DNA of 33,847 nucleotides, from positions 1 through 33,847 of the forward strand of contig NZ_BQXQ01000047.1 in the NCBI RefSeq assembly GCF_030159055.1. Direction: 5' to 3'. This DNA is from Acidovorax sp. SUPP3334. Lineage in GTDB: Bacteria > Pseudomonadota > Gammaproteobacteria > Burkholderiales > Burkholderiaceae_C. The notes under the pieces were generated by a model. That model ran no database searches. It was not told where the DNA came from and saw only the letters and a list, made by a program, of their open reading frames with translations. Made by a program: the position numbers and the translations under genes. This document shows, piece after piece, positions 1 through 33,847 of this stretch (within the stretch, counting starts at the first letter, position 1; the number at the start of each line of letters is the position of its first letter).

Positions 1-123
1 CTTCCAATGTCAATCTGGCATTCTTATGGCTGTTCATCCGGTGGGATCCCTCTGTGACTCTGAAGCGTGTTAACTCCAGTTTCCCAGACCCATTCGGGTG
101 AACAACCTATTGAGACATCACAG

Positions 124-444
124 CTAGGGATCGAGGGCGACCGACTCGTCCCCGGGGCCGGCCTCGCACCCCGGGCCCAGTGCCTGCCAGCCGCGGCGCA
201 CCACGATCTTGCGGCGGTCGTGGCACAGCTCGATGCGTTGCGCACCCGGCATGCGACCATGCACGAAGGTTTCCAGCGAGGCGGGCAGGCTCACCTGCAT
301 GCGCAGCGCGTACAGGTCGTTGCGCGGGTGGTCGTCCACATGCACCAGCGGCGCGAAATGCGCGGCGAACAGCACGCCGTGCGATCCCAGGTCGAGGGGC
401 TCGGGCCGGTAGCCCTCCGAGCGCAGCCACGCCTGGGCGCTCAC
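124..444 (-). CDS. Hypothetical protein, 106 aa
   Basis: I do not recognise the family. The start is a GTG that overlaps the stop of the upstream lipoprotein gene by 4 bases (GTGA, 441-444), which indicates translational coupling and is the main reason to accept this small ORF. The protein has no signal peptide or membrane segment and is rich in Arg, His and Val (for example HDRRKIVVRRGW near the C-terminus). It is probably co-transcribed with the lipoprotein and may act with it, but nothing in the sequence gives a function. Confidence 0.6.
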   Translation of the reverse strand: MSAQAWLRSEGYRPEPLDLGSHGVLFAAHFAPLVHVDDHPRNDLYALRMQVSLPASLETFVHGRMPGAQRIELCHDRRKIVVRRGWQALGPGCEAGPGDESVALDP

Positions 445-1109
445 TGGAACTGTTCCACCAGTTGGTCCGCACCCTTGGCGATGCCGGCCTGCGCCGCATC
501 CAGGGTGCCGAAGGTCGCGCCGATGTTCAGCGCGTTCGGGTATTGCTTGGTCACGAAGGCGTCGAGCAACTGGTTCGATACCGCGTCGAAGATCTCCACG
601 GCATAGCTGACCGATCCGGTGAACGTGCCTTCCTTGCCGCGAATGCCCTGCACCAGGTTGTACGGCCCGCCGCCGATGTCGAAGCGCGTGAAGGTGCTCA
701 GGCCCCGGGTCGTGAGCTTGGCACCGGTGAGCGTCACGCGAAGGCGCAGCGTGCCGGGGGAGGGCTGGGTCACGATCTGAAAGCGCGACGCCAGCCGGGC
801 CGTGAACTGCGAACGCATGTCGCTGGCCAGCTTGCGCCGGTTCGCCTCGGGCACGTCCTCGAACTGGTGGTCAGGCCCGGTGTAGATCACGATGGGGTCG
901 AGGATCGCCTTGGAATACTGGCCCCAGTCCCGGTGCGAAGCCACGCGCAACGGAATGCGGCCGCTGTCTTCCTCCAGGTTGGGCCGCAACTGGGGCGCGG
1001 ACTGCAGCCCCGAATAGGCGACCGGTTGTGTGCTGGCACACCCGGCCAGGGCCGCGGCGCACAGCAGGGCCAGGAGCGCCGCGGGGCGCAGGAAGGGTTT
1101 GGTATTCAT
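441..1109 (-). CDS. DUF3313-like lipoprotein
   Basis: A 222-residue predicted lipoprotein. I chose the ATG at 1109 because it opens a typical signal sequence (MNTKPFLRP, an Ala/Leu-rich h-region, then the lipobox LAGC), whereas the upstream extension has no signal-like character. After the lipobox comes YSGLQSAPQLRPN, then a beta-rich domain with SRFQIV and LRLRVTLTGAKL. This arrangement fits the DUF3313 family of outer-membrane-anchored lipoproteins (recalled, not searched). It is the first gene of a two-gene unit and is transcribed divergently from the TetR regulator. It has its own promoter-like sequence at 1206-1235, so repression by that regulator is a reasonable guess. The biochemical role is unknown. 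Confidence 0.8.
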   Translation of the reverse strand: MNTKPFLRPAALLALLCAAALAGCASTQPVAYSGLQSAPQLRPNLEEDSGRIPLRVASHRDWGQYSKAILDPIVIYTGPDHQFEDVPEANRRKLASDMRSQFTARLASRFQIVTQPSPGTLRLRVTLTGAKLTTRGLSTFTRFDIGGGPYNLVQGIRGKEGTFTGSVSYAVEIFDAVSNQLLDAFVTKQYPNALNIGATFGTLDAAQAGIAKGADQLVEQFQ

Positions 1110-1197
1110 CGGAGGGTTGCCCGCAAAAAGAGTGGATGAAAAGATCCCGCCCCCCGGAATTGGTGCCCGGAAACCAGTCCATAACTGAACATGTGTG

Positions 1198-1209
1198 TAC
1201 GATATAGTA
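1198..1209. promoter_or_regulatory. Imperfect palindrome, candidate TetR operator
   Basis: TACGATATAGTA is a 12-base inverted repeat with 10 of 12 positions symmetrical. It lies between divergent lipoprotein and TetR genes and overlaps the -10 of the lipoprotein promoter. TetR-family proteins usually bind palindromes in their own divergent intergenic region. Binding here is inferred from position only. Confidence 0.35.
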
Positions 1210-1235
1210 TGATTCCACGCAGGAAGCCCTGTCAA
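1206..1235 (-). promoter_or_regulatory. Sigma-70-like promoter for the lipoprotein unit
   Basis: On the minus strand there is a perfect -35 TTGACA (1235-1230), an 18-base spacer and a -10-like CATACT (1211-1206). It lies about 100 bases upstream of the lipoprotein ATG. A palindrome that could be a TetR operator overlaps the -10 (see 1198-1209). Confidence 0.5.
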
Positions 1236-1272
1236 GTAAAGAGTACAAGTTAGTTCATTTTTGGAGATGAGA

Positions 1273-1893
1273 ATGCGGGTCAGGACCCAGGCGCGGCGGG
1301 ATGCCATCGTGGAAGCGGCGGCCAAATTGTTCGAAGAGGTGGGGTACGAGGCGGCGTCGATGAACGAGCTGGCCAAGCGGCTCGGTGGCTCCAAAGCCAC
1401 GCTGTACGGCTATTTCCCGTCGAAGGAGCCGCTGTTCGTCGCGGTGGTGCAGTCGCTGGCGACCTCCCATCTGGCCGATGCCACCGCCCACCTGCTCACG
1501 GCGCTGGAGACGCGTCCCCCATTGCGGCCCACCCTGACGCGGTTCGGGGACGAGGCGCTGCAGGTGATGCTGAACGACCGCCGCGCACTGTCGGTGTACC
1601 GCATGGTGCTGGCGGATGCAGGCCGCACCAACATCGGCGAGCTGTTCGACGGCGCGGGCCCGCGCCAGTGCATTGACGCGCTGGCCCGGTTCATGGGCGC
1701 CGCCATGGCGCGTGGCGAGGTGTGCGAGTCCGATCCTCAGATCATGGCGATGCAGTTCATGGCGCTGCTCACCGCCGAAACCGGGCCGCGCCTGTACCAG
1801 CAAAACCCACCGTCCATCTCCGTCGCGGACATCCACGCGCGGGTGGTGCGGGCCGTGGACTTCTTCCTGCGGGGTGCGGCGCCTGGACGGTAG
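1273..1893 (+). CDS. TetR/AcrR-family transcriptional regulator
   Basis: About 206 residues. The N-terminal helix-turn-helix domain (about residues 6-55) has the classic TetR pattern: AAAKLFEEVGYEAASMNEL, then AKRLGGSKATLYGYFPSKEPLF, where the recognition helix is followed by the YxYFxSKExLF signature. The C-terminal ligand domain is of the AefR-like kind (DAGRTNIGELF, ALLTAETGP). The start at 1273 is preferred because GGAG (1263-1266) sits 6 bases upstream. An ATG at 1267 and a TTG at 1261 are possible but too close to that site. It is divergent from the DUF3313-like lipoprotein gene and probably represses it, itself or both. The ligand cannot be read from sequence. Confidence 0.9.
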   Translation: MRVRTQARRDAIVEAAAKLFEEVGYEAASMNELAKRLGGSKATLYGYFPSKEPLFVAVVQSLATSHLADATAHLLTALETRPPLRPTLTRFGDEALQVMLNDRRALSVYRMVLADAGRTNIGELFDGAGPRQCIDALARFMGAAMARGEVCESDPQIMAMQFMALLTAETGPRLYQQNPPSISVADIHARVVRAVDFFLRGAAPGR

Positions 1894-2026
1894 GCGTGGC
1901 GCCGAACGATGGCCGCGTTCCCTGCGGCACCGACGCGGTCACGGCGCCTTGTCCTGCGCATTTGCCGGGGCCGCGGGCCGGCGCAGGCCGGCCGGCCATT
2001 GTTCAATAGGCCCATCCGCCACCGAG

Positions 2027-2074
2027 CCTTCCCTTGGCCATTTCCCTGGCCCTTCCCCTGGCCCTTCCCCTGGA
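2027..2074 (+). repeat. Short tandem repeat (about 3.7 copies of 12 bases)
   Basis: Degenerate tandem copies of CCTTCCCCTGGC run up to 7 bases before the trehalase ATG. They may form an unusual 5' leader. Read in the trehalase frame they would encode an FPGPSPGPSPG stretch, which has no obvious start codon upstream. Confidence 0.6.
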
Positions 2075-2080
2075 ATCCGA

Positions 2081-3760
2081 ATGTCCGCCCTGCCGTCCCG
2101 CCCCGAGTCTTCCGCTGCCGCTGCAACCCCGTTGCCGGGCGCCGATCCGTCTGTGCACAGCGTACACATCGCATCGCGCCGCGCCGCGGCCGCCCTGGTG
2201 CCGCCGGCCGACACGCATTCCCCGGCAGACCGCTATGAAGAGTTGTTCATCGAAGTGCAACGCCAGCGCGTCTTCGAAGACTCCAAGACGTTCGTGGACT
2301 GCGCACCCCGCCAGCCGCCCGAAACCATCCTGGCCGCCTACCGCATGCAATGCCATGCGCCCGGCTTCGACCTGCACGCATTCGTGCACCACCATTTCAC
2401 GCCGCAGCACCGGGCGTGCCAGCACGCCACCACCGAAACCGGCCTGCCGATGGCCGAGCACATCGATGCGCTGTGGGACGAACTCACCCGCCACCCCGCG
2501 CACCATCCCGCGCACGGCTCGCTGCTGGCACTGCCGCATGCCTACGTGGTGCCGGGCGGGCGGTTCGTCGAGATGTATTACTGGGATTCGTACTTCACCA
2601 TGCTGGGCCTGGTGCGCAGCGGCCGGGACCACCTGCTGCATGCGATGACGGACAACTTCGCCTACCTCATCGACACCTACGGCCACGTGCCCAACGGCAC
2701 CCGCACCTATTACCTGAGCCGCTCGCAGCCGCCCATGTTCGCGCTGATGGCCGAGCTGTGCGAATCGTGCGCGGGGCACGGCGCCGCGCAGTACCTGCCG
2801 CAGATGCGGCGCGAATACGACTTCTGGATGGAGGGTGCGGACACGCTGGCCGCGGGCGGCGCCCACCGCCGCGTGGTGGCGCTGCCGGACGGCGCCATCC
2901 TGAACCGCTACTGGGACGACCGCGACACGCCGCGCGAGGAATCGTGGCGGGAGGACGTGGAGACGGCCACCCACTGCCCCCGGCCTTCGCAGGAGGTGTA
3001 CCGCGACCTGCGCGCCGCCGCCGAATCGGGCTGGGACTTCAGCGCGCGATGGCTGCAGGACGGGCTGCCCGGCGCCTGCCGCACCCAGACGCTGTCCGCC
3101 ATCATCACCACGCGCATCCTGCCGGTGGACTTGAACGCGCTGCTGCACAAAGCCGAAACCACCATCGCCCGCCTGAGCCGCGATGCGGGCGACGACGCCA
3201 CCGCCCAGTCCTTCGACGAAAAGGCCCGCCAGCGCGCCGGGGCCATGTCCCGCGTGCTCTGGAACGCCGAGGCCGGCGCCTTCCTCGACTACGACTGGCA
3301 GGCCCGCGCGCCGCGCCCGTCGCTCAATGCCGCGACCGTGGTGCCGCTGTTCACCGGCACCGCCACGCCCGAACAGGCGCGGGCGCTCGCACCCACCGTG
3401 CGCCGCCGCCTGCTGGTGCGCGGCGGCCTGTCCACCTCCGAAACCGCCAGCGGCGAGCAGTGGGACCGGCCCAATGGCTGGGCCCCCCTGCAGTGGATGG
3501 CCGTGGAAGGCTTCGCCGCCTACGGCGCCGCCGACGAGGGTTGCCGCCAGTTGGCGGACGACATCCGCGCGCGCTGGCTCAAAACCGTGCAGGACGTGTA
3601 CGACCAAGAGGGCAAGCTGGTCGAGAAATACTCGTTGTGCGAGGCGAGCGACCGCGCTTCCACCGGCGGCGATGGGGGCGAGTACCCACTGCAGGACGGC
3701 TTTGGCTGGACGAACGGCGTGGTGCGGGGATGGCTGGCCGATAGTGGGGCAAGGAAGTAA
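2081..3760 (+). CDS. treF: Alpha,alpha-trehalase, GH37 family
   Basis: A 559-residue trehalase that would hydrolyse trehalose to two glucose units. Both GH37 signatures are present: PGGRFVEMYYWDSY at residues 158-171 and QWDRPNGWAP at about 460-469. By family knowledge the catalytic acid is the Asp in ESGWDFSARW (D319) and the base is the Glu in VEKYSL (E515). The C-terminus keeps the Gly-rich GGDGGEYPLQDGFGWTNG loop over the active site. The N-terminal 50 residues are Ala/Pro-rich without a hydrophobic core, so I favour a cytoplasmic TreF-like enzyme over a periplasmic TreA, which is the reason for the symbol. The ATG at 2081 has only a weak GGA-type binding site. The gene follows the TetR gene by 187 bases and may be independent of it. 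Confidence 0.92.
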   Translation: MSALPSRPESSAAAATPLPGADPSVHSVHIASRRAAAALVPPADTHSPADRYEELFIEVQRQRVFEDSKTFVDCAPRQPPETILAAYRMQCHAPGFDLHAFVHHHFTPQHRACQHATTETGLPMAEHIDALWDELTRHPAHHPAHGSLLALPHAYVVPGGRFVEMYYWDSYFTMLGLVRSGRDHLLHAMTDNFAYLIDTYGHVPNGTRTYYLSRSQPPMFALMAELCESCAGHGAAQYLPQMRREYDFWMEGADTLAAGGAHRRVVALPDGAILNRYWDDRDTPREESWREDVETATHCPRPSQEVYRDLRAAAESGWDFSARWLQDGLPGACRTQTLSAIITTRILPVDLNALLHKAETTIARLSRDAGDDATAQSFDEKARQRAGAMSRVLWNAEAGAFLDYDWQARAPRPSLNAATVVPLFTGTATPEQARALAPTVRRRLLVRGGLSTSETASGEQWDRPNGWAPLQWMAVEGFAAYGAADEGCRQLADDIRARWLKTVQDVYDQEGKLVEKYSLCEASDRASTGGDGGEYPLQDGFGWTNGVVRGWLADSGARK

Positions 3761-3866
3761 ACCGAAATGGAAACTGTGGCGCAGAAGTTCAAGCCTGCCC
3801 TTGAAGCAAAAGCCGTGCTTCACTGAATTTTGCGAACGCCCAGCAGTGCCCGAGGTTCCGTGATTG

Positions 3867-4361
3867 TTACGGCTGCACAGTCCACGGCAAATTGACCATG
3901 TTTCTCATGCATGCAATCTTGGGATGGGGATCCACGGAACGCAGCCGTTGTTTCAACTTCTGTCTAAGGTCTGCTAAATCGACTTTAGGAATATGGCGGT
4001 CACTCTGTTCGATATGCACCACGATGTGCAGCGCTTTGCATTTCAGCAATTGTTGACTTATCGAGCACTCGTCTTGACTGGCGTTTAATTTGGCTGGCAA
4101 AAAGACAGCTAGGGTGTGAAGGACTTTCATTGCAATGGTATCCGCCAAAGAAGAGGGTTTTTCGGTTTGGGGATGGCGGTAGTCTTTTACCTCGATTAGA
4201 TAAGCCGCTTTTTCAGGGGACAGTGCGACGACATCCACGGCTTTCAAGCCATCGCATAACTTGATGAAGTGGTTCCGATAGAAAGACCATTCGTCATATT
4301 TGCTGACTTGCCAAGCGTCAGGAAAGATGAAGTCCAGCCCATCAACATGCAACGGCTGCAT
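3867..4361 (-). CDS. Small PD-(D/E)XK-like protein, partner of the ATPase
   Basis: 164 residues, not assigned to a named family. It contains a short hydrophobic strand with an acidic residue (VDVVAL, D43), followed by YLIEVKDYR (E57, K59). This D-x(13)-E-x-K spacing is the hallmark of PD-(D/E)XK nuclease cores, and E24 could be the helix-1 acid. The ATG lies 2 bases after the ATPase stop codon (TGAAAATG), with a GGAAAG site inside the end of the ATPase gene, so the two are translationally coupled. The region is clearly AT-richer than the trehalase and nrt genes on either side, which suggests acquisition. Nuclease activity is inferred from the motif only; a non-catalytic member of the fold is possible. 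Confidence 0.65.
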   Translation of the reverse strand: MQPLHVDGLDFIFPDAWQVSKYDEWSFYRNHFIKLCDGLKAVDVVALSPEKAAYLIEVKDYRHPQTEKPSSLADTIAMKVLHTLAVFLPAKLNASQDECSISQQLLKCKALHIVVHIEQSDRHIPKVDLADLRQKLKQRLRSVDPHPKIACMRNMVNLPWTVQP

Positions 4362-4363
4362 TT

Positions 4364-5407
4364 TCAGCTTTCCATCGCCAGATAGCGGTCAGATTGGGCA
4401 AGGCTTTCTTCCAGCGAAGTGATATCTCCCATGTCCGACAATGTAGAACCTTGCGCTATCGCCATTCCGTTTGCACTTGAATGGAGTCCAAAAAACTGTG
4501 CACGGATGCCCTTGTGCTCATTCAGCAAAATATCTAGTTCGCGCAGCAAGAACAGGCTATGGGTTGCAAGAAAAATCTGGATGCCAGCAAGGCTGAGCGA
4601 TGTAATGACTCCAGCGACTTCCCTGACCAAGCGGGGGTTTAGATTGGCCTCTGGTTCATCCCAAAAAAGATGGCCTTTATCCAGAAGAACTCCGGATGCG
4701 ATCAGGCGTGCCAGCATTCCTAATTTGCGTAGTCCTTCTGCAACGAGTGGCATTTCCATGCGGCCATTGCGTTGTTGAAGATAGAAACGTCCGTTGGTAC
4801 CCAAGTCGATACTTCCATCCATAGCGGCCTCCAAAGGCCGCAACAATTCTTTGATGCGTTGCTGTAGAGGGCCTTTTTTCAGTGGCGTTCCAAGAAGGAG
4901 GCAGGTGTCGCGCCAAGTCTCTTCAAATTCAAGAAAGCGGCTTTCATAGACCGCGACAAAATTCGGAAAAATAGTTAGCAACTCTCTCGTGGGCAGATAA
5001 GCGGGCGCTGTCGGCAACCATTTTTTCGGCAATGAGCCTATGGCAACTTCGGATTTGCTATTGGTGGCAAAACTGAAATCGGTGTTCAAGTCAGGAACAG
5101 AAAATTCAAGTGCGATATCGCACCTTTCTCTGCCTTGCTTACGCCGAGCAAGGCGGCCCAGGCTTTCCGGACGAAAGACATTGACCAACTTGTTCGCAAA
5201 CACACTTTGCAGCGCTGTTTTGGTGGGCGCCTCCGCATGAGGCTTACGTCCTTCTTCGTAACTGGCGGCCAGAACAGAATAAGCCGCTTTCAACAAGTGA
5301 GTCTTGCCAGCGCCGTTTTCTCCGACGATGACGTTCAATTGAGGAGAAAACGTCAAGTCTGCCTCTGAAAAGACGGTGAAATTTTTCAGGCGCATCCGTT
5401 TCAACAT
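4364..5407 (-). CDS. AAA/ABC-type ATPase (SMC/OLD-like), candidate defence protein
   Basis: 347 residues from the ATG at 5407, chosen because AAGGA lies 5 bases upstream and the protein then opens with [13 protein letters not shown], the usual first strand of this class. An extension to a GTG at 5494 adds only a low-complexity Pro/Ser stretch. Walker A is GENGAGKT (29-36), Walker B is [12 protein letters not shown] (D250, E251), and the switch His is in ATHS (H283). The insert between the Walker motifs has no long coiled coil, and there is no TOPRIM domain. Paired with a small nuclease-like protein, it resembles the ATPase half of two-gene anti-phage modules, but it matches none I can name (Septu pairs with HNH, PARIS with TOPRIM, Gabija with a helicase). 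It lies on the same strand downstream of nrtD and may receive read-through. Confidence 0.85.
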
Positions 5408-5557
5408 ATCTTTCCTTGGAACTGGTTCAGCCAACGCTGCAGGCCTGGAGTGAGGCCGTTGGGATGGTGGCTGGGAGGTCGCCATGGTAACCACGTTGAC
5501 GCTGCTGAACGAAAAGGTGCGGTGGAGTACGTCAGAGCCTATTGAAGCGCTTTATCC

Positions 5558-6364
5558 TCAGGCCGCCTTCTCCACATGCGCCTGGCGCGTGTACAGGAAG
5601 TCCATCACCGCCTTGCGGCTGCGCAGGTAGCGCGGGTCTTCGGCCAGGGCCACGCGGTTGCGGGGGCGGGGAATGTCCACCGCCAGCACCTCGCCGATGG
5701 TGGCGGCCGGGCCGTTGGTCATCATCACGATCTTGTCGGACAGCAGCACCGCCTCGTCCACGTCGTGGGTGACCATGACCACGGTGCTCTGCGTGCGCGC
5801 CACGATCTCCAGCAGCTCGTCCTGCAGCTTGGCGCGGGTGAGGGCGTCGAGCGCGCCGAAGGGCTCGTCCATCAGCAGCACCTGTGGCTCCATCGACAGG
5901 GCCCGGGCGATGCCCACGCGCTGCTTCATGCCGCCCGAGATCTCGCCGGGGCGCTTTTGCGCCGCGTGGGTGAGGCCCACCATGGCCAGCGCGGCCTCGG
6001 TGCGGGCCTTGAGCTGGGCCTTCGGTTCCCGCTTGCCGAACACGCGCTCCACGGCCAGGTGCACGTTGCCTTCGCAGGTCAGCCAGGGCAGCAGCGAATG
6101 GTTCTGGAAGACCACCGCGCGCTCCGGGCCGGGGCCCTTGATCTCCTTGTCGGCGCACAGCAGCGCGCCGGCCGTGGGCACCGTGAGCCCGGCGATCAGG
6201 TTGAGCAGGGTGGACTTGCCGCAGCCCGAGTGCCCGATCAGCGCCACGAACTCGCCCTTGGCGATGGTAAGGTCGATTCCTTTGAGCGCCGGGAACAGGC
6301 CCTTGGCGGTCTTGAAGGTCTGGGCGACGCCCTGGACTTCGATGAATTTCTCGGGGTTGTTCAT
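5558..6364 (-). CDS. nrtD: Nitrate ABC transporter, ATP-binding subunit
   Basis: A 268-residue ABC ATPase that energises uptake through the NrtB-type permease. Visible motifs are Walker A GHSGCGKST, Q-loop VFQNHSLLPWL, signature SGGMKQRVGIARAL, Walker B VLLMDEPFGALD and H-loop VTHD. The HSLLPWLT segment and overall length are typical of the nitrate/sulfonate/taurine branch. The ATG overlaps the permease stop (ATGA, 6361-6364), so the genes are coupled. Nitrate as substrate rests on the NrtA-type binding protein and the ANTAR-type leader of the operon. No nitrate or nitrite reductase follows; the next genes downstream are the ATPase/nuclease-like pair. Confidence 0.9.
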   Translation of the reverse strand: MNNPEKFIEVQGVAQTFKTAKGLFPALKGIDLTIAKGEFVALIGHSGCGKSTLLNLIAGLTVPTAGALLCADKEIKGPGPERAVVFQNHSLLPWLTCEGNVHLAVERVFGKREPKAQLKARTEAALAMVGLTHAAQKRPGEISGGMKQRVGIARALSMEPQVLLMDEPFGALDALTRAKLQDELLEIVARTQSTVVMVTHDVDEAVLLSDKIVMMTNGPAATIGEVLAVDIPRPRNRVALAEDPRYLRSRKAVMDFLYTRQAHVEKAA

Positions 6365-7308
6365 GCCTTCACCTCTTCGAACGTGAATGCCGTGGCCAGC
6401 TTGACCAGCGCGTATTCGAGCAGCAGCCCGACGATGCCGATCACGAAGATCGCGATGATGATGTTCTTGACGTTCAGGTTGTTCCACTCGTCCCACACCC
6501 AGAAGCCGATGCCCACGCCGCCGGTCAGCATCTCGGCCGCCACGATCACGAGCCAGGCGGTGCCCACGGCCAGGCGCACGCCGGTCAGCATGTAGGGCAG
6601 CACGGCGGGGAACAGGATGGTGGTGGCGATCTTCCACTCGGAAAGATTGAGCACGCGGGCCACGTTCATGTAGTCCTGCGGCACGCGCTGCACGCCCACT
6701 GCGGTGTTGATGATCATGGGCCAGATCGAGCAGATGAAGATGGTCCAGATGGCGGCCGGGTTGGCGCCCTTGAACACCAAGAGGCCGATGGGCAGCCACG
6801 CCAGCGGCGACACGGGCCGCAGCAGGCTGATGAGCGGGTTGAACATGCGCGAGAGGAAGTTGAACCGCCCGATCACGAAGCCCGCGGGAATGCCCACCAG
6901 CGCCGCCAGCCCGAAACCGACCGCTACGCGCTCCAGCGAGGCGAGCACGTTCCAGCCCACGCCCTGGTCGTTGGGGCCATTGCGGTAGAACGGGTTGCTG
7001 AACACCTCCAGCGCCTGCTTCCAGGTGTCCAGCGGGCCGGGAATGCTCTGCCCGGTGGTGGAAGACACCACGGCCCACAGCCCGATCAGCAGGCCCAGGC
7101 CGCAGGCCGGCGGCAGCACGGCGAGCCAGAAGCTGCGCGAGATGGCGGCCCAGTCGCGCGGCGCCCTCGGCGGGCTGGGCGGTGCGGACTGCAGGGGTTT
7201 TTGCCCGGATGCCGGCGTTTTGATTGCCGGGGTTGCTATCGTTTGCATAGCGTGCGGGGCGGTGGCGGGCGTGGGCTCCGGCGGGGCGTGGAAGACGGCG
7301 CTGACCAT
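6361..7308 (-). CDS. nrtB: Nitrate ABC transporter, permease subunit
   Basis: A 315-residue inner-membrane permease of the binding-protein-dependent family. A Pro/Ala-rich cytoplasmic leader (about 60 residues) precedes about six hydrophobic segments, starting with FWLAVLPPACGLGLLIGLW. The EAA-type loop that contacts the ATPase is around EWKIATTILFPAVLPYMLTG, followed by the Gly after VRLAVGTAW. The start at 7308 has GGAG 8 bases upstream; the longer ORF to 7350 lacks a site. The leader contains a small GCTAT/ATAGC palindrome at 7235-7251 that looks like a dispersed element caught in coding sequence. It sits between nrtA and nrtD in the operon. Confidence 0.9.
   Translation of the reverse strand: MVSAVFHAPPEPTPATAPHAMQTIATPAIKTPASGQKPLQSAPPSPPRAPRDWAAISRSFWLAVLPPACGLGLLIGLWAVVSSTTGQSIPGPLDTWKQALEVFSNPFYRNGPNDQGVGWNVLASLERVAVGFGLAALVGIPAGFVIGRFNFLSRMFNPLISLLRPVSPLAWLPIGLLVFKGANPAAIWTIFICSIWPMIINTAVGVQRVPQDYMNVARVLNLSEWKIATTILFPAVLPYMLTGVRLAVGTAWLVIVAAEMLTGGVGIGFWVWDEWNNLNVKNIIIAIFVIGIVGLLLEYALVKLATAFTFEEVKA
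7235..7251. repeat. Small palindrome GCTAT-N7-ATAGC inside nrtB
   Basis: A 5-base stem with a 7-base loop, within the non-conserved N-terminal leader of NrtB. Related palindromes follow both Imm1-type genes at 21488-21506 and 31428-31444. From memory, such GCTAT...ATAGC elements are scattered in Comamonadaceae genomes. Confidence 0.45.
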
Positions 7309-7359
7309 GGTGGTTTCTCCTGGCGTGGGGCGGAAAGGGGTGTCGGGCACGGGCCGCGC

Positions 7360-8604
7360 TCAGGCCTTGATCTTGAAGCTGTCGGCGTATTTGGCGGGCT
7401 CCTTGCCGTCCCAGACCACGCCGTCCATCAGCTTGCTGGTGCGCGTCTCGCTCTTGGGCAGCGGTGCCTTGGCCGCGGTGGCGGCCTGTTTGTACAGGTC
7501 GATGCGGTTGATGGACTTGGCCACGGCCAGGTAATCGGGGTGGTCCTTGAGCAAGCCCCAGCGCTTGTGCTGCGTGAGGAACCACATGCCGTCGGACAGG
7601 TAGGGGAAGTTCACCGCGCCGTCGTTGTAGAACTTCATGTAGTTGGGGTCGTCCCAGGTCTTGCCCAGGCCGTTCTGGTAGCGGCCCAGGATGCGCTGGT
7701 TGATGGCGTCCACGCTGGTGTTCACGTAGGCCTTGCCGGCGATGGTTTCGGCCATCTTGTTCTTGTTGGCCAGGCCCTCGTCGATCCAGCGGCCGGCCTC
7801 CAGGATGGCGGCCGTCACGGCGCGCGCGGTGTTGGGGTACTTCTGCACGAACTCCGACGTGGTGCCCAGCACCTTCTCGGGGTGGTCCTTCCAGATGTCC
7901 TGCGTGGTGGTGGCGGTCACGCCGATGCCGTCCATGATGGCGCGGTGGTTCCAGGGCTCGCCCACGCAGAAGCCGTCCATGTTGCCCACCCGCATGTTGG
8001 CCACCATCTGCGGCGGCGGCACGGTGATGACCTTGGCGCCCTTGAGCGGGTCGATGCCGTTGGCCGCCAGCCAGTAGTAAAGCCACATGGCGTGCGTGCC
8101 GGTCGGGAAGGTCTGGGCGAAGGTGTATTCGCGCTTTTCCTTGGCCATGAGCTGGGCCAGCCCCGCGCCGTCCACCGCGCCGGCATCGGCCAGCTTCTTG
8201 CTGAGCGTGATGGCCTGGCCGTTGTTGTTGAGCGTCATGAGCACGGCCATGTCCTTCTTGGGGCCGCCGACGCCTAAGTGCACGCCGTACACCAGGCCGT
8301 ACAGCACGTGGGCGAAATCGAGTTCGCCGTTGGCGAGCTTGTCGCGCACGCCGGCCCAGCTGGCTTCCTTGCTGGGCACGATCTTCACGCCGTACTTCTG
8401 GTCGATGCCCAGCACCGAGGCCATCACCACGCTGGCGCAGTCGGTGAGCGGGATGAAGCCGATCTTCACTTCCTTCTTTTCCGGCGCGTCGGAGCCGGCT
8501 GCATACACCATGGAGCGCAGGGCGGGGCTCACGCCCACGGCCCCCACGGCGGCGGCCTGCAGCACGGTGCGGCGGTGGAGACTGGTTTTGGACAGGTCGG
8601 TCAT
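7360..8604 (-). CDS. nrtA: Nitrate ABC transporter, substrate-binding protein
   Basis: A 414-residue NrtA/CmpA-type binding protein. The N-terminus carries a twin-arginine-like signal (SLHRRTVLQAAAVGAVGVSPAL), so export in folded form to the periplasm is likely. The mature part has VKIGFIPLTDCASVVMA, PTGTHAMWLYYWLAANGIDP and VGEPWNHRAI, which are typical of the nitrate-binding branch. I use the ATG at 8604 because AAGGG is 9 bases upstream; the ATG at 8613 would sit almost on that site. It is the first gene of nrtA-nrtB-nrtD, expressed from a sigma-54-like promoter through a leader with a terminator. The signal sequence argues against this being the cytoplasmic sensor NasS, which is a NrtA homologue. 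Confidence 0.9.
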   Translation of the reverse strand: MTDLSKTSLHRRTVLQAAAVGAVGVSPALRSMVYAAGSDAPEKKEVKIGFIPLTDCASVVMASVLGIDQKYGVKIVPSKEASWAGVRDKLANGELDFAHVLYGLVYGVHLGVGGPKKDMAVLMTLNNNGQAITLSKKLADAGAVDGAGLAQLMAKEKREYTFAQTFPTGTHAMWLYYWLAANGIDPLKGAKVITVPPPQMVANMRVGNMDGFCVGEPWNHRAIMDGIGVTATTTQDIWKDHPEKVLGTTSEFVQKYPNTARAVTAAILEAGRWIDEGLANKNKMAETIAGKAYVNTSVDAINQRILGRYQNGLGKTWDDPNYMKFYNDGAVNFPYLSDGMWFLTQHKRWGLLKDHPDYLAVAKSINRIDLYKQAATAAKAPLPKSETRTSKLMDGVVWDGKEPAKYADSFKIKA

Positions 8605-8640
8605 GGAAGGCATCCCTTGGCTTGGCTGGCAACGTGGAAA

Positions 8641-8710
8641 AACAAAAAAGGCGTCCTCACACGCCTGCAGGCTGCCTGGTGGCAGCGCCGCGAGCGGTGG
8701 GGACGCCTTT
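8641..8710 (-). terminator. Intrinsic terminator in the nrt leader (attenuator)
   Basis: On the minus strand AAAGGCGTCC (8710-8701) pairs with GGACGCCTTT (8656-8647), which runs into TTTTTTGTTTTT (8649 down to about 8638). It encloses a second small hairpin CTGCC-ACCA-GGCAG. It lies about 37 bases before the nrtA start and after the promoter, so it must be bypassed for operon expression. This is the expected layout for ANTAR-mediated antitermination. Confidence 0.85.
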
Positions 8711-8720
8711 GTCCGGATTG

Positions 8721-8773
8721 GGAGAGATTCACCCGCCGTTGGGTGGCTTCTCCTCAGCAGACCTATGGTCTTG
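8721..8773 (-). promoter_or_regulatory. ANTAR-type antitermination leader (hairpins P1 and P2)
   Basis: In the minus-strand transcript, CACCC-AACGGC-GGGTG (8745-8730) forms a hairpin with a hexanucleotide loop having A at position 1 and G at position 4, the recognition feature of ANTAR substrate RNAs. Flanking GGAGA/TCTCC (8753-8721) can extend the stem. A second hairpin AGACC-ATA-GGTCT (8771-8759) lies just upstream in the P1 place, but its loop is too short to fit the hexaloop rule. The terminator at 8641-8710 follows directly. A NasT-like ANTAR protein encoded about 1 kb away is the likely ligand. The hairpins are seen; antitermination is inferred. Confidence 0.75.
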
Positions 8774-8783
8774 GAGGGGTGAT

Positions 8784-8800
8784 AGCAAATTCTGTGCCAA
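8784..8800 (-). promoter_or_regulatory. Sigma-54 promoter of the nrt operon
   Basis: The minus strand reads TTGGCACAGAATTTGCT, which matches the RpoN consensus YTGGCAC-R-N4-TTGCW with correct GG/GC spacing. The predicted start of transcription is near 8773, immediately before hairpin P1. This predicts NtrC-dependent expression under nitrogen limitation. I did not find a complete NtrC dyad upstream, only a TGCACC half-site near 8940-8945. Confidence 0.75.
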
Positions 8801-8972
8801 ACGGGTTTGCGCATGGGTTTGCGCTGTCGGCTTCGAGCGGAGCAATGGATCGCCCATGGCCCAGACGTTCGCAGTTCTTCGAGCCACCACCCAGTCATGG
8901 GCGCATGACGCCCTATGCCTGTGCAGCGCTCCCGGTTGCGGTGCAAAGATGCTTCAGTTCGGTATACGGCGG

Positions 8973-8997
8973 TTCGCTGTGCGGTCAATCTGTTCGC
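8973..8997 (+). promoter_or_regulatory. PIP box (HrpX-type), TTCGC-N15-TTCGC
   Basis: Two TTCGC half-sites are separated by exactly 15 bases, a perfect match to the plant-inducible promoter box used by HrpX/HrpB in Xanthomonas, Ralstonia and Acidovorax. A third TTCGG at 8958-8962 precedes them. An A-rich TAAAAAT begins 29 bases downstream (9027), roughly where the -10 is expected. The ORF at 9069 starts 71 bases after the box. Confidence 0.75.
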
Positions 8998-9068
8998 CGC
9001 GTCCCTGTCGCTATTTGCACGGTCGCTAAAAATGCTTTCTCCTCAATTGATAGACAAAAGGATATAAA

Positions 9069-9524
9069 TTGTTCAACAGAATCAGCGGCAATAGTTCAGC
9101 ATATCGTCCTCCAGTTGATCATTCCCCGGGAAGCTCTCCCGAGCGCATTGCAGAGTCGACAAGCAAGGTGCAGGCATGGGATATGTCTTTCAGTCCCCCG
9201 CGAGCATCAAATCGCCCGCGCCCAAGTTCTTCGGAGCCGTCCAGCCTGCCTCCTAGGGGCGCATTCTTTTCATCAAGCACCAAGCCTGATCGCGGGCACG
9301 CCGTCATGGACGATAAAAGCGTCGCTGGAGGAGGTGGTGATCGAAAGATGCAAGCGCAGACAAAGCTCAATCAGCGGGCGGGCGGGCTGCTGAAACAGTA
9401 CCCGGAAGGGCTTCCAGACGATGTGAAGAAGGCCGTTAAATCGGGCCGCGCATTTCAGGTTTCGTCCAGCGAAGGCAAGAAGGTGTACGAAACCTATAAA
9501 ACAATGCTGAAAGAATCTGAGTAA
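9069..9524 (+). CDS. Candidate type III secreted effector, 151 aa
   Basis: I do not recognise a domain, but the context is that of an effector. There is a perfect PIP box upstream, and the first 50 residues are rich in Ser (11) and Pro (7) with no acidic residue among the first 15, the composition seen in type III secretion signals. The proposed start is a TTG with AAGG 7 bases upstream; the first in-frame ATG would be at 9183 and would remove that region. The C-terminal third is charged and probably helical (GLPDDVKKAVKSGRAFQ, GKKVYETYKTML). Base composition is lower in GC than the neighbours. No chaperone gene is adjacent. Secretion and function are inferred only. Confidence 0.6.
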   Translation: MFNRISGNSSAYRPPVDHSPGSSPERIAESTSKVQAWDMSFSPPRASNRPRPSSSEPSSLPPRGAFFSSSTKPDRGHAVMDDKSVAGGGGDRKMQAQTKLNQRAGGLLKQYPEGLPDDVKKAVKSGRAFQVSSSEGKKVYETYKTMLKESE

Positions 9525-9546
9525 ACAGGTAAGTCACACGTCGAGA

Positions 9547-10173
9547 TCAGCCCAGCAGGTCCGCCACGTCCAGCATGCGCTGGGCCACCTCGACCAGCTT
9601 CATGCCCTTGTCCATCGCGCTCTTGCGCAGCTTGTCGTAGGCCGCCTGTTCGGTCAGGCCCTGGCGCTGCATCAGCAGGCCCTTGGCGCGGTCGATAGTC
9701 TTGCGGTCCTTCAGCTCGCTGCGCGCGTCGGCCAGTTCGGCGCGCAGTGCCTGCTCGTGCTGAAAGCGCGCCATCGCCACATCCAGGATGGGGCGGATGC
9801 GCTGGGGCGACAGCCCGGCCACGATGTAGGCCGACACGCCCGCGGCCACCGCCTGGCGCACGTGGGAGGGGTCGTCGTCGTTGGTGAACATCACGATGGC
9901 GCGGGGCGCATCGCGGGTGGCCATCACCACGTGCTCCAGCGCGTCGCGGGCGTCGCTCTCGGCGTCCACGATCACCAGGTCGGGCTGCAACTGCGCGAGC
10001 CGCTCGCTCAAAAACACGTCGGCCGGCAGGGTGGCCACCAGATTGAAGTTGTTTTCCAGCAGGCCGATGCGCAGCGCCCGCGAGCGCTCGGCTTGCAGCT
10101 GGGCGTGCTCGTCGTCTTCGGCGCCTACCGCCAGATCGGGGGCCACCACCACGATGCGCAGGGAGTCGGTCAT
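9547..10173 (-). CDS. nasT: ANTAR-domain response regulator, NasT-like
   Basis: A 208-residue RNA-binding antiterminator. The N-terminal receiver-like domain (about 1-125) keeps the phosphoacceptor-position Asp in LVIVDAES (D70) and the MFTNDDD loop. A coiled helix (about 130-155) leads to the ANTAR domain (about 146-204: LKDRKTIDRAKGLLMQ, LTEQAAYDKLRKSAMDKGMKL, VAQRML). It is NasT-like because it lies close to the nrt operon, whose leader carries an ANTAR-type hairpin and terminator. The expected partner NasS (a cytoplasmic nitrate sensor resembling NrtA) is not in the window. The binding site is weak (GGGG), consistent with low expression. The gene converges on the candidate effector gene. 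Confidence 0.85.
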   Translation of the reverse strand: MTDSLRIVVVAPDLAVGAEDDEHAQLQAERSRALRIGLLENNFNLVATLPADVFLSERLAQLQPDLVIVDAESDARDALEHVVMATRDAPRAIVMFTNDDDPSHVRQAVAAGVSAYIVAGLSPQRIRPILDVAMARFQHEQALRAELADARSELKDRKTIDRAKGLLMQRQGLTEQAAYDKLRKSAMDKGMKLVEVAQRMLDVADLLG

Positions 10174-10349
10174 GCCCCAATCTTAAGCAATAAATGCGCC
10201 CATCCTGGTGCGTCGTCGCGGTGCCGACCCTTGGGCGCTGCACTTCTGCGCCGGAATGCACTGCGCGGGTGCATTAGCGGCGCTTTCAGGCTGTGATGGA
10301 AATTGCTAATAGATGTAACTTGCTATGGAGCAGGGGTTACCCGATAGCG

Positions 10350-10367
10350 TAAGACTCTTCCGTCTTA
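10350..10367. promoter_or_regulatory. Inverted repeat upstream of the binding-protein gene
   Basis: TAAGAC-TCTTCC-GTCTTA is a perfect 6-base-arm inverted repeat 53 bases before the lipoprotein start at 10421, next to a TATATA stretch that may be part of the promoter. It could be an operator or a leader hairpin; nothing shows which. Confidence 0.3.
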
Positions 10368-10420
10368 TATACATCCAGATACATTTAAACCACTGAACTG
10401 AATGGAACGGAGCTGGAGAT

Positions 10421-11572
10421 ATGAGCACACAACGAAGCAGGCGCGCGGCGCTGCTGGCGATGGCAGCGCTGGCCGCTGCCCTGGGGGCCGGTTGCAGCAA
10501 GGTGCCCGACACCATCAAGATCGGCGTGGCGCAGCCGCTGTCGGGACCGCTGGGCGCGCTGGGGCAGGACATGCTCAACAGCGTGACGCTGGCGGTGCAG
10601 GAGCTCAACAAATCCGGCTTCACGGTGGACGGCAAGGCCGTCACCCTGGAAGTGGTCGCGCAGGACGACCGCGCCGATGCCGACTCCGGCAAGAAGGCCG
10701 CGCAGCAGCTGGTCGAATCGGGCGTGGTGGCGGTCATCGGCAATCTGAACTCGGGTGTGAGCATCGCCGCCGCGCCCATCTATGGCGAAAAGGGCATCGC
10801 GCAGCTGGCCATCTCCACCAACCCGCGCTTCACCGAACTGGGCCTGCAGACCACCCTGCGACTGGTGGCCAACGACAACCTGCAGGCCCGCGCCATGGGC
10901 TCGTTCGCCGCCACGCAGCTCAGCACCGCCAGCTACGCCGTGCTGGACGACGGCACGCCCTATGGCAAGGGCCTGGCGGACGGCGCGGCCAAGCAGCTCG
11001 CCACCGAAAAGAAGGAAGTCACCGTGCGCCAGTCGTTCGACGACAAGACCACGGCCTTCGACGAAGTGGCCCGGCGCCTGCAGACCGCCAAGGTGGGCGT
11101 GATCGTCACCACGCTCAACGACTTCCAGGTGCTGGCCCTGATGCAGGCGCTGCAGAAGATCAACTACACCCAGCTGTCCGTACTGGGCGGCGACACCATC
11201 AAGACCACCGACATGGCCAAGGCTGCGGGCATGGTGACCGCCATCTACGCCACCTCGCCCGTGCTGGAGCCGCGCGAGTTCATCACCGGCCGCCAGTTCC
11301 TGGACCGCTACAACGCGGCCTTCAAGAAGGCGCCCGCATATGGCGGCCACTACAGCTACGACGCGACCTACGTGCTGGCGTCCGCCATCAAGCAGGCGAA
11401 GTCGGCCGACCCGAAAGAAGTGACCAAGGCCCTGCGCGCCATCAACGGCTACGCCCCCGTCACCGGCACCATGACCTGGGACGAAAAGGGCGAGCAGCGC
11501 TACGGCGCCGTGGGCGTGTACAGCCTGCGCGGCAGCAACTGGGAGCTGCGCATGCGCTCCGACCGCTGGTAA
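10421..11572 (+). CDS. Branched-chain amino acid-type ABC transporter binding lipoprotein
   Basis: 383 residues with a lipoprotein signal (LGAGC, Cys25), so it is probably membrane-anchored on the periplasmic side. The mature protein is a LivK/LivJ-type binding protein (Peripl_BP_6 fold): IKIGVAQPLSGPLGALGQDM, VVAVIGNLNSGVSIAAAPIY, then YAVLDDGTPYGKGLADG and GHYSYDATYVLASAIKQAK. GGAG lies a few bases before the ATG. No permease or ATPase genes are adjacent, so it is either an orphan binding protein or serves a transporter encoded elsewhere. The ligand cannot be read from sequence; branched-chain amino acids, amides or aromatic compounds are all known for the family. Confidence 0.88.
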   Translation: MSTQRSRRAALLAMAALAAALGAGCSKVPDTIKIGVAQPLSGPLGALGQDMLNSVTLAVQELNKSGFTVDGKAVTLEVVAQDDRADADSGKKAAQQLVESGVVAVIGNLNSGVSIAAAPIYGEKGIAQLAISTNPRFTELGLQTTLRLVANDNLQARAMGSFAATQLSTASYAVLDDGTPYGKGLADGAAKQLATEKKEVTVRQSFDDKTTAFDEVARRLQTAKVGVIVTTLNDFQVLALMQALQKINYTQLSVLGGDTIKTTDMAKAAGMVTAIYATSPVLEPREFITGRQFLDRYNAAFKKAPAYGGHYSYDATYVLASAIKQAKSADPKEVTKALRAINGYAPVTGTMTWDEKGEQRYGAVGVYSLRGSNWELRMRSDRW

Positions 11573-11598
11573 GCAGGCACGAGGTGAGGGGGCAGGGC

Positions 11599-11639
11599 GG
11601 CGCCGGGCCGTTGCCCCTGGCCGCCGAGGGCCCGGCGCC
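11599..11639 (+). terminator. Strong hairpin between binding-protein gene and tsaD
   Basis: GGCGCCGGGCC (11599-11609) pairs perfectly with GGCCCGGCGCC (11629-11639). There is no T-run after it, so it is either a terminator of the T-poor kind or just a stable intergenic hairpin 20 bases before tsaD. Confidence 0.4.
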
Positions 11640-11659
11640 CAGGTTCTACACTCGGGCGC

Positions 11660-12700
11660 ATGAGTCTGCTGATCCTCGGAATCGAATCCTCCTGCGATGA
11701 AACCGGCGTGGCGCTGGTGCAGTCGCCCACCGGCGACGGCGTGCCCACCCTGGTCGCCCATGCCCTGCACAGCCAGATCGACATGCACCAGGCCTATGGC
11801 GGCGTGGTGCCCGAACTGGCCAGCCGCGACCACATCCGCCGCGTGCTGCCCCTCACCGAAACCGTTCTGGCCGAATCGGGCCGAAGCCTGGCCGATGTCG
11901 ATGTGGTCGCCTACACGCGCGGCCCGGGCCTGGCCGGCGCGCTGCTGGTGGGCGCCGGCGTGGCGTGCGCCCTGGGCGCCGCGCTCGACAAGCCCGTGCT
12001 GGGCGTGCACCACCTCGAAGGGCACCTGCTGTCGCCCTTCCTCAGCGCCGACCCTCCCGAGTTTCCCTTTATCGCGCTGCTGGTCTCCGGCGGGCACACG
12101 CAACTGATGCGCGTCGATGGCGTGGGCCGCTACGAAATGCTGGGCGAAACCATCGACGACGCCGCAGGCGAAGCCTTCGATAAATCCGCCAAGCTGATGG
12201 GCCTGGGCTATCCCGGCGGCCCCGCGCTGTCGCGGCTGGCGGAGCAGGGCGACCCGGCCGCCTTCAAGCTGCCGCGCCCGCTGCTGCACAGCGGCAACCT
12301 CGATTTTTCGTTCGCGGGCCTGAAGACCGCCGTGCTCACCCAGGCCAAGAAGCTGGGCGACGACCTGCCCGCGCGCAAGGCCGACCTGGCCGCGAGCACG
12401 CAGGCCGCCATCGTCGATGTGCTGGTCCGCAAGACCATGACGGCCCTGCAGCAAAGCGGGCTGCACCGCGTGGTGGTGGCGGGCGGCGTGGGCGCCAATC
12501 GGTCATTGCGCGAGCAGCTCGACGCCGCCTGCGCACGGGCCAAGGTGCGGGTGCATTACCCCGAGTTGCACCTGTGCACCGACAACGGCGCCATGATCGC
12601 CATGGCCGCCGCCATGCGCCTGCAGGCCGGCAGCCAGCAGGCCAATCGCGACTACGCTTTCGACGTGAAGCCGCGCTGGCCGCTGGACACGCTGCAGTAA
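11660..12700 (+). CDS. tsaD: tRNA N6-threonylcarbamoyladenosine synthase subunit TsaD
   Basis: 346 residues, full length. With TsaB, TsaE and TsaC products it adds the threonylcarbamoyl group to A37 of ANN-decoding tRNAs. The N-terminus [17 protein letters not shown] is the family hallmark. The metal-binding HHLEGH is at 117-122 (H118, H122), and the second metal-site region [14 protein letters not shown] is near the C-terminus. Nucleotide-site glycines are in [10 protein letters not shown] and [13 protein letters not shown]. This is an essential housekeeping gene and shows the surrounding DNA is core chromosome. The TsaB/TsaE partners are not in the window. Confidence 0.97.
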
Positions 12701-12730
12701 GCGGTGGTCTTTCGACGGGGGCATCGGGCA

Positions 12731-12762
12731 CAAAAAACGCCCTGGCGTTTCGGCCAGGGCGC
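12731..12762 (-). terminator. Intrinsic terminator, between tsaD and hsp20
   Basis: GCCCTGGC and GGCCAGGGC form a stem (12738-12761) with a small loop. On the minus strand it is followed by TTTTTT (12737-12732), so it terminates the hsp20 transcript. On the plus strand it may also stop tsaD transcription, though it lacks a T-run there. Confidence 0.8.
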
Positions 12763-12870
12763 TCGGGGCGCTGTTGAAGCATCGCGGTGAATCCAGCGGC
12801 GGATTTCTCGGTCAGCCAGATTCTTCGACGCGACCGGGCGCTGCGTGCTGCGCCGCCCGGCCGGGCGTCC

Positions 12871-13248
12871 TTACGCGATGGCCAGTTGCGTAGCGCGGCT
12901 TTCCGGCACGACCTTGCCCAGCACCAGCGTCAGCACGCCGTTTTCGAGCTTGGCCGAGCTGGCGGCCACATCGATGTCCGCTGGCAGTTCCCAGGCACGC
13001 TGCACCTGGCGCGGCGCACCTTCCACGCTGGCCAGGCGGACCTGATTGCCTTCGATGGTCAGCTGCAGTTGTTCACGGCTCAGGCCGGGCAGGTCCATCT
13101 GCAGGGTCACGGTTTTTTCGTCCTGCTGGACGGTGTAGCCGGCCGCCACCGGGGCCGACAGGGTATGGTTCAAGAAGCGCTGCAGGGCCACGTCCGCGGA
13201 GCGGGGGGCGTTGAAAGCGGAGCGACGGATCACAGGGGCGAAAATCAT
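12871..13248 (-). CDS. Small heat-shock protein, Hsp20/alpha-crystallin family
   Basis: 125 residues, an ATP-independent holdase that keeps unfolding proteins soluble in the cytoplasm. The alpha-crystallin domain spans about 38-118: YTVQQDEKTVTLQMDLPGLSREQL, then VQRAWELPADIDV, and the diagnostic A-x(3)-NGVL motif (AKLENGVLTLVLGK). The usual C-terminal I-x-I/V oligomerisation motif is not evident; the tail is short (ATQLAIA). The ATG at 13248 has AGGAG 8 bases upstream; the longer ORF reading is not supported. A sigma-32-like promoter and a terminator flank it, so it is a single-gene heat-shock unit. Confidence 0.92.
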   Translation of the reverse strand: MIFAPVIRRSAFNAPRSADVALQRFLNHTLSAPVAAGYTVQQDEKTVTLQMDLPGLSREQLQLTIEGNQVRLASVEGAPRQVQRAWELPADIDVAASSAKLENGVLTLVLGKVVPESRATQLAIA

Positions 13249-13309
13249 TAAAAAAACTCCTGAAACACAGTGTTTTCGCGGCTCCCGGGTCGTTCGCCGC
13301 ATGGTCCAC

Positions 13310-13337
13310 AAATGTGTGTGGGATGCGGCATTTCAAG
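13310..13337 (-). promoter_or_regulatory. Sigma-32-like heat-shock promoter for hsp20
   Basis: The minus strand has CTTGAAA (13337-13331), a 13-base spacer and ACACATTT (13317-13310), close to the RpoH consensus CTTGAA / CCCCATNT. It lies about 60 bases before the hsp20 start. The rest of the 313-base gap between hsp20 and the next gene shows only an AAAC/GTTT hairpin just before the hsp20 ribosome site. Confidence 0.55.
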
Positions 13338-13561
13338 GGCGTTGCAGCGCACGAATCTGCCTTGCGCATGCACCGGACCGGCCTGGGGATTCCTGCCGTT
13401 TTTACAAGGTGCCGCCGCTCACGATGTCGCGCCGCAGGAACCCGCGCGGCGCTGCCGCATCCCATCCGCAGTCGCTGCCGCCGCCGTTTCGCGGGGTTAC
13501 ACCCCTTTGTCCGAACGCGTCTTTCGCAGCCTTCACAATGCACGCTGATCAGGGAACCGCC

Positions 13562-14410
13562 ATGCCAACTTTTCGTCCTCCGTCATCACGTTCACGCCTT
13601 CGCGCTTCGCACCGTCCCCGCCACCTCGCCGTGCTGGCGTTGTCCACCGCGCTCGTGTCCCTCCTGGCCGGCTGCGCCGGCAATTCGGTCCCAGGGCTGG
13701 ATCGCGCCCCGCGCTTCGACCCCGACGACTTCGACAGCGCCAGCATGCACACGCGCCACATCAACGCCCCCCAGGCACGCGTGTGCGAAGGTGCCCGCCG
13801 CGCCTTGCTGAGCCAGGGCTATCTCGTGAGCACCGCCAGCGCCGAAGTCGTCGCTGGCCGCAAGTACTTCCAGCCCTCCAGCGACATTCACTACGAAGTC
13901 GAAATGCGCGTCGTCTGCGCCACCGAGGGCGGCGACAAGACCCGCACCGCCGCGTTCGCCAGCGCCCTGCAGGACCGCTACGTGATCAAGAAGATCAACA
14001 ACTCGGCATCGCTCGGCGTGGGCGCGCTGGGCTCGGTCTCGCTGCCGTTTTCGGCCAGCGACGACACGCTCGTGAAGGTGGGCAGCGAAACCGTGACCGA
14101 CCCGCGCTTCTACGACCGCTTCTTCCAGTTGTTCGACCGCTTCGTGCCCGCCGCGCGCGAGCAGGTGGGCCAGCCATCGCCCACCGTGCCGCCCACGATC
14201 GCGAACGAAACCGCCAAGAAAGAGGCCCGCGAATCCGGCGAGGTGCATGAGCTTTTGCCCATGCCCGTCACCATTCCGGTCCCCGTCCCACGCCCGCCGG
14301 CCGTCACGGGGTTTCCGATGCCGCCAGCTGCGGGCGCCGGGGTGGAGGCGCCAGCGGCCGAGCCCGAGGCGGCACCCGCCACCGCGCCCGCATCCGCGCC
14401 AGTGCGCTGA
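13562..14410 (+). CDS. DUF2242-like lipoprotein
   Basis: 282 residues. A basic N-terminus and hydrophobic stretch end in a lipobox (SLLAGC), so it is likely an outer- or inner-membrane lipoprotein. The central domain (about 50-205) has GARRALLSQGYLVS, KYFQPSSDIHYEVEMRVVCA and a C-terminal FYDRFFQLFDRFV, in keeping with DUF2242 (recalled). The last 60 residues are a Pro/Ala/Glu-rich low-complexity tail. I use the ATG at 13562, preceded by AGGGA; an in-frame ATG at 13538 has no site. A GC-rich palindrome without a T-run lies downstream at 14480-14499. Function unknown. Confidence 0.8.
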   Translation: MPTFRPPSSRSRLRASHRPRHLAVLALSTALVSLLAGCAGNSVPGLDRAPRFDPDDFDSASMHTRHINAPQARVCEGARRALLSQGYLVSTASAEVVAGRKYFQPSSDIHYEVEMRVVCATEGGDKTRTAAFASALQDRYVIKKINNSASLGVGALGSVSLPFSASDDTLVKVGSETVTDPRFYDRFFQLFDRFVPAAREQVGQPSPTVPPTIANETAKKEARESGEVHELLPMPVTIPVPVPRPPAVTGFPMPPAAGAGVEAPAAEPEAAPATAPASAPVR

Positions 14411-14657
14411 GCGGCGGCAGGCGCTGCGTTCTCCGCGCACAGTCCAGCGCGGCGGGCAGGCCCTTGGGGCCGCTCGAAGGGCCTCGCGGGCGCGAGGCCA
14501 TGCGGGTGGATACGGTTGCCCGATGACTGGGTGACTGCGAGGATTGCGCAGCGCGCCGATGCCGCGCGTGTCAGTTGTCAGGCCGCTCCGATACACTGCG
14601 CGCCTTTCCATCCCGGGCGGCTGCCTTGCTGGCGGCGCGGCCCACAGGACCGCTCGC

Positions 14658-16091
14658 ATGACCCCATCCTCCCCTCGCGTTGCCCACCGGGCGCGCGCTC
14701 TTGCCGTGGCCGCCGCCACGCTTTTTCTTCCTGCGGCATTCCTTGAAGCCGGCGCGGTGCCATCGGCTGCAGCGGCATCGACGGCATCGACGGCCCCCGC
14801 CGCAACGGCGCCCAGCACCACCTCGGTCCTGCCAGCCACCCTCATGGCGCAGGCCGCCCCCGCCAACCCATCGCGCGCGGCCAGTGCCCCGGCCGCCGCC
14901 CCCATCAAGGTCGCGCTGATCGAGAGCATGTCCGGCCCCTTCGCCAACACGGGCGAGGCCGTGTTCCGCAACGTGCTGTGGGCCATCGAACGGGTGAACG
15001 CGCGTGGCGGCGTCCATCTGCCGGCCCAGGCCGGTGGCGACCGGCCCCTGGTGATCGAGCGCTACGACAGCAAGGGCCAGAACGAAGAGGCCCTGTCCGC
15101 CCTGCGCGCTGCCATCGACGACGGCGCTCGCGTCATCCTGCAGGGCAACTCCTCGGCCACCGCGGCCGTCCTGATCGAAGCCATCAACAAGCACAACGAA
15201 CGCGAGCCGGGCAAGCGCGTGATCTTCCTCAACTACTCGGCGGTGGACCCCATCCTCACCAACGAAAAGTGCAGCTTCTGGCACTTTCGTTTCGACGCCC
15301 ACGCCGACATGCGCATGGCTGCGCTGATGGACGTGATCCGCGAAGACAAAGCCTTGAAGAGCGTGTACCTCATCGGGCAGGACTACAGCTTCGGTCAGGC
15401 CGTGCTGCGCGAGGCCAAAAAGCAGCTGGCCGCCCAGCGCCCCGACGTCACCGTGGTGGGCGACGAACTGCATGCCGTCGGCCGGGTGAAGGACTTTGCT
15501 CCCTACGCCGTCAAGATCAAGGCCAGCGGGGCACAGGCCGTCATCACCGGCAATTGGGGCAACGACCTCACCCTGCTCGTCAAGGCCGCGCGCGAAGTGG
15601 GCTACGACGGCATGTTCTACACCTTCTACGGCAACGCCCTGGGCGCACCGGCCGCGCTCGGCGACGCCGGCGTGGGCAAGGTGGTGGCCGTGGCCGACTG
15701 GCTGCCCAACGTGCCGGGCGCGCAGAGCGCAGCCTTCTACCAATCCTTCCGCCAGCGCTTTCCCAAGCCCACGGACGACTACGTGCACATGCGCATGCAG
15801 CTCATGGTGGAAACGCTGGCCCAGTCCATCGAACGCGCCGGCACCACCGACACCGCCGCCGTCGCCCGCGCCATGGAAACCGCGAAGGTGCAATTGAACG
15901 GCCAGGCCGGCGCCATGCGCGCGGCGGATCACCAGTTCCAGCAAGCCCTGGCCGTGGGGGTCATGGACCGGCAGGGCGCGCCGGGCGTGCGGTTCGACGT
16001 GGAGGGCTCGGGGTATGGGTTCCGCGTGGTGCGGCAGATCGCGGCGGAGAAGGCGGAGCAGCCGCAGAGTTGCCGGATGGTGCGGCCTTGA
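14658..16091 (+). CDS. Branched-chain amino acid-type ABC transporter substrate-binding protein
   Basis: 477 residues. A Sec signal (AVAAATLFLPAAFLEAGAVPSAAA) is followed by an Ala/Thr/Pro-rich linker to about residue 80, then a Peripl_BP_6 fold: IKVALIESMSGPFANTGEAV, RVILQGNSSATAAVLIEAIN, VYLIGQDYSFGQAVLREAKK and GAQAVITGNWGNDLTLLVKA. The second, LivK-type binding protein gene lies 3 kb upstream but is not close in sequence. AGGA lies 9 bases before the ATG. No transporter partners are adjacent. The ligand is not predictable; the Ser/Gly-rich LQGNSS binding-site segment is a common variant in uptake systems for amides or aromatic acids. It is the last core gene before the RHS array. Confidence 0.88.
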   Translation: MTPSSPRVAHRARALAVAAATLFLPAAFLEAGAVPSAAAASTASTAPAATAPSTTSVLPATLMAQAAPANPSRAASAPAAAPIKVALIESMSGPFANTGEAVFRNVLWAIERVNARGGVHLPAQAGGDRPLVIERYDSKGQNEEALSALRAAIDDGARVILQGNSSATAAVLIEAINKHNEREPGKRVIFLNYSAVDPILTNEKCSFWHFRFDAHADMRMAALMDVIREDKALKSVYLIGQDYSFGQAVLREAKKQLAAQRPDVTVVGDELHAVGRVKDFAPYAVKIKASGAQAVITGNWGNDLTLLVKAAREVGYDGMFYTFYGNALGAPAALGDAGVGKVVAVADWLPNVPGAQSAAFYQSFRQRFPKPTDDYVHMRMQLMVETLAQSIERAGTTDTAAVARAMETAKVQLNGQAGAMRAADHQFQQALAVGVMDRQGAPGVRFDVEGSGYGFRVVRQIAAEKAEQPQSCRMVRP

Positions 16092-16270
16092 TGCTTATTT
16101 GATTTGATTTTCGGTTAATATTGCCGTTGCATCGCCATCACATCGCTGAACGGCGATTGAGGCATCGATTTTCAATGTCAGGCACAGATCGATGGTGATC
16201 TGAGAACGACCACATCACTTGTATTTCTGTAAGGCTTTTGATGCATTTATCAGCAGGGAGGGAGAGATTT

Positions 16271-19200
16271 ATGAAAAGTTTTCTTGATATAAAAAATCAA
16301 CTGTCACCGGTCTTTTATCTCTGGGTCCGCCAGTTTAGGTTTTTCATGGGTCTCAGCGCGGTCAAGATGCTGATAATCACTGCGTCGGCGACGGTAAGTC
16401 TCTTTGCATCTACGCCTGCTGATGCAGCGATACAGGCGGAAATAACATTTTGCCGTACGGGCGATGTCGATGATCGGCTTTGCGGATCTCGTGAAACAAG
16501 AGTGGGTGCTTATAAGGCTTATATCGACAGACGCCCGGCGATGTGTGGTGATCGCATAAACACAAAAAATGTATGGATAGCCAGGGATGACGGCGCGCCT
16601 GTCGGTTATCTCGGAATAGGCTATTGGACATATTCGTGCTGGGGGAATGATGAGAAATACTATACTTCCTACGGCGGAGATTTTGGTTCATTCATCGAGA
16701 GTGGAATAACTTGCCCAGCCAACAGCACGGTGGTAGGCAGCGGTTGTGTCTGCAAATTCGGTTATCAAGAAGATCCCACCAGTACTTCATGTATTCCGGT
16801 GATTCCTATGGCACAAATGTGTGTGCCTGGCGTAGCTGGGGAGAGTGTTGGGTCGCCCATAGAGCCCGGCACTTCAGAGAAGGTTCGTTTTGAAACGGAC
16901 TGGGCCGGCTCTGGACCGAATGCATTGACCTTTCACAGATACTACCGTAGCACGCGCGGCGGAAGGCCGTCCGGAAGCTTCGATGGAGCTTGGGGTCATA
17001 ACCATGATGTCAAGCTCGAATATCTTCCCAAGTCGATTGATGGTGTATTAATCACATCGGGGGAAGGGCATGTACAAAGCTTTTCCAAGCCGAAGAACGC
17101 CGCATCTTGGAGCACCACCGGCAGCGGTACGTTAACCCAATCGCCCCAAGGTCTGTGGACATACCTGCGTGATGAAGACGGCGTCACGATGGTATTCAAC
17201 AGCACGGGCAAGTTGCAGTCCGCTACGGCCCGCAATGGATGGGTCACCTCTTATGTTTACGACCTGCAGGGTCGGCTGGCTACGGTTTCCAATAACTTTG
17301 GGCAATCGTTGGTTTTGGCGTATGGCAGCAACGGGTTATTGACGTCGGTTACTACGCCTGATCTACAAGTCATTCAATACACCTATGACGGCGGGGGGCG
17401 CCTCAGCACCGTTGCCTATCCCGATGGTAAGAATCGGACATTTCTCTACGAAGATGCGCGCTTCACCAAAGCGTTGACAGGTATCTTGGATGAATCGGGG
17501 GCGCGTTGGGGTACCTTCGCCTATGACAATGTGGGCCGTGCGGTTACGACGGAACTGGCCGGTGGAGCGAATCGCTACGAAGTGCAATATCCGCCGGTGC
17601 CCGAATACGGGTTTCAAGTCATCGATCCCCTTGGTACGGCTCGCGTTTTCAACTACAGCATCAACTTGGGCAAACTCGTTGTCAGTGGAGCCAGCTTGCC
17701 CGACGGCAGCGGTAAAGCAGACGCCGCCCAGCGGGTTCAAAACGCGCAGGGTTTGATCGACTCCGAGACTGATTTTCGAGGGGTAGTTAAAACGAAGCAG
17801 TGGGACTTCTCGCGCCAACTACCCATCAGCACCACAGAAGCCGCTGGCACGGCGCAGGCGCGCACGACCAGCACCGAGTGGCACCCCCAGTGGCGCCTGC
17901 CGGTCAAGGTGACGGAGGCGGGCCGCGAGACAAGCTACACGTACGACAGCCTGGGCAACGCCCTCACGCAGACGATCAAGGACACCAGCGTCACCCCGGC
18001 CGTCTCGCGGACCTGGACGTGGACGTATCACCCCACCGGCCTGGTCGCCAGCGAGACGGAGCCCAACGGTGCGGTGTCCAGCTTCACCTACGACAGCGCA
18101 GGCAACCTCACGCAGGCCACCAACGCGCTGGGCCAAAGCAGCCTGTACACCCACGACGCGGCCGGCCGGGTGCTCACCCACACCGCACCAACAGGTTTGG
18201 TCAGCACCTACCAATACGACTTGCGCGGTCGCCTGACGCGCGTGCAGCGCGGCGACGAAGCCACAGTGTTCACCTACCGGCCCACGGGCCAGGTCGTCAC
18301 CGCCAGCACACCGGCGGGCTACCAGATCACCTACACCTATGACGCGGCCCAGCGCCTGACCGGCTGGAGCGACAACCGGGGCGCGAGTGCCAGCTACACG
18401 CTGGACGGCATGGGTAACCGGATCAACGAAAGCATCACCGACGCCCAGGGCCAGGCCGCCTGGACGGTGGCGCGCACCATCAACAGCCTGAACCGGGTGG
18501 AGAGCGTCACCATCGGCTCGGCCGCCACGGGCACGCTCAGCACCACCGGATATGGCTACGACGCCAACGGCGACCTCATCCGCAGCACCGAGACCGTTGG
18601 GGGCGCCAGCCGCAGCACCACGCTCGGGCTGGATGCCCTGAGGCGCGTCAAAACCATCACCAACGCGCAGAACGCCAGCGCCGCACTGGTCTACAACGCG
18701 CAGGACGCCGTCACCCAGGCCACGGACTTCAAGAGCGTGGCCACCAGCTACGCGCGGGATGCGCTGGGCAATGCCAGGCAGGAAGCCAGCGCGGACAGCG
18801 GCACGCTCACCAGCAGCTACGACAGCCTGGGCCTGCCGCAAAGCATCACCGATGCACTGGGGAGTGCCAGCGCCATCACGCGGGACGCGCTGGGCCGGCC
18901 CACGCAGATCGTGAGCAGCCAGGGCGGGGTGAGCCGCACCACCGTGCTGCGCTACGACCTGCCCGGGGCGCAGTACAACGCCAGCGGCAGCGCGAGCGCC
19001 AGCGTGGGGTATCTGAGCGAGATCCAGGACGCGGGCGTCACCACGCGCTACCAGCGCGACGCGCAGGGGCGCATCACCGAGCGCACCCAGGTCTTGTCCA
19101 ATGGCACCAGCAGCACCGTGGGCTACCAGTACGTTCCTGCCGGGACGGGCAACGCAGGCGCGGGGCAGATCGCCCGCATCACCTACGCCAGCGGGCGCCA

Positions 19201-21010
19201 GCTGGTGCACCAGTACGACGCCACCGGCCAGCTCACCGGGCTGCAGTGGAACGGCCAGCCCCTGGTGAGCGGCATCACCTGGAGCCCGCTGGGCCAGGCC
19301 ACCGGCTGGCAATGGCCGGGCTTTGCGCAGACCCCCGGCAACCCCGCACCGCTGGCCGAGCAGCGCAGCTACACCAGCGCGGGCCAGCTGGCCGCCAGTG
19401 CCCTGCTGCAACTGACCTGGGACAGCGCCGGGCGCATCGCGCAGATCACCCAGCAGCACATGCTGCCCGCGGCAGGCAGCACCACGGTGGCGCAGCAGGT
19501 GCCGCTCACCAGCGCGTACAGCTACGACACGGTGGGCCGGCTCACCGCCAGCGCGCACAGCGCGCCAGGCACCCTCACGCTGCCCAGCGCAGCGGCATTG
19601 AGCGACACCATCGGAGCCAACGCCAGCGGCTACGCGTGGGATGCCAACGGCAACCGCAGCCAGAGCTACTACAGCAGCAGCACGGCGGGGGGCACCGCCA
19701 CGCTGCAGCGCGACTACCAGATCGCCAGCGACAGCAACCGCCTGGGCGGGTACACGCAGACCTTCACGCCAGCGGGTGGCAGCGCACAGACCAGCGCGGT
19801 GGCCTACAACCACGACGCCACGGGCTCGATCACGAGAAAGGGCGACAGCTACCTGCACTACGGCGTGGACGGGCGCATCGCCAAGGCCGGCCCCAGTGCC
19901 GACCCGGCCAACGCGCTGGCGGTGAGCTACACGTACAACGCCCTGGGCCAGCGGGTGTTCAAGAGCGATGCGAGGCTGTCCGGGTCGAACAACCCGGCCA
20001 TCACCCAGCAGACCGTGTATGCCGAAGACGGAATCGGCAGCACCGTGCTGGGCCAGTACGGCAGCAGACGGAGCAGCGACAGCGCGGCGCCGGCTGGGGA
20101 GATGGACAGCACGGAGGTCATCTACCTGCCCACGGCAGCAGGGCCGATGCCGATTGCGGCGCAGATCAACGGCAGGCTGTACGCCATCGATGCGGACCAC
20201 CTGAACACGCCGAGAAGGCTGACGAACACGCAGGGCCAGGTGGCGTGGCAGTGGCTGATCACGGGGTTCGGGGAGGCGAATCCGACGACCGGGGCGACCG
20301 GCTACACGCAGAGCGGGCAGGGGAGCGCAGCCTATGCGGAAGCCATCCGATTCGACCTGCGGTATCCGGGGCAGGTGTTCGATGAAGAGACAGGGTTGAA
20401 CTACAACCTGCACCGGTCTTATGACATGCCTTCAGGGCGGTACATCCAGAATGATCCCATCGGGCTCAATGGAGGATGGAATCGGTATGGGTATGTCGGT
20501 GGAAATCCGCTTAACTTTACTGATCCGACGGGCCTGCAAGCGATTCCTTTGCCGCCCCTGTTAATTCCTGGCGTGCCGAATCCATCAGTGGATGCGCAGC
20601 GCGACTTGGCAGACAGGCTGAGCCGGGCATTCAAAGACGATGACGAAACGACATATCAGACTTACACGCGATACAACCCACTGACTGGCGATTGCTATTC
20701 AGGCCGCACTTCAGGAATTGATACTCCAGAGCGCAACGTGCGAAATCGAGGTTATGGGCAATCCCTGCTCAATGCCGAAGGATTCTTGCCGCCCGTGTTG
20801 GATCGGTCGTCTACAAATTACGACGCTATCCGAGGGCGTGAGCAGCAACTCATCGATATCAATGGTGGAGCACAGAGTAGCGGCGGAGATTCGAGAAATA
20901 AGATTAATGGGATTAGCCCTTGGAACCCGCGTGGCCCACTTAGGTACATTCCTGCAGCTAATGCTGAGTTTGGGCGGCCGGTGGCTTCAGGTCATTGCAC
21001 TTGCCAGTAA
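16271..21010 (+). CDS. Full-length RHS-repeat polymorphic toxin with GIY-YIG-like C-terminal domain
   Basis: 1579 residues. The start at 16271 has GGAGAG 5 bases upstream. The N-terminus is Sec-like (MLIITASATVSLFASTPADA, cleavage near 52), then a Cys-rich EGF-like module (to about 185), a DUF6531-type segment beginning near 195 (SPIEPGTSEKVRFETDW), many YD repeats, and the RHS core end RFDLRYPGQVFDEETG...GRYIQNDPIGL...FTDPTGL. The toxin tip is residues 1423-1579: YQTYTRYNPLTGDCYSGRTSG, then R..GY and IRGREQQLID, which fits a GIY-YIG/URI nuclease pattern (Tyr, YxGRT, later Arg and Glu). The RHS shell presumably encloses the tip until delivery. No PAAR, VgrG or other T6SS gene is near. The only complete gene of the array. 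Confidence 0.9.
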   Translation: MKSFLDIKNQLSPVFYLWVRQFRFFMGLSAVKMLIITASATVSLFASTPADAAIQAEITFCRTGDVDDRLCGSRETRVGAYKAYIDRRPAMCGDRINTKNVWIARDDGAPVGYLGIGYWTYSCWGNDEKYYTSYGGDFGSFIESGITCPANSTVVGSGCVCKFGYQEDPTSTSCIPVIPMAQMCVPGVAGESVGSPIEPGTSEKVRFETDWAGSGPNALTFHRYYRSTRGGRPSGSFDGAWGHNHDVKLEYLPKSIDGVLITSGEGHVQSFSKPKNAASWSTTGSGTLTQSPQGLWTYLRDEDGVTMVFNSTGKLQSATARNGWVTSYVYDLQGRLATVSNNFGQSLVLAYGSNGLLTSVTTPDLQVIQYTYDGGGRLSTVAYPDGKNRTFLYEDARFTKALTGILDESGARWGTFAYDNVGRAVTTELAGGANRYEVQYPPVPEYGFQVIDPLGTARVFNYSINLGKLVVSGASLPDGSGKADAAQRVQNAQGLIDSETDFRGVVKTKQWDFSRQLPISTTEAAGTAQARTTSTEWHPQWRLPVKVTEAGRETSYTYDSLGNALTQTIKDTSVTPAVSRTWTWTYHPTGLVASETEPNGAVSSFTYDSAGNLTQATNALGQSSLYTHDAAGRVLTHTAPTGLVSTYQYDLRGRLTRVQRGDEATVFTYRPTGQVVTASTPAGYQITYTYDAAQRLTGWSDNRGASASYTLDGMGNRINESITDAQGQAAWTVARTINSLNRVESVTIGSAATGTLSTTGYGYDANGDLIRSTETVGGASRSTTLGLDALRRVKTITNAQNASAALVYNAQDAVTQATDFKSVATSYARDALGNARQEASADSGTLTSSYDSLGLPQSITDALGSASAITRDALGRPTQIVSSQGGVSRTTVLRYDLPGAQYNASGSASASVGYLSEIQDAGVTTRYQRDAQGRITERTQVLSNGTSSTVGYQYVPAGTGNAGAGQIARITYASGRQLVHQYDATGQLTGLQWNGQPLVSGITWSPLGQATGWQWPGFAQTPGNPAPLAEQRSYTSAGQLAASALLQLTWDSAGRIAQITQQHMLPAAGSTTVAQQVPLTSAYSYDTVGRLTASAHSAPGTLTLPSAAALSDTIGANASGYAWDANGNRSQSYYSSSTAGGTATLQRDYQIASDSNRLGGYTQTFTPAGGSAQTSAVAYNHDATGSITRKGDSYLHYGVDGRIAKAGPSADPANALAVSYTYNALGQRVFKSDARLSGSNNPAITQQTVYAEDGIGSTVLGQYGSRRSSDSAAPAGEMDSTEVIYLPTAAGPMPIAAQINGRLYAIDADHLNTPRRLTNTQGQVAWQWLITGFGEANPTTGATGYTQSGQGSAAYAEAIRFDLRYPGQVFDEETGLNYNLHRSYDMPSGRYIQNDPIGLNGGWNRYGYVGGNPLNFTDPTGLQAIPLPPLLIPGVPNPSVDAQRDLADRLSRAFKDDDETTYQTYTRYNPLTGDCYSGRTSGIDTPERNVRNRGYGQSLLNAEGFLPPVLDRSSTNYDAIRGREQQLIDINGGAQSSGGDSRNKINGISPWNPRGPLRYIPAANAEFGRPVASGHCTCQ
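19069..20390 (+). repeat. RHS core segment repeated in six downstream cassettes
   Basis: This GC-rich part of the core (from RITERTQVLSNG to QVFDEE) recurs almost unchanged, with different 5' ends, at about 21618-22945, 24221-25325, 26229-26750, 27629-28130, 29117-29450 (with an internal deletion) and 31535-32685. All copies are direct repeats. Identity drops sharply just after the conserved YPGQV[FW]DEE, where the tip-specific part begins. Confidence 0.9.
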
Positions 21011-21026
21011 ATAAGGAAAAAGGATT

Positions 21027-21485
21027 ATGGGGAACAATTCTTTATCTATCGAAGACTATAGATTGCTCAAGGTTTTTCTTGATCTGGAGTTTAAGTTTTA
21101 TGCGCCAAAGTATCCGACTACGCCGCAGGAAACTCCGTCGCAGTTCTTGGAGAAAATAGAGGCAACTTCTCTCGCTAATGCCAAGAAAGGTCTACAGATG
21201 GCGCTCAACGACTTTGTCGAGGAGACTGCAAATTGGACACCCGAGGCGATTGCCGCCGCCGACGCAAGATTCGCTGCTGCTGGCACTTTCACGTTGAGCG
21301 AAGTCAGGCGCCGATATTCAAAGAAATACTTACAGATAATCAAGCGCGGCCTAATTCGCTCGGAAACCGAATACTACTTGCTCAAAGGCATCGCGGATGG
21401 TGGAGGCATTGAGCCAGGGGCTACGGAGGGGCAGCAGATCGAAGCCATGCTCGCGGCATTTGAAGCCAAGATCATGAAAAACTGA
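21027..21485 (+). CDS. Immunity protein for the full-length RHS toxin (Imm1)
   Basis: 152 residues, cytosolic, mostly helical, no recognised family. It starts 16 bases after the RHS stop with an AAGGA-type site and is the obvious candidate to neutralise the GIY-YIG-like tip. The C-terminal half (KGLQMALND onward, with ADARFAAAGTFTLSEVRRRYSKKY and GGGIEP) is nearly identical to the protein at 30966-31424, while the N-terminal 50 residues differ strongly. That split suggests the variable N-terminal half carries specificity. Codon use is AT-richer than the RHS core. Confidence 0.8.
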   Translation: MGNNSLSIEDYRLLKVFLDLEFKFYAPKYPTTPQETPSQFLEKIEATSLANAKKGLQMALNDFVEETANWTPEAIAAADARFAAAGTFTLSEVRRRYSKKYLQIIKRGLIRSETEYYLLKGIADGGGIEPGATEGQQIEAMLAAFEAKIMKN

Positions 21486-21595
21486 TCTGCTATTGATTTA
21501 ATAGCAATATGCCGTGGAATTTATTGGCATGAGGCATGTTTAGGTGTAGAAACCGATCCCAGCGTTTGACGGGCTGGAGCGGTAATCGAGGCGCC
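21187..21595 (+). repeat. Duplicated block, copy 1 (immunity 3' half, hairpin, RHS scar)
   Basis: Matches 31126-31535. The block contains the 3' half of Imm1, its palindrome, and a short RHS-core scar encoding QRLTGWSGNRGA, which natively lies at about 18350-18390 inside the full RHS gene. Confidence 0.75.
21488..21506. repeat. Palindrome TGCTATT-N5-AATAGCA after Imm1
   Basis: A perfect 7-base stem with a GATTT loop, 3 bases after the Imm1 stop. There is no long T-run, so terminator function is uncertain. The second copy at 31428-31444 is partly decayed. Confidence 0.55.
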
Positions 21596-23509
21596 TGTGT
21601 CAACCACACACAGTGCGGCATCACCGAGCGCACCCAGGTCTTGTCCAACGGCGCCAGCAGCACCGTGGGCTACCAGTACGTTCCTGCCGGGACGGGCAAC
21701 GCAGGCAGCGCAGGCGCGGGGCAGATCGCCCGCATCACCTACGCCAGCGGGCGCCAGCTGGTGCACCAGTACGACGCCACCGGCCAGCTCACCGGGCTGC
21801 AATGGAACGGCCAGCCGCTGGTCAGCGGCATCACCTGGAGCCCGCTGGGCCAGGCCACCGGCTGGCAATGGCCGGGCTTTGCGCAGACCCCCGGCAACCC
21901 CGCACCGCTGGCCGAGCAGCGCAGCTACACCAGCGCGGGCCAGCTGGCCACGAGCGCGCTGCTGCAGCTCACCTGGGACAGCGCCGGGCGCATCGCGCAG
22001 ATCACCCAGCAGCACATGCTGCCCGCGGCAGGCAGCACCACGGTGGCGCAGCAGGTGCCGCTCACCAGCGCGTACAGCTACGACACGGTGGGCCGGCTCA
22101 CCGCCAGCGCGCACAGCGCGCCAAACACCCTCACGCTGCCCAGCGCAGCGGCATTGAGCGACACCATCGGTGCCAACGCCAGCGGCTACGCGTGGGATGC
22201 CAACGGCAACCGCAGCCAGAGCTACTACAGCAGCAGCACGGCGGGGGGCAGCGCCACGCTGCAGCGCGACTACCAGATCGCCAGCGACAGCAACCGCCTG
22301 GGCGGGTACACGCAGACCTTCACGCCAGCGGGTGGCAGCGCACAGACCAGCGCGGTGGCCTACAACCACGATGCCACGGGCTCGATCACGAGAAAGGGCG
22401 ACAGCTACCTGCACTACGGCGTGGACGGGCGCATCGCCAAGGCCGGCCCCAGTGCCGACCCGGCCAGCGCGCTGGCGGTGAGCTACACCTACAACGCCCT
22501 GGGCCAGCGGGTGTTCAAGAGCGATGCGAGGCTGTCCGGGTCGAACAACCCGGCCGTTACGCAGCAGACCGTGTATGCCGAAGACGGCATCGGCAGCACC
22601 GTGCTGGGCCAGTACGGCAGCCGCAGGAGCGGCAACAGCGCCGCAGCAACCGGCGAGATGGACAGCACCGAGGTCATCTACCTGCCCACGGCAACCGGGC
22701 CGATGCCCATCGCCGCGCAGATCAATGGCAGGCTGTACGCCATCGATGCGGACCACCTGAACACGCCGAGAAGGCTGACCAACACGCAGGGCCAGGTGGC
22801 GTGGCAGTGGCTGATCACGGGGTTCGGGGAAGCCAATCCGACGACCGGGGCGACCAATTACTCACAAAGCGGGCAGGGGAGCGCCAACTATGCCGAACCC
22901 ATCCGATTCGATCTGCGGTATCCGGGGCAGGTGTTCGATGAAGAGACCCAGCTCAACTACAACCTGAATCGGTACTACGACCAGGCGTCGGGGAGGTACA
23001 TCCAGGCCGATCCGATTGGGCTGGATGGGGGATGGAATCGCTTTGGTTATGTGGCCGGGGACCCGATTTCTTTTTATGACCCAAAAGGCCTTTGGGCCGT
23101 CGACATTGGTGGGTTCTGGGGAGCTGGAATGAACTTTAGTTTCGGATACGACACAAGTGTCCAAAGAGGTTTTCTGAGTATGCAGTTTGGTTACGGAGTT
23201 GGCGGCGGAGTTACTTGGTCTCCAGAAGGAGGATTACCTTTAGGTCAAGCTGCGCTGGTCGAATGCAATGACGATCAGACTTTTGTGGAGTTGTTTGGAA
23301 AGACTACGGTAAGCGGTGCTGGTTCAAATCTAGATGTTTTAACTGCCAATGTTGGAACTGGAGTTGTTACAAATAAACCTTATGGTGGTTTGAGTTGGTT
23401 CGACTACTCATTTGGTAAAAAATGGGGGCTTAAGGCGGAGGCTGCAGGAGGCATTCAAATCACAGCTGTAACACGCGGCAGTTCGTTGGAAAAATGTACT
23501 TGCCGTTAA
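21536..23509 (+). CDS. Orphan RHS-CT cassette 2 (truncated core, Gly-rich toxin tip)
   Basis: An open frame of 657 codons with no signal peptide, no DUF6531 and only the last third of the RHS core. It opens with a scar (QRLTGWSGNRGA) that jumps directly to ITERTQVLSNG, so about 215 core residues are missing. The ATG at 21536 has no properly spaced ribosome site. The tip starts after FYDPKGL at 23093 (138 residues). It is very rich in Gly with alternating hydrophobics (GGFWGAGMNFSFGYD, QFGYGVGGGVTW), suggesting a membrane-active or beta-rich domain, and ends in KCTCR. A membrane-type immunity gene overlaps closely. Probably silent unless recombined onto the full RHS gene. Confidence 0.75.
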   Translation: MFRCRNRSQRLTGWSGNRGACVNHTQCGITERTQVLSNGASSTVGYQYVPAGTGNAGSAGAGQIARITYASGRQLVHQYDATGQLTGLQWNGQPLVSGITWSPLGQATGWQWPGFAQTPGNPAPLAEQRSYTSAGQLATSALLQLTWDSAGRIAQITQQHMLPAAGSTTVAQQVPLTSAYSYDTVGRLTASAHSAPNTLTLPSAAALSDTIGANASGYAWDANGNRSQSYYSSSTAGGSATLQRDYQIASDSNRLGGYTQTFTPAGGSAQTSAVAYNHDATGSITRKGDSYLHYGVDGRIAKAGPSADPASALAVSYTYNALGQRVFKSDARLSGSNNPAVTQQTVYAEDGIGSTVLGQYGSRRSGNSAAATGEMDSTEVIYLPTATGPMPIAAQINGRLYAIDADHLNTPRRLTNTQGQVAWQWLITGFGEANPTTGATNYSQSGQGSANYAEPIRFDLRYPGQVFDEETQLNYNLNRYYDQASGRYIQADPIGLDGGWNRFGYVAGDPISFYDPKGLWAVDIGGFWGAGMNFSFGYDTSVQRGFLSMQFGYGVGGGVTWSPEGGLPLGQAALVECNDDQTFVELFGKTTVSGAGSNLDVLTANVGTGVVTNKPYGGLSWFDYSFGKKWGLKAEAAGGIQITAVTRGSSLEKCTCR

Positions 23510-23521
23510 ATGGAGTATTTA

Positions 23522-23830
23522 ATGCTACTCAAAAAAATTGGAATCACTTTAATTGTTTTGGCTTGTGTTGTAGTTTTGGCTTCTTTTGCAGGAAGAAAGA
23601 TGATCGAATCTTCCCCTGTTTATCAAGCTGCTATTGCTGAAATAGATAATAAATTCGGAAATTCTTCATCAAAATTGATGATTCCGATGTTCAGGACCTT
23701 TAAATTTTCAGAAGGTACATATTCTGGGAGGGCGAATTTTATTTTGTGCAGATCGCAAGGAGCATGCTATCAAATAAACGCTGAAAAAAATAACGGTCAA
23801 TGGGCCTTGACCGCTCACGATGAAAGTTAA
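23522..23830 (+). CDS. Immunity protein candidate 2a, single membrane segment
   Basis: 102 residues. The ATG at 23522 has GGAG 6 bases upstream; the ATG at 23510, which follows the toxin stop directly, has none. One transmembrane helix (IGITLIVLACVVVLASFAG, about residues 6-24) is followed by a periplasmic-looking domain with two Cys (ILCRSQGACYQI). An inner-membrane immunity protein fits a tip that acts on membranes or in the periplasm. No family recognised. AT-rich. It overlaps the next gene by 11 bases. Confidence 0.7.
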   Translation: MLLKKIGITLIVLACVVVLASFAGRKMIESSPVYQAAIAEIDNKFGNSSSKLMIPMFRTFKFSEGTYSGRANFILCRSQGACYQINAEKNNGQWALTAHDES

Positions 23831-24194
23831 GTGTGTTTGTCTTTTGGATCATGAGGGGAATGCTATTTCCTCATCTCCATGGTTAAACATAGGGGCGACT
23901 TACCATGTACTGTCAATATTTATTGACAGCAAGGGTGGTAGAAGGTTTTGGGTAAATTATCAAGATCAGAATGAATGGCCAAGCGTTGTTGAGCACCGCG
24001 CTGAGTGCTTTGAGATCGTGAGCACCGTCGTTCCCTCCAATTGGCGTTTGTGGATTCACGAGAGTTCGGCAATGGGTATTTCTCCTTTCTCATGGCAAAG
24101 TGCTGAATTTACTGATGCCCTTCTTGAGCATGATGCAAAAGCTTATTCAATTTTTGAGTATGAGAGAGATATTATTTTGAATGAAGATCGTTAA
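23820..24194 (+). CDS. Immunity protein candidate 2b, cytosolic
   Basis: 124 residues, no signal or membrane segment. It overlaps the stop of 2a by 11 bases, so it is translated with it. It opens with MKVKCVCLLDHEGNAI and has a beta-rich first half (Trp- and Tyr-containing strands: RFWVNYQDQNEWPSVVEHRAECFEIV), consistent with a small SH3-like barrel, then an acidic helical C-terminus. Family not recognised. It may be a second immunity factor for cassette 2 or an orphan immunity gene whose toxin has been lost. Confidence 0.65.
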   Translation: MKVKCVCLLDHEGNAISSSPWLNIGATYHVLSIFIDSKGGRRFWVNYQDQNEWPSVVEHRAECFEIVSTVVPSNWRLWIHESSAMGISPFSWQSAEFTDALLEHDAKAYSIFEYERDIILNEDR

Positions 24195-24222
24195 GTGATT
24201 TTCTGTTGCGATATCCAATCGG

Positions 24223-25911
24223 AGCCCGCTGGGCCAGGCCACCGGCTGGCAATGGCCGGGCTTTGCGCAGACCCCCGGCAACCCCGCACCGCTGGCCGAG
24301 CAACGCAGCTACACCAGCGCGGGCCAACTGGCCGCCAGTGCCCTGCTGCAGCTCACCTGGGACAGCGCCGGGCGCATCGCGCAGATCACCCAGCAGCACA
24401 TGCTGCCTGCGGCAGGCAGCACCACGGTGGCGCAGCAGGTGGCGCTCACCAGCGCGTACAGCTACGACACGGTGGGCCGGCTCACCGCCAGCGCGCACAG
24501 CGCGCCAGGCACCCTCACGCTGCCCAGCGCAGCGGCATTGAGCGACACCATCGGTGCCAACGCCAGCGGCTACGCGTGGGATGCCAACGGCAACCGCAGC
24601 CAGAGCTACTACAGCAGCAGCACGGCAGGGGGCACCGCCACGCTGCAGCGCGACTACCAGATCGCCAGCGACAGCAACCGCCTGGGCGGGTACACGCAGA
24701 CCTTCACGCCAGCGGGTGGCAGCGCACAGACCAGCGCAGTTGCCTACAACCACGACGCCACGGGCTCGATCACGAGAAAGGGCGACAGCTACCTGCACTA
24801 CGGCGTGGACGGGCGCATCGCCAAGGCCGGCCCCAGCGCCGACCCGGCCAGCGCGCTGGCGGTGAGCTACACGTACAACGCCCTGGGCCAGCGGGTGTTC
24901 AAGAGCGATGCGAGGCTGTCCGGGGCGAACAACCCGGCCATCACGCAGCAGACCGTGTATGCGGAAGACGGAATCGGCAGCACCGTGCTGGGCCAGTACG
25001 GCAGCAGACGGAGCAGCGACAGCGCGGCACCGGCGGGCGAGATGGACAGCACCGAGGTCATCTACCTGCCCACGGCAGCAGGGCCGATGCCGATTGCCGC
25101 GCAGATCAACGGCAGGCTGTACGCCATCGATGCGGACCACCTGAACACGCCGAGAAGGCTGACGAACACGCAGGGCCAGGTGGCGTGGCAATGGCTGATC
25201 ACGGGGTTCGGAGAGGCGAATCCGACGACCGGGGCGGCCAATTACTCACAAAGCGGGCAGGGGAGCGCAGCCTATGCGGAAGCTATCCAATTCGATCTGC
25301 GGTATCCGGGGCAGGTGTTCGATGAAGAGACTCAGCTCAACTACAACCTGAATCGCTATTACGACCAGGCGTCGGGGCGGTACATCCAGGCCGATCCGAT
25401 TGGGTTGGATGGGGGATGGAATCCCTTTGGGTATGTTGCTGGAAACCCGATTTCTTTGATTGATCCGGATGGCTTGCAATTTCTAGACTTGACCACTCTT
25501 GCTGGAGCCAGACGAGAAACGACTTTGGACGATGCTGTAAGAGCCGGAGCTTGGACCCGGACGGTCACCATGCCTGCATCGGTAGTGGGATTTAGTCCTT
25601 CGGCAATAGGTCTGGCGGGGTCTGCTGCTGCGCCATTGTTTTGTTCAACTACAACTACGGTGACTTCATGGGCAGAGGCCGGCGTTGTGCCTGATCTGGC
25701 TGCGGGTAGATGGGTAATGCAGGGTGGTCCTAATACTTGGAATTACATTAGAACTGGTGTGTGGGGGCCTAGATTTACATTTGATAAAGGCCTTTCTTGG
25801 CCCGTTTATCCAATTTCGAACTCTGTAACTGGCACGGCTACAGTCAGTTGGCCTGTTGGTATTGCCAACTTTTGGCGAGGAATATTTGGTCAGAGGCAAA
25901 TAATTCCATGA
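24223..25911 (+). CDS. Orphan RHS-CT cassette 3, no usable start
   Basis: RHS-core identity begins at about 24221 (SPLGQATGWQW). The frame is open from a TGA at 24196-24198, and the first in-frame ATG is at 24400, deep within the core and without a ribosome site, so the cassette as it stands is probably not translated efficiently. The core runs to SLIDPDGL; the tip starts at 25477 (144 residues): QFLDLTTLAGA, then AGRWVMQGGPNTWNYIRTGVWGP and a Trp-rich end with FWRGIFGQ. I cannot name the toxin family. The stop overlaps the next gene as ATGA (25908-25911). The tip is AT-richer than the core. Confidence 0.75.
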   Translation, partial: SPLGQATGWQWPGFAQTPGNPAPLAEQRSYTSAGQLAASALLQLTWDSAGRIAQITQQHMLPAAGSTTVAQQVALTSAYSYDTVGRLTASAHSAPGTLTLPSAAALSDTIGANASGYAWDANGNRSQSYYSSSTAGGTATLQRDYQIASDSNRLGGYTQTFTPAGGSAQTSAVAYNHDATGSITRKGDSYLHYGVDGRIAKAGPSADPASALAVSYTYNALGQRVFKSDARLSGANNPAITQQTVYAEDGIGSTVLGQYGSRRSSDSAAPAGEMDSTEVIYLPTAAGPMPIAAQINGRLYAIDADHLNTPRRLTNTQGQVAWQWLITGFGEANPTTGAANYSQSGQGSAAYAEAIQFDLRYPGQVFDEETQLNYNLNRYYDQASGRYIQADPIGLDGGWNPFGYVAGNPISLIDPDGLQFLDLTTLAGARRETTLDDAVRAGAWTRTVTMPASVVGFSPSAIGLAGSAAAPLFCSTTTTVTSWAEAGVVPDLAAGRWVMQGGPNTWNYIRTGVWGPRFTFDKGLSWPVYPISNSVTGTATVSWPVGIANFWRGIFGQRQIIP

Positions 25912-26219
25912 ATATAGATAATTTTGAAGCTTTTCTACTCGTGGGATTTTTTTCAAAACTTCTTTGGAATATTATTTTTCCCTCAATGATGCAGTGGATG
26001 CATAAACTATGGGTTTTAGGGAGAATAAATGAAAAACCACGAGAATTTCAAATGTTTACAGGTTTGGAGGTTTTGTTTTTGTTAATTTTCTCGATGTGGG
26101 AAGGTTATGAGAAGGCTTCCCTACTCTATGGATTTATGGTTGTTGTTTTTGGTGGTTTGCTCGTTGGCCTATCTTATTTTTTGTGTGGCGCTATTACTAA
26201 ATTAATTAGAGGAAAGTAG
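25908..26219 (+). CDS. Immunity protein candidate 3, polytopic membrane protein
   Basis: 103 residues with about three hydrophobic segments (AFLLVGFFSKLLWNIIF, GLEVLFLLIFSMW, LYGFMVVVFGGLLVGLSYFL) and a basic cytoplasmic end. The ATGA overlap with the cassette 3 toxin marks it as its partner. A membrane immunity protein suggests that the tip acts at the inner membrane or periplasm. No family recognised. Strongly AT-rich. Confidence 0.75.
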   Translation: MNIDNFEAFLLVGFFSKLLWNIIFPSMMQWMHKLWVLGRINEKPREFQMFTGLEVLFLLIFSMWEGYEKASLLYGFMVVVFGGLLVGLSYFLCGAITKLIRGK

Positions 26220-26227
26220 CGAAATGC

Positions 26228-27343
26228 GTGAACGGCCGCATCGCCAAGGCCGGCCCCAGCGCCGACCTGGCCAACGCGCTGGCGGTGAGCTACACGTACA
26301 ACGCCCTGGGCCAGCGGGTGTTCAAGAGCGATGCGAGGCTGTCCGGGGCGAACAACCCGGCCGTTACGCAGCAGACGGTCTATGCGGAGGACGGCATCGG
26401 CAGCACCGTGCTGGGCCAGTACGGCAGCAGACGGAGCAGCGACAGCGCGGCGCCGGCCGGCGAGATGGACAGCACGGAGGTCATCTACCTGCCCACGGCC
26501 AGCGGGCCGATGCCGGTGGCGGCGCAGATCAACGGCAGGCTATACGCCATCGATGCGGACCACCTGAACACGCCCAGAAGGCTGACGAACACGCAGGGCC
26601 AGGTGGCGTGGCAGTGGCTGATCACGGGGTTCGGGGAGGCGAATCCGACGACCGGGGCGACCGGCTACTCACAAAGCGGGCAGGGGAGCGCCAACTATGC
26701 CGAACCCATCCGATTCGATCTGCGGTATCCGGGGCAGGTGTGGGATGAGGAAACCCAACTGGCGTACAACCTGAACCGGTACTACGACCAGGCGTCGGGG
26801 CGGTACATCCAGGCGGACCCGATTGGGCTGGATGGGGGATGGAATCGCTACCTCTACGTAGATGGATCGCCGACGAACCTAATTGACCCTTCTGGATTGG
26901 CGAGTTTCATGCCGGGTGCAGGGTTTGGAGATTCTCCATTGGTGGACAACGGGTCAAGTTGCTCGCCGATGTTTCAGCAGCCCCGTGTGGATGATGGGGG
27001 ATGTATTTCCACTGGTGGTGGCCCCAACATCTGCATTGGCCCTGGAAGTATTAGGGGAGTATTGCCTAGATCAGCTGCAAAGATTGATCCAGCCGTAATT
27101 CGAGAAATCGAACAAATTGTGAGATCAGGAGGCTCTGCGTTTCCGCTCGAAGCTGGCGCTCAACTTCGAGCGGTCGCAGAATCTTTTGCCGGGAAAATAC
27201 GTAATGCTGGTACTGCTGCGCAGGCAGCTCATATTAGAGATGTGGGTCTCGGCGCTATTGATAGATTGGATAGATTTGATGCGCTCACACCGGCGGCTAG
27301 GCAGCAACTTCGAGAAATCATCAATGGAGCATTTAGGCCATGA
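26228..27343 (+). CDS. Orphan RHS-CT cassette 4
   Basis: 371 codons from a GTG at 26228 that has no clear ribosome site. Core identity begins abruptly with NGRIAKAGPSADL, 9 bases after the previous immunity gene, and runs to RYPGQVWDEETQLAYN and LIDPSGL. The tip starts at 26900 (147 residues): a Gly/Ser/Cys-containing linker (DNGSSCSPMF, GGCISTGGGPNICIGPG), then a charged helical domain (IDPAVIREIEQIVRSGG, QLREIINGAF). The toxin family is not recognised. ATGA overlap with the next gene. Confidence 0.75.
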   Translation: MNGRIAKAGPSADLANALAVSYTYNALGQRVFKSDARLSGANNPAVTQQTVYAEDGIGSTVLGQYGSRRSSDSAAPAGEMDSTEVIYLPTASGPMPVAAQINGRLYAIDADHLNTPRRLTNTQGQVAWQWLITGFGEANPTTGATGYSQSGQGSANYAEPIRFDLRYPGQVWDEETQLAYNLNRYYDQASGRYIQADPIGLDGGWNRYLYVDGSPTNLIDPSGLASFMPGAGFGDSPLVDNGSSCSPMFQQPRVDDGGCISTGGGPNICIGPGSIRGVLPRSAAKIDPAVIREIEQIVRSGGSAFPLEAGAQLRAVAESFAGKIRNAGTAAQAAHIRDVGLGAIDRLDRFDALTPAARQQLREIINGAFRP

Positions 27344-27588
27344 ATGAATTAAACGATCCAATTGAAAGTTTGGCATTTGCCGAATTAATAATATCTTGTC
27401 AAGTGGATGGCTGTCTGAATATATTCCAGAAAAGCTTGGATGAGCCAGCAACCGACCCTGTGGAAAAGTGGTCTGTCAAGATGTCCGGCTTGGCTCGCGC
27501 TGCCGGGTGGGCCTCTGATCCTACGGGAAAAGTTTTATGCCCAATTCATGCTAATGCAGAAATGGGTGGCAATAAATTGATATCTTAA
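27340..27588 (+). CDS. Immunity protein candidate 4, small Cys-rich
   Basis: 82 residues, overlapping the cassette 4 stop by ATGA. It has C-x(4)-C (SCQVDGC) near residue 20 and CPIH near the C-terminus, separated by a GLARAAGWASDPTGKVL stretch. This four-ligand pattern could hold a zinc ion, as in treble-clef or knuckle folds. No family named. It is short, but the overlap and paired layout make it credible. Confidence 0.7.
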   Translation: MNELNDPIESLAFAELIISCQVDGCLNIFQKSLDEPATDPVEKWSVKMSGLARAAGWASDPTGKVLCPIHANAEMGGNKLIS

Positions 27589-27628
27589 AATTGATTAGCT
27601 GCATTACGCCAGTGATATTTGAATCGCT

Positions 27629-27666
27629 GAAGCAGGCCTGACCGCCGACCCGGCCAATCCCTTGGC
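27629..27666 (+). pseudogene. Decayed, frameshifted 5' end of cassette 5 core
   Basis: The sequence resembles the core region for KAGPSADPANALAVSY but with substitutions and one base missing (GGCGTGAGC instead of GGCGGTGAGC at about 27664-27669). The decayed part is therefore out of frame with the intact part that follows. Confidence 0.6.
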
Positions 27667-28743
27667 GTGAGCTACACGTACAACGCCCTGGGCCAGCGGG
27701 TGTTCAAGAGCGATGCGAGGCTGTCCGGGTCGAACAACCCGGCCATCACGCAGCAGACCGTGTATGCGGAGGACGGCATCGGCAGCACCGTGCTGGGCCA
27801 GTACGGCAGCAGACGGAGCAGCGACAGCGCGGCACCGGCGGGCGAGATGGACAGCACCGAGGTCATCTACCTGCCCACGGCAACCGGGCCGATGCCCATC
27901 GCCGCGCAGATCAATGGCAGGCTGTACGCCATCGATGCGGACCACCTGAACACGCCCCGGCGCCTGACGAACACGCAGGGCCAGGTGGCGTGGCAGTGGC
28001 TGATCACGGGGTTCGGGGAGGCGAATCCGACGACCGGGGCGACCGGCTACACGCAAAGCGGGCAGGGGAGCGCAGCCTATGCGGAACCCATCCGATTCGA
28101 CCTGCGGTATCCCGGGCAGGTCTGGGATGAGGAAACCCAACTGGCGTACAACCTGAATCGGTACTACGACCAAGTGTCGGGGAGGTACATCCAGGCCGAT
28201 CCGATTGGGCTGGATGGGGGATGGAATCGCTTTGCCTATGTGGGGGGGAATCCTCTGAATAGCACCGATCCTCTCGGCCTGATGACTTGGGAAAGCTGGT
28301 GGGATGCCTCGGTCGCAGGCTTCCAATCTGAGACACCTTGGAGTGCGGCAATGCGCGTTCTTGAAGGATGGCCTGTCGGTGCTTCAATGGTTGGGGGAGC
28401 AGGCCGATATTTAGCTGCTTGGTCAAAAGCTCCCGCCATTGTTGAACAAGGAGCAATGTGTGTCCCTGCCTCTAGAGAAGCGTTGAAAGCGGATATGTTT
28501 GCAATGAGAGCAGCTCCCGAATTAAAGGCAATCTTAAATTGGGGGAGGGACATTCCTGGCATTCAGGCGGCGAGATCTAGTCTTGATGCAATGAAAATGC
28601 AAGGTATTCAATCCAGTATGACTAGAGCCGAAATAGAAACTATTCGAGATTTTTATAGAGCTGCAGCAGCGAACGGAAGAGGTGGCGCTGTAGCGCCTGA
28701 GCGTGCCGCTTATATGGAACAAATTCTTCAGTTATGGAAATAA
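27667..28743 (+). CDS. Orphan RHS-CT cassette 5
   Basis: 358 codons from a GTG at 27667 that is simply the core Val codon of VSYTYNALGQ; there is no ribosome site. The core ends YPGQVWDEETQLAYN ... NSTDPLGL. The tip starts at 28282 (153 residues): MTWESWWDASVAGF, AMRVLEGWPVGASMVGG, then a helical C-terminal domain with RAEIETIRDFYRAAAANGRGG and ERAAYMEQILQLW. I recall similar C-terminal ends in other RHS proteins but cannot name the toxin family. It is followed after 3 bases by its immunity gene. Confidence 0.75.
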   Translation: MSYTYNALGQRVFKSDARLSGSNNPAITQQTVYAEDGIGSTVLGQYGSRRSSDSAAPAGEMDSTEVIYLPTATGPMPIAAQINGRLYAIDADHLNTPRRLTNTQGQVAWQWLITGFGEANPTTGATGYTQSGQGSAAYAEPIRFDLRYPGQVWDEETQLAYNLNRYYDQVSGRYIQADPIGLDGGWNRFAYVGGNPLNSTDPLGLMTWESWWDASVAGFQSETPWSAAMRVLEGWPVGASMVGGAGRYLAAWSKAPAIVEQGAMCVPASREALKADMFAMRAAPELKAILNWGRDIPGIQAARSSLDAMKMQGIQSSMTRAEIETIRDFYRAAAANGRGGAVAPERAAYMEQILQLWK

Positions 28744-28746
28744 ATC

Positions 28747-29010
28747 ATGGCGAATATTACTACTAGCATTTTGCTTCAAAATGAAAGCGATAGCCCTATG
28801 GTAATTTTTTTAGAGCCCATTGCGGAGATGTATTCGATAATTCCAAATCAAAAAATACAAATCCATGCAATTTTTGAAGAAAATACGAATAACTTGAATT
28901 TTACTATTGCTCCAAATAATGACGGAATAACTATTTATGTTCCTGGTGAGATAGTTGGGTATGTGGATAGCTATGTAACTATTGATGGCGTCAGAATTAA
29001 GCCTGATTAA
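28747..29010 (+). CDS. Immunity protein candidate 5, beta-rich
   Basis: 87 residues, cytosolic, predicted all-beta: ITTSILLQNESDSPMVIFLEP, IQIHAIFEEN, NFTIAPNNDGITIYVPGEIVG. Proteins of this look (NESD...FLEP...IHAI) recur next to RHS toxins in other proteobacteria as far as I recall. It begins 3 bases after the cassette 5 stop and is very AT-rich. It probably binds the cassette 5 tip. Confidence 0.75.
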   Translation: MANITTSILLQNESDSPMVIFLEPIAEMYSIIPNQKIQIHAIFEENTNNLNFTIAPNNDGITIYVPGEIVGYVDSYVTIDGVRIKPD

Positions 29011-29025
29011 TACTCCCCCAGCCCT

Positions 29026-29116
29026 CATCGGTTTGCCTATGTGGGCGGTGATCCGCTTTCGTTCGTGGACCCAGAGGGCCTGCAGTGTCTTGACCTGACG
29101 ACGCTTGCGGGAGCAA
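29026..29116 (+). pseudogene. Fossil of an RHS core end with start of a type-3 tip
   Basis: In the frame starting at 29029 the DNA encodes RFAYVGGDPLSFVDPEGL followed by QCLDLTTLAGA, almost the same as the start of the cassette 3 tip (QFLDLTTLAGA). It then breaks into the core of cassette 6 (GCCTACAACCAC) one base out of frame. This is the remnant of a former module whose tip was removed by recombination. Confidence 0.7.
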
Positions 29117-30091
29117 GCCTACAACCACGACGCCACGGGCTCGATCACGAGAAAGGGCGACAGCTACCTGCACTACGGCGTGGACGGGCGCATCGCCAAG
29201 GCCGGCCCCAGCGCCGACCCGGCCAACGCGCTGGCGGTGAGCTACACGTACAACGCCCTGGGCCAGCGGGTGTTCAAGAGCGATGCGAGGCTGTCCGGGT
29301 CGAACAACCCGGCCATCACGCAGCAGACCGTGTATGCGGAAGACGGCATCGGCAGCACCGTGCTGGGCCAGTACGGCAATCGCAGGAGCAGCAATTACAG
29401 CGAGCCCATCCGATTCGATCTGCGGTATCCCGGGCAGGTCTGGGATGAGGAAACCCAACTGGCGTACAACCTGAATCGGTACTACGACCAGGCGTCGGGG
29501 CGGTACATCCAGGCCGACCCGATTGGGCTGGATGGGGGATGGAATCGCTTTGGGTATGTGGCCGGGGACCCGCTTAATGCGATAGACCCGCAAGGATTGA
29601 ATGCGGTCCTGATTGCCAATAGAGCAGCGGCTTGGGTACAAGGTGCCTATTACCGGTATGGCCCAGCCATTACAGAATTCATTGCTGGGGCTTCGGGTGT
29701 CAATGGCGCGGTGGTGTCCCCGATGAGTCCATTGGTGGCGCAGATTCCGACTTCTGTCTCTCGGATGACTCCGGTAGCCAGAGCGGTAATTGAAGGAGTG
29801 GAGTCAGGAGGGCTGTGTTCTGCTCAGACAGCAAGTCGCGCAATTACTTTGACAAATGGTTTTTATCAAGCGGAAGGGTCAGCCTTTAAATTTTCTGATT
29901 ATTACTACAACAAACTTTGGTCTACTGGTCGTGGGGCGCCATTTTTACAGGCTGAAGAAATATTTCTCACATCAAAGACGGTCACGCCCGATCGTATGGC
30001 GGGTTTTAATCGTTATGTAAACGAGGCCTTTGAAATGATTTATAACCCGTCAACTAAAGAAGTTTGGCATCTTCAGCCTAATAGGAAGTAA
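29105..30091 (+). CDS. Orphan RHS-CT cassette 6, core with internal deletion
   Basis: 328 codons from a TTG with no ribosome site; core identity begins at AYNHDATGSITRKG. An in-frame deletion removes about 85 core residues between GQYGNRRSS and EPIRFDLRYPGQ, including the conserved YAIDADHLNTPRRLT block, so this core could not form a normal RHS end by itself. The tip starts at 29600 (163 residues). Its first 65 residues (NAVLIANRAAAWVQGAYY ... SRMTPVARAV) match those of cassette 7, then it switches to FKFSDYYYNKLWSTGRGAPF and EMIYNPSTKEVWHLQP, a tip I have seen in other polymorphic toxins but cannot name. Confidence 0.75.
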   Translation: MREQAYNHDATGSITRKGDSYLHYGVDGRIAKAGPSADPANALAVSYTYNALGQRVFKSDARLSGSNNPAITQQTVYAEDGIGSTVLGQYGNRRSSNYSEPIRFDLRYPGQVWDEETQLAYNLNRYYDQASGRYIQADPIGLDGGWNRFGYVAGDPLNAIDPQGLNAVLIANRAAAWVQGAYYRYGPAITEFIAGASGVNGAVVSPMSPLVAQIPTSVSRMTPVARAVIEGVESGGLCSAQTASRAITLTNGFYQAEGSAFKFSDYYYNKLWSTGRGAPFLQAEEIFLTSKTVTPDRMAGFNRYVNEAFEMIYNPSTKEVWHLQPNRK

Positions 30092-30096
30092 CACCC

Positions 30097-30507
30097 ATGT
30101 TTAACGAATTGTTTCGATCAATTTATCTATCTCATATTTCAAAAGGAGGTTTGATAGTTGATTGGGTGGAGGATGAATTTAGGTTTAGCGCAGCTCGCGA
30201 GAAATCTATTAATTTTGATCAAAGTGAGCAGGAAATTTATAAATCATTTTTCTCGAGTGAAAATCAGAGCAAATTTTATCTTCTATACTGCAGGATTAGA
30301 GGCGAAATGGTGGGTGTTCCCTACTCTCGATGTGAAAAGCTGATTGGCATGTTGGCTTTTATGCAGGAAATTTTGGCCACTGCACTTTGGAAGCATAACC
30401 AGAGAGTTGAGGTGGATATGGAAAATTTTGCTAGAGAATTTGATCGTCTTGATATTGAAGATGAGCGTTTTCGATTGTATGAAAGTGTGCAAAAAAGAGG
30501 CGAGTAA
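30097..30507 (+). CDS. Immunity protein candidate 6
   Basis: 136 residues, cytosolic, acidic, mixed alpha/beta. The ATG lies 5 bases after the cassette 6 stop with AGGAAG upstream inside the toxin gene end. Features: GGLIVDWVEDEFRFS, YLLYCRIRGEMVGVPYSRCEKL and an acidic helical C-terminus (EFDRLDIEDERFRLYESV). No family recognised. Very AT-rich compared with the RHS core. Confidence 0.75.
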   Translation: MFNELFRSIYLSHISKGGLIVDWVEDEFRFSAAREKSINFDQSEQEIYKSFFSSENQSKFYLLYCRIRGEMVGVPYSRCEKLIGMLAFMQEILATALWKHNQRVEVDMENFAREFDRLDIEDERFRLYESVQKRGE

Positions 30508-30561
30508 CTGGATTTTTTATTGGCTGAGGTTTTCCATTGACTTTTGTGATTGATTTTGTCA

Positions 30562-30900
30562 ATGAATGATTCGGTAAAAATTCAAGATAGCTTGGCTTCG
30601 ATTTTTGAGCAAGAAGGAACTTCTCTTGGGAGCGAAGGGGTTGATGAAGTGGCACTACCCCTCCACGCTGCAATGCACGCTATTACGATCTTGCGCACAT
30701 ATCGCACAGCGGCTAAAGTTGGCGAGGTTTGGGAGAAAATCGGCGATAGATTCAAGCCTACTTACGATGGATGGAATTTTGAAAGAAAGGCTTACTCAAG
30801 CGAGAGTGAATATGTTGAGGCAACCTTGGATGCCGCCGAAAAATTAGTAATATTTTACTTTTCTCGCGGAGGAGAATTTTATATTGTATTTGGAGTTTGA
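30562..30900 (+). CDS. Hypothetical protein, possible second or orphan immunity protein
   Basis: 112 residues from the ATG at 30562; a TTG 12 bases earlier is possible. Cytosolic, acidic, with a helical middle (HAAMHAITILRTYRTAAKVGEVW) and a beta-hairpin end (EKLVIFYFSRGGEFYIVFGV). It follows immunity candidate 6 by 54 bases and ends just before the fossil toxin tail. It may serve cassette 6 or be left from a lost module. Family not recognised. Confidence 0.6.
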   Translation: MNDSVKIQDSLASIFEQEGTSLGSEGVDEVALPLHAAMHAITILRTYRTAAKVGEVWEKIGDRFKPTYDGWNFERKAYSSESEYVEATLDAAEKLVIFYFSRGGEFYIVFGV

Positions 30901-30907
30901 TTGCGCG

Positions 30908-30964
30908 GACGCTACTAGTGAATTCGGTACACCAATACCTACGGGCAGATGTACTTGCCAATAA
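30908..30964 (+). pseudogene. Fossil C-terminal tail of a lost RHS toxin tip
   Basis: The frame ending at TAA 30962-30964 encodes EFGTPIPTGRCTCQ, which aligns with the last residues of the full-length RHS protein (EFGRPVASGHCTCQ). Nothing else of that toxin remains upstream. The next gene, one base later, is a homologue of its immunity protein, so the tail marks the site of a former GIY-YIG-type module. Confidence 0.75.
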
Positions 30965-30965
30965 T

Positions 30966-31424
30966 ATGAGTACCGAAAAAATTTCTGATGAGGACTACCA
31001 AAAACTCAAGGCATTTTTGGGTAATTTTTTCGACTGGTATAACGCACGTCCTAATATGCCAGCTGAGATTCATCCACTGTATATGGCTGAAATAATAGAG
31101 CGTCGATCAATGAAAGATGCCCAGCGCGGTTTGCAGATGGCAATCAACGATACGGTTGAAGACACATCAAACTGGACACCTGATGCGATTGCTGCTGCCG
31201 ATGCAAGATTCGCAGCCGCTGGCACCTTTACCTTGAGTGAGGTCAGGCGCCGCTATTCAAAGAAGTATCTTCAGATTCTCAAGCGCGGCCTGATTCGTTC
31301 GGAGACCGAGTACTACTTGCTCAAGGGCGTCGCGGATGGCGGCGGCATTGAGCCAAGTGCTACGGAAGGCCAGCAGATCGAAGCCATGCTCGCGGCATTT
31401 GAAGCCAAAATCATGAAAAACTGA
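30966..31424 (+). CDS. Imm1-type immunity protein, orphan paralogue
   Basis: 152 residues, the same length as Imm1 (21027-21485). The last 100 residues are almost identical (ADARFAAAGTFTLSEVRRR, YYLLKGVADGGGIEP), while the first 50 differ (SDEDYQKLKAFLGNFFDWYN). The ATG follows the stop of the fossil toxin tail by one base. It is an immunity gene retained after loss of its toxin, or one that protects against related tips in neighbours. A longer ORF start at 30897 is not supported. Confidence 0.8.
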   Translation: MSTEKISDEDYQKLKAFLGNFFDWYNARPNMPAEIHPLYMAEIIERRSMKDAQRGLQMAINDTVEDTSNWTPDAIAAADARFAAAGTFTLSEVRRRYSKKYLQILKRGLIRSETEYYLLKGVADGGGIEPSATEGQQIEAMLAAFEAKIMKN

Positions 31425-31535
31425 ATTGCTATTAATTTTGTAGCTATATGCCGGCGATTTTATTGTTGTACGGTAGGTTTGGACGTAGAAAACGCGGCCA
31501 GCGCCTGACGGGCTGGAGCGACAACCGGGGAGCGC
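31126..31535 (+). repeat. Duplicated block, copy 2
   Basis: Matches 21187-21595 at a constant offset of about 9.94 kb through the immunity 3' half, the palindrome and the RHS scar QRLTGWSDNRGA. After the scar the two copies enter the RHS core at different points, so their later histories differ. Confidence 0.75.
31428..31444. repeat. Palindrome GCTAT-N7-GTAGC after the Imm1 paralogue
   Basis: A decayed copy of the palindrome at 21488-21506, with one G-T wobble in a 5-base stem. It lies at the same place relative to the immunity stop codon. Confidence 0.45.
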
Positions 31536-33388
31536 GAACCATCAACGGCCAGCCCCTGGTGAGCGGCATCACCTGGAGCCCGCTGGGCCAGGCCAGCGGC
31601 TGGCAATGGCCGGGCTTTGCGCAAACCCCCGGCAACCCCGCACCGCTGGCCGAGCAGCGCAGCTACACCAGCGCGGGCCAGCTGGCCGCCAGTGCCCTGC
31701 TGCAACTGACCTGGGACAGCGCCGGGCGCATCGCGCAGATCACCCAGCAGCACATGCTGCCCGCGGCAGGCAGCACCACGGTGGCGCAGCAAGTGCCGCT
31801 CACCAGCGCGTACAGCTACGACACGGTGGGCCGGCTCACCGCCAGCGCGCACAGCGCGCCAGGCACCCTCACGCTGCCCAGCGCAGCGGCATTGAGCGAC
31901 ACCATCGGTGCCAACGCCAGCGGCTACGCGTGGGATGCCAACGGCAACCGCAGCCAGAGCTACTACAGCAGCAGCACGGCAGGGGGCACAGCCACGCTGC
32001 AGCGCGACTACCAGATCGCCAGCGACAGCAACCGCCTGGGCGGGTACACGCAGACCTTCACGCCAGCGGGCGCAAGTGCACAGACGACCAGCATCACCTA
32101 CCACCACGACGCCACGGGCTCGATCACGAGAAAGGGCGACAGCTACCTGCACTACGGCGTGGACGGGCGCATCGCCAAGGCCGGCCCCAGCGCCGACCCG
32201 GCCAGCGCGCTGGCGGTGAGCTACACGTACAACGCCCTGGGCCAGCGGGTGTTCAAGAGCGATGCGAGGCTGTCCGGGTCGAACAACCCGGCCGTCACCC
32301 AGCAGACCGTGTATGCCGAAGACGGCATCGGCAGCACCGTGCTGGGCCAGTACGGCAGCCGCAGGAGCGGCAACAGCGCCGCAGCAACCGGCGAGATGGA
32401 CAGCACCGAGGTCATCTACCTGCCCACGGCAGCAGGGCCGATGCCGGTGGCCGCGCAGATCAACGGCAGGCTGTACGCCATCGATGCGGACCATCTGAAC
32501 ACGCCCCGGCGCCTCACCAACACGCAGGGCCAGGTGGCGTGGCAATGGCTGATCACGGGGTTCGGGGAGGCCAATCCAACGACCGGGGCGACCAATTACT
32601 CACAAAGCGGGCAGGGGAGCGCCAACTATGCCGAACCCATCCGATTCGATCTGCGGTATCCGGGGCAGGTGTTCGATGAAGAGACCCAGCTCAACTACAA
32701 CCTGAATCGGTACTACGACCAGACGTCGGGGAGGTACATCCAGGCCGACCCGATTGGGTTGGATGGGGGATGGAATCGCTTTGGGTATGTGGCCGGGAAC
32801 CCGCTTAATGCGATAGACCCGCAAGGATTGAATGCGGTCCTGATTGCCAATAGAGCAGCGGCTTGGGTACAAGGTGCCTACTACCGATACGGCCCAGCTA
32901 TTACTGAATTCATTGCTGGGGCATCGGGTGTCAATGGTGCGGTGGTATCTCCAATGAGCCCATTGGTGGCGCAGATTCCGACTTCTATCTCACGGATGAC
33001 TCCTGTGGCAAGGGCTGTCTCAGAAAGCCTTGAATCGGCTGGAGTTTGCGCTGCAAATAATTCAAAAAAGTTAATAGATGTATTTAGAGCGGTTGTACCT
33101 GCCGAACTAAACAGCATTCAGAAGAATGGCATTTTCACGAATTTATCTGGCTTCGAGGGTAAATACTTTACAACCAGTGCGCAAGCTGCTTCAAGCTATG
33201 CGCGACAAGCAGTTAGGGGTTTTGGAGATCCTGCTTATACTATTGTCCAAAGTAAGGTGCCGCAAAGCGTTCTTAATCAGCCCGGAATATCTGCTACCGT
33301 TGATCGCGGAATTCCAGCTTTCGTAATTCCAAATGGAAATTTGCCCGGCCTAATCCCGAATATTCTTAGCTACTCTCCATTGCCATGA
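31448..33388 (+). CDS. Orphan RHS-CT cassette 7 with ADP-ribosyltransferase-like tip
   Basis: 646 codons. It opens with the scar QRLTGWSDNRGA and jumps to NGQPLVSGITWSPLGQ, then an uninterrupted core to YPGQVFDEETQLNYN and NAIDPQGL. The tip starts at 32831 (185 residues): a 65-residue pre-toxin region shared with cassette 6, then VFRAVVPAELNSIQKNG, GFEGKYFTTSAQAASSYARQ, YTIVQSKVP and a GIPAFVIPNGNLPG loop. The Arg in a first strand, then YFTTS, resembles the R-S-[QE] order of ADP-ribosyltransferase toxins and recalls the TreTu type that modifies EF-Tu (memory, not searched). No signal peptide and no good ribosome site. ATGA overlap with its immunity gene. Confidence 0.75.
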   Translation: MPAILLLYGRFGRRKRGQRLTGWSDNRGARTINGQPLVSGITWSPLGQASGWQWPGFAQTPGNPAPLAEQRSYTSAGQLAASALLQLTWDSAGRIAQITQQHMLPAAGSTTVAQQVPLTSAYSYDTVGRLTASAHSAPGTLTLPSAAALSDTIGANASGYAWDANGNRSQSYYSSSTAGGTATLQRDYQIASDSNRLGGYTQTFTPAGASAQTTSITYHHDATGSITRKGDSYLHYGVDGRIAKAGPSADPASALAVSYTYNALGQRVFKSDARLSGSNNPAVTQQTVYAEDGIGSTVLGQYGSRRSGNSAAATGEMDSTEVIYLPTAAGPMPVAAQINGRLYAIDADHLNTPRRLTNTQGQVAWQWLITGFGEANPTTGATNYSQSGQGSANYAEPIRFDLRYPGQVFDEETQLNYNLNRYYDQTSGRYIQADPIGLDGGWNRFGYVAGNPLNAIDPQGLNAVLIANRAAAWVQGAYYRYGPAITEFIAGASGVNGAVVSPMSPLVAQIPTSISRMTPVARAVSESLESAGVCAANNSKKLIDVFRAVVPAELNSIQKNGIFTNLSGFEGKYFTTSAQAASSYARQAVRGFGDPAYTIVQSKVPQSVLNQPGISATVDRGIPAFVIPNGNLPGLIPNILSYSPLP

Positions 33389-33696
33389 AGCGTATTTTTG
33401 CAAAAATAAACCTTTTTAGTAATTTTGACGGAGGACGTTCTCAGGCAATACCGGCCATGAATTTTGGATGCCCGGTCTTTTTTGAGAATATTCCAGCCCT
33501 TTCTAAGCATGGCTACGACTGTCGTTTACTAATGTCTGAGTATGGTCAATCCATCTCTCCGGGAGAAATTGCAGAACCTGTTCCCATAATTTTCCTTTCT
33601 CAGGATGAGGTGCTTTTACATGTAAAAGTAGGGGCGCAATTTAGCTTGTGGGAAGGTAAGAAAATTGGGGTTGGTGAAATTTTGAAAATTGAATAA
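33385..33696 (+). CDS. Immunity protein candidate 7, EF-Tu domain III-like
   Basis: 103 residues, overlapping the cassette 7 stop by ATGA. The sequence resembles elongation factor Tu domain III from end to end. IFAKINLFSNFDGGR corresponds to the first strand and the GGR turn (FESEVYILSKDEGGR in E. coli). ISPGEIAEP corresponds to the MPGDNI region. The end VGAQFSLWEGKKIGVGEILKI matches the LRFAIREGGRTVGAGVV pattern. Many positions differ and there is no GTPase domain. A partner for a toxin suspected of targeting EF-Tu might work as a decoy or active-site plug. The resemblance is read by eye. Confidence 0.75.
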   Translation: MKRIFAKINLFSNFDGGRSQAIPAMNFGCPVFFENIPALSKHGYDCRLLMSEYGQSISPGEIAEPVPIIFLSQDEVLLHVKVGAQFSLWEGKKIGVGEILKIE

Positions 33697-33847
33697 TTTT
33701 TTCCTGGCGATGGGCTAAACGGGAGCCTCTCACAACCCATGTTTGACGAATCCCAATAGGGACGAGTGGGCGCCAGCAGCCGTTTGAATGCGTGATGAGG
33801 GCCTGCGGCGGTCTGCGCCTTGTGCATGATGGGCCTTGCAGGCCCGG

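What the first reader, a model, noticed from the sequence alone, without database searches (positions are those of the whole stretch)
33385..33696. Immunity protein that looks like EF-Tu domain III
The 103-residue partner of the last toxin carries the GGR turn, a PG-E segment and the final F-x-[LI]-x-EG...[IV]G-x-G-[EV][IV] strand pattern of EF-Tu domain III. If the toxin targets EF-Tu, the immunity protein may mimic the target. That would be a molecular decoy rather than an ordinary inhibitor.
Basis: partly seen in the sequence, partly recalled or inferred. Interest (0 to 1): 0.8.

Follow-up and report, generated by a model that had tools for sequence, protein, structure and literature searches.

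The report
Toxin antidote resembling EF-Tu domain III
A small protein encoded directly behind a bacterial weapon toxin has the shape and distant sequence of one domain of EF-Tu, a core protein-synthesis factor, which suggests that the antidote may work by imitating something the toxin grabs in its victim.

Summary
ORF 33385-33696 overlaps the stop of an Rhs-tip toxin gene (ATGA). Alone it matches no Pfam or NCBIfam model. A profile of it and three relatives finds only EF-Tu among PDB sequences (4 of 4 matches at E<=10, best 0.011); an eight-row profile gives 59 of 59, best 1.3e-9, over domain III. An AlphaFold2 model (pLDDT 83; two of five models good) has EF-Tu chains as all 50 listed PDB matches, TM 0.64-0.73.

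The pairing recurs: a Vibrio relative has a toxin remnant directly upstream; a toxin relative in another family has an ORF behind it that is only weakly D3-like. Relatives without the toxin occur on plasmids and beside integron integrases.

Not shown: that the toxin acts on EF-Tu, or that the immunity protein is a decoy. The toxin model failed (pLDDT 40), and Pfam TreTu_C (EF-Tu-modifying toxins) does not match. Most likely: a cognate immunity protein derived from EF-Tu domain III that blocks the toxin's EF-Tu docking surface (0.45); main rival: the fold reused as an ordinary plug (0.3).

The parts
31448..33388 (+). Truncated Rhs unit (646 aa): part of an Rhs core ending in the DPxGL motif, a pre-toxin linker and a C-terminal toxin tip; no Rhs N-terminal part of its own
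   Evidence: ORF; Rhs_assc_core E 7.2e-21; a neighbouring unit shares its linker
33041..33385 (+). Toxin tip (115 aa; its start is set by me from where the shared linker ends), activity unknown
   Evidence: 31-34% identical to the tip of L016; its C-terminal half 44% identical over the aligned part to a remnant in L002; 43.5% GC against 67.0% in the core
33385..33388 (+). ATGA overlap of toxin stop and immunity start
   Evidence: Sequence
33385..33696 (+). Predicted immunity protein, 103 aa, EF-Tu domain III fold and family
33430..33438 (+). GGR turn (residues 16-18), aligned to G319-G320-R321 of the genome's own EF-Tu
33640..33690 (+). FSLWEGKKIGVGEILKI strands (residues 86-102), aligned to the C-terminal strands of EF-Tu; in the ten sequences compared (window included) the E of EG is kept in 10 and the G in 9

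Best explanation
The ORF encodes the cognate immunity protein of the Rhs tip just upstream. It descends from, or shares a close ancestor with, domain III of bacterial EF-Tu and keeps its fold. Shown here: gene overlap, homology to EF-Tu domain III, predicted fold, recurrence of the toxin/D3 pairing in a distant bacterium. Inferred: the toxin recognises EF-Tu through domain III or the surface beside it, as a substrate or as a required host partner, and the immunity protein occupies that same docking surface. It would then be a target-derived decoy that binds the toxin and does not take part in translation.
For: Immunity role: ATGA overlap. A toxin profile made without Vibrio data finds, as its only match at E<=1 in that 4.8 Mb genome, a remnant whose stop overlaps the start of the Vibrio D3-like gene; that gene had been found by immunity sequence alone. 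Conversely L016 was found by toxin sequence alone, and the ORF behind its toxin ranks 51st of 1890 segments for a profile built without it, just below the family members, the EF-Tus and the D3-like L014, though only at E 0.18 (next 5.2 bits against its 8.9). EF-Tu descent; fold. Reason to think of mimicry: two non-glycine residues constant in 28 of 28 EF-Tu sequences are largely kept in the ten D3-like sequences compared (window included), E381 in 10 and R321 in 8, K in a ninth. Recalled, not tested: these lie at the tRNA T-stem contact and at the domain I/III contact, and eEF1A lacks them. Several interbacterial toxins are known to engage EF-Tu: PDB titles 5i4q and 7vmc (CdiA/CdiI/EF-Tu) and 4zv4 (Tse6/EF-Tu); TreTu, which ADP-ribosylates it (passages).
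Against: Identity to the genome's own EF-Tu is only 18% over 91 positions, and of the nine EF-Tu positions kept in at least 8 of the ten sequences six are glycines, which fold upkeep alone would explain. No evidence that the toxin touches EF-Tu. Eight of the eleven short D3-like genes examined have no such toxin next to them or in the genome or plasmid record searched. L016's partner is a weak match: the number of its 2000 shuffles that score as well is 0, 6, 6, 33, 100 and 679 against six different profiles, and hhalign gives it 0.4 to 4.6% probability.
Confidence: 0.45

Rival explanations
1. Domain III fold reused as an ordinary inhibitor: the immunity protein plugs the toxin's active site, and its EF-Tu origin says nothing about the toxin's target.
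For: Low identity to EF-Tu and retention mainly of glycines; in two Rhs ART pairs on record the immunity protein covers the catalytic cleft, one by crystal structure, one by model (passages of PMC13324451 and PMC13285283).
Against: Needs coincidence that a translation-factor domain was chosen; the kept R and E are constant in EF-Tu (28 of 28).
Confidence: 0.3
2. Shielding rather than decoy: the D3-like protein binds a normal partner of EF-Tu domain III (EF-Tu domains I/II, EF-Ts or the T-stem of aminoacyl-tRNA) and covers the site that the toxin attacks, so it protects against several toxins of that kind.
For: Eight of eleven examined D3-like genes have no such toxin nearby, two of them lying in integron settings; the E-G pair is kept.
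Against: A protein that sits on EF-Tu partners would be expected to cost growth (inference); the tight gene overlap points to a toxin-specific partner.
Confidence: 0.15
3. Not the immunity gene: an independent mobile gene that happens to lie behind the tip.
For: Eight of eleven examined short D3-like loci are without this toxin.
Against: ATGA overlap; same order again in Vibrio with the toxin remnant overlapping the gene start.
Confidence: 0.06
4. Chance likeness of a small beta protein, no kinship to EF-Tu.
For: The single sequence finds nothing in the libraries searched and scores 0.3 bits against an EF-Tu-only profile.
Against: Family profiles find EF-Tu and nothing else at E<=10 in 177635 PDB sequences; 0 of 2000 shuffles against relatives plus EF-Tu; fold search.
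Confidence: 0.03

Closest known systems
Bacterial EF-Tu domain III (Pfam PF03143 GTP_EFTU_D3)
   Same: Predicted fold over the whole chain; GGR, PG, EG and G-x-G positions; profile matches
   Different: Stands alone, 103 aa, 18% identical to own EF-Tu, below Pfam detection, next to a toxin, no GTPase domain or domain II
Stand-alone EF-Tu-D3-like proteins (for example L058, Spartinivicinus plasmid pA, annotated as elongation factor Tu; L052 passes the Pfam cut-off)
   Same: Same length class and motifs; share a family profile
   Different: The five of this second group are 14-24% identical to the window protein, and none has the toxin next to it
TreTu/TriTu, Salmonella Rhs toxin that ADP-ribosylates EF-Tu, and its immunity protein (Jurenas 2022; paper not held, seen only through passages of PMC10469887 and PMC12487901)
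   Same: Rhs tip with immunity gene behind it; possible link to EF-Tu
   Different: Pfam TreTu_C matches nothing in the three genomes that hold this toxin or its relatives at E<=10. Recalled: TriTu closes the catalytic site as a lid, with no EF-Tu likeness reported
CdiA-CT/CdiI of E. coli NC101, with EF-Tu as partner (PDB 5i4q; passage of PMC9086364)
   Same: Toxin and immunity protein both engage EF-Tu, the immunity protein touching domains II and III
   Different: There the immunity protein binds EF-Tu; here it is itself a domain III relative
Colicin D immunity protein, a tRNA mimic (title seen in the reference list)
   Same: Idea of an immunity protein that imitates the target
   Different: Imitates a tRNA; here the immunity protein is kin to a protein domain of the presumed target

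Membership tests
EF-Tu domain III family | Pfam gathering score for PF03143 | tested here: not met
   No match for the window protein; relatives L013 15.1 bits, L059 17.2, L058 25.8, L052 28.5 against a cut-off of 27; L060 no match
EF-Tu domain III family | Sequence homology by family profile | tested here: met
   EF-Tu only, aligned to domain III; shuffles. EF-Tu-only profile does not detect the window protein
EF-Tu domain III family | Domain III beta-barrel fold | tested here: met
   Predicted model with six strands and Foldseek, 50 of 50 listed matches EF-Tu chains; prediction only, GGR loop of low confidence, aligned part of EF-Tu not printed
Polymorphic-toxin immunity protein | Small gene directly after the toxin tip | tested here: met
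   ATGA overlap; again in L002, tentatively in L016
Polymorphic-toxin immunity protein | Neutralises its toxin | not testable with these tools
   Needs co-expression
TreTu toxin | Match to Pfam TreTu_C (PF24691) | tested here: not met
   0 of 3 genomes at E<=10 (no genome of the 14 controls passed the cut-off, so no strong positive control); no TreTu_C in Pfam scans. Remote kinship is not excluded
ADP-ribosyltransferase toxin | ART fold | tested here: inconclusive
   ART-PolyVal at E 0.14, 13.4 bits against a cut-off of 31.2; model unusable, pLDDT 40
Target-mimicking decoy immunity | Immunity protein and target bind the same toxin surface | not testable with these tools
   No co-folding on hand
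EF-Tu-dependent CDI toxin (NC101 type) | Toxin needs EF-Tu | not testable with these tools
   Needs biochemistry

The most novel reading that the evidence does not exclude
Bacteria keep a mobile family of single-domain proteins derived from EF-Tu domain III, carried in Rhs arrays, integron cassettes and plasmids, that serve as decoys against toxins which dock on EF-Tu: an immunity family born from the toxin's own target.
Probability: 0.33. Interest if true: 0.85.

Novelty: new variant of a known kind. Interest (0 to 1): 0.62.

Why it matters
Rhs tips and their immunity genes are common, but an immunity protein that is kin to a domain of an essential translation factor points straight at a candidate target for an otherwise unreadable toxin. 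If the decoy reading is right, the family gives a simple rule (find the stand-alone copy of a host domain beside a toxin and read off the target), and the cassette-borne copies would be portable protection against EF-Tu-directed weapons.

Tried and rejected
Single-sequence searches of the window protein in Pfam, NCBIfam, PDB sequences, PADLOC and PHROGs gave nothing. Viral contigs gave no relatives in 4 scans, three with immunity queries and one with the toxin tip. Phage records matched L052 in 16 records; of the 15 rows listed 8 are annotated as elongation factor Tu and 7 carry no annotation; none was opened. The Vibrio relative matched no phage record. Against plasmids: toxin tip, its L016 relative and L016's downstream ORF gave none; L013 gave 6 records, 5 annotated as elongation factor Tu and 1 unannotated; L003 gave one Variovorax record. 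The weak single-sequence hits L004-L007 match neither family profile at E<=1 and were dropped; for L004 only the strand opposite to the match was printed. L017 (E 0.007) and L050 (E 0.0068) were not followed up as toxin relatives. PDB matches of the longer toxin piece to a spike-protein construct (E 7.6e-4, two weak stretches) fall mostly in the linker and were judged noise. Structure of the toxin: failed. TreTu membership: not met. TriTu's own fold could not be compared: the paper is not held, and TriTu is not among the 50 fold matches listed.

Full report
What is there. The last 2.4 kb of the window is a truncated Rhs unit (ORF 31448-33388, 646 aa) whose tip differs from that of the unit at 29105-30091 although the two share their pre-toxin linker (72 of 104 aligned residues identical, nearly all in the first 60 or so). 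The core is 67.0% GC, the toxin tip 43.5% and the small ORF behind it 39.7%, as one expects of exchanged tip cassettes. The small ORF begins inside the toxin's stop codon (ATGA) and codes for 103 aa.

Is it EF-Tu domain III? Alone it matches nothing. Relatives: Vibrio sonorensis L002, Variovorax plasmid L008, L003 from the same order, L012 and L013 from the same phylum, L052 from the class, plasmid copies L058-L060. L013 matches the EF-Tu models of NCBIfam at E 7.7e-6, positions 305-392 of 394, and L052 passes Pfam's cut-off for GTP_EFTU_D3 (28.5 against 27). The six-row profile A2, run over 340 genomes of the class, matched in 5 at E<=0.001: own, L052's, and three whose matched frames are 397-407 aa long. 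Two of those three read as EF-Tu (L053/L056; L055/L057); the third, L054, was not read. Against 177635 PDB sequences at E<=10, A4 (8 rows) matched 59, A2 (6 rows) 47 and A1 (4 rows) 4, all named elongation factor Tu, or ancestral, consensus or fusion forms of it, over domain III; best E 1.3e-9, 4.4e-5 and 0.011. A4 is the strongest partly because it holds L052, which is close to EF-Tu. hhalign of A2 with own EF-Tu domain III: probability 93%, E 3.6e-7; of A1: 54%, 1.3e-4.

Controls and results against. 0 of 2000 shuffles of the window protein reach its 14.0 bits against five relatives plus EF-Tu; EF-Tu domain II gives no match (probability 0.2-0.8%). But EF-Tu domain III alone, without the relatives, does not detect the window protein (0.3 bits, 121 of 2000 shuffles as good; hhalign probability 0.3%). 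The kinship is carried by intermediates, and independently by the fold.

Fold. AlphaFold2 on window plus Vibrio sequence: pLDDT 83, pTM 0.75; only two of five models are good, and residues 15-19, the GGR loop, are below 50. Foldseek against the PDB found 62 matches at E<=0.001; the 50 listed are EF-Tu chains, E 8.4e-5 to 8.0e-4, TM-score 0.64-0.73 by query length. The listing does not print the aligned part of EF-Tu. In the viral library the best row is an uncharacterised 91-aa phage protein (TM 0.61), then GTP-binding and translation factors of giant viruses.

Is it the toxin's partner? The toxin tip searched in 399 genomes of the order matched in 3: own, L016 in another family (E 4.9e-6) and L017 (E 0.007, not pursued); L016 is 31% identical over 109 aa. 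A profile of window and L016 tips, searched in 11 genomes and plasmid records that hold D3-like genes, matched in 2: L016's own and the Vibrio genome. The Vibrio match is a remnant whose stop overlaps the start of the D3-like gene. In L016 the frame behind the toxin is open from ATG 1776, inside the toxin gene; I took the ATG at 1824, 14 bases after the toxin stop. A profile built without it ranks it 51st of 1890 segments, below the members, the EF-Tus and L014 (8.9 bits, E 0.18; next 5.2). Of its 2000 shuffles 0 score as well against the ten-member family profile, 6 against that plus EF-Tu, 100 against the five closer members, 679 against EF-Tu alone, 6 and 33 against two more; hhalign probabilities are 0.4-4.6%, and default HMMER does not list it. 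So: pairing certain in the window, well supported in Vibrio, tentative in L016. In a tree of 18 rows the window and Vibrio proteins group together with modest support (84/78), L016's on a very long branch nearby. The immunity gene is an accessory: none of the 16 other genomes of the genus among 50 relatives has a match at E<=0.01.

Family at large. Of eleven short D3-like genes examined (window, L002, L003, L008, L012, L013, L016, L052, L058, L059, L060) eight have no such toxin. L003 lies beside an integron integrase (TIGR02249, E 4.1e-138), behind a GTTAGGC core site (7 such sites in L003 against 4.3 expected, reached by 29 of 200 shuffles, so the count itself is not above chance) and before an attC-like element that folds better than all 200 shuffles (z -4.28). 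L059 lies in a class 1 integron of plasmid pKPC-1ac6, after an aminoglycoside-acetyltransferase and a lysE-family gene, not annotated there; the cassette ends were read by eye. A same-family genome, G350, holds a longer frame whose end is D3-like, preceded by a hydrophobic stretch (L014). Streptomyces and Kitasatospora plasmids hold longer frames with a D3-like end (L061-L063).

How it may work. In the numbering of this genome's EF-Tu, the ten sequences compared (window included) keep G319 (9), G320 (10), R321 (8, K in a ninth), G356 (10), P368 (8), G374 (8), E381 (10), G382 (9) and G387 (9). From recall: the GGR loop faces domain I near the kirromycin site, and E378 of E. coli, which I take to be E381 here, contacts the tRNA T-stem; neither was tested. 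Toxins that meet EF-Tu are known (PDB titles; passages). A toxin that docks on domain III would be blocked by a free domain III that has lost the rest of EF-Tu, which is why I put target mimicry first, at 0.45. The main rival is a fold reused without mimicry (0.3). The toxin's activity is unknown: its likeness to ADP-ribosyltransferases is a motif impression with one sub-threshold Pfam row (E 0.14), the TreTu_C model does not match and the model failed.

Literature seen. Eight searches: TreTu with TriTu (2 papers); ADP-ribosylation, EF-Tu, Rhs and immunity protein (13); EF-Tu, immunity protein and mimic (33, 30 listed); EF-Tu domain, immunity protein, decoy (212 with two of three terms, 12 listed); EF-Tu C-terminal domain, standalone, toxin (3145 with two of three, 10 listed); domain III of EF-Tu, toxin, immunity (2); TreTu with ADP-ribosyl terms (6); integron cassette with elongation factor Tu (15, 6 listed). 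None of the listed titles or starts of abstracts describes an EF-Tu-derived immunity protein. Passages read: PMC10469887, PMC12487901, PMC13324451, PMC13285283, PMC9086364, PMC10901736. The polymorphic-toxin survey PMC3482391 has no occurrence of EF-Tu, elongation factor, translation factor or mimic in the part held. The library lacks most subscription papers, and most hits of the wide searches were not listed, so absence from print is not established.

Noticed in passing
L003:1321-1629 and L059:4893-5321: Stand-alone EF-Tu-domain-III genes sit in integron settings, one first beside an integron integrase, one unannotated in a class 1 integron of a KPC plasmid.
   Followed up: partly
L058:4917-5309: A 130-aa stand-alone domain III protein on a Spartinivicinus plasmid is annotated as elongation factor Tu (WP_222937783.1), likely a misnomer.
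   Followed up: partly
L002:2398-5626: Vibrio sonorensis locus with what look like several toxin/immunity fragments and a REP-associated tyrosine transposase (below its cut-off); the toxin upstream of the D3-like gene is only a remnant.
   Followed up: partly
window 24400-33388: Array of at least five partial Rhs units (24400, 26228, 27667, 29105, 31448), each a repeated core piece with its own tip and small ORFs behind it; scanned units match only RHS families of Pfam at E<=0.01.
   Followed up: partly
window 16238-21010: Long Rhs ORF (1590 aa) with RHS repeats and DUF6531, perhaps the full-length member with which the orphan tips are exchanged.
   Followed up: no
L014:1-1731: In a genome of the same family a frame ends in a D3-like domain preceded by a hydrophobic stretch, perhaps a membrane-anchored version.
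   Followed up: no
BFVD A0A6J5RG77: Best viral fold match is an uncharacterised 91-aa phage protein (TM 0.61), so phages may carry stand-alone domain III too.
   Followed up: no
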